Of a stretch of DNA of 64,000 bases, positions 1 to 64,000 are shown in pieces (within the stretch, counting starts at the first letter, position 1; the number at the start of each line of letters is the position of its first letter). Position numbers and translations under genes: made by a program. The stretch comes from Bacteriovoracaceae bacterium. GTDB lineage: Bacteria; Bdellovibrionota; Bacteriovoracia; Bacteriovoracales; Bacteriovoracaceae. The stretch covers positions 124,001-188,000 of the forward strand of contig JAOARC010000050.1 of NCBI GenBank assembly GCA_025210745.1. Reading direction: 5' to 3'. The notes beneath the pieces were generated by a model. That model was not told the DNA's origin. It searched no databases and saw nothing but the letters and a program-made list of their open reading frames with translations.

Positions 1-521
1 GCTTCCATCAATGCAACACTCAGAGCATCTCCTAATGCTAGAGTTACCGTCGTCGAGCTCGTAGGAGCTAACTCTAAAGGACAAGCTTCTTTTTCGACAT
101 AAGTATTAATTAAAAAATCACTAAACTTAACAAGTGTTGATTTTTCGTTTCCAGTCATTGCAATAACGATATTACCATTGTCTTTAAAAAAACTTAAAAG
201 CTTGAGAATCTCAGACGTTTCGCCTGAGTTAGAAATTGCAATAATAATATCGTACTCAGAAATCATTCCAAGGTCACCATGATAAGCTTCCGCTGGATGT
301 AAAAAGAAAGACTTTGTTCCAGTACTTGCCAAAGTTGCCGATATTTTTTTACCAACAAGCCCAGACTTTCCCATTCCTGTAACAACAAGTCTTCCCTTCA
401 TATTTAAAATTTTTTGAATAACGCTTTCAAAAGAGTCATTCAAGTTCTTTTTGGCCAATTCCAATGAAGATGCCTCAAGCTCTAAAACACTTCTTGCAAT
501 GTCTAAATATTTTCTACTCAC
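1..521 (-). CDS. kdsD: Arabinose-5-phosphate isomerase, partial (runs off window start)
   Basis: SIS-domain sugar-phosphate isomerase of the KdsD/KpsF family. The family interconverts ribulose 5-phosphate and arabinose 5-phosphate, the precursor of Kdo for LPS. I translated the reverse strand by hand: 173 codons from a GTG at 521, preceded by AAGGAAG at good spacing. Visible family signatures are TGMGKSGLVGKKISATLAST, HPAEAYHGDLGMI and APTSSTT near the cut edge. The C-terminal half, which normally holds two CBS domains, lies outside the window. The gene is divergent from a mannose-lipid synthase/PAP2 pair, which suggests an envelope-glycolipid neighbourhood. A KpsF/GutQ paralogue role cannot be excluded. 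Confidence 0.88.
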   Translation of the reverse strand, partial: MSRKYLDIARSVLELEASSLELAKKNLNDSFESVIQKILNMKGRLVVTGMGKSGLVGKKISATLASTGTKSFFLHPAEAYHGDLGMISEYDIIIAISNSGETSEILKLLSFFKDNGNIVIAMTGNEKSTLVKFSDFLINTYVEKEACPLELAPTSSTTVTLALGDALSVALME

Positions 522-603
522 TTCCAAGCTTCCTTTACATTTATTTTTAACTTTAAATAATATATCTTTTAATCTAAACTTTTAAAAGCAATGAGGATGT
601 CTT

Positions 604-1311
604 TTGACAAATAATCAAATACTTATATTAATCCCAATATATTATGAAAAAGAGAATCTTCCTGCGATGCTCAATGCATTATCCAATTTAAATATTCAGC
701 TCGATATTCTCATAATTGATGATACTCCCGACAAAACAAGTACTCTTAACTGTTTAGACTTACTTAAAAAAGATAATATTTATTACATACATAGAAAAAA
801 CAAAGATAAAGGTCTTGGCCTTAGCTATATTGATGCTTATCAATGGGCCCAACAAAAAAAATATAAAAAACTGATTCAAATGGATTGTGATTTTTCACAT
901 GATCCTAAAGAATTAAATAAAATAATTAATAAACTAGATCAATATGACTGTGTCATAGGGTCTAGATTCGCTAGTAAAAGCTCAACTGCTAATTGGCCAA
1001 AATATAGACTTTTAATTTCCAAAATTGCATATATATATATAAAAGTACTCCTAGGTTTAAAGATTAAAGATCCAACTGGTGGATTTATTGGGAGTACAAA
1101 TGAGGTTATTCAAAATATTGATTTTTATAAGTTTATATCCAAAGGATACTCTTTTCAAATAGAAATGAAATATCATATTATCAAACAAGGTTTTAAGGTT
1201 AAAGAAATTCCAATTACATTTCATCAAAGAACTGAGGGTTACTCAAAATTTAATATTTCAATTATATTAGAAGCATTCATTAATGTTTTAAAAATAAAAA
1301 GGAATACATGA
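604..1311 (+). CDS. GT2 glycosyltransferase, polyprenyl-phosphate mannose synthase (DPM1-like)
   Basis: 235 residues forming only a GT-A catalytic domain, without the C-terminal membrane segments found in longer members. Seen: nucleotide-sugar motif DDTPDKT near residue 40, QMDCDFSHDP (the DxD-type metal site) near residue 95, DPTGGF near residue 158 and RTEGYSKFN near residue 215. This set is typical of dolichol/polyprenyl-phosphate mannosyl- or glucosyltransferases, which load a sugar from GDP- or UDP-sugar onto a lipid phosphate at the cytoplasmic face. The start is TTG with GAGG seven bases upstream. It overlaps the downstream PAP2 gene by four bases, so the two are translationally coupled. 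Mannose rather than glucose is inferred from the family. Confidence 0.83.
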   Translation: MTNNQILILIPIYYEKENLPAMLNALSNLNIQLDILIIDDTPDKTSTLNCLDLLKKDNIYYIHRKNKDKGLGLSYIDAYQWAQQKKYKKLIQMDCDFSHDPKELNKIINKLDQYDCVIGSRFASKSSTANWPKYRLLISKIAYIYIKVLLGLKIKDPTGGFIGSTNEVIQNIDFYKFISKGYSFQIEMKYHIIKQGFKVKEIPITFHQRTEGYSKFNISIILEAFINVLKIKRNT

Positions 1312-1883
1312 ACTATTTACTTCAAAAACTTTTAGAACACGATATAACAATTACGCTATTTCTAAACTCGCTTCATAATAAATATATTGATCCAATTATG
1401 TTATTTGTTTCAAATAGCCATATTCCTCTCTATTTTTTCTTATGTTTATTTTTTTTCAAAGGACTCAAATATTATTCAAAAAAAATTTATGTCGCATTCT
1501 TATTCATGATACTTGCTTTTGCAGCTTCTGACCTTATATCAACAAAAGGTCTTAAGAATAATACCAAAAGACTAAGACCATGCCATAATACTCACATTAA
1601 TAAGCAATTACATACAGCAGGGAATAAATGTGGAGGTAAATACAGCTTTGTCTCATCCCATGCAGCAAACTCATTCACCTTAGTGACTTTTATTTGGCTA
1701 TTATTTAAAAGCTTTAGCGGAAACTATAAATACTTTTTTATTTATAGTACTCTTGTTTCATATTCAAGAATCTATCTTGGTAGACACTTTCTTCTGGATA
1801 TTATTTGTGGTTCCGTACTAGGAATTCTTATTGCATACTTTATAAATTATCTTTATAGAAAACTTATGACAAAATTATCGTAA
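1308..1883 (+). CDS. PAP2-family membrane phosphatase
   Basis: 191-residue integral membrane protein with about five to six hydrophobic segments and the full PAP2 signature: K-x6-RP-like KNNTKRLRPC near residue 85, SSHAANS near residue 120 and SRIYLGRHFLLDIICG near residue 150. These supply the phosphate-binding Lys/Arg and the catalytic His residues facing the periplasm. The family dephosphorylates phosphatidate, polyprenyl pyrophosphate or lipid A (LpxE/LpxF). Coupling to a DPM1-like gene favours a lipid-linked sugar or lipid A substrate, but this is inference. RBS AAAAGGAA precedes the ATG. The 3' end overlaps the convergent gene by 20 bases. Confidence 0.87.
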   Translation: MNYLLQKLLEHDITITLFLNSLHNKYIDPIMLFVSNSHIPLYFFLCLFFFKGLKYYSKKIYVAFLFMILAFAASDLISTKGLKNNTKRLRPCHNTHINKQLHTAGNKCGGKYSFVSSHAANSFTLVTFIWLLFKSFSGNYKYFFIYSTLVSYSRIYLGRHFLLDIICGSVLGILIAYFINYLYRKLMTKLS

Positions 1884-2706
1884 TAATATTTCCTTTTACT
1901 TTTATCTTATCAGATTCAAGCTTTCGAAGAGCTCTTAGTACAAACTTTTTAACCTTAAAAATACCTAGCTTTGCATAGTTAAGTTCTATTTCAACAGATT
2001 TAGACTTTTTCATGTTTCTAATTTTACCATTAAATCTAAGCCAAGCATTTATCCATGAATCGATATAAACTCTTCCCTTTACTTTTCCATCATTAACAGT
2101 TAGATCCAAATTTTTTAAAGTTGCCCTTATTGAAGAAAAGTTCTTATTAAATTTAATTTTAGTTAAATCGACTTCATCAGATAACAAATCATTTTTTATT
2201 ATTTTTTTTGAACTTACCTTGTACTTTACCTTATTTACTTTTATATGACCTCTTGAAATAAAACTATCTAAAATATGATCCAACTCATCACTAGGAGCTT
2301 TTTCTAACATTTTGGCATAAAAATCAACATTTTTAATAGAATAATTATAATCACCAATATTTGCTTCTAAACTTGGTGCTGTCGTTACAAACTCTTCTTT
2401 ATTTAAAAAGATATCAACACCGAAAAAGCTTGCCGACTGAAATATATTTAGGAAACTAAAATCAAATCCAAAATGAACCTCTGTATTAGGTCCTTGTAAA
2501 ACAAGATTTTTTTTATCCATATTAAAAGTTACATTTATATCTGTATGTGTAAGTAGAACACTATCAATTTTATACTTTGCATACATAGCATAAGCCGAGC
2601 CTTTTTGACTATCATAAGCTCCCTCTACATTTTTAAAATCTAGCGCTGGTAGTGCCCCATAAGAAGATACTGATAAGATAAGAAAAAAAACTTTTATCAC
2701 TTGCAT
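1864..2706 (-). CDS. Exported protein of unknown function
   Basis: 280 residues with an N-terminal signal peptide (hydrophobic IKVFFLILSVSSYG) and no other membrane segment, so probably periplasmic. The rest alternates short beta-prone stretches containing repeated Asp/Asn-Val-Lys patterns, suggestive of a beta-rich protein that may bind or span lipid-facing surfaces. I recognise no catalytic motif. It is the last gene of a leftward trio with a DCC thiol protein and an M14 carboxypeptidase, overlapping the DCC gene by 10 bases. A GTG two codons inside (2700) has an AGGA at better spacing, so the start is uncertain by two residues. Confidence 0.7.
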   Translation of the reverse strand: MQVIKVFFLILSVSSYGALPALDFKNVEGAYDSQKGSAYAMYAKYKIDSVLLTHTDINVTFNMDKKNLVLQGPNTEVHFGFDFSFLNIFQSASFFGVDIFLNKEEFVTTAPSLEANIGDYNYSIKNVDFYAKMLEKAPSDELDHILDSFISRGHIKVNKVKYKVSSKKIIKNDLLSDEVDLTKIKFNKNFSSIRATLKNLDLTVNDGKVKGRVYIDSWINAWLRFNGKIRNMKKSKSVEIELNYAKLGIFKVKKFVLRALRKLESDKIKVKGNIITIILS

Positions 2707-3065
2707 GTCCTACAACCTTTTTTCATATTTAATCTCATTGTATTTAGTTTTTTATAAAAAGAGTTTACCGCACTTTTACCAGCATTTGATTCTATCAACC
2801 AAGATAGTTTTTTTACACCAGGCATTTTTAAGACAAGATATTCAATTACTTCAGATCCTTTAAGAATTCTATCTTCCAATAAAAGATGGACTTCTTTTTC
2901 ACATTCAACAAAACTAATATTTTCATAAATATCGTATATCATTTCATTATGTATAGACTCAAAGTGAAGCTCACCCTTTGTATCAAGAAGTTTTATCCCC
3001 TGAACAAAGCGAGTGCACATCGTGCACTCAGAATCAAATATTATCAATGGAAATGTTTTTTTCAC
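2697..3065 (-). CDS. DCC-family (DUF393) thiol-disulfide oxidoreductase-like protein
   Basis: 122 residues. The N-terminus IIFDSECTMCTRFV matches the DxxCxxC motif that names the DCC family (usually DGxCxxC; here Ser-Glu replaces Gly-x), followed by a short thioredoxin-like alpha/beta fold. The C-terminus adds KGCRTCK, a second CxxC not universal in the family. The reaction of this family is poorly defined; a thiol redox role is inferred from the cysteines. It has no signal peptide, so cytoplasmic. It starts at a GTG one base after the stop of the M14 carboxypeptidase gene, with a weak ribosome site, which suggests coupling. Confidence 0.75.
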   Translation of the reverse strand: MKKTFPLIIFDSECTMCTRFVQGIKLLDTKGELHFESIHNEMIYDIYENISFVECEKEVHLLLEDRILKGSEVIEYLVLKMPGVKKLSWLIESNAGKSAVNSFYKKLNTMRLNMKKGCRTCK

Positions 3066-3066
3066 A

Positions 3067-4467
3067 CTACAATTCTAAATCAAGAAACTCTAACTTGTCC
3101 TTAACATTTGCTGTTCCTATATTAAAAACTTTTCCATTAATAATTGCCTCTAAAGAATAAATACCTGGATTTACAACAATATGATAATAACCGTCTTTAT
3201 GTGTTATATATTTTTGAAATAAAGTCCTAGTGTTAGACTCAAGTTTGAAAACATTTATTATAATTTGTGAGGTTGTGCTTTTTTGTCCTCCAAAGATACG
3301 TCCTCTTATACCACTTTTATGAACTCTATCTAGTAAAAATTGCCATCCAGGTCTATTTCTTTTTACTGTTTTATTTCTCCATTTTTTATATTTTGGATGA
3401 AAGCCGGCCCATCTGTCATTTAACTCTATTACGTATGGAATAACCTGATAAGCTTCGTACATCCAGTCAATATCTCCTCCATCCGCATTGTAAAGAAGCT
3501 CCCATGCAGTACCAGCTTTATAATCTAAAATGTCTCCTAGTTTTTTTCCTATTGTTTCAACTACTTCTTTTGTTTGTGTTCTTTTATCACCACAACCGTA
3601 TGGATAAATAACAAGTTCACTATAAGCATGATAAGAAATATCAAATACTGGTCTATAATTAGAAATAAAATTCATCATAGCTTGAGTTTCAGGCTCACTA
3701 GCGGGAGCTGGACCTCTATAAGTTTGAGAACCTGTATTACCACTAGAGCCATTACATGTTCCCCAACCTGCTGGATAGTTTCGATTTAAATCAACACCAT
3801 AACCATTACGAGTATTTTTTCTCCAAAACTTATCTTCATTCCACATTTTATTATTTCCATCAACATTAAACATTGGGATAACCCAAACCTCAATATTGTC
3901 TAACCATCTCGTTACCTGCTTATCCTTGCCGTAATTAATTAATAGATACTCAATAATATCTAAGCTCACCTCAGGCGTCATAATTTCACGAGCGTGATGC
4001 ATAGAATTAAACAATACTGTAGGTTTATATTGCTTTTCTGTTATTTTTTTTGAAGTTAACTTTATTGCCCAGATATCTCTTCCTTCTAAAGACTTTCCAA
4101 TTGACTGTAAAGTCGTAAGATTTGGATATTTCCATGCTAAGGCTTCTAGTGTATCTTCTACTTCTTGTGGATTTTTATATTCCTGATCTGGACCAGCAAG
4201 AACTCCCTTTGTATTAATAATATCAATTTCATATCCTAAATCCGATAATAAGCGATATTCTTTATTATCAATAAGAACATCAATTATTTTATTTTCAATA
4301 GAAACACCAGCAATATCAAGATGAAGATTAGAAATCTCTTTAAATGCACTTTTAAAATCATCGACTTTAACACCCGCTATCATTGTCCAATCTTTATAAA
4401 AGTGGGAATGATAATTTCCAGCAATGACATTGAATGCAAATAGCATTAAAACTAAAGCTCTTTTCAT
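3067..4467 (-). CDS. Secreted zinc carboxypeptidase, M14 family (carboxypeptidase T/A-like)
   Basis: 466 residues. Signal peptide at 1-17, an activation-peptide-like region to about 95, then the M14 catalytic domain. Zinc ligands His158 and Glu161 lie in MHHAREIMTPE; the distal His is in YHAYSELVIYPYG; substrate-binding NRN lies in GVDLNRNYPAGWG; the catalytic Glu is in YVIELNDRWAG. The last 85 residues look like a carboxypeptidase-regulatory-type beta-sandwich (YYHIVVNPGIYSLEAIINGK). It should remove C-terminal residues from peptides outside the cell or in the periplasm. Start choice: an ATG four codons upstream (4479) is part of the GGAGGAA ribosome site itself, so 4467 is preferred. Release of prey amino acids is a plausible role. 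Confidence 0.9.
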   Translation of the reverse strand: MKRALVLMLFAFNVIAGNYHSHFYKDWTMIAGVKVDDFKSAFKEISNLHLDIAGVSIENKIIDVLIDNKEYRLLSDLGYEIDIINTKGVLAGPDQEYKNPQEVEDTLEALAWKYPNLTTLQSIGKSLEGRDIWAIKLTSKKITEKQYKPTVLFNSMHHAREIMTPEVSLDIIEYLLINYGKDKQVTRWLDNIEVWVIPMFNVDGNNKMWNEDKFWRKNTRNGYGVDLNRNYPAGWGTCNGSSGNTGSQTYRGPAPASEPETQAMMNFISNYRPVFDISYHAYSELVIYPYGCGDKRTQTKEVVETIGKKLGDILDYKAGTAWELLYNADGGDIDWMYEAYQVIPYVIELNDRWAGFHPKYKKWRNKTVKRNRPGWQFLLDRVHKSGIRGRIFGGQKSTTSQIIINVFKLESNTRTLFQKYITHKDGYYHIVVNPGIYSLEAIINGKVFNIGTANVKDKLEFLDLEL

Positions 4468-4533
4468 AAGTTCCTCCATAAACTAAAAAAAGCGTACTAT
4501 AGAGAAAGTCAATGTGCAAAAATTATAAATAGT

Positions 4534-5841
4534 TTAAGAAGCTTTCTTCGTAAAAGTATCAAAGTTTTCACTTGGAAATAAAGAAGTAAGTCTATTTAAG
4601 AATTCATTATATTTTTGCTCATTTTCTTCCTTTCGATATAAGTCTAGCATAATTCGACCTACTCTTATGTCTGATTTTACATGAGTAAAAATGAATTCTC
4701 CCTTTAGTAAGGCTTTACTTGTCGTTAAATCACCATGATTTAAAATAAAGTCGAAAGATTCAAAGTCTCCCTTAGAAGTACCTAATGGAAACTTTTTAAA
4801 TAAGGGACGTGCAATAGATAGGCATCCAAAATCAATAAGCATATTTAAACACTGAGTAACAAACTTTGCATCAATCGTAAACGAAATTGCAATTCGATTA
4901 AAGATAAGCTGCGCTCCTTCTTCATTTTTTTCAAGTAAGTAGTACTTACCAGAAACAAACATTCCCGCTCTAATATGCTTCTTTAAGTCCTCTGGTCTTT
5001 CATCTAATCTTAGATATAAGTTATAGTAATCCAACATATCATGATAACTCTCCGTTACAACACAAAGTCTTACAATATCAGCAATACGTTGAGCATTAGC
5101 AGGAAAAAATCTTGATATCGTTTTTAATACATCATAAGCATCAAAATAACGAGTCTGCTTCATCAAAGATTTATATAAACCAATTTGACACTTAAAATGT
5201 ATCTTATTCGTTTTTAATCCTTCTTTAAAGTCCATCTGAGACTCACTTATCATATCCTGAAGAAGCTTCACCTGCCCTTTATAATAGTGGGCCAAAGCTG
5301 GTGCACCTTTTGATAAGCTAATAGCAAGCTCTAACTTTTCATCAGCTTTATTAAAGTCTCCCTGAGCAATTAACTCTTTTGCTTCAAGAACTGTTGCCAT
5401 ATACTTGCTAGGGTATAATTTTTCCATAATAGTATTGGTTAGATTTTTTTCAATACTATTTAAAGTGTATGGTTTGACTAAAAAAGAATCAACATCTTCT
5501 TCTGCTGCTCTAGCGACAAGAGACTGTGCCATATCAGATGTAATAAGAATACAAATCACTTTTTTTAAATCTGGGTATGTACTTTTATAATCCTTAAATA
5601 GGTCAAAACCAGATCCATTCTCTATAATATAATCAGAAAAAACTAAAGAAGGTTGATGTTCTTGAATAACTCTAAAAGCATCATTTTTCGAGCTAGAAGT
5701 AAAAACATCTGCTGGATTTGCCCCCATTTTTACAATACAAGCTTTCAATCTACTTCGAGAAGTAGAGCTTTTATCAACTATAAGAACTTTATTAGTTGCT
5801 AAAAATGATTTGAATGTTTCTTTTCTTTGATTCTCACTCAA
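4534..5841 (-). CDS. Receiver-domain protein with TPR-like C-terminus
   Basis: 435 residues. Residues 15-135 form a CheY-like receiver: KVLIVDKSS (acidic pocket reduced to one Asp), LVFSDYIIENGSG with the phospho-acceptor Asp near 71, ILITSD, and the conserved Lys in SFLVKPY. Residues 145-435 are helical repeats resembling tetratricopeptides (FNKADEKLELAISLSKGAPALAHYYKG and later units). No DNA-binding or enzymatic output is visible, so signalling is probably by protein-protein contact. The start is TTG, two bases after the stop of the preceding gene, with AAGGAG inside that gene's end: the two are an operon. Confidence 0.83.
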   Translation of the reverse strand: MSENQRKETFKSFLATNKVLIVDKSSTSRSRLKACIVKMGANPADVFTSSSKNDAFRVIQEHQPSLVFSDYIIENGSGFDLFKDYKSTYPDLKKVICILITSDMAQSLVARAAEEDVDSFLVKPYTLNSIEKNLTNTIMEKLYPSKYMATVLEAKELIAQGDFNKADEKLELAISLSKGAPALAHYYKGQVKLLQDMISESQMDFKEGLKTNKIHFKCQIGLYKSLMKQTRYFDAYDVLKTISRFFPANAQRIADIVRLCVVTESYHDMLDYYNLYLRLDERPEDLKKHIRAGMFVSGKYYLLEKNEEGAQLIFNRIAISFTIDAKFVTQCLNMLIDFGCLSIARPLFKKFPLGTSKGDFESFDFILNHGDLTTSKALLKGEFIFTHVKSDIRVGRIMLDLYRKEENEQKYNEFLNRLTSLFPSENFDTFTKKAS

Positions 5842-5843
5842 AT

Positions 5844-7991
5844 CTACAACACTCCTTTAGCCTGTTTCATAAATAAGTCAATTTGCCCCTGTCTACCTTC
5901 AAACATTCGTATAAATGCATCTAACTCTTCTTTCTTTAAATTAATAAGTTTAAAAGTATAGAATCCATCATCTTGCGATAATTTCTCCGCTTCACATCTT
6001 ATAGAAACTTTTGCATCTAAGTAATCTAGAGTGCAAATAACACCATAAACCTTTTCTTCCAAATGATCTTCTGAAAATGCAATAAGCTGTTCATCATTAA
6101 TATCTTCTAAAACACATATGAAAGAAACTGAAGACTCTTTTGCCGTAAGGACAAGCTTTGTTTCAGGCTCAGCAAGCATTCTTTGTTCATCAGTATATTT
6201 TCCATCTTTACTTTTATTTAAATTTTCTTTTTCTTTTTTAATTAAATCCTTTTCTTGTTCATTTAATGGTTCTCGAGAGTAGGTTGGAATTTTTTTCTTT
6301 TTTCTATAACTAGAGCGAGTTAATTGCTCATCATCTGTATCAAAACCACGCTCACTCTTTTCTTTATTACCAATAGCATCCTTTGAAGTAATATCTCTTT
6401 GCTTATTAAGAGTATTATCAGTATCTGAATTATTTTGATTAGCTTTTTCTTCTTCTCCAAAAGCGCTATCTTTTGTATCTAACTGGCTTTCATTCTTACT
6501 TTCTTTTTGAGAAGAAATTTCTTTAGCCTTTTTCTCAGACCTTTTTTTATTTTCTTCCTGAGCTCTTTTTTTATTTTGATTTTCTTTTGAAGATTCCTTT
6601 TCATCTTTTGCAAAAGGGTTCTCTTTTTGTTCTTGCTGTGTAGAATTAAGCATCTTTTCAAATGCATCTTGATCCATAAAATCTTCATTTTCAGTATTTA
6701 CAAGAGATTTTCTACTTTTTTCAGAAGGTTTCTGATCTTCTTTTTCAGATCCTAAAGCTCCCTTCATTTGACCTTCTAGAAAATCTGTATTTGTTTTTCC
6801 TTCATAATCATTTTTAGCTGAACTTGTTTCTTTTTGCTTTTCTTTTTCAGAATGAGAAATATCTTCCTCTGTCTTAATTCTTCCCTTATATTGTTGATCA
6901 AGTCTATCTACTTTCGAATCTGTACTAAAATTAGACTCTTTATTCTTTTCATTTAATACTTTACCTTCTAAATTTTTATCTATCTTATCTTGAGATTCGA
7001 CATCTCCTTTCATTTTATTTTCTAAGTTCTGATCCTGTTCGAAATTATCTTTTGAGTTATCACTTTCTTCTTTATTTCCTTCAATATTAAACTCTGTTTT
7101 AGCTGAATCAATAAGTAATTCTTTTTTACCAATAACAAATTCTGAGTTTTGCAAAAGAGATATTTGTTCATCTGAATAGGAAAATTTATACTCTTTACCT
7201 TCATCTTCATTGAGAAAATATAAAGCTGGAGTATCAGAAGTAAAAAACCATTTTTTTTCTTTCCAATTAAACTCTGGTTTTTTCCCTTCAAAAATCCAAT
7301 TTCCTTTAGATTCGATATAAAGTTCTCTTTGCGTCTCTTTTAAAACAAAGATCCAGCTATTGTTTTTTTGTTCCTCCCACTTTCCAACATGAGGGCTTGG
7401 GCCAATAGACTTAATTAAATAACTTCTCAATACTTTTCTACAATCACTTGCTCCAGCTATAAACCAACAATCGACCAAAGACTCTATTGGAGCTAATAGC
7501 CTTACAAGATCTTTACTCGTCTTAGCTGCTAACTTACTTCCCAGCCCGCTTGAACTCTTATTCTTTTCTAATTGTTTTTTTTCATTTTCAATTATTCGAC
7601 CTATTTGCTTGAACCAAAAATTAATTTTAAATGATAAAGACTTTGCCTTTATATCTGTTTTAAAAAACTCCGAACAACCAAATTTTTTAAGAATCTGATC
7701 GACTTTCGCATTTTTTAAAGTTGCAATATAAGCAAGTTTAAAATAACCATTTTTTATTTTATCTTTATTCTTCTTAAAAAAGTTGATTAAATCTTGAAAG
7801 TCTTGCTTTGAATGAATTGAAAAGATAATAATAGCATATTGAATATCTTGTTCTAAAAATGCATTCACATCCTCTGTCTGAACAAGATCAAACTTCTCGT
7901 TATCCCTGTAATCTTTGACTAAAGTATTCACTTCATCAATTTTTGACAACTTACAAAATGTTAATAAAACTTTATTATTCATACTTTCCAT
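5844..7991 (-). CDS. Large protein: receiver-like N-terminus, long charged linker, PilZ-like C-terminus
   Basis: 715 residues, not assigned to a named family. Residues 1-130 have the alternating strand/helix look of a degenerate receiver, without the usual phospho-acceptor Asp cluster. Residues 165-300 contain Trp/Phe-rich beta segments (WIFVLKETQRELYIESKGNW). Residues 300-590 are a low-complexity linker very rich in Lys, Glu, Asn, Ser and Asp. Residues 595-715 look beta-rich and end FEGRQGQIDLFMKQAKG, a layout that recalls PilZ domains, but the RxxxR and (D/N)xSxxG c-di-GMP motifs are not evident. ATG at 7991 or 7982 are both possible; neither has a strong ribosome site. Operon with the receiver-TPR gene suggests one signalling module. 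Confidence 0.65.
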   Translation of the reverse strand: MESMNNKVLLTFCKLSKIDEVNTLVKDYRDNEKFDLVQTEDVNAFLEQDIQYAIIIFSIHSKQDFQDLINFFKKNKDKIKNGYFKLAYIATLKNAKVDQILKKFGCSEFFKTDIKAKSLSFKINFWFKQIGRIIENEKKQLEKNKSSSGLGSKLAAKTSKDLVRLLAPIESLVDCWFIAGASDCRKVLRSYLIKSIGPSPHVGKWEEQKNNSWIFVLKETQRELYIESKGNWIFEGKKPEFNWKEKKWFFTSDTPALYFLNEDEGKEYKFSYSDEQISLLQNSEFVIGKKELLIDSAKTEFNIEGNKEESDNSKDNFEQDQNLENKMKGDVESQDKIDKNLEGKVLNEKNKESNFSTDSKVDRLDQQYKGRIKTEEDISHSEKEKQKETSSAKNDYEGKTNTDFLEGQMKGALGSEKEDQKPSEKSRKSLVNTENEDFMDQDAFEKMLNSTQQEQKENPFAKDEKESSKENQNKKRAQEENKKRSEKKAKEISSQKESKNESQLDTKDSAFGEEEKANQNNSDTDNTLNKQRDITSKDAIGNKEKSERGFDTDDEQLTRSSYRKKKKIPTYSREPLNEQEKDLIKKEKENLNKSKDGKYTDEQRMLAEPETKLVLTAKESSVSFICVLEDINDEQLIAFSEDHLEEKVYGVICTLDYLDAKVSIRCEAEKLSQDDGFYTFKLINLKKEELDAFIRMFEGRQGQIDLFMKQAKGVL

Positions 7992-8093
7992 CAGTTACTT
8001 ATCGGTTTTTATTTAGCTAAATTAAATTTTATTTAGACTAAATTTTATATTTTTAACCTAATAATTTAGGGTACTTATACCGATATATTTCAT

Positions 8094-9482
8094 ATGGTAG
8101 AAGAATACGAAGTTCAAGAGCTTTTAGACAAGTTAGAAGAACTTATCAATTTTGGAGATATCGAAGATATAAAAGAAGCTTTTTCAGAGTTTCCAACAGC
8201 CCATGTTGTCGACTACCTACTCACAAAGTCAGAAACTGAAATTATTAGCATTTTGAATCTTATGGAACACGAAGTAGCAGGAAGAATATTTAGCTACTTT
8301 AATACTGATAAACAATATGACTTATCTAAGATTATAGATCGAAGAACTTTTTCAGATATTTTCACTTATATGTATTCTGATGCTAGAGCTGATCTTTTTC
8401 AAATCTTAAGTAAAGAAGAGCAAATTGAGCTTCTTCCTTTTTTAGATAAAAAAACAAGAGAAGATGTTATTGTTCTAAGTGCCTATCCACCAGAAACAGC
8501 AGGTGGTATTATGAGCACAGATTTTGCAACAATACTTATTCATATGACTTGTCAACAAGCTTTGGCAAAAATTAGGCATGATGCTCCTTCTCAAAAAATG
8601 ATCTACTATATTTATGTTGTCAATGACAATATGGAGATGCTTGGAATTATAACAATCAAAGACCTTATAATGTCTGATCCTAAAGATATTGTTAAAGAAC
8701 TTTATAATGATCATTTCGTTTATGCTGATGTTAATGATGACAGAGAAGATGTCGCGGGACAAATTGAAAAACATGACCTTGTCGCAATTCCAGTTTTAAA
8801 TTCCTTAAAACAATTAGTTGGAATTGTCTCCCATGAAGAAGCTATTGATATTATTCGAGCAGAGCATACAGAAGATATGGAAAAGTTTATGGGTATCGTC
8901 CCATCAATAGATGAACAGGGATATCTTGAAACAACAACTATTTCTCATTTTAAAAGACGAGTTGCATGGCTTGTTATTCTTGCCGGTGTCGGATTAATAT
9001 CTGGTGTAATTATCCAATACTATCAGGGAGTTTTAGAACATCTTATAATACTTGCTCTTTATATGCCTATGATGACAGCAACTGGTGGTAATATGGGAAG
9101 CCAAGCAGCAACAGTTGTTATTAGAGCTATTGCCCTTGATCAAATTCAAGATACTGACTGGATAAAAATACTCTTAAAAGAATTAAGGATTTCTTTTTTA
9201 CTTTCATTCTGTGTTGGTGGTCTCGTTTTTTTAAAAATCGTTATTTTTTCTAGCCAACCTCTTCCACAAGGTTTATCTCATATATATATTGGAAGTATTA
9301 TTGGAGCTGCAATAGCAATACAAGTTATTTCATCTGCAATTATAGGAGCTGGTCTCCCATTATTAGTAAGAAGATTAGGAGGTGACCCTGCAGTTGCAGC
9401 TAGTCCAGCTATTACAACAACTGTTGATATAACAGGATTACTGATTTATTTTTCAATTGCATCAAATGCTATTTCTATTTAG
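8094..9482 (+). CDS. mgtE: Magnesium transporter MgtE
   Basis: 462 residues, the usual family length. In order: MgtE N-terminal superhelical domain (about 1-130), two CBS domains (about 130-255, including PPETAGGIMSTDF), then five membrane segments (about 285-462). Pore motifs TGGNMGSQAATVVIR and SPAITTTVDITGLL, the latter holding the Asp that selects Mg2+, are intact. The family is an inner-membrane Mg2+ channel whose cytoplasmic domain closes at high Mg2+. I see no M-box-like leader in the roughly 100-base AT-rich upstream gap. The 3' end overlaps a convergent gene by eight bases. Confidence 0.95.
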   Translation: MVEEYEVQELLDKLEELINFGDIEDIKEAFSEFPTAHVVDYLLTKSETEIISILNLMEHEVAGRIFSYFNTDKQYDLSKIIDRRTFSDIFTYMYSDARADLFQILSKEEQIELLPFLDKKTREDVIVLSAYPPETAGGIMSTDFATILIHMTCQQALAKIRHDAPSQKMIYYIYVVNDNMEMLGIITIKDLIMSDPKDIVKELYNDHFVYADVNDDREDVAGQIEKHDLVAIPVLNSLKQLVGIVSHEEAIDIIRAEHTEDMEKFMGIVPSIDEQGYLETTTISHFKRRVAWLVILAGVGLISGVIIQYYQGVLEHLIILALYMPMMTATGGNMGSQAATVVIRAIALDQIQDTDWIKILLKELRISFLLSFCVGGLVFLKIVIFSSQPLPQGLSHIYIGSIIGAAIAIQVISSAIIGAGLPLLVRRLGGDPAVAASPAITTTVDITGLLIYFSIASNAISI

Positions 9483-9819
9483 CAGAACTATTTTTTAAAA
9501 GAGAACAAGAGTAGCCTAATACAAAAGAAGCCGTATTATTACCAGTAAAATCAACAACTCCTTGCTCATATATAAAAAAGTTATTTGCATCGCGAACAAA
9601 ATATTGCATCTCTAACGTAGTATGATCTAATTCAACTTCAATAAAATATCTATCCTCAATAATATCGATAAAGCTTAGCTCTGTTTTAGCGAACCTAGAA
9701 AAATCAACCTTTTTAGATTGAACAACTTTATGATTTCTATCTTTACAAACAAGAGTCGTATTTGTCGTTTTTGCAAAAAGAGCAAAAGAAAATAAAGAAA
9801 CTATGATTAAGTATTTCAT
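9475..9819 (-). CDS. Small exported protein of unknown function
   Basis: 114 residues with a clear signal peptide (KYLIIVSLFSFALFAK) and a short beta-rich mature part containing two cysteines (LVCKDRN and GYSCSLL), possibly a disulfide. No family recognised. The ATG follows GGAATCAATAC, a usable ribosome site. It is a single-gene unit, convergent with mgtE. The signal peptide and ribosome site argue that it is real. Confidence 0.65.
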   Translation of the reverse strand: MKYLIIVSLFSFALFAKTTNTTLVCKDRNHKVVQSKKVDFSRFAKTELSFIDIIEDRYFIEVELDHTTLEMQYFVRDANNFFIYEQGVVDFTGNNTASFVLGYSCSLLKNSSAK

Positions 9820-9967
9820 GTATTGATTCCTTTTTTCTCATAATAACCTAAAAAGCCTTTACATTCATTGAGATTTTAAACTCCTTGTAATTATTATCAT
9901 CATGTAATTTCTTCCAAAACCGAATATTTTCTTTGATATCCGAATACAAGTATCGTACTAAAATAAA

Positions 9968-11290
9968 ATGAAAAAAATTAAAATCCTGGTAATTGATGAT
10001 GATAAATATTTTAAGCTAGCAATTAAGCCAATTGTTGAAAAGTTTGGCCTAATTGAAGAGGCATCGAACGCAGCCGAAGCGATAACTCTTATCAATAATA
10101 ATCACTATGATCTAGCATTAATTGATATGCAAATTGAAACAGATAGAGATGGTCTTGAAATTCTCAAATTAACAAACCAAAAGTCTATAAAAAGCCTTAT
10201 TCTAAGCTCTTATGATGACCCAGAAACAATAAAAGAAGCTTATCAAAATGGGTGTAAACACTTTCTAGCAAAACTTAATTATACTAAGAATCTTGAAGCC
10301 TATTTAAAAACAGTTATTAAGGAAATATCCAAACCTAAAAATAAACTTGAATACATAACAAAAGACTCAAAGCTCTTAGAACAGATTAGTAAATTAGAAA
10401 ATACTAATCTTATGGGACAAAATATCTTTCTAACAGGTGAAACAGGTGTCGGGAAATCCTTAATTGCAAAGTATCTTCATCTAACTTGTTATGATAATAA
10501 ACAGAACTTTATTCATCTTAATTGTAGCTCCATATCGGAAAATCTTCTTGAAAGTGAGCTTTTTGGCCATAAAAAAGGAGCTTTTACGGGTGCAGCAAAT
10601 GACCAAGTTGGTAAACTAGAACTTGCTAACGAAGGTACATTGTTTTTAGATGAAATTGCGACAATGCCTATGTCTATGCAGCAAAAGCTCCTTAAAGCAA
10701 TCGATGATAAAGAATTCTATCCAGTAGGAAGCACAAAGCCAGTAAAATCAAACTTCACTCTTATCAGTGCTACATGCGAAGATCTCTTTCAATTAATTAG
10801 TGAAGGAAAGTTCAGAAAAGATCTTTTCTTTAGAATAAGTGGTTTTAATATTGATATTCCACCACTTAGGCAAAGACCATATGATATAAGGCCTCTTATT
10901 GAATATTTTGTAAAAATAGCTTCCAGAAGAGTTTTTATTGAAGAATGTGCGTTTAAAACCCTCGAGTCTTATAAATGGCCAGGAAACATAAGAGAATTAA
11001 AGAAAGCAATTGATATGCTTTGTCTTAATACTAGCGGAATTATAACAAAAACACATGTTCAAAATATTTTTGAACAATCAAAAGATTCCTTTCTAGATGA
11101 AAATCTTCTTACTCACACCCAAAAAAACTTTATAAAAGACAATGGCTTACGAGAGTTTATTAAGAGTATTGAAAAACAAGTCGTAAAAGAAATTCTTGAG
11201 CTTAATAAAGGAAAGGTCTCACATACGATTAAAGAACTTAAGATATCAGCATCAGCTTTTTATAGAATATTTGATAATCTACAGACTTAA
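9968..11290 (+). CDS. Sigma-54-dependent response regulator (NtrC family)
   Basis: 440 residues. The receiver domain (3-120) has the acidic pair in VIDDD, phospho-acceptor Asp in LALIDMQIE and the conserved Lys in HFLAKLN. The AAA+ domain (about 130-360) has Walker A GETGVGKS, the sigma-54-contacting GAFTGA loop, Walker B LFLDEIA and an arginine-finger region FRKDLFFRIS. The Fis-type helix-turn-helix is at the C-terminus (GKVSHTIKELKISASAFYRI). It should activate sigma-54 RNA polymerase when phosphorylated. No partner histidine kinase is adjacent. A sigma-54 promoter follows three bases after its stop, making the next two genes likely targets. The ATG lacks a strong Shine-Dalgarno. Confidence 0.93.
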   Translation: MKKIKILVIDDDKYFKLAIKPIVEKFGLIEEASNAAEAITLINNNHYDLALIDMQIETDRDGLEILKLTNQKSIKSLILSSYDDPETIKEAYQNGCKHFLAKLNYTKNLEAYLKTVIKEISKPKNKLEYITKDSKLLEQISKLENTNLMGQNIFLTGETGVGKSLIAKYLHLTCYDNKQNFIHLNCSSISENLLESELFGHKKGAFTGAANDQVGKLELANEGTLFLDEIATMPMSMQQKLLKAIDDKEFYPVGSTKPVKSNFTLISATCEDLFQLISEGKFRKDLFFRISGFNIDIPPLRQRPYDIRPLIEYFVKIASRRVFIEECAFKTLESYKWPGNIRELKKAIDMLCLNTSGIITKTHVQNIFEQSKDSFLDENLLTHTQKNFIKDNGLREFIKSIEKQVVKEILELNKGKVSHTIKELKISASAFYRIFDNLQT

Positions 11291-11292
11291 AA

Positions 11293-11309
11293 TTGGCATA
11301 ACTTTTGCT
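11293..11309 (+). promoter_or_regulatory. Sigma-54 (-24/-12) promoter
   Basis: TTGGCATAACTTTTGCT fits the sigma-54 consensus YTGGCAYRNNNNTTGCW at every defined base: GG of the -24 element and GC of the -12 element are correctly spaced. Transcription would begin around 11320, leaving about 27 untranslated bases, with AAGGAG directly before the GTG at 11347. It lies between an NtrC-type activator gene and the gene pair it probably drives. The enhancer site for the activator was not identified. Confidence 0.78.
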
Positions 11310-11346
11310 TCTACTAATTATAACAACAACTAGCAAGGAGTCATAA

Positions 11347-11694
11347 GTGAGCCAAAGTTTACAAACAAAGATTATTGAAAAATACAAATTAATATATCCG
11401 AATGATACTATTAAGGATATTTCTCAAAAAACGGGGATTCAATTTACACGTGTTTTTAGAATTCTTAATTTTGCACCAATGAAGTTGTCTGAGTATGAAG
11501 CATTTAATCATGCTATTGAAAAAGAACTTGCAACAAATGAAGTTCAATTTATAAATCTTGCTTCAAAGATTTATCAAAATGCTTCTCCAAGCAAAGTTAA
11601 TACTATTTTCAAAGAATTATCACAACTACTAAAGATTTGTCTTTTTGATGACAATAACTCTCATAGATCAGAGGTAAAAGCATGTTCGATTTAA
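11347..11694 (+). CDS. Small putative DNA-binding protein
   Basis: 115 residues. Residues 10-60 (DTIKDISQKTGIQFTRVFRI) read as a helix-turn-helix of the kind that follows an N-terminal helix in small bacterial regulators. The remainder is helical with no motif I can name. GTG start with an excellent AAGGAG six bases upstream. It is the first gene behind the sigma-54 promoter and overlaps the next gene by 13 bases. The general layout recalls the N-terminal half of the TIGR02147/DUF4423 regulators common in Bdellovibrio, with the C-terminal half supplied by the next gene; this is a weak inference. Confidence 0.68.
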   Translation: MSQSLQTKIIEKYKLIYPNDTIKDISQKTGIQFTRVFRILNFAPMKLSEYEAFNHAIEKELATNEVQFINLASKIYQNASPSKVNTIFKELSQLLKICLFDDNNSHRSEVKACSI

Positions 11695-12140
11695 CACTTA
11701 TTGAAAGGTACGTTATTGATACTGTTTCTAAAAAGCAACGAAGTCTTGAATCATTAAAAAAAGTTTTATGTATAAAAGACTCAATTGCTTCAAATATCAT
11801 TAAAAGTCTTGTCGAAAAAAATATTATTGCAATAAAAGATAATAAATACTACATCAACAATAATTTATCTAAAGAACAAATAAATCTTATTAATGATGAA
11901 GATAATTTAAAAGTAGAGTATTCACACATTATTAAAAGCTCTATCTATAATAAGAAAAATTTTAATCTCATAAAGTTTCAATTAGAAGAAAAAGACAAAG
12001 AAATATTTCAAGCAATGCTAAAAAATATTGAAATGTTTATTCAAAACAATAAAGCTTTATCACATGATGTAAAAGACGATGAAATCTTTTACTGGGGTTC
12101 TATAAACTATAAAGAAGCTATAGATTACTACCTAACCTAG
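11682..12140 (+). CDS. Winged-helix-like small protein, partner of preceding gene
   Basis: 152 residues. Residues 5-65 look like a winged helix (SLESLKKVLCIKDSIASNII then IIAIKDNKYYIN as the wing). Residues 85-130 form an amphipathic helix region (LEEKDKEIFQAMLKNIEMF). It starts inside the preceding gene in another frame, so translation is coupled. It probably works with that protein as a two-part regulator under sigma-54 control, but no target is known. Its 3' end overlaps the convergent psd gene by 23 bases. Confidence 0.66.
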   Translation: MFDLTLIERYVIDTVSKKQRSLESLKKVLCIKDSIASNIIKSLVEKNIIAIKDNKYYINNNLSKEQINLINDEDNLKVEYSHIIKSSIYNKKNFNLIKFQLEEKDKEIFQAMLKNIEMFIQNNKALSHDVKDDEIFYWGSINYKEAIDYYLT

Positions 12141-13044
12141 CAACCTCATCACCAAGCTTAATATAAGTCTCAACTCCTTGTTGCGTATTTTTGACTATAT
12201 CTTCGCTAGGGGCCCATTTACCTTTTTCACCTAAAACGACAACGGTTGATCCTCCAAATAAAAAATAACCCTTTTCATCACCACGATTAAAAGGGTTATT
12301 TTCATCAAAGCTCTGAATTATTTTTCCAACCATTGCTGCTCCAACTTCAATATACGCTAGCTTTCCAAATTTCTTTGTATCTAAAATAGAAACCCTTCTT
12401 TCATTAACAATAAATATATCTTCTCTTGCTTTTAAGGCCAATGGATTAACTGAATGAAACTGTCCCTTTATCTGAAAATGATCCAAAGTTTTTCCATCTG
12501 CAGGATAATGATAACGATGATAATCTACAGGACAAAGCCTCGCCACCAAAAAAGGGCCTCCTTCAAATACTGAAGACCATTTAGAATTGCCAAGTAATCC
12601 TGCAGCCGATAAGTACTGTCCCTTTACAGGTATTTTTACATGATGATCAATTTGTTCATGTCCAAAATATCTTGCTTCACAAAAAGCTGGCATTATATTC
12701 TCTTCACAGTTAAAGGATCTTTGAGTTGGCTTAAACTTTCTTATAAAGAACTCATTAAAATTTTTATAAGAGTTTTCTTTTAACGAAGAACTTATAGAAC
12801 CTGGCTCATATTCATCCAAATCAATATTAAATTTCTTTATAAAAGGTGCTACCTTTTTAGAACTTAGAGCTAAATCTTGATACCCACCATAAATCTGACT
12901 CACCCACTTTGAAGCTATTACTTTGCCAAAGAGACTACCTAATGGATTCGTATAAATAAATTTTATAGCTTTATCACCATACACAAGCTCTTTTTCAAGC
13001 TTTTTACTCTTTCTATTAAAAAAATATATTTCATTCTCAGACAT
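12118..13044 (-). CDS. psd: Phosphatidylserine decarboxylase proenzyme
   Basis: 308 residues. It converts phosphatidylserine to phosphatidylethanolamine at the inner membrane. The self-cleavage site is GGST with Ser at about residue 266, which becomes the pyruvoyl group. Other family signatures: FFIRKFKPTQRSF, DYHRYHYPADG and FHSVNP. Length and the FFIRKFKP segment resemble the longer class found in Clostridium and Chlamydia rather than the E. coli type. The ATG follows AGGTAAGAAT. It is monocistronic and divergent from the HtrA gene. Confidence 0.94.
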   Translation of the reverse strand: MSENEIYFFNRKSKKLEKELVYGDKAIKFIYTNPLGSLFGKVIASKWVSQIYGGYQDLALSSKKVAPFIKKFNIDLDEYEPGSISSSLKENSYKNFNEFFIRKFKPTQRSFNCEENIMPAFCEARYFGHEQIDHHVKIPVKGQYLSAAGLLGNSKWSSVFEGGPFLVARLCPVDYHRYHYPADGKTLDHFQIKGQFHSVNPLALKAREDIFIVNERRVSILDTKKFGKLAYIEVGAAMVGKIIQSFDENNPFNRGDEKGYFLFGGSTVVVLGEKGKWAPSEDIVKNTQQGVETYIKLGDEVARLGSNL

Positions 13045-13123
13045 ATTCTTACCTAATATTGAAATTAACGAAAATTACTATAATAATATTACCTGTAATT
13101 CGAACATAAGAAAAGGAGTGCAA

Positions 13124-14164
13124 GTGAAAACTATCATTTTGTTAACGATTTTAATTATGTCATCAGTATATGCGAATACTAGAAGCCATAGCAATTTAAC
13201 TGATGAAGAAAAAAGAACAATTCATATTTATCATAACACCGTTCCAAGTGTTGTAAACGTTTCCAATATAAAGGTTGCAGATAGTTTTTTCTATGGAAAA
13301 GTAGAAGTTCCCCAGGGAGCTGGGACTGGTTTTGTATGGAATAAAGATGGGTACATTGTGACCAACTTTCATGTCGTTCAGGGAGGTAATTCTTTTATCG
13401 TTACTTTTCATAATGATAAAAAACAATACAAAGCAAAACTTATTGGAACAGCTCCAAGAAAAGATATTGCTGTTTTAAAATTAACAGATAAACCTAAAAC
13501 TCTAAAGGCAATTACAGTTGGAAAATCTAGCAACTTACTTGTTGGACAAATGTCTGTTGCAATTGGTAATCCATTTGGATTAGATCATTCTATTTCAAAA
13601 GGTATAATCTCAGCATTAGGAAGAAAAATAGATGGTATAGGTGGCGTAAAAATACATAATATGATCCAAACAGATGCCGCTATTAACCAAGGTAATTCAG
13701 GGGGTCCTTTATTAAATTCCTCTGGTGAACTTATTGGGATGAATACAATGATTTTCTCAACCTCTGGCTCCAGTGCAGGATTAGGCTTTGCTGTTCCAGT
13801 TGATACAATTTCTCGTATTGCGCCCCAACTTATTGAGTTTGGTAAAGTTATACGTCCAGCTTTAGGTATAGGTATTTTGGAAGAACATAAAAAAAGAAGG
13901 TTCTCTATTCAAGAAGGTGCTCCCATAACATATATTATTCCTGATGGTGCTGCAGATAATGCTGGATTAAAAGGAATGATGAAAGATGAGTTTGGAAGGA
14001 TCTATATTGGAGATATTATTTTAAAGGTAAATTCTCAAGCTGTTTCAACTCTTGATGATATATACCATGCTCTAGAGAAGTATAAAATTGGAGACGTAGT
14101 TACAATTACTTACAAACGTAAAAGTAAAATTAAAACAGTAAAAGTTGAGTTAAAAGCTCTGTAA
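13124..14164 (+). CDS. Periplasmic serine protease, HtrA/DegP family (S1C)
   Basis: 347 residues with a signal peptide (1-16), trypsin-like protease domain and one C-terminal PDZ domain (about 245-345). The catalytic triad is complete: His83 in TNFHVVQ, Asp114 in KDIAVLKL and Ser192 in QGNSGGPLL. One PDZ makes it DegS-like in architecture, but it has a cleavable signal peptide rather than an obvious anchor. Expected role: degrading or sensing misfolded envelope proteins. Start choice: a GTG at 13118 lies inside the AAGGAG ribosome site; the GTG at 13124 sits five bases downstream of it and is preferred. Confidence 0.93.
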   Translation: MKTIILLTILIMSSVYANTRSHSNLTDEEKRTIHIYHNTVPSVVNVSNIKVADSFFYGKVEVPQGAGTGFVWNKDGYIVTNFHVVQGGNSFIVTFHNDKKQYKAKLIGTAPRKDIAVLKLTDKPKTLKAITVGKSSNLLVGQMSVAIGNPFGLDHSISKGIISALGRKIDGIGGVKIHNMIQTDAAINQGNSGGPLLNSSGELIGMNTMIFSTSGSSAGLGFAVPVDTISRIAPQLIEFGKVIRPALGIGILEEHKKRRFSIQEGAPITYIIPDGAADNAGLKGMMKDEFGRIYIGDIILKVNSQAVSTLDDIYHALEKYKIGDVVTITYKRKSKIKTVKVELKAL

Positions 14165-14228
14165 TCTTTGTAAATGTGTATATTTAAAGATAAAATTTCT
14201 AGAATATATAATATTGTAGAGAAAAAAT

Positions 14229-14837
14229 ATGGCACAATTAACAGATGAACTTAAAGAGCACTTTCAAAGTTTAACACCTTCACCTATTAATGATTGGGAA
14301 ACAATAGAAACATATCTTGTAAAAAAAGTTGTTAAAAAAGGTGAACACTTCTTTCAACACTTTGATAGTTGTAGCGACCTAGCCGTAGTCTCCAAAGGCT
14401 TATTTAGAATCTATCTTATTGACAGTGAAGGAGAAGAAAGAACTTTTTCTTTTATAAGTGAAAAAGGATTTATTCTAGACTTCTTTTTATCCTGGGAAGA
14501 ATCTTCATCTATGGTCTCAGTACAAGCATTAGAAGATAGCGAGCTATATACAATAAATATAGATCAATTTAAGCAAGTCATGGCCTTAAGTTCTTCGTGG
14601 TCTCGAATTTACAAAGAAGTTTTACTCAGAAATTATATGAGAAAAACAAAAAGAGAAATTGAATTTGTTCTTTATAATGCTAAAGATAGATTAAAAAAAT
14701 GTCTAAAAAATCCTTACCTAGATATGAATAGAATACCTAAAACTTATTTAGCATCTTACCTAGGGATTGCTCCTCCATCACTATCAAGACTACTAAGAGA
14801 TATTAAAGAAGAACCAAAGGAAGAATCTAATGAATAA
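14229..14837 (+). CDS. Crp/Fnr-family transcriptional regulator
   Basis: 202 residues. The N-terminal cyclic-nucleotide-binding-type beta-barrel (about 15-125) has LFRIYLIDSEGEERTFSFI, but the Arg-Ser phosphate-binding pair of true cAMP receptors is not evident. No Fnr cysteine cluster is present. The C-terminal winged helix carries the recognition stretch KTYLASYLGIAPPSLSRLL. The ligand is therefore unknown. The gene overlaps the next by eight bases, so it may control or simply be co-expressed with the Mpo1-like protein. Confidence 0.88.
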   Translation: MAQLTDELKEHFQSLTPSPINDWETIETYLVKKVVKKGEHFFQHFDSCSDLAVVSKGLFRIYLIDSEGEERTFSFISEKGFILDFFLSWEESSSMVSVQALEDSELYTINIDQFKQVMALSSSWSRIYKEVLLRNYMRKTKREIEFVLYNAKDRLKKCLKNPYLDMNRIPKTYLASYLGIAPPSLSRLLRDIKEEPKEESNE

Positions 14838-15135
14838 ACAATTTCAAAGTTTTGATGAGTTCTACCCATTTTACCTCAAAGAACACTCTGATAAAACGAA
14901 CAGGTTATTGCATTTTATAGGTACAACATTAGTTATTATGATCGTTATAGGTGCCTTTTTAACGAATAATTTTTATAGCTTACTCTATTGTCCATTTGTT
15001 GGATATGGCTTTGCCTGGATTGGGCACTTTAGATTTGAAAAAAATAAGCCTGCAACTTTTAAATACCCTCTGTATAGCTTTAGAGCTGACTTTTTAATGT
15101 GGTGGCAATTACTTACAAGAAAATTATACTTTTAA
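14830..15135 (+). CDS. DUF962 / Mpo1-like membrane protein
   Basis: 101 residues with two to three membrane segments. The conserved histidines are in KEHSDKTNRLLHFIGT and WIGHFRFEKNKPATF, the pattern of the DUF962/Mpo1 family. Yeast Mpo1 is an Fe2+-dependent dioxygenase that alpha-oxidises 2-hydroxy fatty acids; bacterial members are mostly uncharacterised, so the same reaction is only a possibility. A strong AAGGAAG site precedes the ATG, inside the end of the Crp/Fnr gene. Confidence 0.85.
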   Translation: MNKQFQSFDEFYPFYLKEHSDKTNRLLHFIGTTLVIMIVIGAFLTNNFYSLLYCPFVGYGFAWIGHFRFEKNKPATFKYPLYSFRADFLMWWQLLTRKLYF

Positions 15136-15138
15136 TAT

Positions 15139-15330
15139 TTATCTTGTCATATAAGTTAGCGATGCTCTAATGACGGCAAAGCTAATAACAAATAAAACAA
15201 GAACACCTAAAATATATTCTACTTTTTTGTATAAAGAGCTTGGTTTTGAAAATGGATACTTACTTCTAAATAGATATAGTAATGTCCCATCTAATAAAAA
15301 AGTTAGAACAAAAGCAAAAAATACCACCAT
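15139..15330 (-). CDS. Small two-helix membrane protein, unknown
   Basis: 63 residues from the second ATG; both ends are hydrophobic membrane helices (VVFFAFVLTFLLDGTLLYLF and ILGVLVLFVISFAVI) joined by a short basic loop. Start choice: AAAGGA lies seven bases before the ATG at 15330 but only two before the ATG at 15336, so the shorter form is preferred. It is divergent from the hydrolase gene and convergent with the DUF962 gene. No function recognised. Confidence 0.55.
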   Translation of the reverse strand: MVVFFAFVLTFLLDGTLLYLFRSKYPFSKPSSLYKKVEYILGVLVLFVISFAVIRASLTYMTR

Positions 15331-15368
15331 TTTCATATCCTTTATATTGGTTTAAACTACATAAGTAT

Positions 15369-16196
15369 ATGATGAGACTTTTTCTTTTAGCAATAACTTT
15401 TCTTTCTTTTAATCAAAATAGTGCTTTTTCCTCAGAAAAAAAATCAGCCCTATGGGTAGTAAGAGGTTTAATTAGAGAAAATGCTCATTCTAAACTTTTT
15501 ATAGACAAATTTAAACAGAAATACCCTAATGTTGATGTTCACGCTTTGGACTTAATGGGTAATGGTGAGTTTTACAAACAAGATTCTTTCACAAATATTA
15601 AAGACTACGTACTTCATGCAAGAAAAAAGTTCTTATCCAAGAAAGATAATTACAAGAATAATTTTCTTATTGCCGTTTCTATGGGTGGAATGGTTATGAC
15701 AGAATGGTCTCGTTTATTTCCAAAAGATTTTACAAAAATGATCATTTTTAATACTAGTTTAAAAGGCCATTGTCCTATATATGAAAGATTTTTGTTTAAG
15801 AATATTTTTAAGTATATTAAGTATGCTTTTTTAACAGATCCTAGATCCATCGAAGAAAATATCTATTCTATGATTATTTCCAAAAAAATCGATCACAAAA
15901 AAGAACTAATGGATTTATGGGTAGATATTAGAAAAAAACGTCCCGTTAGTTTTATGAATACGATCAGGCAAATGTGGGCTGCAGCCACTTACTCTGCACC
16001 GAAAGAAAATCCTTTTAGCAATGCCATACTAGGCGTAGGCCTCTCTGATAATCTCGTTAGTCCCAATTGCTCTAAGAATCTAGCTAAAAACTGGAAGTTA
16101 AAGCTAATAGAAGTTCCAAATGCAGGACATGATTTATGTAATGATTCTTCCTATGAAGTTATAAAAATTTTAGGAGAACAGTTTAAACTTAATTAG
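15369..16196 (+). CDS. Exported alpha/beta hydrolase
   Basis: About 275 residues beginning MMRLFLLAITFLS, a signal peptide ending near SAFS. The fold is alpha/beta hydrolase: nucleophile Ser in LIAVSMGGMVMTEW (first Gly of GxSxG replaced by Ala), Asp in GVGLSDNLVSP, His in PNAGHDLC. Substrate unknown; an esterase or lipase acting in the periplasm is likely. The open frame extends 29 codons further upstream, but that part does not look like protein leader and overlaps the divergent gene. Neither of the two adjacent ATGs has a strong ribosome site. The end overlaps the convergent yejE-like gene by eight bases. Confidence 0.8.
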   Translation: MMRLFLLAITFLSFNQNSAFSSEKKSALWVVRGLIRENAHSKLFIDKFKQKYPNVDVHALDLMGNGEFYKQDSFTNIKDYVLHARKKFLSKKDNYKNNFLIAVSMGGMVMTEWSRLFPKDFTKMIIFNTSLKGHCPIYERFLFKNIFKYIKYAFLTDPRSIEENIYSMIISKKIDHKKELMDLWVDIRKKRPVSFMNTIRQMWAAATYSAPKENPFSNAILGVGLSDNLVSPNCSKNLAKNWKLKLIEVPNAGHDLCNDSSYEVIKILGEQFKLN

Positions 16197-17208
16197 ACCT
16201 AGGATCTAAAGCTTCTCTTACCCCCTCACCAACTAAAGAAAATAAAGTTAAAATACTAAAAAGAGCAGCTGACGGAAATAAAGCAAGCCACCAAGCAATT
16301 GTAAAGTTCTTTTGCGCCTGCGCAAGTAATTCACCCCAACTAGGTGTTGGAGCACTTAAGCCAAAACCTAAATAATCAAGACTTGCTAAAGCTGCAATAC
16401 TACCTGCTATTGCAAAAGGTGAAAACGTAATAATTGGGCTAAGAGAATTTGGCAAGATATGCTTAAAGAAAATTCTAAAATGACCAGCTCCAATACTTCT
16501 AGCAGCTTCAACAAACTCTAATCTTCTATTTTTTAAAAACTCTGCTCTAACATAATAACTAATTGGTATCCAACCAAATATACTCGTTATTATAACGAGT
16601 AAAGTTAAAGAAGGCTGAAAAATAGCAATAAGGATAATAAGCAATAAAAGCTGCGGAACTGTACTCAATATTTCTGTTGCTCTTTGCCCATATAAATCAA
16701 GTTTACCTCCAAAATACCCTTGTGCACCACCAAAAATAATTCCTAGAAAAAAAGTTAAAATCCACACTAGCAATGCATATGAAATACTATAACGTAGACC
16801 ATATAAAAGTCTTGTAAATATATCTCGTCCCCTATCGTCTGTCCCAAAAAGATTCTCCTTTGATGGAGGTGAAGGATATTCATCGACCATTTTATTTGAT
16901 TCATACGGGTCCCATTTTATAATTGGCCATATTGCAAAGTCTGATTTTTTTAATTTTAATTCTTTATAATCAACAATTAAAATATCTGTTTTGCCAAACT
17001 CTTTAGCATCATAATCTTTGAAAATAGGATAATAAGCTTTTCCATTAAAATTTAAATATAATGGCTTTGAATTTGCCCAAATTTCAGCAGTAAAACTAAA
17101 CAAGCACGAAACTAAAATAAAACATGCGCTATAAAATGAAATTTTTTTTTGCTTAAAACGCCTCCACTTTTTTAGCGTTTGTTCATTTTTTATTCTTTTT
17201 TCAATCAT
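16189..17208 (-). CDS. yejE: Peptide ABC transporter permease, YejE-like
   Basis: 339 residues, close to E. coli YejE (341). One N-terminal membrane helix is followed by a large periplasmic loop (LYLNFNGKAYYPIFKDYDA, typical of YejE), then the binding-protein-dependent transport domain with five helices and EAA loop AARSIGAGHFRIFFKHILPN that contacts the ATPase. It forms a heterodimeric channel with YejB. Nine bases separate it from yejB. In E. coli the ATPase gene yejF follows yejE, but here the strand ends on a convergent hydrolase gene. Confidence 0.9.
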   Translation of the reverse strand: MIEKRIKNEQTLKKWRRFKQKKISFYSACFILVSCLFSFTAEIWANSKPLYLNFNGKAYYPIFKDYDAKEFGKTDILIVDYKELKLKKSDFAIWPIIKWDPYESNKMVDEYPSPPSKENLFGTDDRGRDIFTRLLYGLRYSISYALLVWILTFFLGIIFGGAQGYFGGKLDLYGQRATEILSTVPQLLLLIILIAIFQPSLTLLVIITSIFGWIPISYYVRAEFLKNRRLEFVEAARSIGAGHFRIFFKHILPNSLSPIITFSPFAIAGSIAALASLDYLGFGLSAPTPSWGELLAQAQKNFTIAWWLALFPSAALFSILTLFSLVGEGVREALDPRSN

Positions 17209-17217
17209 TATATTATC

Positions 17218-18237
17218 CTAATTAAAATCAATTCTTGGATCGACTAAAACATAAGCTATATCACTTAAGATATTTCCAATTAACATTAAAAAGCTTTGAA
17301 TAAAAACAAGCCCCATAATAACGTTATAATCTCTCGATAAAATAGAATTAAACCCTAAAAGTCCCATTCCATCTAATTGAAAAATTGTCTCTAAAAGTAA
17401 AGATCCTGCAAAAAAGACAGATAAAAAACCTCCTATTCCCGTAACAATTGGAATAAGAGCATTTCTAAGAGCATGTTTTAGATATACAACTTTTTCAGAA
17501 AGTCCTTTTGCTCTAGCTGTTCTTATATAGTCCTTCTTTATTTCATCCATTAAAGAATTTTTCATAAGAACTGTTAAAGTCGTATAAGAGCCTATCGTAT
17601 AACAAACAAGAGGCAAGATAAAATGGTGTATTCTATCAACAATTCTTTCAAAATCATTCATTTCATCATAGAAGTCAGAATAAAGTCCTCCAATAGGAAA
17701 AATATCCAAAAAGCTTCCTCCTGATAAAAATACAATAAGAACAATTGCAAGCATGAAGGATGGAATTGAATACATTAAAAATAAAATAAAGCTCGATATT
17801 GTATCAAACGTTGAGCCATTCCAAACGGCTTTGAGAACTCCAAGAGGTATTGATATGAGATAAGATAAAATCAAAGAAACAATTCCAAATTGTAAAGAAA
17901 CAGGAAATTTACTCATAATAACATCAAGTACATCTTCTTCATAAGTAAACGACTCTCCAAAGTTTAAAGTTGATAAATTCTTAAGCCAAATCCAATATCT
18001 TTCGTAAAGTGGTTTATCAAAACCATATTGCTTATTTAAAGCATCTAAGATTTCTTTTGATACTGTTGCACTTCCCGCTTTTGAAGAGCCTTGCTCACTT
18101 CCAGAAAATCTTAATTGCTGTAGCTTTTGCTCTACTGGAGAGCCAGGGGCAAGGTTTACAATAGCAAAAACAACAACTGTTATTCCAATTAAAGTAGGGA
18201 TCATAAGAATCATTCTTCTAAATAAATACTTTAGCAT
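17218..18237 (-). CDS. yejB: Peptide ABC transporter permease, YejB-like
   Basis: 339 residues, six predicted membrane helices, starting MLKYLFRRMILMIPTLIGIT as in OppB/YejB permeases. The periplasmic insert after the first helix (about 30-90) is followed by the transport domain and the EAA loop TARAKGLSEKVVYLKHALRN. Partner of the YejE-like permease. The start overlaps the stop of the solute-binding protein gene (TAATG), so the three genes are tightly coupled. Confidence 0.9.
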   Translation of the reverse strand: MLKYLFRRMILMIPTLIGITVVVFAIVNLAPGSPVEQKLQQLRFSGSEQGSSKAGSATVSKEILDALNKQYGFDKPLYERYWIWLKNLSTLNFGESFTYEEDVLDVIMSKFPVSLQFGIVSLILSYLISIPLGVLKAVWNGSTFDTISSFILFLMYSIPSFMLAIVLIVFLSGGSFLDIFPIGGLYSDFYDEMNDFERIVDRIHHFILPLVCYTIGSYTTLTVLMKNSLMDEIKKDYIRTARAKGLSEKVVYLKHALRNALIPIVTGIGGFLSVFFAGSLLLETIFQLDGMGLLGFNSILSRDYNVIMGLVFIQSFLMLIGNILSDIAYVLVDPRIDFN

Positions 18238-19844
18238 TAGTTTGCCTCTCTTATTAATCTTTTAAACTTCCAAAAAGAGTTTCCTACACCATATTTATAT
18301 GTATTTTTTTCTTTTTTTATTCTATCCGTATGCCCATACATAGTAGAGGCTTTATTTGTAAACCAAACATATGGGGCTTCATCAATAATAATTTTTTGAG
18401 CCTCTTTGAGAAGCTCTATTCTTTTTTCTTTATCATGAATATATTTTGCTTTATCACAAATTTCATCAACTCTTTTATTTTTAAAGCTTATAAAATTGGA
18501 GCCTCCATTAATTGACTTTGAATGCCAAATTTGAGTAGGATCCCAATCAATAACTGCCGTCCAAGCAAGCCTAATAGCTTCAAACTTTTTTTCATCTATA
18601 AGCTTAATAAAAGAGTTCCACTCCACTCTTTTTAAATTAAGTTCTACTCCAACTTTTTTTGCATCTTCTTTAAAGACAGTTAAGTATTTCATAAAAAAAT
18701 CAGAAGGTTCTAAAATAGTAATTGAAAATTTTACTTTTTTACCATCAATAATTTTATCTAAGACTCTATCACCATCCGTATCTTTCCAACCAGCAGCAGC
18801 AAGTAGACTTGCCGCCTTTTTTAGATTAAATTTTACTGGCTCAACATCTACAGCATAGGGACTCTGCGGATATACTGGTCCAGCTAATGGAGTTGAATAA
18901 CCATATTCAAATTTCTCGATCATAAGCTTTCTATTTACAAGCATATAAAGAGCTTTTCTAACCCTTTTGTCTTTTAGAATAGGGTGTAATAAGTTCCAAC
19001 CTATCCAGCTATATCCTTTAGGCGAACTATTTTCAACCTTAACTTTGTGTACTTTTTTTGACCATTGCTTGCCATTCATTTTCTTCACATAGTACTCTGG
19101 AGAAACCGCTAAAAAGTCTAAAGCTCCTTTTTTAAGCATTTCTAAAGCAACATTTGTATCTGCGACAAATCTCAAAACGATCTTTTCAAAATTCCACTCT
19201 TTTTGTTCTGGTAAAGAATACCCCCACCAATCTTTATTTTTAACAAGTACTATTCGAGAGCCTCTTTTATAAAGATCTAATTTATATGGTCCCGTTCCAA
19301 TAATGTTCTTATTAAAGAAACTTTTCTTTTTATTTTGAGAAAAAAAGTTTTTCGAAAAAATAAGCATACCAGCAGCAGTCGTAAAATTTTTATAACTTTT
19401 ATCTTTCGCATGAAAGACAACTGTATGAGAATCTAACACCTCAACTTCTTTAATTCCTTCATAAAAACTTCTTACAGCAATAGCTTTATATTTATCATCA
19501 AAAATAGCATCAAACGAAAACTTCACATCGTCAGCACTCATTTTTGTTCCATCATGAAAAAAAACATTTTTGCGAAGTTTAAAAGTAAACTTCATTTTAT
19601 CATCACTGATTTTCCATGAGGTTGCTAATGCCGGCTTCCACTCATATGTATCCAAATCTCGAGCTAATAAACTCTCAGCACTATAACCCATGACTACACT
19701 CGTATAGCCATCAGTAACTGCATTAAAAGCATGAAGAGAAGTTGGCTCACCTCCAATATTTAAATAAAAAGCTGTATTTTTACGTGGTCTTTTGCTACAA
19801 GATGCCATAATAAAGAACATAAGCATCCAACTTATAAATTTCAT
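18237..19844 (-). CDS. yejA: Peptide-binding lipoprotein of the Yej transporter (SBP family 5)
   Basis: 535 residues. N-terminus FIMASCSKRPRK is a lipobox, so it is anchored as a lipoprotein; E. coli YejA is soluble. The rest is a family 5 extracellular solute-binding protein (LATSWKISDDKMKFTFKLRK, FHDGTKMSADDVKFSFDAIF). It should capture oligopeptides in the periplasm and deliver them to YejBE. Good ribosome site AAGGAAAT. First gene of the three-gene import operon. Confidence 0.9.
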   Translation of the reverse strand: MKFISWMLMFFIMASCSKRPRKNTAFYLNIGGEPTSLHAFNAVTDGYTSVVMGYSAESLLARDLDTYEWKPALATSWKISDDKMKFTFKLRKNVFFHDGTKMSADDVKFSFDAIFDDKYKAIAVRSFYEGIKEVEVLDSHTVVFHAKDKSYKNFTTAAGMLIFSKNFFSQNKKKSFFNKNIIGTGPYKLDLYKRGSRIVLVKNKDWWGYSLPEQKEWNFEKIVLRFVADTNVALEMLKKGALDFLAVSPEYYVKKMNGKQWSKKVHKVKVENSSPKGYSWIGWNLLHPILKDKRVRKALYMLVNRKLMIEKFEYGYSTPLAGPVYPQSPYAVDVEPVKFNLKKAASLLAAAGWKDTDGDRVLDKIIDGKKVKFSITILEPSDFFMKYLTVFKEDAKKVGVELNLKRVEWNSFIKLIDEKKFEAIRLAWTAVIDWDPTQIWHSKSINGGSNFISFKNKRVDEICDKAKYIHDKEKRIELLKEAQKIIIDEAPYVWFTNKASTMYGHTDRIKKEKNTYKYGVGNSFWKFKRLIREAN

Positions 19845-19859
19845 TTCTAATTTCCTTAT

Positions 19860-20540
19860 CTATTTTTTGAAATACAATTTAGGGTCAAGACTCCAGCGAT
19901 CTTCGGTTAAATTCTGATCATAAACACGATATTGTTCTAACTTAAACATAAGATCATCTAACTTTGCCTTTGTCCCATTAAAATTTTGAAAGTTCTTAAC
20001 TTTATCTTCTTCTAAAGCAGCTAACTGTTCCTTAAGTTCTAAATCTAATTTCTCGCGTAAGACTTGATATCTTTTACTTACAAGTTCAACTTTTTCAATA
20101 TGAGAATTCAACTCATTTTTATATCTTTTCATTTTACTTTGTAAGGCAAACTTCTTCTTTATTAAGATTTCGACAAGCCCCTTGCCAATCTTAATTCCTT
20201 TTTCTAAATCTTCACTGTAGAGATGTAAATAAGTTCCAGTAGTTAAATGCATATTATGAATACATTCATTATATTTAGGTACTTTAACTAGCAAATACTC
20301 AGCTGATCTTCCAAGGACATAAGACATACATTTTTTATTAGGGTAAGTTTCATTCCAAAATTCAATTCTATCGCTCTTACGAAGAAATTTTGCATTTTCA
20401 AAAGAAATTTTAAGACGCATAAGCTTAGCGCTTTTATTAAGTCTTGTTATTCTAGCCGAAAACTTCGCTGTGTCTTCATCTAACTTGTATTCTGTAGAAA
20501 AACAGGAAAGGGATACTAATAGTATTACTAAAAAGTGCAT
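19860..20540 (-). CDS. Exported coiled-coil protein, unknown
   Basis: About 226 residues from the ATG at 20540: signal peptide HFLVILLVSLSCFS, a beta-rich half (to about 120) with two cysteines (KKCMSY and YNECIHN), then a long charged helix region (about 125-215, including LREKLDLELKEQLAALEEDK) that should form a coiled coil. The frame extends eight codons further to a TTG, but that would bury the signal peptide. No family recognised. It lies 15 bases upstream of the Yej peptide importer on the same strand and could be co-transcribed. Confidence 0.68.
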   Translation of the reverse strand: MHFLVILLVSLSCFSTEYKLDEDTAKFSARITRLNKSAKLMRLKISFENAKFLRKSDRIEFWNETYPNKKCMSYVLGRSAEYLLVKVPKYNECIHNMHLTTGTYLHLYSEDLEKGIKIGKGLVEILIKKKFALQSKMKRYKNELNSHIEKVELVSKRYQVLREKLDLELKEQLAALEEDKVKNFQNFNGTKAKLDDLMFKLEQYRVYDQNLTEDRWSLDPKLYFKK

Positions 20541-20594
20541 AGTAATATTATACTGAATAGCCAATTATATTAAAGGTTTTTAAACTGGAGTATT

Positions 20595-21035
20595 TTATTC
20601 TGGAATATAAAAAGCTGAGTTCTTTTCATTTTCTCGAACTTCTACTTTTGTTATCCAAACTCTCCCCTTAGTTTTTTTCTCAACCATTTTACTTACATGA
20701 TCATATACAAATTTAGCTGTTCCTTCCATACCAGCATTAGGAAGAACTCTTAACTGAATAACTCCTTGTTCATCTAGCTGCTTAAAGGTTTCTAAATATG
20801 GATCATCTTCAGAAGATAAAAAAGTATGATCAAACATATCTTCTAGCCAAGCTTTAACATCTTTTAAACCTCCAAAGTCCATAACCCAAAACTCATCGGT
20901 CATACTTTTAGAAGCAAATTCAAAGTAAAACTCTCTACTATAGCCATGAACAAACCGACAATGGGAATCAGCCCTCCACTGTCTATGCGTACAAGGAAAT
21001 CCAGAAAATCTTTTTGTTGATTTATAAATGGCCAT
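20595..21035 (-). CDS. queD: 6-carboxytetrahydropterin synthase family protein (QueD-like)
   Basis: 146 residues of the PTPS/QueD fold. The N-terminal segment CTHRQWRADSHCRFVHGYSR and FWVMDFGGLKDVKAWLE with FDHTFL are hallmark stretches. The usual HGH zinc motif is HGY here; I recall the same RADSHCRFxHGY form in alphaproteobacterial members, so this is a known subfamily rather than a defect. QueD converts dihydroneopterin triphosphate to 6-carboxytetrahydropterin in queuosine synthesis; with a ligand change the exact product is less certain. The start overlaps the stop of the methyltransferase gene (TAATG). Confidence 0.85.
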   Translation of the reverse strand: MAIYKSTKRFSGFPCTHRQWRADSHCRFVHGYSREFYFEFASKSMTDEFWVMDFGGLKDVKAWLEDMFDHTFLSSEDDPYLETFKQLDEQGVIQLRVLPNAGMEGTAKFVYDHVSKMVEKKTKGRVWITKVEVRENEKNSAFYIPE

Positions 21036-21706
21036 TATTTTTTATCCTTTTTATATATAACACTAGATCTAAATTCTTTTTCATGCTCAGGCTGCTCAAA
21101 CTTTAAGAGTTTTAAACCAGGAAACATTGTCAGCAATTCCCTTGATTTTAAATAGTAAGAATCAGGGTTTCTCTTATGATCACGTTTTACTTTTTGAGCA
21201 AGAGTGTGTCCTTCATAAATAAGAACACCTCCAGGCTTTAACCAACTCACTATTTTTTTTATTAACTTTCTATCTACGTAATAAAAACAAATTATTGCAT
21301 CAAAGCTATTTTTTTTAATTGAATAAGAATCAAATGAAGCAACAATTGCTTTTATTTTAACCCCAGCTTCACTAGCAAGACGTTTTGCTTTAGCCACAGC
21401 AACCGAACTAATATCAATTCCCGTTACTTTATGTCCTTTAGTCGCTAAGAAAACTGCATTTCTTCCCTCACCCATTCCCATATCTAAGATATTACTTTCA
21501 GGTGCAATATAATCAAAGTTCTCAGCTAAAAACTTTGCTGGCGACTTTCCATATATATATGATTTTTTGCTATATCTTCTATCCCAAGCAGATCTTTGAA
21601 TAGATGTTGCACTCCTATCTCCAGAGAGTTGGTTTAATCTCCTCAATGAAATAGGAGTTTTGGACAATACATTTAATGTAAATAAAATAAGAATTAAAAA
21701 CTTCAT
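21035..21706 (-). CDS. Class I SAM-dependent methyltransferase with N-terminal signal-like segment
   Basis: 223 residues. The methyltransferase domain has AWDRRYSKKSYIYGKSPAKF, SAM-binding motif I NILDMGMGEGRNAVFLATKG, the acidic VTGIDIS and post-motif LKPGGVLIYEGH, as in TehB-like thiopurine/tellurite-type enzymes. Oddly, the first 16 residues (KFLILILFTLNVLS) look like a cleavable signal peptide, followed by about 30 residues before the enzyme begins. SAM is cytoplasmic, so export would be surprising. The methyl acceptor is unknown. Coupled to queD downstream. Confidence 0.85.
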   Translation of the reverse strand: MKFLILILFTLNVLSKTPISLRRLNQLSGDRSATSIQRSAWDRRYSKKSYIYGKSPAKFLAENFDYIAPESNILDMGMGEGRNAVFLATKGHKVTGIDISSVAVAKAKRLASEAGVKIKAIVASFDSYSIKKNSFDAIICFYYVDRKLIKKIVSWLKPGGVLIYEGHTLAQKVKRDHKRNPDSYYLKSRELLTMFPGLKLLKFEQPEHEKEFRSSVIYKKDKK

Positions 21707-21762
21707 TGGCAGTAGATTTACAATGTTTTTTATAGATTTTCTAGATATGTATGAAGATTGTA

Positions 21763-22290
21763 CTACTTAATATCATCTTCTAATAAGTCAGCAAACTCCT
21801 CATCTACGATAAAGTCAGTTGTCTTTTCTACAAGCGTCTTTTCACCGTGAGTTGTAAACTCTAAGTCATGGATATCACTTGGCTGAACCTGCTCAAACTC
21901 AGATATATTTTTTCCGCTTAGATACGCGTCAATAAACAAGGCCACTGTCTCATATAGTTTGCCGATCTTTGTGACTTTTCTTGAAACTTCGTCTTCAATA
22001 GTATTAGGCATATCCTGAGTTGTTTTAAGATACCAATAAAGATCATCAATATGTGTGTAAAACTCATTAAGAACTTCAATTACTTCCATTGGACAATGAG
22101 AAAGATCTTTAGCATCCGCCTTTTGATAACGATTTTCAAAAACCTCTTTAAAAACGGCTCTATTTCTTTTTAGTGAAAATGCCTCAATATATTCTTCTTT
22201 TCTCATCGATATTCTATTATATAAATTCATAGCATCTATTTTAAAAATAAGAATATATCTTTGCTCTAAATCCGATAATGTAGACTTCAC
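21763..22290 (-). CDS. Conserved-looking helical protein, unknown
   Basis: 175 residues, no signal peptide or membrane helix, mostly amphipathic helix (LEQRYILIFKIDAMNLYNR, EVLNEFYTHIDDLYWYLKTT) and an acidic tail ending FADLLEDDIK. Not recognised. GTG start overlapping the previous gene's TGA (GTGA), with GGGGAAAA as ribosome site. Probably cytoplasmic and a partner of the upstream protein. Confidence 0.65.
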   Translation of the reverse strand: MKSTLSDLEQRYILIFKIDAMNLYNRISMRKEEYIEAFSLKRNRAVFKEVFENRYQKADAKDLSHCPMEVIEVLNEFYTHIDDLYWYLKTTQDMPNTIEDEVSRKVTKIGKLYETVALFIDAYLSGKNISEFEQVQPSDIHDLEFTTHGEKTLVEKTTDFIVDEEFADLLEDDIK

Positions 22291-22748
22291 AGTTTTTCCC
22301 CATATAGGTTTACTCTTCTCTTAGCCCCTGGCCACTTATTTAAACCTTCATCTTTTTTACGAATTGCTGTTGCAAGAGCTGTAGCATAAGCATTTAAGCC
22401 AACTGGCAATCTCGTAAAATGATATTTTCCACTCTTACCATAAATATATCGATCTGAGGTATTATCAAAAGAGCTTAAAATATAGATATGAACACCATGT
22501 TTTTTAATTAAGTATTTTAAAATTTTACGAACTCTTTTATTAAAATAATTTTTTCTTGCTAATGAATTAATAAAAATAAAAATATGGCAGTCATCTCCAC
22601 TATTTGTAAAAGATAAAAGATCATTTAGGCCCATAGGAATCATTGAAAGCCCATGAGGCTTTATAAAAGCATCAAGGTGAAAAAAATGACTTGGAACCTT
22701 AGCCGTCAAATTTAAAAAATATACCCAATCTGTTCTTTGCTCATTCAT
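22287..22748 (-). CDS. Unknown alpha/beta protein
   Basis: 153 residues from the ATG at 22748 (a TTG one codon earlier is also possible). Alternating hydrophobic strands and helices (CHIFIFINSLARKNYF, GVHIYILSSFDN, FTRLPVGLNAYATALATAIR) suggest a small Rossmann-like or receiver-like fold, but no phosphorylation or nucleotide motif is visible. Translationally coupled to the 175-residue helical protein. I do not recognise the family. Confidence 0.65.
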   Translation of the reverse strand: MNEQRTDWVYFLNLTAKVPSHFFHLDAFIKPHGLSMIPMGLNDLLSFTNSGDDCHIFIFINSLARKNYFNKRVRKILKYLIKKHGVHIYILSSFDNTSDRYIYGKSGKYHFTRLPVGLNAYATALATAIRKKDEGLNKWPGAKRRVNLYGEKL

Positions 22749-22779
22749 CAAAGACTATATCGGACTAAATACTTAAAAA

Positions 22780-22930
22780 TTGGATGTTTTTAGATGTAAT
22801 AGGAAAAAAGGTCCATCCCTAGACCAAAAATACTCTTCCCTCTCCCTGGATTTACAATTTTGGCATAATTTATACAAATGGCCAAGTATTTTTGTCAGGT
22901 GTAATGAAATGTTTGGATGTGCTTAGATCT
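22780..22930. repeat. Imperfect direct repeat pair, 18 bases
   Basis: TTGGATGTTTTTAGATGT at 22780-22797 and TTGGATGTGCTTAGATCT at 22913-22930 match at 15 of 18 positions, 133 bases apart. The second copy overlaps the stop of the acetyltransferase-like remnant. It may be chance or the footprint of an old insertion or duplication. Confidence 0.35.
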
Positions 22931-23003
22931 CCTTGCCCATTTTAAAAGAATTATCATTCTGTTCAATAATAATATAACCAAGCTTTAAATACAGACTCTT
23001 TTT
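22923..23003 (-). pseudogene. Possible GNAT acetyltransferase C-terminal remnant
   Basis: The reverse strand reads KKSLYLKLGYIIIEQNDN then SFKMGKEI and stop. This resembles the last strand of GNAT enzymes (LYxKLGF...MxKxL). A TGA stands directly upstream in frame, and no start or SAM/CoA-binding motif (Q/RxxGxG/A) is visible, so if real it is a fragment. A different upstream frame (about 23004-23100) stays open without a recognisable protein. Confidence 0.33.
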
Positions 23004-23123
23004 TCAATGGGATATTTTACTGATGGATTTATTAGAAAAGACTTCTTTTTCTTCGAACGTCTAGCATATTTCTTGCTGGCTATCGCATAAGTAGAAAGAG
23101 CACTACTAAATACTATTTAAAAT

Positions 23124-23147
23124 AAAAAAGGGCCTTAAAAGGCCCTT
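23124..23147 (-). terminator. Rho-independent terminator of groES-groEL
   Basis: Seven-base-pair stem AAGGGCC/GGCCCTT (23128-23134 with 23141-23147), six-base loop, followed on the minus strand by a run of T (complement of 23124-23129). It begins seven bases after the groEL stop. Confidence 0.9.
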
Positions 23148-23154
23148 ATTTATT

Positions 23155-24807
<1,653 letters not shown>

Positions 24808-24813
24808 TTACTC

Positions 24814-25101
24814 CTAATTTAAAATTCCTAAAATACTACTTTCTTTCATCATTAGATAGTCAATCCCTTCAAGTTTCACTTCTGAATGACCATATTTTTC
24901 AAAAAGAACTTTATCTCCCTGCTTAACAGATAAAGCTGTAACAGAACCATCTGTATTCCTATAACCAGAGCCAACAGCAATCACTTCTCCCTGAGCTGGT
25001 TTTTCTTTAGAGCTATCAGGAATAATGATTCCACCCGCCGTAGTCGTTTCTTCTTCAATTCTTTTAATAAGCACACGATCGTGTAATGGCTTAACTGACA
25101 T
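24814..25101 (-). CDS. groES: 10-kDa co-chaperonin GroES
   Basis: 95 residues from the ATG at 25101, beginning [17 protein letters not shown], with the mobile loop [18 protein letters not shown] and the [18 protein letters not shown] core. The open frame extends 21 codons further, but AAAGGAG lies five bases before 25101 and the family begins here. It caps GroEL. Confidence 0.97.
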
Positions 25102-25134
25102 ATATACTCCTTTATTTAAGATTAACCTATGCAA

Positions 25135-25164
25135 ATAACATGAGCATAATTTCATTAGTGTCAA
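25135..25164 (-). promoter_or_regulatory. Sigma-70-type promoter of groES-groEL
   Basis: On the minus strand, a perfect -35 TTGACA (25164-25159) is followed after 18 bases by TGTTAT (25140-25135), four of six -10 matches. The leader to groES is about 30 bases. No CIRCE inverted repeat (TTAGCACTC-N9-GAGTGCTAA) is visible, so HrcA control is not supported here. Confidence 0.55.
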
Positions 25165-25238
25165 GCCTTGGCCAGGTTAAATTTTTGAAAAAATTTGCCG
25201 ATTAGCTATTTAGAAATTTTATTTTAAGGAAAATAATA

Positions 25239-25745
25239 ATGATTAGTTTTGTACAAAAGTTTACAAATCTTCTTTGCACAGCAGCAATACTTTGCTTTGT
25301 TAGTTGTGGAAAAAAGATAGAAAATACATCACAAGCAAATGATATAATTGATGTTCAAACTGGTCTAACAGAATATTCAACAACACTTAGAACAACATCT
25401 GGAAAAATGGCTTTTCTTGAATTTTCTTATACAAGTGAAGTTAAAATACCAAAATATGTAAAAACAACCCTTGGTTATGCATCAGGCCAAGTAGCAAGAA
25501 TATACTTTGATTATATAGGCGAGCTTAATTATGGTTACTACTGTGACTACTTACCTTCTAACAAACATGAACACTTTGAATTTGACTCTTGCTATGACAG
25601 TGAGATTAGCCCTACAACTCTGACTTATTATGTCGGATATCAAGATGTTATATTTGAAGGTAAATCAATAGCTCTTGAAATCATTAACGATACAAGTTTA
25701 AGAGCAATAGATGCAAAAGTTGACTTTCAAATAAATAAGCTTTAG
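25239..25745 (+). CDS. Lipoprotein of unknown function
   Basis: 168 residues. Signal peptide with lipobox CFVSC (Cys near residue 23), then a mature domain of beta strands with tyrosine-rich stretches (YGYYCDYLP, LTYYVGYQDVIF) and two cysteines spaced for a disulfide. No family recognised. Good ribosome site AAGGAAAA. Single-gene unit divergent from groES. Confidence 0.72.
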   Translation: MISFVQKFTNLLCTAAILCFVSCGKKIENTSQANDIIDVQTGLTEYSTTLRTTSGKMAFLEFSYTSEVKIPKYVKTTLGYASGQVARIYFDYIGELNYGYYCDYLPSNKHEHFEFDSCYDSEISPTTLTYYVGYQDVIFEGKSIALEIINDTSLRAIDAKVDFQINKL

Positions 25746-25833
25746 TCCCAAATAGACACTATTTTCCCCTTCTAGTGATACTTCTTTGTTCCTATTAAAA
25801 TAATAACTGGATTATTTTTACTAGGAAGGTTTT

Positions 25834-26700
25834 ATGAAAATTACCATTTTATCTGCAATTTTATTTTTTGCATTTTTAGTTAATTTTTCTTTTGTCCAAG
25901 CAAGCCCATTTAATTATAGCAAATGCAAATTAGAAAAAAGTGAAACTCTTACAGTTGGCTGTACCAAAGACTGTGGAAGGTTTAATCGTTGGGCCTTAAA
26001 AAAGTTTGCTAGAAAAAAGGGGTATAAACTAAAACTGGTAAATCTATATTCTGATTATGCTACACCGGACTTAAATTCTGTTGATGCTATTATTATTCCT
26101 GGAGGAGCTGATATTAATCCAAAATACTATATTTCTAAAGTTGAAAAACCACTAAGAGATAAGATTACACAACTTGATTACCTTGTTAACTATTCTAGTG
26201 AGGGTGCAAAGCGAGACCCATTCGAATATAAAGTTTTAATGGACTACTTTAAAGATCAATCTTTAAAAACAACTCCTATTCTCGGTATCTGCAGAGGAAT
26301 GCAACTTCTTGCTGTATCTCAAGGTGTTCCGCTCTATATTGATCTTAAAGAAGAACTTGGAATTAAAAATAGAAAATATAATTTAGATAAAATCTATGTT
26401 CAATCTAAAGATAGTGAAATATTTAAGATTATGGGCAAAAACAGATTTAGAGGTGTTGAAATTCATCACCAAGGCCCAAGAGTTGATTATTTTAAACAAC
26501 ATCAAGATAGATGGCCAAATGTAAAACTCACAGCTCTATCCCATAAAGGAAAAGTGGCTGAAGCAATTGAATGGACGGATAGGCCGGTGCTAGGTGTTCA
26601 ATTTCATCCAGAGTATACTTTTGGGAAAGTGAGAAGAAGAATTTTTTCATGGGTATTAAATCAAGCTTGTCATAATAAAGTATCGAGGAGATCTCTATGA
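25834..26700 (+). CDS. Exported class I glutamine amidotransferase-like hydrolase (C26, PuuD-like)
   Basis: 288 residues. N-terminal signal peptide (LFFAFLVNFSFVQAS), then the C26/gamma-glutamyl-GABA hydrolase fold: oxyanion region IIPGGADINP, nucleophile Cys in GICRGMQLLAVSQG, and His/Glu of the triad in GVQFHPEYTF. PuuD-type enzymes cleave gamma-glutamyl amides in the cytoplasm; a periplasmic member probably acts on gamma-glutamyl peptides or on peptidoglycan-derived D-Glu peptides, which is inference. Ribosome site AGGAAGG. The ATGA overlap couples it to the peptidase downstream. Confidence 0.87.
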   Translation: MKITILSAILFFAFLVNFSFVQASPFNYSKCKLEKSETLTVGCTKDCGRFNRWALKKFARKKGYKLKLVNLYSDYATPDLNSVDAIIIPGGADINPKYYISKVEKPLRDKITQLDYLVNYSSEGAKRDPFEYKVLMDYFKDQSLKTTPILGICRGMQLLAVSQGVPLYIDLKEELGIKNRKYNLDKIYVQSKDSEIFKIMGKNRFRGVEIHHQGPRVDYFKQHQDRWPNVKLTALSHKGKVAEAIEWTDRPVLGVQFHPEYTFGKVRRRIFSWVLNQACHNKVSRRSL

Positions 26701-28049
26701 AAATAATATTACTAACTTTTTTATTTTCTACATCTTTATTTGCAAGATTTGAACAAGCACCACCTCCTTTTAAATATAAAAGTTCTCAAGCTGTTTTTGT
26801 TGACTTTAAAAAAGCAAAATATCAATTAACATATGATCATAAATCAAAACAAGCTTATGCCGATACAACAATTTTATTCGAAGCTAAAAATTCAGGTTTC
26901 CCAATATTTGACTCTGTAATAAAACCTACAAAAGTACTATTAAATGGAAAGAATGTTAAACATGAATTAATTGATGTTCCTGGAGGTGTATCAAAAGTAA
27001 GAATTGCTCTTGCTATTGTAAAAAAAGGTATTCATTCCTTTAGAATATCAACACCGATTGATAATGGAACTGTTTACAAAAGACGAGGTGTCTCTTCTGG
27101 TTTTTTCATAAAAGATCTAACAGATAGAATGTTTCTTGAAAGATATGTTCCATCTAACTATGAATACGATCAATATCAAATGACATTTAGAGTAAAAGTT
27201 GTAAATACAAAAAAGACCCATAATATATTTGCCAATGGTAATGTAAAAACAATTTCTTGGAATTATTTTGAAGCAGTTTTTCCAAGTTATTATACAGCCT
27301 CAGCCGTATACTTTCACCTTGTCCCCATAAGAAAATTCATTCGTCTAAGGTTCAAGTATAACTCTATCGATGGAAGGAAAATTCCTGTCGTTATCTATTC
27401 TAGATCAAGACTCCGAAACAGATTTTATGCAAAAAAGACGATTAAAGTTTTAAAAGAATTAGAAAGAGACTATGGTCCTTGGCCACATCCCCACCTTATT
27501 ATATATGGAACAAAACTAAAAGGTGGAATGGAATATAATGGAGCAACAGTTACATCCTATATCTCACTAGGACATGAGCTTCAGCATAGTTACTTTGCAA
27601 AAGGAATGATTCCAGCAAATGGAAACTCTGGATGGATGGATGAAGCTATTGCAAGCTGGAGAGATAAAGGACATAAATCTAGCTCTCATGTAGGTTTTAA
27701 TCATTTTAATCTTGGTAATCATAATATCTATACTAGAAAAACAGACAGTAACTCCTATGAAAAAGGAAGAGCTTTTATGGCTTATCTCGATCATAAACTA
27801 AAAAAAATGGGAAAAGCAGGTTTAAAGGCTTTTCTTAGAATGTACTTTCAAAAAAGAAAATACACAACAGTTACAACAAAAGACTTTATTAAAGATCTTA
27901 AAGAGTATGCAGGAGAAAGTTTTCAAAAAGACTTTGACAAATATGTCTTTGGAAAAATTGGATCTAAATTTGATAGAAAACCAGCTGTTGAAGGACATAA
28001 CCCACATCATGGGCATATGTCAGAAGCTGATATCAAATCCCTACTTTAA
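26697..28049 (+). CDS. Exported M1-like (gluzincin) zinc metallopeptidase
   Basis: 450 residues with a signal peptide (LLTFLFSTSLFA). The zinc site HELQH is followed after 18 residues by the third ligand Glu (WMDEAIA), the HExxH-x18-E spacing of M1 aminopeptidases. GGMEYNG upstream stands for the GxMEN substrate motif. The N-terminal beta domain is shorter than in M1 aminopeptidases and there is no large helical C-terminal domain. Probably a periplasmic or secreted peptidase working with the coupled amidotransferase. The His-rich tail (GHNPHHGHM) is unusual. Its end overlaps the convergent plsC gene by four bases. Confidence 0.85.
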   Translation: MKIILLTFLFSTSLFARFEQAPPPFKYKSSQAVFVDFKKAKYQLTYDHKSKQAYADTTILFEAKNSGFPIFDSVIKPTKVLLNGKNVKHELIDVPGGVSKVRIALAIVKKGIHSFRISTPIDNGTVYKRRGVSSGFFIKDLTDRMFLERYVPSNYEYDQYQMTFRVKVVNTKKTHNIFANGNVKTISWNYFEAVFPSYYTASAVYFHLVPIRKFIRLRFKYNSIDGRKIPVVIYSRSRLRNRFYAKKTIKVLKELERDYGPWPHPHLIIYGTKLKGGMEYNGATVTSYISLGHELQHSYFAKGMIPANGNSGWMDEAIASWRDKGHKSSSHVGFNHFNLGNHNIYTRKTDSNSYEKGRAFMAYLDHKLKKMGKAGLKAFLRMYFQKRKYTTVTTKDFIKDLKEYAGESFQKDFDKYVFGKIGSKFDRKPAVEGHNPHHGHMSEADIKSLL

Positions 28050-28810
28050 ACTATTTTTTCATAATGCTTAGAGATAATATCAAATGCTTTATCTCTAAGC
28101 TCTTTTGTATCATTAAATTCGGTTGAATCTAAAGCATCATGAGTCATTAATGTAGATGTTATCTTTCCCTGTCCTGCAAGAGTTAACAGATGAGGAGCAA
28201 ACTCCATATCTGCATACCAACAAATTAAATCTCTATTTTGCTTAGAGAGTTTTTCACCATTGATTGTTTTATAATTTAAAGTTAAAGGTCTTGTTTTGCA
28301 ACCAGATAACATAGCTGATTCAAATAGTGATCTTTTAAATGGTAACATTTGTTCCCCATTTGTACTTGTTGCCTCAGGAAAAACGACTATATTTAAACCG
28401 TAATCTAAAACATCTTTAATTTTTTGAATCTCTTTATGAATATTATCTCTTGATCTTCTTTCAACAAAGATACAACCTGCTAAAGATGTTATCTGACCTA
28501 AGAATAGAGTTTTTTTCATTTCAATACTAGTTACAAAAGCGCATGGATATGCTCCACAAATAATAAATATATCTATATATGATAAATGATTGGCCACAAT
28601 AAAAGATGACTTTACTTCCTGCTTATTTATAACTTCGACTTCAATAGATAGAAACTTTAAAATCCATCTACTAATCATCGAAACCATATACGACAAACGA
28701 AGCTTTCTTTTTAAAGAATTTTTTGGAGTAATAATAGTAATTACGCTTCCAAATACAAAGAAACATAAAATAAAAAAAGCAACTAAAACTAAACGTAATA
28801 TTTTTTTCAT
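28046..28810 (-). CDS. plsC: 1-acylglycerol-3-phosphate acyltransferase (PlsC family)
   Basis: 254 residues, N-terminal membrane helix, then the acyltransferase motifs: VANHLSYIDIFI (HxxxxD) and FPEATSTNGEQMLPFKRS (the FPEG-type motif with Ala for Gly). It should acylate lysophosphatidate or a related lysolipid at the inner membrane. Last gene of a three-gene leftward unit with an M20 peptidase and a GNAT; its start overlaps the M20 stop. A lyso-ornithine-lipid or other acyl acceptor is possible. Confidence 0.86.
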   Translation of the reverse strand: MKKILRLVLVAFFILCFFVFGSVITIITPKNSLKRKLRLSYMVSMISRWILKFLSIEVEVINKQEVKSSFIVANHLSYIDIFIICGAYPCAFVTSIEMKKTLFLGQITSLAGCIFVERRSRDNIHKEIQKIKDVLDYGLNIVVFPEATSTNGEQMLPFKRSLFESAMLSGCKTRPLTLNYKTINGEKLSKQNRDLICWYADMEFAPHLLTLAGQGKITSTLMTHDALDSTEFNDTKELRDKAFDIISKHYEKIV

Positions 28811-29970
28811 TAAATCATTTCATTGATGGAATATAAGTATTCTCCTAGAGCAATTGATTTGGTTTTAATACTATCAACTTCGATATACTCATCTTTACGA
28901 TGCATATTTGCTCCAATTGCACCTAACCCATCAAGGAAAGCCCCCTTATCATGACAAAAATGATTAATATCAGCTGCCCCTCCACAATGAACACTTGAGT
29001 AACTAATATTAGAGATTTCTCTTAAGGTTTGAGTATATAGATAAAGATATGAATTAGAAAGATCTGTTTTAGGCATTGGAGGGCAATCATCCTCTATACT
29101 AATAGATACATCATTTTTAATATTATTAGTCGTGCACTCCTGTAAAACTTCATCATATTTTTCAGAAAATAATTTATCAATAAATAGTCTTCCATCAAAA
29201 GAATTAAAACGAGTATCTATTTTTGCAATAATATCATTGCAAATAGTATTAAAGCTATGCCCACCAATAATCTGTCCCACATTACATGTAACATCTTGTC
29301 TCAAACTCATTTGTGTTTGAATACAAGATATTATCGAACATAAGTCATGGGCTGCATTCATATGCCCTTTTTTTGCTCTTCCACTATGATAGGCCTGTCC
29401 TTTTATATGAAGCTTATACCATCGATTTCCATTTCGAGAGTGAATCAAAGAACCATCAGGCATTGAAGGCTCAAAGCCTAATGACAAAACAGCTTCTTGT
29501 CCCAATTTTTTAAAAACATTATGAAAACCAATTGAACCTAGCTCTTCATTAGGAGAACTTATAAAATTTATATTTAATTTATTTTTAGAAACTTTATTTA
29601 GATAATACTCTAAGCCTAACATTGCAATTAATGCCCCAGATTTGTTATCAGCAATACCAGCTCCATACAAAAACTTTGCACAATCTGAATAACGAAACTC
29701 ATTTGAGCTTGGACCAATAACCGTATCTGCATGACAAATGAGATTTAATTTAAAATGTGAATTTCCGCGAATAGAGCCTAATAACAAATCTGCACTATCA
29801 CAAACATCATTTTTTACAAACTGAGTAGAAAGTCCTAATTGTCTTAAGTAGGACAAATAGTTCTTTTGAACTAATGATACTCCATCTTTATTATTAGAAC
29901 GACTATCAATATTGACAACTTTTTCTAAAAAATCGAGGCTTAATTCATTAGTTTGAAGTTGCATAGTCAT
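28810..29970 (-). CDS. M20-family metallopeptidase (carboxypeptidase G2/ArgE-like)
   Basis: About 386 residues. Dinuclear zinc residues: HxD in LICHADTVIG, bridging Asp in GIADNKSGA, Glu-Glu in SPNEELGSIGF, Glu in GFEPSMPDG and the C-terminal His in AADINHFCHD. The dimerisation domain lies at about 175-295. It hydrolyses an amide bond, typically N-acyl or C-terminal Glu; the exact substrate is unknown. Start choice: TTG 29976, ATG 29970 and ATG 29964 are all possible; none has a strong site. It overlaps the GNAT gene by about 23 bases. Confidence 0.86.
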   Translation of the reverse strand: MTMQLQTNELSLDFLEKVVNIDSRSNNKDGVSLVQKNYLSYLRQLGLSTQFVKNDVCDSADLLLGSIRGNSHFKLNLICHADTVIGPSSNEFRYSDCAKFLYGAGIADNKSGALIAMLGLEYYLNKVSKNKLNINFISSPNEELGSIGFHNVFKKLGQEAVLSLGFEPSMPDGSLIHSRNGNRWYKLHIKGQAYHSGRAKKGHMNAAHDLCSIISCIQTQMSLRQDVTCNVGQIIGGHSFNTICNDIIAKIDTRFNSFDGRLFIDKLFSEKYDEVLQECTTNNIKNDVSISIEDDCPPMPKTDLSNSYLYLYTQTLREISNISYSSVHCGGAADINHFCHDKGAFLDGLGAIGANMHRKDEYIEVDSIKTKSIALGEYLYSINEMI

Positions 29971-30751
29971 GCTCAATCTTTGTATTTTTCTTAAAAAACC
30001 TTAAGTATTTTTTTATTATATATTTTACAAATGTAAGAGCACTAACTTGTCCAACTTGAAGAACTTCATCTCCTCGATCAAAATTAAGTAGTTTTCGATA
30101 GTATTCATTAATATAGCTTTTACGGTGATAAAAGCGTGTATCAGCTTGTGATTTTTGAAAAACAGTACCTTCGACACTTCCCCTAAATACAAAATTAACT
30201 TCATCAAAGATAGCATCATCATTTATCGCAATATCATCTCTATAATAAGTTGAAATCTCACGTGCTATTTTTTTATAAGCACCTGTCGGCTCTTTAGGTC
30301 CAAATGGCGATGGATAAACATTTTCAAAATGCAATGCCACATTACCGATACTTGATAAAACACACGCACAATTTGTAACATATATTTTTTCAAATAAAGC
30401 CTCTTTAAAAATAAAACTTGTTAGTAATTTACTCGTAAGTTTATGTGTTAATCCTTCTCCTCTATACTTTGGATCAACACATGTAAGACCAGTATGAAAT
30501 ACCTTTCCCACACCTTCTATATTATATATGATTGCGGAACAAAATCCTTTAATCGTTCCATTATGATCTTTTGCAACAGCAATAACTGTCCTTGATAAAT
30601 CTTCTTTTTTACCACTTAGTGCTTGATAAATTGGAACTTGCTCAAAACATTTTGCTGCAACTTTACAAAGTGCATCTGATATATCCCTTAGAGTATATGA
30701 ACTATAATACCTTCCCGGATAGAATAAAATCTCTACGCTCGTTTTTGCCAT
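29948..30751 (-). CDS. GNAT-like acyltransferase
   Basis: 267 residues. Residues 50-150 read as a GNAT core (TIKGFCSAIIYNIEG, LTCVDPKYRGEGLTHKLTSKL with the RGxGLxxxL acyl-CoA loop), followed by an extra C-terminal region of about 110 residues (RFYHRKSYINEYYRKLL). Substrate unknown. GGGGG ribosome site. Translational overlap with an M20 amidohydrolase suggests one pathway, perhaps an N-acylation/deacylation pair; this is inference. Confidence 0.75.
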   Translation of the reverse strand: MAKTSVEILFYPGRYYSSYTLRDISDALCKVAAKCFEQVPIYQALSGKKEDLSRTVIAVAKDHNGTIKGFCSAIIYNIEGVGKVFHTGLTCVDPKYRGEGLTHKLTSKLLTSFIFKEALFEKIYVTNCACVLSSIGNVALHFENVYPSPFGPKEPTGAYKKIAREISTYYRDDIAINDDAIFDEVNFVFRGSVEGTVFQKSQADTRFYHRKSYINEYYRKLLNFDRGDEVLQVGQVSALTFVKYIIKKYLRFFKKNTKIEHDYATSN

Positions 30752-30816
30752 AAAATCCCCCTATCTAGAGATTACAAATAAAATATTAATTTGTTTGTTA
30801 GGATTTCATTAAGATT

Positions 30817-31692
30817 CTAAAATAAAACGAATTTCATACCAATTGCAAAGAATACAAATGCAGACAATAAATACTTAGAAGGATATTTTTTCTGCCATAT
30901 ACATTCAAAAGATGAAGCGAAAATCACAGATGTAATAGATATCGCAGTGATTGTAGCAAGGTTTTGAGCTGTTTGAATTGCTCTTAAATACAAGCCTAAA
31001 GATATTGTTGTTCCAAATAAGGCACCTATAAGCACATAAAACTTTGACTTTGTTTCTAGTTTTCTTAAGTTTCCAAAATAATCAAAATTAATAAATAGCC
31101 TTATTAACAAATATGAGCATAAAGCTCCAAGACAGCGATAAAAGTTTCCTTCCATTGAGGTTATATTTGAATTCATATCAAATGCATATCGTGTTATTAA
31201 AACTCCGACAGCATCAAATGCCATTCCCAAAAATGCAAAAATTAATCCACTAACATCCCACTTTCCCTCTTTTTTAAAAGTTTCTAACGAGAAAATAAAA
31301 AGACATGCAAGAAAAAAGACAATTCCTATTAACTTTCTAGAAGGAACTATTTGGCCTAAAATAAAAAACGATAATATCCCTACAATAACAGGGTGGAATC
31401 CAAATAATAACATTGTTCTTCCTGGACCTATTTTAGAAAAAGCCTTTAACAAAAAGATATCTCCAATACCTAAAGCAATAAAACCAGACAGAAAAAAGAT
31501 ACCAAAATTTAATAATGAGATTTCATGAAAACCAGAAGTTAATAAAATAATTGCACAAAAAGCAAATGCTGCCACTAAGGCTTTAGATACATTCATCCAT
31601 ATCGGAGAAAACCTCCTACTATAATGAGTAAAGAATTGAGATCCAAAAGCAAATGATAAATTTGCAAGTAGAGCTAAGATATATGCATTCAC
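30817..31692 (-). CDS. EamA-family (DMT) transporter
   Basis: 291 residues with ten hydrophobic segments in two five-helix halves, each with the EamA pattern (GIGDIFLLKAFSKIGPGRTM in the first, GLYLRAIQTAQNLATITAI in the second). Inner-membrane drug/metabolite transporter; substrate unknown. It is a single-gene unit and divergent from oxyR, 59 bases away. Confidence 0.87.
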   Translation of the reverse strand: MNAYILALLANLSFAFGSQFFTHYSRRFSPIWMNVSKALVAAFAFCAIILLTSGFHEISLLNFGIFFLSGFIALGIGDIFLLKAFSKIGPGRTMLLFGFHPVIVGILSFFILGQIVPSRKLIGIVFFLACLFIFSLETFKKEGKWDVSGLIFAFLGMAFDAVGVLITRYAFDMNSNITSMEGNFYRCLGALCSYLLIRLFINFDYFGNLRKLETKSKFYVLIGALFGTTISLGLYLRAIQTAQNLATITAISITSVIFASSFECIWQKKYPSKYLLSAFVFFAIGMKFVLF

Positions 31693-31751
31693 TAAATTGA
31701 TCTTATCATAGTTTTTATGTATTATAAATCAAATATCTATAAAGGATAATT

Positions 31752-32693
31752 ATGACACTTACTCAACTTGAATACGTTTTAGCTGTTGCAAAATACAAGC
31801 ACTTTGGAAGGGCTGCTGACTCGTGTTATGTAACTCAACCAACCCTTAGCATGCAAATTCAAAAACTAGAAGAAGAACTTCAAATAATAATTTTTGATCG
31901 ATCTCATAGTCCTATAAAACTAACAGTCGAAGGTGAACAAATCTTAGACCAAGCTAAAAGAGTCGTTAGTGAACATAAGAAAATCTATACTATTATCGAG
32001 CAGAATAAAGATGAAGTAAGTGGTGACTTTAAATTAGCAGTTATACCAACTCTATCTCCTTTTATTATTCCATTATTTTTACAAAGCTTTGTGGCAAGGT
32101 ATCCGAAGGTAAATATTGAAATTGTTGAACATACAACAGATGAAATAATTACCCTTGTAAAGGATGATCTTGTTGATGCAGCTTTACTAGTAACCCCTTT
32201 ATACGAAAAAAATATTATTGAAAAAGTTCTCTACTTTGAACCTTTTTATCTTTTTGCTTCTAATGGCCATCCCCTAGGAAAGAAAAGTAAAGTGAAGCAA
32301 GAAGATTTAGATATAAATGATATTTGGCTTCTAAATAAAGGAAACTGTTTTAGAGATCAAGTTTTAAATATTTGTTCTCAAAATAAAAATAAGAAAGTAA
32401 CAAACCCTATAAACTTTGAATCAGGAAACTTTGAAACTTTAAAAAATATGGTTCTTAGTGGATGTGGTTATACCTTGCTTCCGCAGATGGCAGTAGATGC
32501 ATTAAATAAAAAACACAAAAATTTAGTAAGAGAGTTTTCTAAACCAATACCAACAAGAGAAGTTTCCTTAATCCATAGTAAACATAGCGTTAAGAACAAA
32601 ATACTAGATGCATTAGAAGAAGAAATTTTAAGTTACATCCCTGAAAACTTGATTGAATTTAACCAGAAAAAACAAGAAGTTATTGATATTTAA
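31752..32693 (+). CDS. oxyR: Hydrogen-peroxide sensor OxyR (LysR family)
   Basis: 313 residues. N-terminal LysR winged helix (TLTQLEYVLAVAKYKHFGRA ... CYVTQPTLSMQIQKLEEEL). In the sensor domain, GNCFRDQVLNIC matches the E. coli OxyR redox segment, with the cysteines at residues 199 and 208, the same numbers as in E. coli. Peroxide should join them in a disulfide and switch on target genes. The target is next door: an OxyR operator begins three bases after the stop and precedes a peroxiredoxin gene. Autoregulation through the short gap to the EamA gene is possible. Confidence 0.94.
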   Translation: MTLTQLEYVLAVAKYKHFGRAADSCYVTQPTLSMQIQKLEEELQIIIFDRSHSPIKLTVEGEQILDQAKRVVSEHKKIYTIIEQNKDEVSGDFKLAVIPTLSPFIIPLFLQSFVARYPKVNIEIVEHTTDEIITLVKDDLVDAALLVTPLYEKNIIEKVLYFEPFYLFASNGHPLGKKSKVKQEDLDINDIWLLNKGNCFRDQVLNICSQNKNKKVTNPINFESGNFETLKNMVLSGCGYTLLPQMAVDALNKKHKNLVREFSKPIPTREVSLIHSKHSVKNKILDALEEEILSYIPENLIEFNQKKQEVIDI

Positions 32694-32696
32694 TAC

Positions 32697-32733
32697 ATAG
32701 ATATTGGTTATTGTAGTAATAGATAATATCTAT
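32697..32733 (+). promoter_or_regulatory. OxyR operator (four-element)
   Basis: ATAG-N7-TTAT-N7-ATAG-N7-CTAT, elements at 32697, 32708, 32719 and 32730. It matches the OxyR tetramer site ATAG-N7-CTAT-N7-ATAG-N7-CTAT with one mismatch in 16 fixed bases. It lies directly upstream of the peroxiredoxin promoter, the position for activation. Confidence 0.88.
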
Positions 32734-32762
32734 TGTATTCTTAATGCTTAATAGATGATAAT
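32733..32762 (+). promoter_or_regulatory. Peroxiredoxin promoter
   Basis: A weak -35 (TTGTAT, 32733-32738) abuts the OxyR operator; GATAAT (32757-32762) is a five-of-six -10 after 18 bases. A weak -35 next to the activator site is typical of class-I-activated OxyR targets. Start site inferred near 32770. Confidence 0.5.
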
Positions 32763-32808
32763 CGTGGGAGAAAACTGGCCAAAGGGCCTTAAATTTAAGG
32801 AGATTATT

Positions 32809-33402
32809 ATGTCTACATTAGTTACAAAACCAGCTCCAAATTTTACAGCTACAGCTGTAATGGAAGATGGATCTTTTAAAGAAGTTAGTTTAAATGATTA
32901 CAAGGGACAATATGTTTGTCTTTATTTTTACCCACTAGATTTTACATTTGTTTGTCCTTCTGAAATCTTAGCTTTTAACGCTAAAGTTGCTGAGTTCAAA
33001 GAAAGAAATGTTCAATTATTAGGTGTTTCAATTGACTCTCAATTTTCTCACTACGCTTGGAGAAACACTCCAGTAAATAATGGTGGAATTGGAAATATTG
33101 ACTACCCTCTAGTAGCTGACGTTACTAAAAATATCGCAAGAGACTACGGTGTTCTTTTTAACGATTCAGTTGCATTAAGAGGATTATTCTTAATCGATAA
33201 AGAAGGAATCGTTAAACACTCTACAATCAACGACCTTCCATTAGGAAGAAATGTTGAAGAAGCTTTAAGAGTAGTAGATGCTCTTCAATATACAGAGCAA
33301 CACGGTGAAGTTTGTCCTGCTAACTGGAAAAAAGGTGAAGCAGCAATGAAGCCAACTGCTGAAGGTGTAGCTGATTATTTATCTAATCATGCTGCGAAAT
33401 AA
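32809..33402 (+). CDS. 2-Cys peroxiredoxin (AhpC/Prx1 type)
   Basis: 197 residues. Peroxidatic Cys49 in FYPLDFTFVCPSE and resolving Cys169 in HGEVCPANW, typical 2-Cys Prx1/AhpC. It reduces H2O2 and organic peroxides in the cytoplasm, recycled by thioredoxin or AhpF; no ahpF is nearby, while a thioredoxin gene lies at 37932. The frame extends 18 codons upstream, but AAGGAG before the ATG at 32809 and family length fix the start. Preceded by an OxyR operator and followed by a strong terminator. Confidence 0.95.
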   Translation: MSTLVTKPAPNFTATAVMEDGSFKEVSLNDYKGQYVCLYFYPLDFTFVCPSEILAFNAKVAEFKERNVQLLGVSIDSQFSHYAWRNTPVNNGGIGNIDYPLVADVTKNIARDYGVLFNDSVALRGLFLIDKEGIVKHSTINDLPLGRNVEEALRVVDALQYTEQHGEVCPANWKKGEAAMKPTAEGVADYLSNHAAK

Positions 33403-33430
33403 AATCAAAAAATAACTATTTTTGATATTG

Positions 33431-33457
33431 GCCTGGGAAATTTTCCCGGGCTTTTTT
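33431..33457 (+). terminator. Rho-independent terminator of the peroxiredoxin gene
   Basis: Inverted repeat GCCTGGGAAA/TTTCCCGGGC (one G-T wobble) followed by six T, 29 bases after the peroxiredoxin stop. Confidence 0.92.
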
Positions 33458-33558
33458 ATACCTAAGCCACTGATTTCATTGCCGCTAAAAGCTTTTTACT
33501 CAAGTAATAAGTATTATTATCCGATAGATAATTGAAGTTAAATTTAATAGGAAAGTTT

Positions 33559-34131
33559 ATGAAAAAATTTCTTTTATTTATGTTATCTCTAACAGTACTT
33601 ATAAGTTGTGGTGGTGAAAATAACACAGGCGGTGTTGATTCAAGTACATACAAATATAGTTACACTGGTCAGGTTACAGTTTTTTCAAACTCAGCAATTC
33701 TAGAAATGCAAGGTAGTCAAAGATTAAATCTAATGCCAAAAACTCAGCAAGTGGCTTCAGATTTATTTAATATGCAAGGAAAAACAGTTAGCGTCTATTC
33801 AAATAAAGCGCCATACTCACTAGGTTATGCTCAAGGTACATTTGGTGCCACGAGCACTGGTTTTGATGTTGAAGCAGTTCAAATGTCTGGCGTAAACTCA
33901 AGCCATACTGGAAATAATTCAAACCAACTTTGTGGTCACTTAACTGCTAGTTATGGAGACTTTGACATTAACTATTATATTGGAAGCTACTACGTTATTG
34001 CTCAATCAGGATCTCAAGCGCATAATGTACTTATTCAGTTTCCAGATCAATATGTAGCAAAAAATGTTTGTGCAACAGTTACACATACGAGTGGTTCAAC
34101 TGCCTACATTAGCCATATATCACAACAATAA
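33559..34131 (+). CDS. Lipoprotein of unknown function
   Basis: 190 residues from the ATG at 33559, with signal peptide and lipobox VLISCGGENN (a nine-codon longer frame would disrupt the signal; AGGAAA lies before 33559). The mature protein is Ser/Gln/Asn-rich with beta strands (YSYTGQVTVFSNSAILEMQG) and a repeated hydroxyl-rich texture, and two cysteines. No family recognised. Convergent with the next gene. Confidence 0.7.
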   Translation: MKKFLLFMLSLTVLISCGGENNTGGVDSSTYKYSYTGQVTVFSNSAILEMQGSQRLNLMPKTQQVASDLFNMQGKTVSVYSNKAPYSLGYAQGTFGATSTGFDVEAVQMSGVNSSHTGNNSNQLCGHLTASYGDFDINYYIGSYYVIAQSGSQAHNVLIQFPDQYVAKNVCATVTHTSGSTAYISHISQQ

Positions 34132-34139
34132 TTTATTTA

Positions 34140-34583
34140 CTATTTAGGACTAATATAACACTTATAGTCTTTAACAGATGAATCAAAAGTTATAACAGTA
34201 GCAGTACATACTTGTTTAGGTTTTACTTCTTTTTCACGAATAGTGACTTGCCAGTTTTTCATCTGAGCATCTTTTAAAGCAACAGCCACCCATCCATAAT
34301 CTTTTTCATTTTTATTGATGCTTACTCTTTTTTCTATAGTATCCAAAACATCTGTTTTTTCTCTAACGACAGCAATAGCTTCCATAGCATTCATAACATC
34401 ACCCCTTGGCATAAGAGCCTCCATCATTTGCTTTTCATCTAATTGCATTCCATATCTTCTTTTGAAATTATCATTTCTTCCTGTTGAGTAAGAAAAGATC
34501 ATATAGATTCCATAACCAATAAAAATTGCTATTGGTAAAGACATTCCAATCCAAAAGTTTTTTCTATTATTTTTTTCGCTCAT
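34140..34583 (-). CDS. Small single-pass membrane protein, unknown
   Basis: 147 residues. One membrane helix near the N-terminus (WIGMSLPIAIFIGYGIYMIF), then a mixed domain of about 110 residues probably on the periplasmic side (NWQVTIREKEVKPKQVCTATVITFDSS is its end; two cysteines). Good ribosome site AAAGGAA. Lies 15 bases downstream of polA on the same strand, so possibly co-transcribed. Not recognised. Confidence 0.68.
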   Translation of the reverse strand: MSEKNNRKNFWIGMSLPIAIFIGYGIYMIFSYSTGRNDNFKRRYGMQLDEKQMMEALMPRGDVMNAMEAIAVVREKTDVLDTIEKRVSINKNEKDYGWVAVALKDAQMKNWQVTIREKEVKPKQVCTATVITFDSSVKDYKCYISPK

Positions 34584-34598
34584 TTTTATTCCTTTATC

Positions 34599-37247
34599 CT
34601 ATTTCAGCTCAAACCAATTATTTCCAACATTAACATCAACCCGAAGCGGAATACTAAGATCCATTACACTTTCCATAGATTCTTTAATAATACTCTGTAC
34701 TTTTTCAACTTCATTATCAGGAGCTTCAAAAATCAATTCATCATGTACTTGTAAAATCATCTTTGTTTCTAAATTATTTGAAGTAAGCTTATGATCAATA
34801 TCAATCATTGCCATCTTAATAATATCAGCAGCTGTTCCTTGAATTGGAGTGTTAATAGCCATTCTTTCAGCCATAGCTTTTACTTGTCTGTTTGTTGAAG
34901 AGATATCCTTGATAACTCTTTTTCTTCCGCTAATAGTACTTGTGTAACCATTTTCTTCACACTCTTCTTTTAATGAGTCCAAGTAAACTTTTACACTACT
35001 AAACCTTTCAAAATATTGAGTGATATATTCTTTAGCTTCTTTAGGAGAAATTTTTAGCATTTGAGATAAACCAAATGATGATTGCCCATACATAAGCCCA
35101 AAATTAATCGCCTTAGCATAAGATCTTTGCTCACTTGTTACATCTTCAAAGTCAATATCAAAAACTTGAGATGCAGTTTGAGAGTGAATATCTTCATCAT
35201 TATTAAAAGCATTAACCATCACTTTATCTTTAGATAGATGAGCTAAAATACGAAGTTCAACCTGAGAATAATCAGCTCCAATAAATTGATAACCTTTTTT
35301 AGCAACAAAGCCTTTTCTTAGCATTCTACCATTTTCAGTTTTTACTGGAATATTTTGAAGATTTGGATGATCACTTGATAATCTTCCAGTTGCTGCATTG
35401 GCTTGATTAAAATGTGTTCTAATAACACTATTATCATCAATTAACTCTGGTAGTGTATTTACATAAGTTGATAATAGCTTTCCAATTTCTCTATGCTTAA
35501 TAATTAAAGCCGGTATTTCTGATTCATCCATATCAGCTAATGTTTCTAATACTGATGCATCAGTAGAATAACCTGTTTTAGTCTTTTTGATTACAGGAAG
35601 CTCAAGTGTTTCAAATAATAAAGCTCCTACTTGTTTCGGTGATTTTAAATTTATTTTCTCTCCAGCAACCTCTTCTACTTTTGTTTCTATTTCATTAATT
35701 TGTTCTTCAAATTCTTTTTTTACTTTTTCATAGAAGTTAGTATCTAAATGTATTCCTTCCACTTCCATTTTTGCTAGGATTTCATTTACAGGAGCATCTA
35801 CTTCAGAATAAATATTTAGAAGTTTCTTTTTAGCTAATTCTTTTAAAAGCCAAGGGTATGATCTAAGACCACAGTAAGATCTTTTTGCCATAGCAAATTC
35901 AAACTTTCTAACACTTTCTGGAGCTTCTAAGCTTTCTTTAAGCATTTCCTTTTTACTTAATGCAAACTCATTCATTGTTTCCATACAAATAGAAGCAAGG
36001 TCATGTTTTTTATCAGGATCTAAAATAAAATGAGCTTGAGTTAAATCAAAAAGTTCATTATCAAGATCAATATCATTCTTTTTAGCATGATAATAAAATG
36101 ACTTTGTATTATCTGTAATAATAGTAATATCTTCTATATCAGATAGATCTCTTATAAAATCAGCATAAGGTTTAATTTCATTTAAATAAACAACATAAGT
36201 TTTTTCTGCAGAAGAAATACCTAATACAAATGGCATATCATCATGATAAGTCTGCTCTTTAGCATAAAATGATTCAATAAAAACTTGATCCTCACCTTCT
36301 AAATGGGAGATGATTTCATTATATTTTTTTTCATCTTTAACAACATCATAATTCACTTGAACACTATTATAGCTATTAGATGATCCACTATTTGAATTTT
36401 GAATTTTATTTCTAATACTTTTAAAGTTTAACTCATCTAAATATTCTAAAAAGTCATCATGTGGATCAAGAGTGAATTTTAACTCTTCAGCCTTATATCC
36501 AAGATCAAGGTTCGTTACAATTTGAACTAATTCTTTTGATATATGAGCACCTTCAATATCTTTTTCTAGTGCCGTTCTTGCTCTTTTGTTTGCAATCTCA
36601 TCAATGTTTTCTATTAATTCATCTAGAGTTGGAAATTGAGCAAGCAAAGTAGCAGCTCCTTTTGCACCAATTCCTTTTACACCTGGAATATTATCAGAGC
36701 TATCACCAAGTAAAGATAAGTAATCTACAATTTGCTCTGGATGAACCCCCATTTTTTCAAACACTTCTTTTTTACCATAAATCTTATCTTTCATAGTATC
36801 TAGCATTTTGACTTTATCATTTACAAATTGCATTAAGTCTTTATCACCAGAAGCGATATAAATTTCATCAAAGTCTTTTTCAAATTGAGTTACAACAGAA
36901 CCAATAATATCATCAGCTTCATAGTTTTTAATCGCAATAGCTGGCATTTGCATTTTTTCAATTAAAGTTTCAATAATTGAAAACTGAGGAACTAGCTCTT
37001 CAGGCGGCTCCCCTCTATTTGCTTTATATAATTCATACTTTTCATTTCTAAAAGACCCTCCAGGAAGATCTCTAGCAAGAACTAAGTGAGTTGGCTTATA
37101 TGAGTTTATTAACTTCATAAGCATTGTCATTACACCATATGCAGCATTAACTGGAGTTCCATCTGGTTTATGCATTGGTCTTACAGCATAGAACGCTCTA
37201 AAAATAAAACTACTTATATCTACAACGATAAGTTTTTTTTGTGACAT
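34599..37247 (-). CDS. polA: DNA polymerase I
   Basis: 882 residues (E. coli 928). N-terminal 5' nuclease (1-290; KLIVVDISSFIFRAFYAVRP, SGDKDLMQFV, LLGDSSDNIPGVKGIGAKGA), a middle domain, and family A polymerase with motif A DYSQVELRILAHLS, motif B AKAINFGLMYGQ and motif C QVHDELIFE. In the middle 3'-5' exonuclease domain the metal-binding DxE of Exo I is replaced (VFIESFYAKE) and the Exo III YxxxD is missing, so proofreading is probably lost, as in several other bacterial Pol I. Roles: gap filling, Okazaki-fragment maturation. TTAGGAG ribosome site. Confidence 0.96.
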   Translation of the reverse strand: MSQKKLIVVDISSFIFRAFYAVRPMHKPDGTPVNAAYGVMTMLMKLINSYKPTHLVLARDLPGGSFRNEKYELYKANRGEPPEELVPQFSIIETLIEKMQMPAIAIKNYEADDIIGSVVTQFEKDFDEIYIASGDKDLMQFVNDKVKMLDTMKDKIYGKKEVFEKMGVHPEQIVDYLSLLGDSSDNIPGVKGIGAKGAATLLAQFPTLDELIENIDEIANKRARTALEKDIEGAHISKELVQIVTNLDLGYKAEELKFTLDPHDDFLEYLDELNFKSIRNKIQNSNSGSSNSYNSVQVNYDVVKDEKKYNEIISHLEGEDQVFIESFYAKEQTYHDDMPFVLGISSAEKTYVVYLNEIKPYADFIRDLSDIEDITIITDNTKSFYYHAKKNDIDLDNELFDLTQAHFILDPDKKHDLASICMETMNEFALSKKEMLKESLEAPESVRKFEFAMAKRSYCGLRSYPWLLKELAKKKLLNIYSEVDAPVNEILAKMEVEGIHLDTNFYEKVKKEFEEQINEIETKVEEVAGEKINLKSPKQVGALLFETLELPVIKKTKTGYSTDASVLETLADMDESEIPALIIKHREIGKLLSTYVNTLPELIDDNSVIRTHFNQANAATGRLSSDHPNLQNIPVKTENGRMLRKGFVAKKGYQFIGADYSQVELRILAHLSKDKVMVNAFNNDEDIHSQTASQVFDIDFEDVTSEQRSYAKAINFGLMYGQSSFGLSQMLKISPKEAKEYITQYFERFSSVKVYLDSLKEECEENGYTSTISGRKRVIKDISSTNRQVKAMAERMAINTPIQGTAADIIKMAMIDIDHKLTSNNLETKMILQVHDELIFEAPDNEVEKVQSIIKESMESVMDLSIPLRVDVNVGNNWFELK

Positions 37248-37273
37248 GTATCTCTCCTAAATTTGGAGTTATA

Positions 37274-37792
37274 CTAGCATTTTGTACGGTTACATGGCGA
37301 CATATTTTTTGATGAATCAAACCAAGATTCTTTATGTTTTTGAAGGTCTACTCTATTTGGATCATCACCTATAACAGTTGTATCGGCCATTACATCCCCC
37401 CATCTATGCCCAGAGTCAAGCTTGAATAACAAATAGAGCTCAATAATAATTAAAGCCGTAAAAAAAATTGAAAATATCCATCCCCAAAAAGGAATTATAG
37501 CAAAAAATACAGGGATTATAATAGGTAGATTTCTCACAATTGATTGTTTAACAGAGCATGGCTTACCGTCTTTTAAGGAAACTACCTGAAAACCCATTAT
37601 TTTCTTTCCTACAGACTGCCCATTTTGAAGGTAATCACTAATCCCGATATAAAAAATCGCCAGTAGTATTCCAAATGGATAAAAAATCAATGAAACAATT
37701 AATACAATAAATAAATCTATTGCCTTTGCAATAATTCTTGCAAGTCTTGCAACTCTTTTACCTGAATTTAAAATATATTTTCTTGTATCCAT
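37274..37792 (-). CDS. RDD-family membrane protein
   Basis: 172 residues with three membrane segments and the RDD-type opening RLARIIAKAIDLFIVLIVSL (Arg-Asp positions) plus NGQSVGKKIMGFQVV. The family is of uncertain function, sometimes linked to ion or compatible-solute handling. It lies 26 bases upstream of polA on the same strand and is divergent from trxA. The C-terminal tail (NMSPCNRTKC) has two cysteines, which is not typical. Confidence 0.82.
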   Translation of the reverse strand: MDTRKYILNSGKRVARLARIIAKAIDLFIVLIVSLIFYPFGILLAIFYIGISDYLQNGQSVGKKIMGFQVVSLKDGKPCSVKQSIVRNLPIIIPVFFAIIPFWGWIFSIFFTALIIIELYLLFKLDSGHRWGDVMADTTVIGDDPNRVDLQKHKESWFDSSKNMSPCNRTKC

Positions 37793-37931
37793 AAACTTAT
37801 TTTATACAAAATTCTAGATATTTAGAAGGTGATTGATTTTACCTATGACGCGATAGTTAATAATGATATCTAAATAACTATTTAAATTACAATTATTATG
37901 CTAAGTTATTTAGGAAAATGAAGGAGAATTT

Positions 37932-38255
37932 ATGGGAAACTTAACAAATATTACAAATGAAAACTTTGAATCAGAAGTGCTTAATTCAGACAGGCCAGTT
38001 CTAGTTGATTTTTGGGCTGAATGGTGTGGACCATGTAAAGCTCTTGCTCCAATCCTTGACGAGGTAGCAACTGAAGTAAACGAAGGTGCTAAAGTTGTAA
38101 AAGTTAATGTTGATGAAGCAGGAGAACTAGCTCAAAAATATGGTATCAGAGGTATTCCAACAATGATCTTTTTTAAAGGTGGAGAAGTTAAAAGTACTTT
38201 AGTTGGTAATCAACCAAAAGCTGAAATCTTAAAAAATATTAAGGATCTTATTTAG
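37932..38255 (+). CDS. trxA: Thioredoxin
   Basis: 107 residues, canonical length. Active site WAEWCGPCKA, cis-Pro loop IRGIPTMIFF. Cytoplasmic disulfide reductase, likely the reductant for the peroxiredoxin at 32809. GAAGGAGAA ribosome site. Its TAG stop shares a base with the GTG start of gmhA (TAGTG), so the two are coupled. Confidence 0.97.
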   Translation: MGNLTNITNENFESEVLNSDRPVLVDFWAEWCGPCKALAPILDEVATEVNEGAKVVKVNVDEAGELAQKYGIRGIPTMIFFKGGEVKSTLVGNQPKAEILKNIKDLI

Positions 38256-38836
38256 TGAGTTATATTTTAAGCTCACTAAATGAAGCGCAAAATACTCTTA
38301 ACAACTTTATAGCTAACGAAGATAATATTAAGCTTATAGAAAATGCTATTGATTACTTTGTTTGCTCTGTTAAAAAAGATGGACGAATTCTAGCATGTGG
38401 CAATGGGGGATCTATGTGCGACTCTATGCATTTTGTAGAGGAGCTTACTGGTCGATATAGAAAAGATAGAGACCCTATAAGTGCTATGAGTATGGGAGAT
38501 CCTGGCCACCTAACTTGTGTAGCTAATGATTACGGGTACAAGCACGTTTTTGACCGATATGTTCAGGCATGGGGAAGAAATGGAGATACCCTACTAGCGA
38601 TCTCAACTTCAGGTAATTCTGAAAATGTTATCTTAGCTACTGAGATGGCCAAGAAAAAAGGAATGAACGTTGTGGGTCTTTTAGGAAAAGATGGTGGAAA
38701 ACTAAAAGATATGGTGGATGTTCCTATCATTGTAGACTGCAAAGTCACAGATCGAATCCAAGAGATTCATATCAAATTAATTCATATCTTCATCGAAGGC
38801 ATTGAAAGACAAATTGTACCCGAGCACTACGCTTAA
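38255..38836 (+). CDS. gmhA: Phosphoheptose isomerase (sedoheptulose-7-phosphate isomerase)
   Basis: 193 residues, SIS domain. LACGNGGSMCDSMHFVEELTGR and ISTSGNSENVI are the sugar-phosphate loops; HLTCVANDYGYKHVF and the C-terminal His in EIHIKLIHIFIEGIER supply active-site residues. First step of ADP-heptose synthesis for LPS inner core. GTG start. Other heptose genes (hldE, gmhB) are not in the window. Confidence 0.93.
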   Translation: MSYILSSLNEAQNTLNNFIANEDNIKLIENAIDYFVCSVKKDGRILACGNGGSMCDSMHFVEELTGRYRKDRDPISAMSMGDPGHLTCVANDYGYKHVFDRYVQAWGRNGDTLLAISTSGNSENVILATEMAKKKGMNVVGLLGKDGGKLKDMVDVPIIVDCKVTDRIQEIHIKLIHIFIEGIERQIVPEHYA

Positions 38837-38972
38837 GTTTTAATATAGCAAAGTTTTTAGCTTAGGTTTTATTTTGCTACTGGGCAATATTTATCACTTA
38901 CAACTAATTGATTTTTCATTTAAAATATAACAATAAGCAAAAATATTTTTTAGTTAAATATAAGGAGTTGTA

Positions 38973-39614
38973 ATGGATTTTATTAATCAAATCACAGGGT
39001 TTATTCAAGGTGGTGGTGTCTTCATGTATATCATCTTAGTTGTCTGGGGAATTGGTCTAGCAATTGCTCTAGAAAGATTTAGTAAATTATCAAAAACTTA
39101 TGATGTTGATGGACCATCTTTTATGAATGAAATTCAAAGATACGTTCTATCTAATGATATACAAGGAGCAATTAGAGTGTGTTCTGGATCAGTAGCTGCT
39201 TTAGCAAAGGTTCTAAAGAGTGGCTTAAAAAGATCAAAGCAAAGCGCCCATCAAATTCAAAATGCATTAGATGCAACAGCATTAGAAGTTGTACCTAAGG
39301 TAGAACACAGGTTAAACTATCTACAATTAATCGCAAATATTTCAACATTATTAGGACTACTAGGAACAATTCAAGGTCTTATTCTTACCTTTTCAGCTGT
39401 TGCCGATGTTGACCCTGCTCAAAAAGCAGAATTACTTGCCGCAGGTATTTCTAAGGCCATGAACACAACAGCACTTGGTCTAATCAGTGCTATTACAATT
39501 ATGGTTATTCATGCTTTTCTATCAGGTAAGTCTGAAAAAATTATTAATGAAATTGATGAGTTCAGTGTAAAGCTTTTAGATTTACTTGGAACAAAAGAGG
39601 AAATTGAAAAGTAA
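38973..39614 (+). CDS. aglR: Gliding motor proton channel, MotA/TolQ/ExbB family (AglR-like)
   Basis: 213 residues. Three membrane segments (about 15-37, 115-140, 155-180) and the MotA_ExbB core: NYLQLIANISTLLGLLGTIQ and AISKAMNTTALGLISAIT, the two helices lining the proton path. First of a three-gene operon with two TolR-like partners, the same 1+2 make-up as AglR-AglQ-AglS of the Myxococcus gliding motor. The facing gene set (Glt-like) supports that reading over TolQ; no TolA/B/Pal is nearby. AAGGAG ribosome site. Symbol by analogy. Confidence 0.85.
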   Translation: MDFINQITGFIQGGGVFMYIILVVWGIGLAIALERFSKLSKTYDVDGPSFMNEIQRYVLSNDIQGAIRVCSGSVAALAKVLKSGLKRSKQSAHQIQNALDATALEVVPKVEHRLNYLQLIANISTLLGLLGTIQGLILTFSAVADVDPAQKAELLAAGISKAMNTTALGLISAITIMVIHAFLSGKSEKIINEIDEFSVKLLDLLGTKEEIEK

Positions 39615-39623
39615 GGCCTATAG

Positions 39624-40157
39624 ATGAGTTATAGATTACCAACAAGAAGAAAAGTAAAAAAAGCACAAGGTGGTTTAAACCTTGTGCCTATTTTAGATGC
39701 AATCTTTATTTTAATTTTCTTCTTATTAATGTCAGCACAATTTGTAAAAATCTTTGAAATTGGAAGTGATGTACCAATCGTTTCAAACACACCTCCTCCT
39801 AAAACAAAGAAGAAGCCACTTAATTTAACACTTAAAATTAGGAAGTCTGGCTTATTATTAACAACAGGTTTAAATCAAAGAGTTTATACAAATATAAAAA
39901 AGACAAAAGAAGGTGAGTACGATCTTCTAAGACTTCATGACGTTCTTATTTCTCTTAAAAAGAAGTATAAGCATGAAGAAACAATTGTATTTGAACCTCA
40001 AGTAGATTTAACATACGAAGAGATTGTAAAAATTATGGATGCCGTTAGATTATTAAAGAAAACAGATGATTCCATATTCACTAAAGATAAAGATGGTATT
40101 GATATTCAACTTAAAACATTATTTCACAAGATAATGTTTGGAAACTTAATGAGTTAA
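39624..40157 (+). CDS. TolR/ExbD-like motor subunit 1 (AglQ/AglS-like)
   Basis: 177 residues. Short basic cytoplasmic N-terminus, a single membrane helix with the essential Asp at its start (NLVPILDAIFILIFFLLMSA), then a periplasmic domain ending in a TolR-type fold (YEEIVKIMDAVRLLK). Proton flow through the AglR-like channel would act on this Asp and move the periplasmic part. Nine bases after the AglR-like gene. Confidence 0.85.
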   Translation: MSYRLPTRRKVKKAQGGLNLVPILDAIFILIFFLLMSAQFVKIFEIGSDVPIVSNTPPPKTKKKPLNLTLKIRKSGLLLTTGLNQRVYTNIKKTKEGEYDLLRLHDVLISLKKKYKHEETIVFEPQVDLTYEEIVKIMDAVRLLKKTDDSIFTKDKDGIDIQLKTLFHKIMFGNLMS

Positions 40158-40160
40158 TTT

Positions 40161-40676
40161 ATGTCTAGAGCGCGATCAATAAGATTTAAAAAAAGAAGAA
40201 ATAAAAAAGGTTTTTTAGAAATAGATATCACTTCCCTCTTAGATATCTTAGTTATTCTCCTTATATTTTTAATAAAAAGTTATAATTCATCAGGGGTCAC
40301 TTTAAATGTACCAAAAGGTATTGAACTCCCCAATTCACAATCCGATTCAATAAATACACCTGGTGTCTTAATACAGGTTTCCAAAGATACCATTTGGGTT
40401 GACTCAAAGACTGTATTAGATACACAAACTCTACCAAAAGTAATTTACGATCAAGGAGGAAGAAGAATCGTTCCCCTTTACAACGAATTAGTTAAGAAAA
40501 AAGAAGAAATTAAGTTGCTTCAAAAACAAACAAAAGAAGCAAAAAAATTTAGTGGTATTGCTAATTTAGTCGTAGATAAATCATTAAAGTATTCCTATGT
40601 AAAAAAAGTTATGTTCACAGCAGCAGCTGCTGGATTTAAGGAATATAAATTCGTCGTTTTAGGTGTTGAGCAGTAG
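40161..40676 (+). CDS. TolR/ExbD-like motor subunit 2 (AglQ/AglS-like)
   Basis: 171 residues. Strongly basic N-terminus, one helix with Asp residues at its start (EIDITSLLDILVILLIFLIK), and a periplasmic TolR-like domain with an extra helical insert of charged residues (LVKKKEEIKLLQKQTKEAKK) near 110-130. Second TolR-type subunit, three bases after the first; having two distinct TolR subunits is a trait of the Agl motor. A hairpin lies 15 bases after the stop. Confidence 0.84.
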   Translation: MSRARSIRFKKRRNKKGFLEIDITSLLDILVILLIFLIKSYNSSGVTLNVPKGIELPNSQSDSINTPGVLIQVSKDTIWVDSKTVLDTQTLPKVIYDQGGRRIVPLYNELVKKKEEIKLLQKQTKEAKKFSGIANLVVDKSLKYSYVKKVMFTAAAAGFKEYKFVVLGVEQ

Positions 40677-40691
40677 TTAAAATGAGTATAG

Positions 40692-40713
40692 GCTGATATA
40701 CCAAAATATCAGC
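40692..40713. terminator. Hairpin between convergent motor and Glt-like operons
   Basis: Eight-base-pair perfect stem GCTGATAT/ATATCAGC with a six-base loop, 15 bases after the last motor gene. No clean T-run follows on either strand, so it could be a weak bidirectional terminator or an RNA-end stabiliser. Confidence 0.45.
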
Positions 40714-40869
40714 TTAGACACTAAAAGAACGAGTGCAATGCTTGAATAAAACAAAATCAATTTGTTCATATAAACCCACAATACAATGTCCCCCTCATTA
40801 TAAAATACTTATAAATACTATGAAGTCAAAAGTGCATTTTGGCCCTATAGGTCCCTAAGATGTAAGAAT

Positions 40870-41253
40870 TTAATTAAACTCTATTGGAAATTGAATCCAA
40901 GTTGATTGTGAAAGAATCAAAGACTTAAAGTTATAGCTCCATAGCTGTTGCTCAATACACATCTTTAAAGATGTAGGAAAGCCTTTTTGTCTTTTTATAG
41001 TAACTCCTTTGACTCTTCCCATCTTAGTCACTGATAGATTTACACAAGCTTTTAGATTCTTACTTTTATCTTTTTCAAATTTTAAAAAATTTTTATAACA
41101 ATTTAAAAAGTCTTTAGACCTCGAAGACAAATTCATTAAAATAGCTCTTTGATCAACTCGATCCGAAAAAGTCTTACAGCTATAAACATTACTTTTTTTA
41201 TCTGAAGAACAAGAAGCTAATAATAATAAAATAAAACTATAACGAATTAACAT
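40870..41253 (-). CDS. Small lipoprotein with AgmX/TonB-C-like domain
   Basis: 127 residues. Lipobox LLASCSSDKK, then one domain with VNLSVTKMGRVKGVTIKR and a following Cys in LKMCIEQQLW. The pattern Cys ... (hydrophobic strand)-x-G-x-V ... Cys-x-x-x-(L) is the same as in the C-terminus of the 665-residue FHA protein and in the neighbouring 117-residue lipoprotein. Anchored in a membrane facing the periplasm. Last gene of the leftward Glt-like operon; its start lies 17 bases inside the previous gene. Role unknown, probably a structural part of the machine. Confidence 0.75.
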   Translation of the reverse strand: MLIRYSFILLLLASCSSDKKSNVYSCKTFSDRVDQRAILMNLSSRSKDFLNCYKNFLKFEKDKSKNLKACVNLSVTKMGRVKGVTIKRQKGFPTSLKMCIEQQLWSYNFKSLILSQSTWIQFPIEFN

Positions 41254-41590
41254 AAAATGATTGAATTAACCTTATCGCTTTGTAATCTTTAGGTGGATGA
41301 AATTTAAACTTTTTCAAAACTTTATTCATACAGATATTTACTCCATAACTCATTAAAGGAGTCGATTTCATTTTTATCTTTTCAACTCTACCCATTTTAT
41401 TTATTAAAAAATTTACCTTAGTATAATATTTAACTGTTTTATCTTTTAAGAGTCTTTCGGAACTACAGAATTTCAAATCATTATAGTAATAATTAATCAG
41501 TTTTTTTAATCCTTCCTGCGAAGCCTCAAACTTTTTTGGCTCTATTAAAGCACATGAGCTCAAAACAAGGATAATAAGAATTCTTATCAT
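41237..41590 (-). CDS. Small lipoprotein with AgmX/TonB-C-like domain
   Basis: 117 residues. Lipobox VLSSCALIEP, then FCSSERLL, VNFLINKMGRVEKIKMKS, and VNICMNKVLKKFKFHPP: the two cysteines and Gly-Arg-Val turn line up with the C-terminal domain of the upstream FHA protein. It overlaps that gene's stop by one base. Weak sequence similarity with the next lipoprotein suggests tandem duplication of a stand-alone domain. Confidence 0.75.
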   Translation of the reverse strand: MIRILIILVLSSCALIEPKKFEASQEGLKKLINYYYNDLKFCSSERLLKDKTVKYYTKVNFLINKMGRVEKIKMKSTPLMSYGVNICMNKVLKKFKFHPPKDYKAIRLIQSFYVNSL

Positions 41591-43587
41591 TATAGTCTTT
41601 TAGGATAAAAGTTAAATGGCTGATTAACATCAACCGTTCCTCCTCCCATAGGCCTTGGAAACTTTATTCCTTTAAGAACTCTTACAACACATCCTCTAAC
41701 ATTTGATGGTAAAGTACTACTTTTTACTCCAGCCTTAGAAACATGCCCTGAAGCTCCAATTGTAAACTGTAAACCTACTGTTCCACTTATATTAGATCCA
41801 ACGGATTTATCTAATTCTTTTTGATAACAATATCTAAACTGTGGTAAATGCTCTCTTAAGATTCTTCTAATAACATCGGGGTCCATAGAACCAAGAACAA
41901 CTGTCTCACTTGGAATACCTGCTACATATGTTCCTTTATTAGTTGATAGTCCCTCTGTTCCTTTAGATTCTGCTAGCTTTCCTGAAGCTGATCCTGTTAA
42001 AGATCCTACTTCAGTACCAACATTTGCCTTTTTTACATTTGTAGCAACTCCTCCACCAATACTAGCTCCAGTTAAAGATGTATTAGAGGATGTATTCGCT
42101 GTTGCTCCTTTAAGACTTCCACCCTTGGCTTGAATTGCAGAAACTGTTGATTTAAAATCAAATGACTTATAAACGTCAATAGTCCCTTTATTTTTTGAAG
42201 GTCTTGTCGCTTTTCTAGTAGAAGCTGTTTTTGTGCTTTTCTTTGCTGCTGAAGCTGTTTTTAACTTATTCTTATTAGGTGATTTTTTAGCAGGATTTTT
42301 AACTCGCTTAACCTTCTGAACTGTTTTTGCCTTTTTTGTACCTGATTTTTTGGTATTATTTTTCTTCACCTCTGTTGTTTTTGGCTTAGAAGCCTTAGGC
42401 TTAGTTTTTTTCTTTGTAACTTTATTTTTAGTTTTTTGTTTCTTAGGAGGTGCTTTTTTCGTTTTTTCAACAGTTTTATTCTTTGAAACTTTCAAAACCT
42501 GTTTATATAAAATTCGAGCTATCCTCTCTGGATCTTTTTCCTTTTCTTTTTCCGGTGTCGGCCATAAAAGAATAAGAGCAAAAAGAAGAATGAGAATACC
42601 TAATACTGAAGAAATATATTTCCATAAAACTTTATCTCTTTTAAAAAATGGAGGAGGAGTAACTTTTGGTGGCGAAGGAGCTCTTCTTACATAAATTTCT
42701 AATGCTCCATTTTCGAGTCTTAAAATATCATCATTTTTAAGATTAAAGCGATCTTGACTAGATACTTCTAAACCATTATCGCCAACAATAGATGCCTCAT
42801 AATTATGTAAATTATAAACAATATAGTTTCCATTATTAATTTCAACAAAATCAACCTGTTCAGTTTTACCTAGATAAGCAAACTCTATTTGATCTTTTGT
42901 AGGGTTAGCACCTACTATTTTATAAACTCCATTTTTTTCAGGAATATAATCGACTGAAAAGACCTTATCATTAAATAAAATAATAACTTCAACTGCTTGT
43001 TTTGAATGTTCATATTTGAAAATTGGATATATTTCATTTGCATCCTCAAAAATATACTCTGACACATCTGCATTTTTATCTTCAGAAAGAGGAAATGCAA
43101 TATACGGAATATCTTCATTATCATCTTTTTTAGAGTCTCGTAGTGCTTCAACGGGAATATTTTTTTCTTTTGTAGATGGAACTTCTTTGGGTAATGAAAT
43201 ATCATTAATTGGAGCTGCTTGTCCATTAACAGGGTTTAAAACTTCTAAAGGTATATCATTTGATTGAGTTGTATACTTTTCTAAAATAAAGTCTACATTT
43301 GCAAATCTAATCTCATCGCCAACAGATAACTCAGCAACAACAACTTTTTTGCCATTAATAAAAGTTCCGTTTTTTGAGTTCATATCAAAAACTTTGGCTC
43401 TTCCATTTTGAACTTCAACAACTGCATGAACAGATGAAACGTTTGAATCATCAATATAAAGCTCACAACTTTGAGCCCTTCCCACAAGGACTCTTCCATT
43501 ACTCAAAATATTTCCCTTAACACCAACATTCGATTTAGGAGTAAGCTTTAAAATAATTCTTTCTAAATTTGAATCTAAATTACTCAT
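41590..43587 (-). CDS. FHA-transmembrane-AgmX/TonB-C protein (GltG-like)
   Basis: 665 residues. Cytoplasmic FHA domain at about 20-95 (GRAQSCELYIDDSNVSSVHA, NSKNGTFINGKK: phospho-Thr-binding Arg, Ser, His and Asn present). A second beta-rich, FHA-like stretch without these residues lies at 200-310. One membrane helix is at about 322-345 (SSVLGILILLFALILLW). A Lys/Thr/Ala-rich periplasmic linker follows at 360-475, then a Gly/Ser-rich stretch, and an AgmX/PglI-type TonB-C-like domain at about 565-665 (FRYCYQKELD, GLQFTIGASGHVSKAGV, PFNFYPKRL). This is the order seen in Myxococcus GltG. It should couple the motor to outer-membrane parts, with FHA sensing Thr phosphorylation. Confidence 0.86.
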   Translation of the reverse strand: MSNLDSNLERIILKLTPKSNVGVKGNILSNGRVLVGRAQSCELYIDDSNVSSVHAVVEVQNGRAKVFDMNSKNGTFINGKKVVVAELSVGDEIRFANVDFILEKYTTQSNDIPLEVLNPVNGQAAPINDISLPKEVPSTKEKNIPVEALRDSKKDDNEDIPYIAFPLSEDKNADVSEYIFEDANEIYPIFKYEHSKQAVEVIILFNDKVFSVDYIPEKNGVYKIVGANPTKDQIEFAYLGKTEQVDFVEINNGNYIVYNLHNYEASIVGDNGLEVSSQDRFNLKNDDILRLENGALEIYVRRAPSPPKVTPPPFFKRDKVLWKYISSVLGILILLFALILLWPTPEKEKEKDPERIARILYKQVLKVSKNKTVEKTKKAPPKKQKTKNKVTKKKTKPKASKPKTTEVKKNNTKKSGTKKAKTVQKVKRVKNPAKKSPNKNKLKTASAAKKSTKTASTRKATRPSKNKGTIDVYKSFDFKSTVSAIQAKGGSLKGATANTSSNTSLTGASIGGGVATNVKKANVGTEVGSLTGSASGKLAESKGTEGLSTNKGTYVAGIPSETVVLGSMDPDVIRRILREHLPQFRYCYQKELDKSVGSNISGTVGLQFTIGASGHVSKAGVKSSTLPSNVRGCVVRVLKGIKFPRPMGGGTVDVNQPFNFYPKRL

Positions 43588-43598
43588 TTTAATATACC

Positions 43599-43838
43599 TT
43601 ATTTAATAATATCTAAAGTTCTAATCATTTCTTTGTTAAAATTCTTTCTTTCTGGAATCTTATTTCGAAACCTCTTTTTTAATCTCGAATTTATAGACAA
43701 GTCTCCAGGAGAGCTTAAGCTCCCCTCAACATTTAAAGTTGAAAAGTCAAAAGATTCATGTTTTTTATATTCATACTTAATCTTTTTTTTCTGTGCATAA
43801 GCACAAAAAGCCAACATTAAAACTAATAATATCTTCAT
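43599..43838 (-). CDS. 79-residue exported protein (position of GltF)
   Basis: Signal peptide (KILLVLMLAFCAYA) followed by about 62 charged residues with little hydrophobic core (KKKIKYEYKKHESFDFS, LKKRFRNKIPERKNF), likely an extended periplasmic linker peptide rather than a globular domain. One base after the TPR lipoprotein gene and 11 before the FHA gene. No domain recognised; the GltF comparison rests only on size and position. Confidence 0.68.
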   Translation of the reverse strand: MKILLVLMLAFCAYAQKKKIKYEYKKHESFDFSTLNVEGSLSSPGDLSINSRLKKRFRNKIPERKNFNKEMIRTLDIIK

Positions 43839-43839
43839 A

Positions 43840-44718
43840 CTATTTCCTTACTATATTCTTAACTTTCCTATAATATTTTTTTAATTTCTTAACTTCAATA
43901 TCTTCCAATAAATCTTGTGCTTTTTCTTTATTATTCAATAAATAATGAGTATAGGCATAGTTAATTCCATAGTACTCATTTTCAAACAAGTCTTCATCCA
44001 GTCGATTATATACTTTTAATGCATTCTTATAACTTCCAAGTAATAAATAATTTGTTCCTAACGCATTTAAAAGCTTAGGATCAACAGAGTTAAACTGATA
44101 CAAGCCTTCTAAGATAGAAATCGATTTATTTTTATGACCAAAGCTCAAATACAGAAGTGCCATATTAAACTTTGGCGTTTTTGCATACGAATCAGATTTC
44201 GTTGCTCTTTTATAAGCAGTTAATGCTTTTTGAAATTCACCTTTTTGTTCATACATAACTCCAATATTATTAAGTGTTGGAGCATAGTTAGAAATATATT
44301 CTAAAGACTTATTAAAAAAGAGTAGTGACTTTTTATATTTCTTTTGTAATAAAAAACAAACCCCTACCTGATTCCAGAAGCTAGCATGTGATCGATACTC
44401 CTCTTGCAATTTACGAATCATACCAAATGCTTCTTCAAAGTCACCCTCATAACAAGTTTTTGTTAATTCTATAAGTGGCGACTTTACTAAAACTTTATCA
44501 ATAATATCATTATTGTGAAGACTTTCTTTTGCCAGTAAGTTTTTCTTTAGAACCTCTTTGTCTTCAAAAGTATTTGTATCTGCTCTTTTTGAGTAAGTTT
44601 TAGCTTTTTTCTGAAGGAAATCAGAGTTTTTATATTCAATATCAAGCTCTCTTGTCTCTAAATCAGAGTTCTTTTTAGAAGCACATGAGATCATTACAAG
44701 AATTAATAAATATTTCAT
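43840..44718 (-). CDS. TPR lipoprotein (GltE/AglT-like)
   Basis: 292 residues. Lipobox LVMISCASKKN, a charged stretch to about 85, then four to five tetratricopeptide repeats (ASFWNQVGVCFLLQKKYKKS, APTLNNIGVMYEQKGEFQKA, KLLNALGTNYLLLGSYKNAL). Probably attached to the outer membrane and holding periplasmic partners. Its ATG overlaps the stop of the 949-residue TPR gene by four bases. Domain type, size and place agree with GltE of Myxococcus. Confidence 0.82.
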   Translation of the reverse strand: MKYLLILVMISCASKKNSDLETRELDIEYKNSDFLQKKAKTYSKRADTNTFEDKEVLKKNLLAKESLHNNDIIDKVLVKSPLIELTKTCYEGDFEEAFGMIRKLQEEYRSHASFWNQVGVCFLLQKKYKKSLLFFNKSLEYISNYAPTLNNIGVMYEQKGEFQKALTAYKRATKSDSYAKTPKFNMALLYLSFGHKNKSISILEGLYQFNSVDPKLLNALGTNYLLLGSYKNALKVYNRLDEDLFENEYYGINYAYTHYLLNNKEKAQDLLEDIEVKKLKKYYRKVKNIVRK

Positions 44719-47564
44719 CTCATTCCACCTTTGTCCATTAGAAATCCAATAGCTGGCCTATGATACTGTCCAATATTTGCACCATAATTTACAAGAACCT
44801 CTCTTGCAGTATTAGATATAATATTATTTTTAGAAATTGAATCTAACAGACTCTTTCTATAGCCTTCCTTAGTCTTCTTTAATGATTTAGTTAAAGAACT
44901 CATCGACATTTTAAAACTTTTTACATAATCAGTACTTTTACCTGGAGGCGAAAATGAATCTATTGATTTAATTACCGCATCATATGTATCAATTAATGTT
45001 TTATATGATTCAATAATACCTTTAGCTGAACCAACTTTTTGTACTTTAATTACTGAATTAGTAAATGTATCAAGCAGCTTAAGCTTTCTTTGCATTGTTG
45101 AATTAAAGATCTTTTCAGGAAAACTTAGTCTCATCGACTTTATTCTATTGCTCGTTCTACTTAGTCCCGCTAAGTCATCTAAAATGATTGCATCATAATC
45201 ATCAGCGGATATTTTATACTTTTTCTTTTTAGCCAGAGCGTAATATTTCATTTTTCGTTTTTTTAACTGAGCAACTTTAGATTGATTTCCAAGGTTTCTA
45301 TTAACCGATATTAGAACCTCCAAATCAGAAATAAGTTCTCCTGTATTTTTAGGATTTTGTGCCAGCTTATTCACTAAGAACTCATATTCTCTATACATCT
45401 TCTTTTGTCTATATTCATCTAAAAGAGAAAACTCAACTTCAGTAATATAGCTTTTGGAAACACCACAAATACTTGCTTTAGAAATAAGTTCATCAACCTC
45501 TTTAATTTTTCCTTCAGATAAAGCCAGATAAGAAGCATTCTTAAACAAAGTATTCTTGGTCCTATTTTTTCTAGAGCACAACTTATCTAAAATCGTTTTT
45601 TGAAGAGCAATTGATTTATTAAATTGAAGTTTCATAAAATAAAACTTCGCAATTGTTACAAAAGAATCTGCAAACTGTGATGTTTGAGAACTATTCATAT
45701 CTCTTAATGCAGCAAGAGACCATTTATATGAATTATCAACATCTCTTAATTCAAAATATAAAGCAGCGATATTATATTTTGCATTTATTTTTGCTTTTGG
45801 GGTAGCATATGGATCTTTTAAAACATTTTTATATCCAGCAAGAGCTTTAGCTTTATTTCCTCTTTCAAGATCTTTTTGAACTCCACCAATTTGCATTGAC
45901 GTTAGAAGTTCTCTTAGTTTCAACCTATATTTAGGAGTGACAGTATACTTTTTGTTATCAACAGCTAGTATCCAAACCTTAATTGCATTTTTATCTTTGT
46001 TTTTTCTATCGATATCAACTAAATTACCAATCATAGCTTCTTGAATTTTATAATCTCTAGGGTAATCTTTAGCATATTGATCTAAAGTATTTTTTGCTAT
46101 TTTATATTTTCGTTGATCTGAATAAACTTTAAATAATTTTTGATAAATAATTTTATGTCTTTTATCTGATCTATAATTTTTTATAAACTCAGGATACACC
46201 TTTTCATACCAAACATTTTTATCTTTACTTGAAATATACTTTGTATTTAATGAACTTAAAGTTCCATCCATCGCTCGTTTTTTAAACTTACCATCACCAC
46301 TAGTATAAACTGTCCAATATGCATTTAAGGCATCTTTTTTCTTTGCTACAAGTGCATAAGTTTCAGCTTCAAGATACTTATATTCTTGAAAGTCTTTTGG
46401 GCTTATACTTGCAACAATATAAAAATATCTTGTTGCCATTTTTGCTTTAGAGTTTCTCGTTTTCCGAAGTCTCTTATAAGTTTTTGATGCCACTTGTTTT
46501 TGTAAGATAGCACCTTGTTTTTTAGCATGAAATAATAATTTCTTATAAGCATCTCTATCTATTTTTTTCTTATTATAATAATTAAATAAAGTATTTGTTA
46601 CACTTAAGTGTCTTGCGTATCTATTGTATTTAGAAAATAAATCTAATTGTTCAATGTGAACAAGAATTCTATTTTGTTCTCTTTTTTCATATCTTAAAGC
46701 TTCACCTAAAACCTTAACTGCTTCTGAATATTTCCCCTGTGTTTTTAAAGACTTTGCTATAATAAGTAATTGAGCTACAAAATCGACATTCAAATTTTTA
46801 TAAAACCTAATCCCTTCATTAACTCGGCTAGTTGTTGCAAACATCACACCAATATCTCTTTGAACCTGGTCTGACATATCCACATACTTAGAGTTCTTAC
46901 TTTTGCTAAATACTTCTTTCATCTTTGCAATGGCTTTATCTCTTTTCTTTGTTCTGTAATAACACCAAGCTAAATTAAAACTATCTTTTGTCCACCATTT
47001 ATCTTTATGATATCTAAGTGCTTTTTCATATAATGGTATTGCTTTAGAAAATTGTTTTTTATTAAAATAAAGCTCTGCTAGTGAAATTTTTGACCTTATA
47101 TTAACAGTCGAGTTTTTGCGGCTTTTTTTCGTGGCTAAAGATAAATACTTCGCTGCAAGTTTTGTATTTCCTGATTCTTTCGCGTTAAAACCTAATATAT
47201 AATAGACATCAGGCATATTCTTATATTTTTTATATCTTTTAGTAATAGACTTACAATATTTTGTCGCTCTATTAAAATAGCTCGTTGATTTTTTAAAATA
47301 TCTTTTTTTATTCGTTTGCCTTCTTTTTTTATTTGATAGAGCTAAATATTCTTGATTTTCTTTTTCTCTCCAAAGCCTAGCTTTTTCTAAATTAAGCTCC
47401 GCCATTCTCAAAAGATGATCAGGGTTCTTATACTTAGTCTGCTTAGCCAACCTAGAAACTTCAGATAACTCTTCGTTAATAATTTCAATAATCTGCTCTC
47501 TTCTTTTATCTAATGATAATGAAAACACAGATACACTAAATATGAATAAGATTAACAATCTCAT
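44715..47564 (-). CDS. Large periplasmic TPR protein (GltD/AgnA-like)
   Basis: 949 residues, signal peptide (LLILFIFSVSVFSLS), then an almost continuous helical-repeat solenoid with clear TPR units (VYYILGFNAKESGNTKLAAKYL, AELYFNKKQFSKAIPLYEKA, FNLAWCYYRTKKRDKAIAKM) and a high Lys/Tyr content. No enzyme motif. It is likely the periplasmic scaffold of the machine. One base separates it from the upstream TPR gene. The homology to GltD is inferred from architecture and gene order. Confidence 0.8.
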   Translation of the reverse strand: MRLLILFIFSVSVFSLSLDKRREQIIEIINEELSEVSRLAKQTKYKNPDHLLRMAELNLEKARLWREKENQEYLALSNKKRRQTNKKRYFKKSTSYFNRATKYCKSITKRYKKYKNMPDVYYILGFNAKESGNTKLAAKYLSLATKKSRKNSTVNIRSKISLAELYFNKKQFSKAIPLYEKALRYHKDKWWTKDSFNLAWCYYRTKKRDKAIAKMKEVFSKSKNSKYVDMSDQVQRDIGVMFATTSRVNEGIRFYKNLNVDFVAQLLIIAKSLKTQGKYSEAVKVLGEALRYEKREQNRILVHIEQLDLFSKYNRYARHLSVTNTLFNYYNKKKIDRDAYKKLLFHAKKQGAILQKQVASKTYKRLRKTRNSKAKMATRYFYIVASISPKDFQEYKYLEAETYALVAKKKDALNAYWTVYTSGDGKFKKRAMDGTLSSLNTKYISSKDKNVWYEKVYPEFIKNYRSDKRHKIIYQKLFKVYSDQRKYKIAKNTLDQYAKDYPRDYKIQEAMIGNLVDIDRKNKDKNAIKVWILAVDNKKYTVTPKYRLKLRELLTSMQIGGVQKDLERGNKAKALAGYKNVLKDPYATPKAKINAKYNIAALYFELRDVDNSYKWSLAALRDMNSSQTSQFADSFVTIAKFYFMKLQFNKSIALQKTILDKLCSRKNRTKNTLFKNASYLALSEGKIKEVDELISKASICGVSKSYITEVEFSLLDEYRQKKMYREYEFLVNKLAQNPKNTGELISDLEVLISVNRNLGNQSKVAQLKKRKMKYYALAKKKKYKISADDYDAIILDDLAGLSRTSNRIKSMRLSFPEKIFNSTMQRKLKLLDTFTNSVIKVQKVGSAKGIIESYKTLIDTYDAVIKSIDSFSPPGKSTDYVKSFKMSMSSLTKSLKKTKEGYRKSLLDSISKNNIISNTAREVLVNYGANIGQYHRPAIGFLMDKGGMR

Positions 47565-47565
47565 A

Positions 47566-48948
47566 TTAACACTCCGACTTTAATGCAAATACATAGTCTC
47601 CGAGCTCATCTGCCCAAAACTCCCCATTAAAGTTCCAAAAATATTGTTTTTCATTACGTTCAAGATACTTAATATCACCACGTTTTTTCTTTGTATCATC
47701 AAAATTATATAACTTAGCCTTTCTCTGAGCTAAAACTTCAAGCTTTATATAACTCATTCCTTCAAAACCTCGATATAACTGAGCATATTTTTCAATAAGC
47801 TTTGATCTTACAAAAGCCCCCAGATACTTTCTTCCCGATCCAATAACATCTCTTAAATTTGAAAGTAAAGACTTTTTGATCCTAAGGCTTTTCATATTTT
47901 TAACTCTTTCATATTCTTTATACAAGTCTTGTTGGGATTTACTTAAACTTCTAATAACGGCATCCGTTTGAAAACTTGAAATCAAGGAATCAAGCAATCT
48001 ATTTCCACTCGTTTTATTTTTAGACAATGAGTTATAAAGTTTATAAAAATAATTATAATCTTTCCCTTTTCTTTTTAAGAAAACCCTTAACTTTCTTGTA
48101 GGAGTCATATACTTAGAATAAAACTTATCTGAAACCTTTTTTGCATCTTTATATAAACATAATTTTAAATAAGATAATGCTTTTAAAACTTCATACTCAG
48201 GATTAAAGAATCTATTAAACATTGGTGCATTATAAGTAACTAGTTTCCCTAATGTTCTATTATAGTTTTTCATATAATAACTATTCCAAGCTTCTTCAAA
48301 AAGAATATGTGGCCAAACAGGTGATGACTTTGGAATATCTAAAAATGAGAGCTCTGCTTTTTTATAATCTTTGTTAGCAAACTGTGTTCTTGCGATTCCT
48401 AAAATACAATAATGAGCATTTATTTTACCATCATACTTATTTTGATTACTTGTATTTTTACAGGTATTAAAAGCTTCAATAGAAGCATCCCATTTTTGTT
48501 CAAGAGCATAAACTGTTCCAAGAGCATTCATAGCATAAGGATATATTGAATGATTTGCATTGATAGACTTTAGGTACTGTTTTGCTGCTCTATAGGAAGA
48601 CTTTTTCAATAATTTTTTACCAATAATATATTTTATTGTATTTAAGTTTGATTTTTTTAAAAATCCTAAAGGTAAAGTCTCAAAATGACTCATATGAGTA
48701 TTTTGAATTATTTTAGATAAACTTTTTTCAAAGCTAGTATCATATTTATTAGTTCCTCTAGCCAAATATTCTTTTGCCCAAGGAATAGCACTATAATAAA
48801 GCTCATCATCGACTAGCTCTTTTACAAGTTTTTTAAGTTTTTGACTATATCCAATTCTTTGCTTTAAAATACTGTCTGCTTTACCGACACCTGCTTGTGC
48901 AGTAAAAGTAAACACTGTTATAAAAATAAAAAAGAACATCCTGTTCAT
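47566..48948 (-). CDS. Periplasmic TPR protein (GltC-like)
   Basis: 460 residues. Signal peptide (FFFIFITVFTFTAQA), helical repeats through about residue 290 (YAMNALGTVYALEQKWDASI, ILGIARTQFANKDYKKAELS), then a helical region and a Trp/Phe-rich C-terminus (KQYFWNFNGEFWADELGDYV). Ribosome site AGGATA. Second gene of the operon after the outer-membrane barrel, the place where a protein binding the barrel would be expected. No enzymatic motif. Confidence 0.78.
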   Translation of the reverse strand: MNRMFFFIFITVFTFTAQAGVGKADSILKQRIGYSQKLKKLVKELVDDELYYSAIPWAKEYLARGTNKYDTSFEKSLSKIIQNTHMSHFETLPLGFLKKSNLNTIKYIIGKKLLKKSSYRAAKQYLKSINANHSIYPYAMNALGTVYALEQKWDASIEAFNTCKNTSNQNKYDGKINAHYCILGIARTQFANKDYKKAELSFLDIPKSSPVWPHILFEEAWNSYYMKNYNRTLGKLVTYNAPMFNRFFNPEYEVLKALSYLKLCLYKDAKKVSDKFYSKYMTPTRKLRVFLKRKGKDYNYFYKLYNSLSKNKTSGNRLLDSLISSFQTDAVIRSLSKSQQDLYKEYERVKNMKSLRIKKSLLSNLRDVIGSGRKYLGAFVRSKLIEKYAQLYRGFEGMSYIKLEVLAQRKAKLYNFDDTKKKRGDIKYLERNEKQYFWNFNGEFWADELGDYVFALKSEC

Positions 48949-48958
48949 AATATATATC

Positions 48959-49657
48959 CTAGAAAGTATAGTTTAATCCGATTCCAATATTGTAATAATG
49001 ATTCCACTTTTTCTCTGTCTTACTCGCCCCAATTGATCCAGTTGCATTATCCGCACTTAAGTGAATCGCTCTAAAGTCTATTCTTGTACTCCAATTTTTT
49101 GTAATAAAAAATCTATTTGCAATCGCCCAAGATAACCCTGTGTTAGTTTCTTCTGTTAAATCATTTCGAGAAAGAGCAATAAACTTATTTCTATTATCCT
49201 TTGTCGTTACACTCGCTAAACCTAGTCCAAACATAACATCAAAATAAAAGACTTTATTAAAAGTATTAATTTTTGAATAAAAAGGCGACCACATAACCAT
49301 GGCAGACATTACTGTTTCAACTTTTCGATAGAATGCAACAGCCCCCTGAGTTCTTACTCCATCATGAGTTTTATTTTCATCTCCAGAAGCTTTAGTATAA
49401 CCAATCTCAATTCCCCAATCTTCAGCAAAGAAAAATCCGCCAAGTAAATCGACCCCTAAAGAATCGATAAATGTACTATTCATCTGCCTATGTAATGTCC
49501 CCCCAACATAAAAAGTTCCATCTTTTCTAAATTTTCTATTTTGAAGAACGTAGATTTCTTTATCTGAATCTAACCATGAGAAATCATAAATAGAGCTTTC
49601 ACTTGCGATTGCAAAACTGGATAATAAAAACGTAAATACGATAAGTATCTTCTTCAT
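48959..49657 (-). CDS. Outer-membrane beta-barrel protein (myxobacterial type; GltA/B/H-like)
   Basis: 232 residues. Signal peptide (KKILIVFTFLLSSFAIAS), then alternating amphipathic strands (FFFAEDWGIEIGYTKAS, YFDVMFGLGLASVTT, NRFFITKNWSTRIDFRAIHL) and a terminal aromatic YYNIGIGLNYTF, the usual last strand of a barrel. It resembles the outer-membrane barrel domain family shared by myxobacteria and relatives. First gene of the eight-gene Glt-like operon; strong AAGGAAGG ribosome site. Likely outer-membrane anchor of the machine. Confidence 0.82.
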   Translation of the reverse strand: MKKILIVFTFLLSSFAIASESSIYDFSWLDSDKEIYVLQNRKFRKDGTFYVGGTLHRQMNSTFIDSLGVDLLGGFFFAEDWGIEIGYTKASGDENKTHDGVRTQGAVAFYRKVETVMSAMVMWSPFYSKINTFNKVFYFDVMFGLGLASVTTKDNRNKFIALSRNDLTEETNTGLSWAIANRFFITKNWSTRIDFRAIHLSADNATGSIGASKTEKKWNHYYNIGIGLNYTF

Positions 49658-49749
49658 AACCTTCCTTGGTTCTTATACAAAAAGTATATTAAAAATTTCC
49701 TATAAATATTTTAACACGTTTAGTAATTCTAGCAAGCAAGGTGTTGATT

Positions 49750-52700
49750 TTACTGACAAATATTAAGGTATGGGCAGTATGTGCAATTGTTTGTATTCTC
49801 CACTATACTCTCATTAACCCGAGACATATGATCAAATAAATAGTTATTCACAAATTCAAAGCTAATAGTTTTATCAACTATTTTTTTATCATCTATATAA
49901 CACAAGACTATTTTGATATCCTTTTGTTTTGGATACAGATTTAAACTATACATAGCATAAGCATAACAATAGAGCTGAAAATGGTAGCTAGAATCATCTT
50001 CATTCTTCACTCTTCCTGTTTTGAAGTCCCATATTTCAAGATCATTATCTTTCTTTGGCATACAAACTAAATCAGGTATACCACTTATCATAAAATTAAA
50101 TAAAGGAAACTTAATTGGTTTTTCACTTATATACTCAAAGTTATCCATATTATTCTTTAAGTTTTCCACAGTCCATTTATTTTCAGCTAAGATATCCACA
50201 GTATCACTAAAGCCTGACAGGATTACTTTAGATATATTTTCATGGATTAGCGTTCCTCGCTCGGAACTTGAAATTGAAGAATCATCTGTAAAAGTTTTCT
50301 TTTCCTTTAAATCTTCTACTTCATCTAACTTTAAGATATTTTGAAGATAAAACCTTTTAGGACATTCATATAAAAGAGCTAACCTTGTTACCGATAGCTC
50401 CGGTAAGATAACCATTTTGGAATTATCTTCAATTGATTCAATTCCCATCCTACTTTTATGAAATAATATTGGTGAGTCTTTTTTAAGCTCAAATTTTTTA
50501 AGCTCTTGATTACCTTCCTTAGCTTTAAGTTCACTTAAAGATAAATCATTTGTACAAGATACTATTGCTTCATACCAACTGTTAGACTGTTTTCTAAACT
50601 TAACATCATCAAATTGTATATTCACAAAATATAAATTTGTTTTGGCTCTAGTTCCAGCAACATAAAATAGTCTTTTAGATTCAGCGTATTCTTTTAGTGA
50701 ATTATGCTTTTGTTCTAAAAAATATAAAGGTGTTTTATACTTTTTCTTCTTATCTACTTGATCGCTCCATTTAAAACTAAATGGATACTTACCAAAGGTA
50801 TCTGTTTGAGGCATGGCCTTTGAATTAGTATATATTCCGCCAATATAAACATCTTCAAACTCAAGCCCTTTTGAAGCATGAGCTGTCATTATTTGAATTC
50901 GACTAGAGTCCCCTCCATATTCAAAATCAAGAGAGTAGCTATCAGCTGCTTTAGACATTTGTTCATAAATTAGTTCAAAGTCATCGTAGTTTAATGAACA
51001 GATATTTGAAATATAATCTAAATTGTTTTGATAGTTAGAATTATAAATACCAAGCTCACTTAATAGAAATTGAAAAGATTGATATGCTCCATATAAGCTT
51101 TTATTCTTCTCAAATTTATCTAAATAATTACTCCACTCAATTTTATGTGTTACGCCTAAATGAAGTAGATAATGATCCATCATAAAATGAAAAAACTCAT
51201 TTTTAAGTTCAGCGATATTTACTTGGTAATGAACAAATTGAAAGAATAAACCAATTATAGGGTCTTGCGAAAAAGGAACTTTTACTTGAGCTGTAAAACC
51301 AATATTATTATCCATAAATAAAGACATTAAGGCCTTACTTGGCTTTAACTTTTTATATAGGATCGCAATATTTTGAGATTCATTATTTTTAATACTTTCT
51401 AAAATAGCTAATGCTTCTAGGTTTTCAACATCATCATTACTAAGTGATTCCATTTCAAACTGACTAGCACTTATATTGATAAAATGAGTATGTCCTTTGA
51501 TTTCTAGATCTAGCGGAGCTTCTTGATATTCCACTTCTACAGCATATCTATCTTTTCCACTAAAGCCTAACCCTTTAGAAAAAATATTTTCAAAGAAGAC
51601 ATTATTAAAATGAATAATATTTTCTTTTGATCTATAGTTGTTTTTTAAGCTTAAATTTTGAGGTACATTGATACTTGCTTCATTAAAAACAGCAAGCTCT
51701 CCACCTCTAAATCCATATATGGCCTGTTTTGGATCCCCAACACAAAAGATACGATTTAAATCATCTTGAACTATACTTTTAATTATATCGTACTGAATAG
51801 TAGATGTATCTTGAAACTCATCAACAATTAAATATTTGTATCTAGTAGATACAAGTTTTTTTATTTTAGGATTTTGTAGACCTTTAAAGGTATAATATTC
51901 TAAATCAGAAAATGTAATACCCTCTGATAAGTTATAATTTTCTTCTATATATGAGATACAGCTTTTAATTGTTTTAAACCAAACAATAACAGTATCATCA
52001 AATTTTTCAAAAAATAATGCTAAGTCATCACCACTTTTTTTAAAGAATTGGTTAAGTTCTTTAACAATACCATAATAGGCTTTTGTTTCATCACTAACTC
52101 CTTTTGCTCTAGGAGTAACAGGAATTTTATAGTTTAAGTTTCTAAAATAGCTATTAAGTTTACAAAAACTTTCAATACTAAGAGTTTCTTTAAACCGACC
52201 AATATCACAAAGAAAGTCATACCACTTTTTTCCCTCAAAGCTTGGATCTAAGTCGATTTCATTATTAACAAAATCGTTATATCCAATATCTTCTACAAGT
52301 TCACATAGTGCATCCCAAGAAGCTTTTTTATATTCATCAAAACTTTTATTTTCATTCCAAGCATAGCGAATAAGAGGATCGGAAAATATCTTTATACATG
52401 TTTCAAAAATATTTTCACGATCTTTTAATACAAATTCATTATCTTTATAGTTTAGCTCAAACCAATGATCATATAATTGTCTTATATTGTTTTTAAATTC
52501 AATAAAAGATATAACATTTGTCTTAGGATCAATTGAATTAAAGAAACCTTCTTTAATTAGCTTAAAACAAAACCCATGAATAGTTGTAATGGTTAGCTTT
52601 GAAATATTATTTAAAACAAGGTTTTTTACCTCTTCATCATAGTTTTTAATAAACTCTTCAAATTCAGTAGAAATACGAACAGCTAACTCTCCAGCAGCTT

Positions 52701-52914
52701 TTTTAGTAAAGGTCATAAGAATTGTTTGTTTAAAAAAGCTAACTAGCTCTTTTTCTAATTCTTCTTTATCAGTCTTATCAATAATATTTTTCGTTAAATA
52801 TAAAATATGCTCTTTAAGAACAAAGGTCTTTCCTGATCCAGCTCCAGCACTTAAAAGAACTCCTCCATTGTGCTCTATGGCCTTTAGTTGTTCAGCATTA
52901 GCACTAGTTCCCAT
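49750..52914 (-). CDS. addA: AddA/RecB-like helicase-nuclease
   Basis: 1054 residues. UvrD-type helicase: Walker A GGVLLSAGAGSGKTFVLKEH, Walker B with LIVDEFQDTS, GDPKQAIYGFRGG, and motif VI region ESKRLFYVAGTRAKTNLYF. The C-terminal PD-(D/E)xK nuclease (about 860-1054) has SGIPDLVCM, EIWDFKTG and the HFQLYCYAYAM Gln helix. It also has Cys in LYECPKRFYL plus CTYCPYLNIC at the end, a four-Cys Fe-S signature that is usually in AddB. Double-strand-break end resection with the AddB-like partner; the genes overlap by 11 bases. Confidence 0.88.
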   Translation of the reverse strand: MGTSANAEQLKAIEHNGGVLLSAGAGSGKTFVLKEHILYLTKNIIDKTDKEELEKELVSFFKQTILMTFTKKAAGELAVRISTEFEEFIKNYDEEVKNLVLNNISKLTITTIHGFCFKLIKEGFFNSIDPKTNVISFIEFKNNIRQLYDHWFELNYKDNEFVLKDRENIFETCIKIFSDPLIRYAWNENKSFDEYKKASWDALCELVEDIGYNDFVNNEIDLDPSFEGKKWYDFLCDIGRFKETLSIESFCKLNSYFRNLNYKIPVTPRAKGVSDETKAYYGIVKELNQFFKKSGDDLALFFEKFDDTVIVWFKTIKSCISYIEENYNLSEGITFSDLEYYTFKGLQNPKIKKLVSTRYKYLIVDEFQDTSTIQYDIIKSIVQDDLNRIFCVGDPKQAIYGFRGGELAVFNEASINVPQNLSLKNNYRSKENIIHFNNVFFENIFSKGLGFSGKDRYAVEVEYQEAPLDLEIKGHTHFINISASQFEMESLSNDDVENLEALAILESIKNNESQNIAILYKKLKPSKALMSLFMDNNIGFTAQVKVPFSQDPIIGLFFQFVHYQVNIAELKNEFFHFMMDHYLLHLGVTHKIEWSNYLDKFEKNKSLYGAYQSFQFLLSELGIYNSNYQNNLDYISNICSLNYDDFELIYEQMSKAADSYSLDFEYGGDSSRIQIMTAHASKGLEFEDVYIGGIYTNSKAMPQTDTFGKYPFSFKWSDQVDKKKKYKTPLYFLEQKHNSLKEYAESKRLFYVAGTRAKTNLYFVNIQFDDVKFRKQSNSWYEAIVSCTNDLSLSELKAKEGNQELKKFELKKDSPILFHKSRMGIESIEDNSKMVILPELSVTRLALLYECPKRFYLQNILKLDEVEDLKEKKTFTDDSSISSSERGTLIHENISKVILSGFSDTVDILAENKWTVENLKNNMDNFEYISEKPIKFPLFNFMISGIPDLVCMPKKDNDLEIWDFKTGRVKNEDDSSYHFQLYCYAYAMYSLNLYPKQKDIKIVLCYIDDKKIVDKTISFEFVNNYLFDHMSRVNESIVENTNNCTYCPYLNICQ

Positions 52915-55273
52915 AAGACCTCACACAGACATTCTTGATATCACAAAAAGTACAAATTTGATCACTGGATGGAGTCGGTAAGAATAAATTATCATTATTC
53001 ATATCTAAAACCTTTTGAGTTTCAAATGCTTCATAATCTTCTAAAACTTCATCAAAGTTCTCTATAACCTGAATTTTACTAAAAAGTTTAAGACCGGTTT
53101 GCTTAAGACTCTTAGCAAGATCTTTTGAATTAGAAATAATTAACGAACTTTCTAGCTCAGATAGGTTTATAAATCCTGTTAAAAACTCTTTTTCAAAAAA
53201 TGAAGGAGCCGTTTTTTTAGTATTTAATAAATAAAGCAAGACTTGAATTTTTGAAAACTCTAAAAGAGCTTTTTTACTCGGAATACTTGATGCTCCTCTT
53301 TTAAAGTCAAAAAGAACATTTACATTTCCTGTTCCAAAACAATCAATACTTCCAATATGAGATACAATATTAGATGAAATATCCTTTTCAAAAGTAAAGT
53401 TTAATCCATATTCTCTTTTAAGTTCTAAAAGCTCTAATATTGTACTAAAGGTAAAGTTCTTTACCTCTAAAAAGCTTAAGCTATACTCTATATCGTTTTC
53501 TAATTTATATTTATGAAGAGAAGACTTAATAAGATTTACATGTTCTTTTTCATCATACTCATTAAATGAACTTAAATACTTTTCAAGGACATCATGCTCA
53601 ACTAGTCCTATTTGAAGAGCAGATAGTTTTCCATTAATAGAAACATTTGGTGAATATTTTTGAATATATCTAACCCAATATTTCCTAGGACAATCAATGT
53701 ATGTCTGAAGTCTAGAAGCTGAGTAGTTTTTTATATTCTGATTATTTGCTTCAACATTAATAATATGTGATTTTGCATGAGTAATATCTTTTTTCTCATC
53801 TAAAATATTTAGATCTATTTCATCAAAAACTTTTTTCCAATATAAATCATGATCTAAAAGTCCTTTTTCAACCATAAAAGTGGCATTTGAACTTTCTATT
53901 TTTCTAATCAGACGACTTTTAAATATTTCGAATTCAAAGTCGCTACGTCTAACTGGTCCAATAGTAGCAAGTAAAGATTGAACCTCACTAGAATATTCAA
54001 CAAGATTGGATCTAATGGGTCCATGATTGGATGTTAAACAAAAAAGAACCTTTTCATTTTCATTAATATCATCAATATCTTTTAAACTTAAGGCCCTAAC
54101 TCCTTGTGTATCATTAATATTCACATAATAATTACGAGGAAGGTCTAAAGCTAAAGAATCTAAAAAGAGCCTAATATCAAATTCATCAATATTTGTATTT
54201 GCATCAGATAGCTCTTTCCAATCATTTAAAATCTGTTTAAAAAGCTGATAGACCTTAAGCCTTCTATAGTTTTTACCTTCAATACTATTTTGCATTATTT
54301 GATTTAATTCAAAATCAAACTCTTCTAAGCTTAAGATGTTTTTTGTTTTAATTAGCGAAATCCAATAATCTTTAAGCTCATTAAAGTCTGATTGTAAGAT
54401 ATTAGTGGGATATTTATAACTTAGATTCTTGCTTGCTAATTCTTTTATCATTTCAAAAGATGGATTCTTAGAACAGACAACAAGGCTTTCATACGAGCTT
54501 TTATAATTTTTAATACAACTACTTAACTCATTCTTATTAAAATAAATTATATCTTTTTTAGATAAGACTTTTTCTGATGATTCTATCTTAGAGATTGTAC
54601 TTCCAAATTTAGTTAGCCAACTAATCCAATCAAAGTCTGTTGCTTTTTTTTGTACATTTTCATCTAAAGGTATGAATATATTATTTCTAATACTTAAAGA
54701 TGTTATAAAATCTATTTGCATTGGACTTAAAAAATCAAAGCCCCAAAAAATTATATTTTTTTCAGTTTTATACAATGGTGGAAGATCTTCATGTCTATAT
54801 CTTTGGGATAAATCATAATAAGACTTATGCTCATCAATTATATCTAGTGCTTCTAAGATATGAGAAAAAGTCATGACGATCTGAGAAATATCATCATCAA
54901 ATTTTTCCAATAAGCTTTCTAAAATATCTTTATTTAAAGTATATGATCTAAGATCGGTTAAAATATCGAAGCATTTTTTAAAAAGTTCATAATTTGACCC
55001 AAGGCCAGCTGACTTCCATGCGGCTCCTAATATTAGGGCAAGACCTGATTTATTCTTTTTTTGGCTTAAAACTTCTTGTTCAAATAAAGCTTCAAACTCA
55101 TCTTTAATGAAATTTGATATGGTTTGCACATCAAACATTGATGCATCGCCAAACAAAGCTCTTGCTGTATCTGCATGAGACGGACTTGGTGTTATGACAA
55201 TGTAAGATTGATTTTCCTTTGAAAATTCAGTTTTTAGGCTGTGATCATTAGAAAAAAGTTTAATAGTTACCAT
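52904..55273 (-). CDS. addB: AddB-like nuclease subunit
   Basis: 789 residues, shorter than Bacillus AddB (about 1166). The N-terminal two thirds is a degenerate helicase; the Walker A position (TPSPSHADTARALFG) lacks GKT, so it probably does not hydrolyse ATP. The C-terminal nuclease begins ASRLQTYIDCPRKYWVRYIQ, has catalytic GSIDCF and VLFDFKRG, and ends with CTFCDIKNVC; the four cysteines should hold a 4Fe-4S staple. First gene of the pair, divergent from the Hsp33 gene. Confidence 0.83.
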   Translation of the reverse strand: MVTIKLFSNDHSLKTEFSKENQSYIVITPSPSHADTARALFGDASMFDVQTISNFIKDEFEALFEQEVLSQKKNKSGLALILGAAWKSAGLGSNYELFKKCFDILTDLRSYTLNKDILESLLEKFDDDISQIVMTFSHILEALDIIDEHKSYYDLSQRYRHEDLPPLYKTEKNIIFWGFDFLSPMQIDFITSLSIRNNIFIPLDENVQKKATDFDWISWLTKFGSTISKIESSEKVLSKKDIIYFNKNELSSCIKNYKSSYESLVVCSKNPSFEMIKELASKNLSYKYPTNILQSDFNELKDYWISLIKTKNILSLEEFDFELNQIMQNSIEGKNYRRLKVYQLFKQILNDWKELSDANTNIDEFDIRLFLDSLALDLPRNYYVNINDTQGVRALSLKDIDDINENEKVLFCLTSNHGPIRSNLVEYSSEVQSLLATIGPVRRSDFEFEIFKSRLIRKIESSNATFMVEKGLLDHDLYWKKVFDEIDLNILDEKKDITHAKSHIINVEANNQNIKNYSASRLQTYIDCPRKYWVRYIQKYSPNVSINGKLSALQIGLVEHDVLEKYLSSFNEYDEKEHVNLIKSSLHKYKLENDIEYSLSFLEVKNFTFSTILELLELKREYGLNFTFEKDISSNIVSHIGSIDCFGTGNVNVLFDFKRGASSIPSKKALLEFSKIQVLLYLLNTKKTAPSFFEKEFLTGFINLSELESSLIISNSKDLAKSLKQTGLKLFSKIQVIENFDEVLEDYEAFETQKVLDMNNDNLFLPTPSSDQICTFCDIKNVCVRSYGN

Positions 55274-55339
55274 ATTTTATGCTAAAGATTTACTACATTT
55301 ATCTTAATTTTAAAGTACCAAGGATTAAACGGAATTTCT

Positions 55340-56167
55340 ATGAAAGAAAGTAGACTATATAGCTTTTTAAACAACGATATTGGATTTAATGTTCATGTAA
55401 TTGATGGCAAAAAAATCCTAGAAGAGTTAGCAAAAATTCACTTTATTGGGCCAGTTGCCCTACCGTATTTTAACAATACTGTTTTATCATCAATGCAGAT
55501 GATCAATTTCTTAAAGCCTGGTGAAAATCTAGGTATTTATATTGATAGTGAAGAGCCATATTTTAGATTTAAAATTGAGATGGGACACTCTGGAAAAATG
55601 AGAACTCTTTTACTTCCTGAGGAATTTAAAGAGTTTCCTCATACGTTAAATGGAATAAGCAGAATCTCAAAGATTTATAATGGAAAGCAACCTTATACAT
55701 CAGTTGTTGAAATGAAAGATAGCTCTACAACTGATATTATTAACAATATCTTAGCTGGCTCTTATCAAACGAATTCTAAGATTTTGGTTGATGCTAATTC
55801 TCATAATGCACTTATGATCACAAAGCTTCCAAGAAAAGAGATCAAAAGAGTTATTGAAGATGAATTTGAAGATATTAGTATTGATACTTTTATGAAGGAA
55901 AATAAAGATTTCTTACATGATGTTTTACATACACCTACAATTGAAATTGAAAACCTAGTTAATACAATGGAAAGTAATAAGCTTATGTATATTGGTAGCA
56001 AAGAGCTTATGTTTCACTGCCCATGCTCAAAAGAAAGAATGAGCACAAATCTTCTCACTCTTCATGCAAATGACCTTAATGAAATTTTTGAAGATAAAAA
56101 CTCAATTGAGATTAGATGCGACTATTGTAATACTATTTATGATATTGAAAAGCCGGTTCATAACTAA
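55340..56167 (+). CDS. hslO: Redox-regulated chaperone Hsp33
   Basis: 275 residues (E. coli 292). N-terminal chaperone core and a C-terminal zinc switch FHCPCSKERM ... IRCDYCNTIY, a CxC-x30-CxxC arrangement. Oxidation releases zinc and activates holding of unfolded proteins. The N-terminal core is more diverged than the zinc domain. Likely part of the oxidative-stress set with OxyR, peroxiredoxin and thioredoxin elsewhere in the window, although I see no OxyR site in front of it. Confidence 0.87.
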   Translation: MKESRLYSFLNNDIGFNVHVIDGKKILEELAKIHFIGPVALPYFNNTVLSSMQMINFLKPGENLGIYIDSEEPYFRFKIEMGHSGKMRTLLLPEEFKEFPHTLNGISRISKIYNGKQPYTSVVEMKDSSTTDIINNILAGSYQTNSKILVDANSHNALMITKLPRKEIKRVIEDEFEDISIDTFMKENKDFLHDVLHTPTIEIENLVNTMESNKLMYIGSKELMFHCPCSKERMSTNLLTLHANDLNEIFEDKNSIEIRCDYCNTIYDIEKPVHN

Positions 56168-56188
56168 AATATAACAAGGTAGTACGAC

Positions 56189-56656
56189 ATGATTAACTTT
56201 AGACCAATGAATGAATCTGAGTTTAACTATATCATGAGTGATCCCCATGACGGATATATTGAAGGAATGGCCAGATCACAAAACATTTCATATGAAGATG
56301 CAAAAAAGAAAGCCGATGAAGAAATAAAAAAAATACTTCCAGATGGATTTTATACAAAAAATCATGAATTTTACTCTGTAGACTTTAACAATGAATTTGC
56401 TGGTTTTGCATGGGTAGAAGTAAAGTCTCAAAATAATAAAAAAGTAGCTTGGGGCTACAATATCTATGTTGAAGAAAAATTTAGAAGACAAGGTATTGCA
56501 AAGGAGATCTTTAAAATACTAGAAGAAAAACTAAAAAATGATGGTGTTAAACAAATTAATTTTCACGTATACGCCGATAACGAAAAAGCCATCGCACTAT
56601 ATAACCAATTTGGATTTGAAACAACAAATATTGTAATGAGAAAAATTATAGATTAG
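56189..56656 (+). CDS. GNAT-family N-acetyltransferase
   Basis: 155 residues. Acetyl-CoA loop YVEEKFRRQGIAKEIFKILE (RxxGIA) and the C-terminal ADNEKAIALYNQFGFETTN are standard. Substrate unknown. AAGGTAG ribosome site; 21 bases after hslO, so probably in the same transcript. Confidence 0.88.
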   Translation: MINFRPMNESEFNYIMSDPHDGYIEGMARSQNISYEDAKKKADEEIKKILPDGFYTKNHEFYSVDFNNEFAGFAWVEVKSQNNKKVAWGYNIYVEEKFRRQGIAKEIFKILEEKLKNDGVKQINFHVYADNEKAIALYNQFGFETTNIVMRKIID

Positions 56657-56657
56657 T

Positions 56658-57680
56658 TTATTTAAACGGATTAACAAACTTCATTTCTAAACCTTGCTGT
56701 TTTGGCCCAGCAAAGATACGAGAGACAATATCACCATTATCATACATTCCGCAGAAATTTTCAGCTCTAGCCCCATAGGCCATAACAGTTGAGATAAGGT
56801 TTCCATTTTGAGATCTTATGTACTTACTTTTCTTTTTATATTCTTTCCACTGCTTGCCTTGTTTTGGAAAAGAGATATCTTTTGTTGCTGCAGATGTTAC
56901 TAAGAACAATGTGTCTCTATTTGTTTGAACATAGTCTTGAAAATAAAAAACAAGCTTATTTAGTTTTGATAATATATCTTTTGCCTTAGTAAAGTTATTT
57001 GATTCAATCGCTTTTTTAAATGAAAAATCTCTTACGATAAAGTTATATCTATTTTTTCCAGACTTATACATCGAATGCACTGATGCGATATTTTTATCTA
57101 ACTGAGTAAAACATTCTCCAGTATAACAAGATTTATCATAATAAACTTTATCTTCTTCATAGAACTGCTTTGTTTCTGCGTGAAAGAAGTCTTTATCATT
57201 AGAACTCTTTTGCATTTTCCATACAGTGGCTGTTTTTAAAAACTCTTTGTTTTGTTTACATTGTGGCCTGTATATAGATTGTGCCTTTGTCATCTGCGTT
57301 TCAAAAACTCCAGTAGAAAAACTTTGCTTTTCAAAGTAACTCCAAAATGGTTTTTGAGAAAAATCATCACATGAACTTCTAATATTTTTCTTTCCTGTTA
57401 TCTGACTAAAAAAACCTTCATAAGAGCTAGGTCTTAATTTATAAAGATTATAATCCCAAGCTTTTCCATAACATGTGAATTTTTCAAAATATGATGTGTT
57501 TTGAGTTGTCTCATAATCATACTTTAACAAAGCCAGATGCTCTTCAGTAAAACCAGCTATTTGTAACCAAATAATCTTATTGGGCTGCAGACCAAATTCA
57601 TGTCTTTGCATATTTAAACTTGTAACTTGAGCACAAGAGGCAATAAAAATTAAAACACTTAATAATAAACTACGCTTCAT
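56658..57680 (-). CDS. Lipoprotein with possible alkaline-phosphatase-like fold, unknown
   Basis: 340 residues from the ATG at 57680, which has AAGG nine bases upstream. Lipobox LIFIASCAQ. The opening KIIWLQIAGFTEEHLALL and later FQDYVQTNRDTLFLVTSAA loosely recall the strands of the alkaline-phosphatase/sulfatase fold (first metal strand and TDHG strand), but the metal-binding Asp and His residues are not present, so an enzyme is doubtful. Several paired cysteines. It overlaps the upstream membrane-protein gene by 11 bases. Confidence 0.62.
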   Translation of the reverse strand: MKRSLLLSVLIFIASCAQVTSLNMQRHEFGLQPNKIIWLQIAGFTEEHLALLKYDYETTQNTSYFEKFTCYGKAWDYNLYKLRPSSYEGFFSQITGKKNIRSSCDDFSQKPFWSYFEKQSFSTGVFETQMTKAQSIYRPQCKQNKEFLKTATVWKMQKSSNDKDFFHAETKQFYEEDKVYYDKSCYTGECFTQLDKNIASVHSMYKSGKNRYNFIVRDFSFKKAIESNNFTKAKDILSKLNKLVFYFQDYVQTNRDTLFLVTSAATKDISFPKQGKQWKEYKKKSKYIRSQNGNLISTVMAYGARAENFCGMYDNGDIVSRIFAGPKQQGLEMKFVNPFK

Positions 57681-58230
57681 TAAAAACAACCTTAAGCTTT
57701 AAAGCATTTATTATCTGCAATGAAAAAAGATAAATTAATGCAAATCCAATATATAAAGATTCTAACTTAAATATATATAGTAAATAAGTGATACAAATTA
57801 TTCCTAATAATTTAAAAGCATGTCTTATTACATAATGAGAAATATTTTTTGGTTTAATTAGTAGCTGCAACACACTTAGGGCCAATATGATATAACATAC
57901 TTGTATAAAAAGTTGTTCATCCTTTATCAAATTTAAAGATAATCCAATGACAAATGGAATTCTCCAAAATACCTGATTAATTTTCTTAGTAATTAGCCTT
58001 GTTCTTTGTATAAGGCATATAGAACAAAACCCACTAACAAAAAGTGATAATGAAACCTTTGAAATCATAGGATATACATTTAAAATTTCACTAATCGAAA
58101 ATACAATAAATCCCATGAAGAAACAAAATTGGATAAATTTACTCAACTTTAACGTTTTTAAATGAGCTAATCCCTTAATAGATGAGAAAAGTACTAAGAA
58201 TAACAAAACAAAATTAAATGTGATTATCAT
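57670..58230 (-). CDS. Multi-pass membrane protein, unknown
   Basis: 186 residues with about six hydrophobic helices (FVLLFLVLFSSIKGLA, FCFFMGFIVFSISEIL, YIGFALIYLFSLQIINAL) and a basic loop containing LIQRTRLITKKINQVFWR. No family recognised. Coupled by overlap to the lipoprotein gene downstream and divergent from the Fe-S oxidoreductase gene. Confidence 0.65.
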   Translation of the reverse strand: MIITFNFVLLFLVLFSSIKGLAHLKTLKLSKFIQFCFFMGFIVFSISEILNVYPMISKVSLSLFVSGFCSICLIQRTRLITKKINQVFWRIPFVIGLSLNLIKDEQLFIQVCYIILALSVLQLLIKPKNISHYVIRHAFKLLGIICITYLLYIFKLESLYIGFALIYLFSLQIINALKLKVVFNEA

Positions 58231-58311
58231 GACTTAAACTATAAATTATTGTATATTATAAGCATATATTTTTTTAATTGATTTGTTATTTTTGTACTTG
58301 GGAGGAAAACC

Positions 58312-60309
58312 ATGGATATGGTTAATGCAACGAGAGAGGTATTCTGGCAAATACCTACGAGCTTTAAAATTGCGATGTATGTTTTTATGTTTGCTGCACT
58401 GGGAATTTTTGCAGCTGGCCTTTTAAAAAAATACAAATACGTAACAAAAGGCAATGGATATAAGAGCTTATTAGATCCAAAAAATCTTCAATGGAAAAAA
58501 TTCTTAGAAACAATTCTTTTTACGGGAAAAGTTACAAGAAGTACGAAAGTAGGAATTTTTCATAGTTTAATTTATTATGGATTCACAATTCTGTTAATTG
58601 CAACTGAGCTAGTAGCAATTCATGCAGATACTCCTTTTCAGATTTATAAGGGAACAACATATATTGTTATTTCATTTTTAGCAGATTGGGCTGGAGTTGC
58701 AATCTTAATTGGTTTAGCTCTTGCTTACAAAAGAAGATATATTGATAAACCAGATTACTTAAGTGCAACAAAACCAAAGAATGAATTATTCATGTATGGA
58801 ATGATTTTTTCTTTAGTTATAATAGGATTTGTTCTAGAAGCACTAAGACTTATTGGTTCAGGAATGCCTACTTCTGAAGCAATGTGGTCACCAGTTGGTT
58901 GGTTTGCCGCAACAATCTTAAATACAATTGATCTATCTGAAGGAACTTTAGTAGGAATTTACAAAGGCCTTTGGATGTTTCATATGATTAATACAATGGC
59001 ATTCATTGCTTGTATTCCTCATACAAAATTCTTTCATATTATAGCGGCTCCATTTAATGCTCTTATCACTCCAAATAGAAGAGGAGCTGTTTTAGATGTT
59101 ATGGACTTTGAAGATGAAACGGCTGAAACATTTGGACTTGGAAGAGCAAGTGAGCTTTCATCAAAACAAAGAATGGACTTAATCTCATGTGTTGAATGTG
59201 GAAGGTGTACACAAGTTTGTCCAGCAAACTTAGCAGGAAAACCACTTAATCCAAAAACAATCATCACAAAGATGAGAGATGTTATGGATGGCCAAGAGGA
59301 AGTTGATTTTTGGGAAACGGCGACCTACTCAGAAACAGAATTAGATTCGTGTACTACTTGTGGTGCTTGTATGGAAGAATGTCCAATGAATATTGAGCAC
59401 GTTCAATCAATTATGGGATTAAAAAGATATAAGGCCCTAACACTAGGACAAATTCCAGCTGATGCAGCAACTGCTGTTAATAATATTAGAGTAAATGGAA
59501 ACCCTTGGGGTGTTTCTCAAGATGATAGATTTAACTGGGCAGATGGACTTGATATTCCAGTGATTGAAGCTGGTAAAAAAGTTGATTACTTATATTATGT
59601 TGGATGTGCAGGTTCTTACGATTCATCTAATCAAACAGTTGTAAAAGATACTATCTCTTTAATGAAAAAAGCAGGTGTTTCTTTTGCTGTTATGGGTAAA
59701 ACTGAAAAATGTAATGGTGATCCAATTAGAAGATTTGGTGATGAGTATTCTTTCTTTGAAGTTGCCATTGAAAATATTGCAAATATGAATCAGTATGACT
59801 TTGGTAAAGTTGTTACTCATTGTCCCCACTGTCTTCATACTATTGGAAAAGAATATGCTAAATTTGATGATGGAGATTTTGAAACAATTCACCATACAAA
59901 GCTATTAGCTGATCTTGTTAAAGCTGGTAAGCTGACTCCAGCTAAAGAAGTTAAAGAAGAGCTTACTTACCATGATCCATGTTATCTTGGGAGACACCAT
60001 GGTGAATATGATGCTCCTAGAAGTATCTTAGAAGCAATTCCAGGTGTTCAAATTAAAGAAATGGAAAAGAATAAAGATAAAGCTCAATGCTGCGGTATGG
60101 GTGGTGGAAATATGTGGTACGAAGTTCACGAAGGATCTGATCTTGTAGAGGGAAGATTAGTTCACGTAGGAGAAACAAAAGCTGCAAAATTAGCTACATC
60201 ATGTTCATTCTGTATGATAAACTTTAACTCAGGTAAAGGAAAAGTTAAAGAAACTGAAGAATTACAGGTGGAAGATATTGCATCGATTCTTAAAAAATCT
60301 ATTGATTAA
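58312..60309 (+). CDS. Membrane-bound Fe-S oxidoreductase (HdrD/GlpC-like, CCG domains)
   Basis: 665 residues. N-terminal membrane module with five to six helices (1-265), similar to NarI-type cytochrome b subunits. Two 4Fe-4S ferredoxin motifs follow: CVECGRCTQVCP and CTTCGACMEECP (about 290-375). Then come two CCG cysteine-rich domains: VGCAGSYDSSNQ with CNGDP and THCPHC, and HDPCYLGRHHGEYDAPR with QCCGMGGG. It should pass electrons between a cytoplasmic donor and the quinone pool; in many bacteria such genes accompany electron-transfer flavoprotein and acyl-CoA dehydrogenase. GGGAGGAA ribosome site. Confidence 0.92.
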   Translation: MDMVNATREVFWQIPTSFKIAMYVFMFAALGIFAAGLLKKYKYVTKGNGYKSLLDPKNLQWKKFLETILFTGKVTRSTKVGIFHSLIYYGFTILLIATELVAIHADTPFQIYKGTTYIVISFLADWAGVAILIGLALAYKRRYIDKPDYLSATKPKNELFMYGMIFSLVIIGFVLEALRLIGSGMPTSEAMWSPVGWFAATILNTIDLSEGTLVGIYKGLWMFHMINTMAFIACIPHTKFFHIIAAPFNALITPNRRGAVLDVMDFEDETAETFGLGRASELSSKQRMDLISCVECGRCTQVCPANLAGKPLNPKTIITKMRDVMDGQEEVDFWETATYSETELDSCTTCGACMEECPMNIEHVQSIMGLKRYKALTLGQIPADAATAVNNIRVNGNPWGVSQDDRFNWADGLDIPVIEAGKKVDYLYYVGCAGSYDSSNQTVVKDTISLMKKAGVSFAVMGKTEKCNGDPIRRFGDEYSFFEVAIENIANMNQYDFGKVVTHCPHCLHTIGKEYAKFDDGDFETIHHTKLLADLVKAGKLTPAKEVKEELTYHDPCYLGRHHGEYDAPRSILEAIPGVQIKEMEKNKDKAQCCGMGGGNMWYEVHEGSDLVEGRLVHVGETKAAKLATSCSFCMINFNSGKGKVKETEELQVEDIASILKKSID

Positions 60310-62164
60310 AATATTTATAGTGGCCACTTTTATAGTGGCCATACCTTCTTTATCTAGTACACCAGATTCAATTCTAGAGAATTATCTAAAGTCTACTCAA
60401 ATAAACTCTATCGAAGCACAAGAAATATCAATACGAGAATTAGAAAACCTAAAACAAGTACAATTCAATAAAGTTTTTTTAAAAAATATACTTTTTTATA
60501 CCCCATCTCAATACTTACAATTTGGAACAAAAGATAAATGTAGCTTTTACGACCTTATTTTAGCAAATTTAATTAGAGATAAAAAAGGTGAGATACAAAT
60601 TTTCTACCTGGATATAGTAAATAACAAAAAAATCAAAACCGTATCTATAGGAAGAAAAGCTTTTATTAAACAGATCATTCCTAAAGTCTGTCCTGAATCT
60701 TTAAAGTTTGCTCAATATTTTCAATTAAGCTATCTACAAAAAACTCTCTCTAAGCTTGAGCTTAAAACGCCTCAAAATCTTGAAGAGTGCAAAAGTCTAC
60801 GCAAAAAGCTTATTTTTGATCATAAAAGTCCATACTATTGCTATCTCAATAAAGAGATCAAAAAAATAAACTCTTTAAAGAATCAAATTTCTTTGACTAC
60901 GACATCCCAATATAAAGCACTAGAAAAGCTCAAAACCAAGCTTAGAAAGTCGCAAAAAATTGCTCAAATAGTTAACATTAATGCACAGGGATACATTAAT
61001 AACTTTTGCACTCATATGAACAATGAACAAAAGTTCTGTGGTTATTTTTTAAATGAAAATTTCTATAAAAAAATCGAACAAAAAATAGAAAAGCCCTATC
61101 ATATAAAGAATCACTGTCTTGAACTATTTAAATCATTTCACAAAAAAAGTTTAAAAACTTGTATTTCTCAATTAAAATCTAATGACAATATATGCATAAA
61201 TCTAAATAAGTTTGATAAAGCTCTCTTACCAAAACCGTCATGTAATCAAATTTCAAAAGCTCTAAACCACTCTTCCCTCTACACTAACTATCACGATTGC
61301 CCAGGTCAAGTTAACAATGAAACAATGATTAATATTTCCAGACTATATTATCATTTTGCATCGGAAGAACCATTTGTTCAAAAAGATTGCATGATGAATA
61401 CAACTTCAACTTATGCATCATACAACTTAGCTTTTAATGGAGAAGAGACATGGGGAACAAAAGCATGCTTTGATGATACAATAAATAATGAATATAAATG
61501 TTACAGTACTGTCCTAGGAAAATCTGATAATGAACAGCTAAGTCTTGAGAAGAACATTCATAAAATACTTAGTAAAAAAAGAGGTATTCGCAATAATACA
61601 AAATGTAGTATAATTAATAAAAGTTCTTACAATCCGATTTTACTAAAATATAAAAGTGGCTGTTTTATTTTAAAAGGAAATAAAGGTTGTGCAGAAAAGA
61701 ACTGTGACATTGAAGTTATTTTAGATCAAGAAAAAATTAATTTTATAGATATCACTTCAACTTTTAAAGATGAGTATTTTGCAAGTACTTATCAAGGCTC
61801 TGGAAAATCTCAACAAAAGCTATTAACAAAGAATTTAAACTTAAAAACAAAAAGTATATTTAACACAACAATCTTAAAAGAACAGTTTAAAAATCATCCT
61901 CACACTATTTTACATGCAATAGGCTGCAAGGAACACCTCTACCCTTCCCTATTTCAATTATCTCATCTTGGACAATGCTCAGCAATTGGAATTATAATTG
62001 ACGGTTACATTGAAAATAATTCTTCTATTTCACTTATCGTTAGATCAAGTATAGACGCCTTACATTCTCCAAGAATTATTCACTGGCAAGACTTGTTTAA
62101 TTCAATAAAAGGCTATCAATCCAGGCATCCTTTAAGTAAATGGACTCTTTATGCTCTTTACTAA
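60278..62164 (+). CDS. Exported cysteine-rich protein, unknown
   Basis: 628 residues starting at a TTG (60278) with GGTGGA before it, inside the end of the Fe-S oxidoreductase gene; a TTG at 60302 is a second option. Signal peptide KIFIVATFIVAIPSLS. The mature part has 20 cysteines, an even number, spread from residue 87 to the end and often near charged or aromatic residues, so a disulfide-stapled periplasmic or surface protein is likely. No domain recognised, no lipobox. First of three overlapping genes for exported proteins. Confidence 0.68.
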   Translation: MHRFLKNLLIKIFIVATFIVAIPSLSSTPDSILENYLKSTQINSIEAQEISIRELENLKQVQFNKVFLKNILFYTPSQYLQFGTKDKCSFYDLILANLIRDKKGEIQIFYLDIVNNKKIKTVSIGRKAFIKQIIPKVCPESLKFAQYFQLSYLQKTLSKLELKTPQNLEECKSLRKKLIFDHKSPYYCYLNKEIKKINSLKNQISLTTTSQYKALEKLKTKLRKSQKIAQIVNINAQGYINNFCTHMNNEQKFCGYFLNENFYKKIEQKIEKPYHIKNHCLELFKSFHKKSLKTCISQLKSNDNICINLNKFDKALLPKPSCNQISKALNHSSLYTNYHDCPGQVNNETMINISRLYYHFASEEPFVQKDCMMNTTSTYASYNLAFNGEETWGTKACFDDTINNEYKCYSTVLGKSDNEQLSLEKNIHKILSKKRGIRNNTKCSIINKSSYNPILLKYKSGCFILKGNKGCAEKNCDIEVILDQEKINFIDITSTFKDEYFASTYQGSGKSQQKLLTKNLNLKTKSIFNTTILKEQFKNHPHTILHAIGCKEHLYPSLFQLSHLGQCSAIGIIIDGYIENNSSISLIVRSSIDALHSPRIIHWQDLFNSIKGYQSRHPLSKWTLYALY

Positions 62165-63179
62165 AATTATTTTTTTCATTATTCCTTTAATTGGCTACGC
62201 GAATCTCAAAGAGCTTGAAACAAAACAAAGCGTCAATAATATCCGTTATATATCCAGTGATGGTAAAGTCACATATTTTCAAAGTTTTTCAGGTAAACTT
62301 AATTTAAACATTAATTATAAGTCACAAGTTATTCTAAAAGAAAAGAAAAGCTCTAACTTTATCGTTCACATTAGCAAGGAAAAGAAAAAGGTTCTCGTTG
62401 CACTAGATACAACATATCACTCTTATCTAAATGCAAATAAAACACAAGAAATCTTTGTAGGAGATTACGCTAAAAACAATCTAGAATACTTAGGAGTTGG
62501 TTTAAGCCCCAAATTACATCTAAAAGATCAATTTGCAAGCTACTTTAATCCTATAAAAAGTGAAGTATATGTTCACAATTTAAAAACTCAAAAAATTAAG
62601 ACCTTTAAAATTATCAATAAAACAAACCCATATTTTGTGCCTCAAGTAAGAATGGTCTCTGCGACAGAAATTATTTATACCGATATAAATGACAAAGGCT
62701 ATCATGCAATTGTTATGTACTCATTTATAGATAAAAAAATTACAAAAATATTTAAAGCAAATACAGCTTATAAGCTCCTAAGCTTTTCTTTATACAAGGA
62801 TAACCTTTATATTAGTGAAGTATCGGTGAACCCTAATTTACCGGGAACTAAATTCTTTCAAATTCCTTTGTATAATAATAACAAATTCAAAAAGCAAATA
62901 CCTATATACTTAAGCCAATTTAATGATATCGTTAACTTTCAATTACTTGAAGATAAACTTTTTTTTATAAAGACAGTAAACTACAACAAAGAGCTTAACA
63001 AAGCCTACACAGATATTGCTTATCTCGATCTTAAAAACAACCACTTAAAAGTGATTACAAAAAATGAACAAATTAAACAAATAATAAAAATGGACAAGAT
63101 TCTACTTGGATTAAAGGCCGGAAAAATTTATCTCATTTATGGAAATGCAAATAAACTTAAAAATGATAAGGTAAAGTAA
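62151..63179 (+). CDS. Exported protein with beta-propeller-like repeats, unknown
   Basis: 342 residues, signal peptide (FTKIIFFIIPLIGYA). The mature protein is made of short strands of about equal spacing (NIRYISSDGKVTYFQSF, SEVYVHNLKTQKIKTFKI, DIAYLDLKNNHLKVITK), each near a step like those of TolB/WD-type propellers. No cysteine. It begins 14 bases inside the previous gene, so coupled. I cannot name a function. Confidence 0.67.
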   Translation: MLFTKIIFFIIPLIGYANLKELETKQSVNNIRYISSDGKVTYFQSFSGKLNLNINYKSQVILKEKKSSNFIVHISKEKKKVLVALDTTYHSYLNANKTQEIFVGDYAKNNLEYLGVGLSPKLHLKDQFASYFNPIKSEVYVHNLKTQKIKTFKIINKTNPYFVPQVRMVSATEIIYTDINDKGYHAIVMYSFIDKKITKIFKANTAYKLLSFSLYKDNLYISEVSVNPNLPGTKFFQIPLYNNNKFKKQIPIYLSQFNDIVNFQLLEDKLFFIKTVNYNKELNKAYTDIAYLDLKNNHLKVITKNEQIKQIIKMDKILLGLKAGKIYLIYGNANKLKNDKVK

Positions 63180-63964
63180 TGAAATGGTATATCGCTGCAT
63201 ATTCTTTAATGACTATCGCGCTAGCACAAACGATAGAAGTAGATCAAAGTCATACCCCTATAATACAAAAGTTTACTCGACATCTTAGTCAAAATTTCTC
63301 GAAACTAACGAAACAAGAGTTTGATATATTAGAACAAATTAATAAAAACCTAAGCACTTTTAGTTTAAAAAATACGAATGATATTCTAGAAGATAGTATT
63401 TATACTAAAATTTTAGAAAATACAGTATTTGGAAACGAATCCTCCAGAGTTTCTTCTATTTTTATAAAAAAAGTTGAAGAAAAACTTAAATCAAATAAAC
63501 TATCCTATAGCTCTTTTTCTAAGCAAATTATAGAAAGTATTATTGCTGATTATAAACCCTTTTTTGAGGAAGGCTTTATAAATAGATATGAGAGCTATAA
63601 TAGGAATAATAAAAATGAAGTTATTAAATATAAAAAGATTCGTATGCTTACTAAATACACTTCAACGACTTTAACTCAGTTTCTTGCAAGCACCGCACAA
63701 GATTTTAACAAAAAAATAACCAAATTATGCTTAGAAACTTTAAAGTTAATAAATACTAAAAGTTACTTTTTGAAAAATCATTCCTTTTATAGCTTGGAAA
63801 TAAAGCAAAAACAGGTATTTATCTTTAAAAAACCTAAAAAAGAAGACAAGAAAATAATTCAAGAAAAAAAAGACACTCTCTTAGATGCGATAAAATCTAT
63901 CGATAAAAATGAGAGTGAAAAGATGAGCGAAAAGATTGATCAAATCATACCTAAAAACGAATAA
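63179..63964 (+). CDS. Exported helical protein, unknown
   Basis: 261 residues with a signal peptide (MKWYIAAYSLMTIALAQT), predominantly helical, Lys/Asn/Ser-rich, ending in a highly charged tail (KKEDKKIIQEKKDTLLDAI). One cysteine. The ATG shares a base with the previous stop (TAATG). Third gene of the exported trio; the transcript may continue past the window edge. Confidence 0.66.
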   Translation: MKWYIAAYSLMTIALAQTIEVDQSHTPIIQKFTRHLSQNFSKLTKQEFDILEQINKNLSTFSLKNTNDILEDSIYTKILENTVFGNESSRVSSIFIKKVEEKLKSNKLSYSSFSKQIIESIIADYKPFFEEGFINRYESYNRNNKNEVIKYKKIRMLTKYTSTTLTQFLASTAQDFNKKITKLCLETLKLINTKSYFLKNHSFYSLEIKQKQVFIFKKPKKEDKKIIQEKKDTLLDAIKSIDKNESEKMSEKIDQIIPKNE

Positions 63965-64000
63965 TAAACACATCGCAAAAACTTAACATACACCATTTTT

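Follow-up and report, generated by a model that had tools for sequence, protein, structure and literature searches.

Background

In Myxococcus xanthus, the Agl–Glt machine is encoded by three unlinked clusters (G1, G2 and M1), contacts between AglR and GltG and among GltA, GltB and GltC are known, and both GltB and GltJ are essential. The aglQ mutation D28N abolishes motor function in this species, and a related machine, Nfs, works in spore coat assembly (PMC3858216). Four one-locus Agl/Glt clusters have been published for Bdellovibrio bacteriovorus (Luciano et al., 2011, PMC3169522; PMC2797640), namely Bd0828–Bd0838, Bd0412–0420, Bd1473–1483 and Bd2368–2377, each of which combines gltA-gltC-gltD-gltE-gltF-gltG with aglRQS; GltH, GltI, GltJ and GltK are absent from Bdellovibrio according to Luciano et al. 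(PMC3169522). The Bdellovibrio clusters differ in the stage of predation at which they peak (PMC12546842), and insertions in aglR Bd1481 impair the clearance of thick prey biofilms (PMC2277423). A 2026 review calls the gliding motor and force-transmission machinery of Bdellovibrio unidentified and its adhesins an open problem (PMC13104615). Here we describe an Agl/Glt-type locus of a Bacteriovoracaceae bacterium, located in a stretch of 64,000 nucleotides that was analysed as a whole and is referred to below as the window.

Overall architecture of the locus

The locus occupies positions 38973–49657 of the window and consists of two tight convergent operons, aglR-aglQ-aglS on the forward strand and gltA-gltC-gltD-gltE-gltF-gltG followed by two small lipoprotein genes on the reverse strand. 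Its features are as follows.

38973..39614, +, aglR, TolQ/ExbB/MotA-like motor subunit, 213 aa (Pfam MotA_ExbB, 1.6e-26)
39624..40157, +, aglQ-like, TolR/ExbD-type subunit, 177 aa, predicted pore residue Asp25 (Pfam ExbD, 2.7e-13)
40161..40676, +, aglS-like, second TolR/ExbD-type subunit, 171 aa, predicted pore residue Asp28 (Pfam ExbD, 7.9e-13)
40677..40869, no strand, junction of the convergent operons, 193 bp, tail to tail
40870..41253, -, LpB, small lipoprotein with an AgmX/PglI-tail domain and a lipobox-like LASC (NCBIfam NF033768, 3.5e-6)
41237..41590, -, LpA, small lipoprotein with an AgmX/PglI-tail domain and a lipobox-like LSSC (NCBIfam NF033768, 4.2e-10)
41590..43587, -, gltG, encoding an FHA domain, a beta domain, a single TM helix, a Lys-rich linker of 220 aa and a TonB-like tail (NF033760 GltG, 6.9e-44; NF033768 tail, 1.9e-22)
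43599..43838, -, gltF (cglF), 79-aa exported protein (NF033764 CglF, 1.2e-6)
43840..44718, -, gltE, TPR outer-membrane lipoprotein (TPR families to 1.8e-15; NCBIfam GltE, 0.011; family profile)
44715..47564, -, gltD, 949-aa periplasmic TPR protein (TPR; family profile against the Myxococcus NfsD counterpart, 4.1e-35)
47566..48948, -, gltC, 460-aa periplasmic TPR protein (NF033756 GltC, 1.4e-29; GltC+GltG tree)
48959..49657, -, gltA-type 8-strand outer-membrane barrel (TIGR04565 OMP_myx_plus, 4.5e-23)

An earlier sequence-only reading had described one TolQ-like and two TolR-like genes in one direction and, in the other, a barrel, two TPR proteins, a TPR lipoprotein, a small exported protein and an FHA-TM-TonB-like protein, and all of these lie where it placed them. 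Its count of eleven proteins is also correct, but its description omitted the two overlapping genes, LpA and LpB, that close the envelope operon. The spacings measured from gltA to gltG in the 5' to 3' direction (+10, +1, -4, +1 and +11) agree with its statement that the genes overlap or are separated by 11 bases or less; in the motor operon, the three genes are separated by 9 and 3 bp.

The locus is not a chance arrangement, because each core gene has same-order homologues in relatives. GltC homologues are present in 228 of the 241 genomes sampled from the phylum. Among the fetched loci, LpB has a homologue in one close relative only (L057) and LpA has none, so that the two lipoproteins are not supported as conserved components. 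The junction measures 0.1–3 kb in relatives and occasionally contains unrelated genes; its contents vary (feoAB-like genes, unrelated exported proteins), and these genes were therefore rejected as parts of the system. No RNA families were found at the locus, and a scan for sigma-70 promoters gave 50 sites compared with 55.4 in shuffled sequences, i.e. no excess.

Motor subunits

In the phylogenetic tree, AglR falls in the Agl clade together with the Myxococcus and Bdellovibrio motors (support 99/98), separate from Tol/Exb. It is the reciprocal best hit of AglR from Myxococcus sp. CA023, which scores 131 bits against it and 35 bits against the genome's own TolQ. The genome encodes a separate TolQR pair on contig C40, and it is this TolQ that Myxococcus and E. 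coli TolQ match in the reciprocal test. Asp25 of AglQ aligns with the transmembrane aspartate of the Myxococcus counterparts and of E. coli TolR/ExbD and is nearly invariant, while Asp28 of AglS is invariant across the alignment; these two residues are the predicted ion-conducting acids of the TolR-like transmembrane helices. The genome also encodes MglA, which matches that of M. xanthus at 1.3e-91.

Envelope proteins

The AlphaFold model of GltG comprises an FHA domain (residues 12–105), for which there are matches in the PDB, a transmembrane helix (residues 319–341), a disordered segment (residues 345–565) and an alpha/beta tail (residues 570–660). GltA was modelled with a pLDDT of 85 as a barrel of 8 strands, the fold of which matches OmpA/OmpW (Foldseek 2e-8). 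Its N-terminal segment is unfolded in the model and conserved, with residues 20–45 nearly invariant among 20 homologues. The first TPR protein is GltC; the 949-aa TPR protein and the TPR lipoprotein are GltD and GltE, both identified by family profile and gene order. No sequence relatives of GltC were found in the PDB. The NCBIfam GltE score is weak (0.011), and the family profile reaches the GltE counterpart of the Myxococcus Nfs locus at 1.3e-19. The gltF gene is flanked by gltE and gltG, an arrangement shared with cluster G1 of M. xanthus (gltD-E-F-G), where GltF is an 89-aa protein with a signal peptide (PMC3169522, Table 1).

The second barrel, GltB, is absent: only two OMP_myx_plus proteins, one per Agl/Glt locus, are present in the assembled genome, which is 88% complete. 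The six AgmX/PglI-tail matches in the same 88% complete genome are two GltG proteins and four short frames of 120–178 aa, none of which is of GltJ size. The absence of GltB and of a GltJ-sized tail protein from the assembly counts against the reading preferred below.

Two types of loci in one family

The genome carries two Agl/Glt loci, that of the window (type A) and another on contig C10 (type B, L039), and seven relatives likewise hold both types. The two loci of this genome share the same nine core proteins. They differ in that type B is arranged in line, in the order adhesin-A-C-F-R-Q-S-D-E-G, with a MIDAS/VWA lipoprotein at its head (9/9 loci), whereas the motor of type A is convergent and its locus is without an adhesin. 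A convergent motor is found in all 15 relatives with both halves of the type A locus in view, a count that leaves out L051, which runs off its contig, and L239, which is motor-less in the fetched ~7 kb; the layout is thus not an accident of this genome. Both types have a single outer-membrane barrel without gltB, and gltF was found in each complete locus fetched of either type. The inverted motor operon and the single outer-membrane barrel are the particular features of the locus, and both are fixed in its family.

In the GltC+GltG tree, types A and B form distinct sister clades (100/99 and 100/100), and the closest partner of the window's locus is thus the type B clade of the same family; the Myxococcus and Bdellovibrio sequences branch apart from both. 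The split between A and B preceded the divergence of the sampled members, which suggests divided tasks. We tentatively propose, as a possibility at somewhat below even odds, that these are two anciently duplicated one-barrel machines: type B would be a self-contained adhesion motor with a built-in MIDAS adhesin, and type A, with its separately transcribed motor and no adhesin, would act on some other cargo at the surface. If this extends to Bdellovibrio, its predation-linked MIDAS adhesins might serve Agl/Glt motors as their surface feet, the part played by CglB in Myxococcus.

Proposed mechanism and alternative explanations

The locus most probably encodes an ion-driven, FHA-gated trans-envelope force machine of the Agl/Glt family (probability of about 0.85). 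AglR, AglQ and AglS would form an ion-driven motor in the inner membrane, the work of which would pass to the single transmembrane helix of GltG. The cytoplasmic FHA domain of GltG could gate the machine through phospho-threonine binding, while the Lys-rich linker and TonB-like tail would cross the periplasm to GltC, GltD, GltE, GltF and the GltA barrel, so that force would reach the outer surface. The basis computed here comprises homology, gene order, the pore acids, the folds of GltG and GltA and conservation across the family; the AglR–GltG contact and the GltA–GltC complex are presumed by analogy with Myxococcus. The presence of MglA in the genome, the loss of motor function in the M. xanthus aglQ D28N mutant and the biofilm-clearing defect caused by insertions in Bdellovibrio aglR Bd1481 also speak for this reading. 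The likeliest candidate role for the type A machine is slow surface movement, or movement on or in prey, via an adhesin encoded elsewhere. No MIDAS/VWA lipoprotein or other adhesin was found in any of the 17 type A loci, an absence that counts against this reading, as do the other tasks of related machines, such as the part of Nfs in spore coat assembly and the stage-dependent peaks of the Bdellovibrio clusters.

A TolQ/TolR-like motor combined with a TonB-like C-terminus might also suggest a Tol-Pal or ExbBD-TonB system for uptake or envelope integrity. This is highly improbable: the tree and the reciprocal hits assign the motor to Agl and rule out a Tol-Pal or ExbBD identity, the genome has its distinct TolQR pair elsewhere, no TolA, TolB, Pal, TonB or TonB-dependent receptor lies in or next to the locus, and the GltC, GltG and CglF models match its proteins. 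Another possibility is that types A and B are one functional system sharing motors, adhesin or barrel, such that the window's locus works only together with type B. The co-occurrence of both types in this genome and seven relatives, the confinement of the adhesin to type B and the precedent of M. xanthus, where two envelope complexes share a single Agl motor (PMC3858216), are in keeping with this, but each locus has a complete motor and a single barrel, and the two clades had already separated when the sampled members diverged; we regard a shared system as unlikely.

The motor–transducer chain might instead move capsule or another glycan around the cell, and not the cell itself, in the manner of Nfs. 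The envelope operon has exactly the gene order of Nfs, Agl-Nfs transports Exo polymer around spores of Myxococcus (PMC3858216), and the adhesin-free type A loci fit such a transporter. However, the Nfs system of M. xanthus relies on the motor of Agl, while the envelope operon here has a dedicated motor beside it, no polymer export genes adjoin the locus, and the GltC+GltG tree joins A with B rather than placing A with Nfs. Polymer transport thus appears somewhat unlikely, and an Agl/Glt-type force machine is the preferred interpretation.

Comparison with known systems

The paired loci, of which one is always headed by a MIDAS adhesin and the other lacks it, offer a clean comparison within a family that is probably related to Bdellovibrio. 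The comparison bears on which of the two machines is responsible for cell movement and which for prey entry, and on whether Agl motors drive MIDAS adhesins; the most promising lead is the built-in adhesin of the type B loci.

The window's locus has the components of Agl/Glt/Nfs machines, i.e. an Agl-type motor, GltG with an FHA-TM-TonB-like tail, GltC/D/E, GltF and a GltA barrel, and shows no reciprocal best match to TolQR/ExbBD. The Agl/Glt-type identity proposed by the sequence-only reading is borne out by the GltC, GltG and CglF/GltF models, which match the TPR, FHA and exported proteins, and by the recovery of the Nfs locus with family profiles. The outcome that this reading had named as refuting it did not occur, since the best reciprocal matches of the TolQ/TolR-like proteins are Agl proteins and not Tol-Pal or ExbBD. 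Its suggestion of gliding on surfaces or prey is plausible. The one-locus form, which it had considered notable, is not novel, because such clusters have already been published for B. bacteriovorus; the core also forms one locus in many gammaproteobacteria. Where it had pointed to motor and envelope complex facing each other in a single locus, the inverted motor is indeed particular and family-fixed, but single-locus encoding was already known.

In the B. bacteriovorus clusters, the motor genes follow gltG in line and gltB provides a second barrel, whereas the window's locus has a convergent motor, no gltB and two tail lipoproteins after gltG; in a putative Bd0828 counterpart (L040), the gene order is as in the window's locus. 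It resembles M. xanthus Agl–Glt in its AglR reciprocal best hit, GltG/GltC/GltF models, gltD-E-F-G order and pore aspartates, and differs in being a single locus, with CglB not linked and GltB and GltJ not found. Profiles built from the window's family alone recover every envelope gene of the Myxococcus Nfs locus (L229), OMP-OMP-GltC-GltD-GltE-GltF-GltG, with unchanged gene order and E-values between 1e-5 and 1e-41. That locus is likewise one operon with the identical order barrel-C-D-E-F-G; it has two barrels, no motor of its own and a role in sporulation, in contrast to the one barrel and dedicated motor here. The window's locus represents neither a novel type of system nor a new principle; it is a new member of the family and contributes a conserved variant architecture with a family-wide inverted motor operon.

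Overall organization

The locus consists of two tight operons arranged tail to tail, a layout that the sequence-only reading had described and that is confirmed here with all of the described genes; 193 bp separate the operons.

38973–49657: aglR-aglQ-aglS (+) facing gltA-gltC-gltD-gltE-gltF-gltG and two small lipoprotein genes (−)
48959–49657, −: gltA, barrel protein
41237–41590, −: lipoprotein LpA
40870–41253, −: lipoprotein LpB
39661–39689: near-perfect inverted repeat (GCACAAGGTGGTTTAAACCTTGTGC) within the beginning of aglQ

Terminator-like matches in the region number nine (3.8 in shuffles). Translations of the flanking genes read as unrelated functions, with genes for thioredoxin and for a protein like sugar-phosphate isomerases on the upstream side of the motor and AddA/AddB-type helicase–nuclease genes beyond the barrel. 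The locus, which together with its relatives makes up type A, looks vertically inherited, since an AddA-like gene is again the neighbour of the barrel in all four type A relatives examined for it (L042, L047, L054 and L057). In one genus, FeoA/FeoB-like genes occupy the operon junction (L042:12248–14445, L045:12487–14687); other relatives carry different unrelated genes there.

Envelope proteins

GltG (6.9e-44), GltC (1.4e-29) and a 79-residue exported protein (CglF model, 1.2e-6) match Myxococcus-based equivalog models at scores under the curated cut-offs, and the AgmX/PglI tail of GltG (1.9e-22) and the barrel (OMP_myx_plus, 4.5e-23) exceed the cut-offs of their NCBIfam models. On length and position, the exported protein is GltF; M. 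xanthus GltF (MXAN_4868) has 89 residues with a signal peptide and is encoded between gltE and gltG (PMC3169522). GltD shows TPR matches only and the GltE model alone matches weakly (0.011); what settles both identities is gene position together with profiles made solely from this family, which find the NfsD (4.1e-35) and NfsE (1.3e-19) counterparts in a Myxococcus Nfs locus. The two short lipoproteins (40870–41590) are in essence stand-alone GltG-tail (AgmX/PglI) domains and are lineage-specific; contigs C15 and C36 of this genome carry two further short frames with the tail domain.

AlphaFold predicts GltA as an eight-stranded barrel (pLDDT 85) resembling OmpA and OmpW. Residues 20–45, ahead of the barrel, are predicted to be unfolded and are nearly invariant across locus types A and B (Y24, F26, WLD 28–30 with D32, K33 and VLQN 37–40; approximately YDFSWLD-DK-VYVLQN); GltC or GltF may dock on this strip. 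The GltG model comprises an FHA domain, a second β domain, one transmembrane helix, a 220-residue linker (24% Lys) and a small α/β tail, with low overall confidence because half of the chain is disordered.

Motor and distribution

The motor was compared with the Myxococcus strain CA023 genome, reached by way of the PDB sequence of M. xanthus MglA. The two R-Q-S motor clusters of that genome match AglR at 131 bits, its TolQ/ExbB proteins at 46 bits or less. AglR is the top match in the reverse search, and the TolQ proteins of Myxococcus and E. coli retrieve the separate TolQ that the genome with this locus encodes on a different contig. All Agl proteins form a single group in the maximum-likelihood tree (support 99/98), and the pore Asp is retained in both TolR-like subunits. 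Next to this group, a long branch is formed by a highly divergent ExbB/ExbD pair (proteins of about 170 and 137 residues; L060, contig C14), which relative L169 also has.

Among 241 genomes of the phylum, 228 carry GltC homologues, and this one has two. The second belongs to locus L039 (contig C10), which with its relatives forms type B, ordered barrel-C-F-R-Q-S-D-E-G in line. Types A (100/99) and B (100/100) are each monophyletic and form sister groups (100/100) when set against the copies from Bdellovibrio and Myxococcus in the tree. The motor is convergent in all 15 type A relatives with both halves in view. gltB was not found in either locus of this genome (assembly 88% complete), since it holds two OMP_myx_plus-family barrels in total, one per locus; no fetched locus of the family contains a second barrel. 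Elsewhere in the genome the order is recR, a 157-residue gene and mglA, as is reported for Bacteriovorax marinus, whose mglB is divergent (PMC3983030). Bd0828-like loci lie near 0.80 Mb in complete chromosomes of other phylum genomes. On these two grounds the genome probably represents a Bdellovibrionota family other than that of Bdellovibrio.

MIDAS lipoproteins

A VWA/MIDAS lipoprotein gene, matching the NCBIfam Bdellovibrio MIDAS adhesin (2e-17), directly precedes the barrel in 9/9 type B loci and is found in 0/17 type A loci.

L039:2527–3555 (this genome, contig C10): leading VWA/MIDAS gene
L043, L044, L046, L048, L050, L053, L058, L241: leading VWA/MIDAS gene

In G112, probably a Bdellovibrio genome, three Agl/Glt loci likewise adjoin such a gene. 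Together, these associations suggest MIDAS adhesins as the surface component of the machines. In B. bacteriovorus, the Agl operon Bd1473–1483 (PMC2797640) includes Bd1483, one of the MIDAS proteins that Tyson et al. 2024 investigated (PMC11003981). Insertions in Bd1481 (aglR) and in Bd1483 lower the clearing of thick biofilms (PMC2277423), and bd1483 deletion causes no prey-invasion defect (PMC11003981); neither Glt nor CglB appears in the main text of the latter paper. Myxococcus CglB, needed for gliding, is also a VWA lipoprotein (PMC4488436, PMC13104615).

Functional implications

We consider the locus very probably an Agl/Glt-type force machine (probability about 0.85), whose parts, order, pore acids, folds and conservation are shown here. 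In Myxococcus, ions drive the AglRQS motor, AglR contacts GltG, and GltA, GltB and GltC form a complex. The FHA domain may gate the machine through phosphorylation, the GltA N-terminal segment may dock, and the whole would act on surface cargo. That its output is cell or prey-related movement has an even chance in our judgement; that it instead transports a polymer is appreciably less probable.

The sequence-only assignment to the Agl/Glt kind proved correct on the NCBIfam models, Nfs gene order, Agl tree group and reverse search. A Myxococcus Nfs locus, barrel-barrel-C-D-E-F-G, has the order seen here plus one extra barrel. The kind of machine is already known, and the inverted motor and single barrel are the features fixed in this family.
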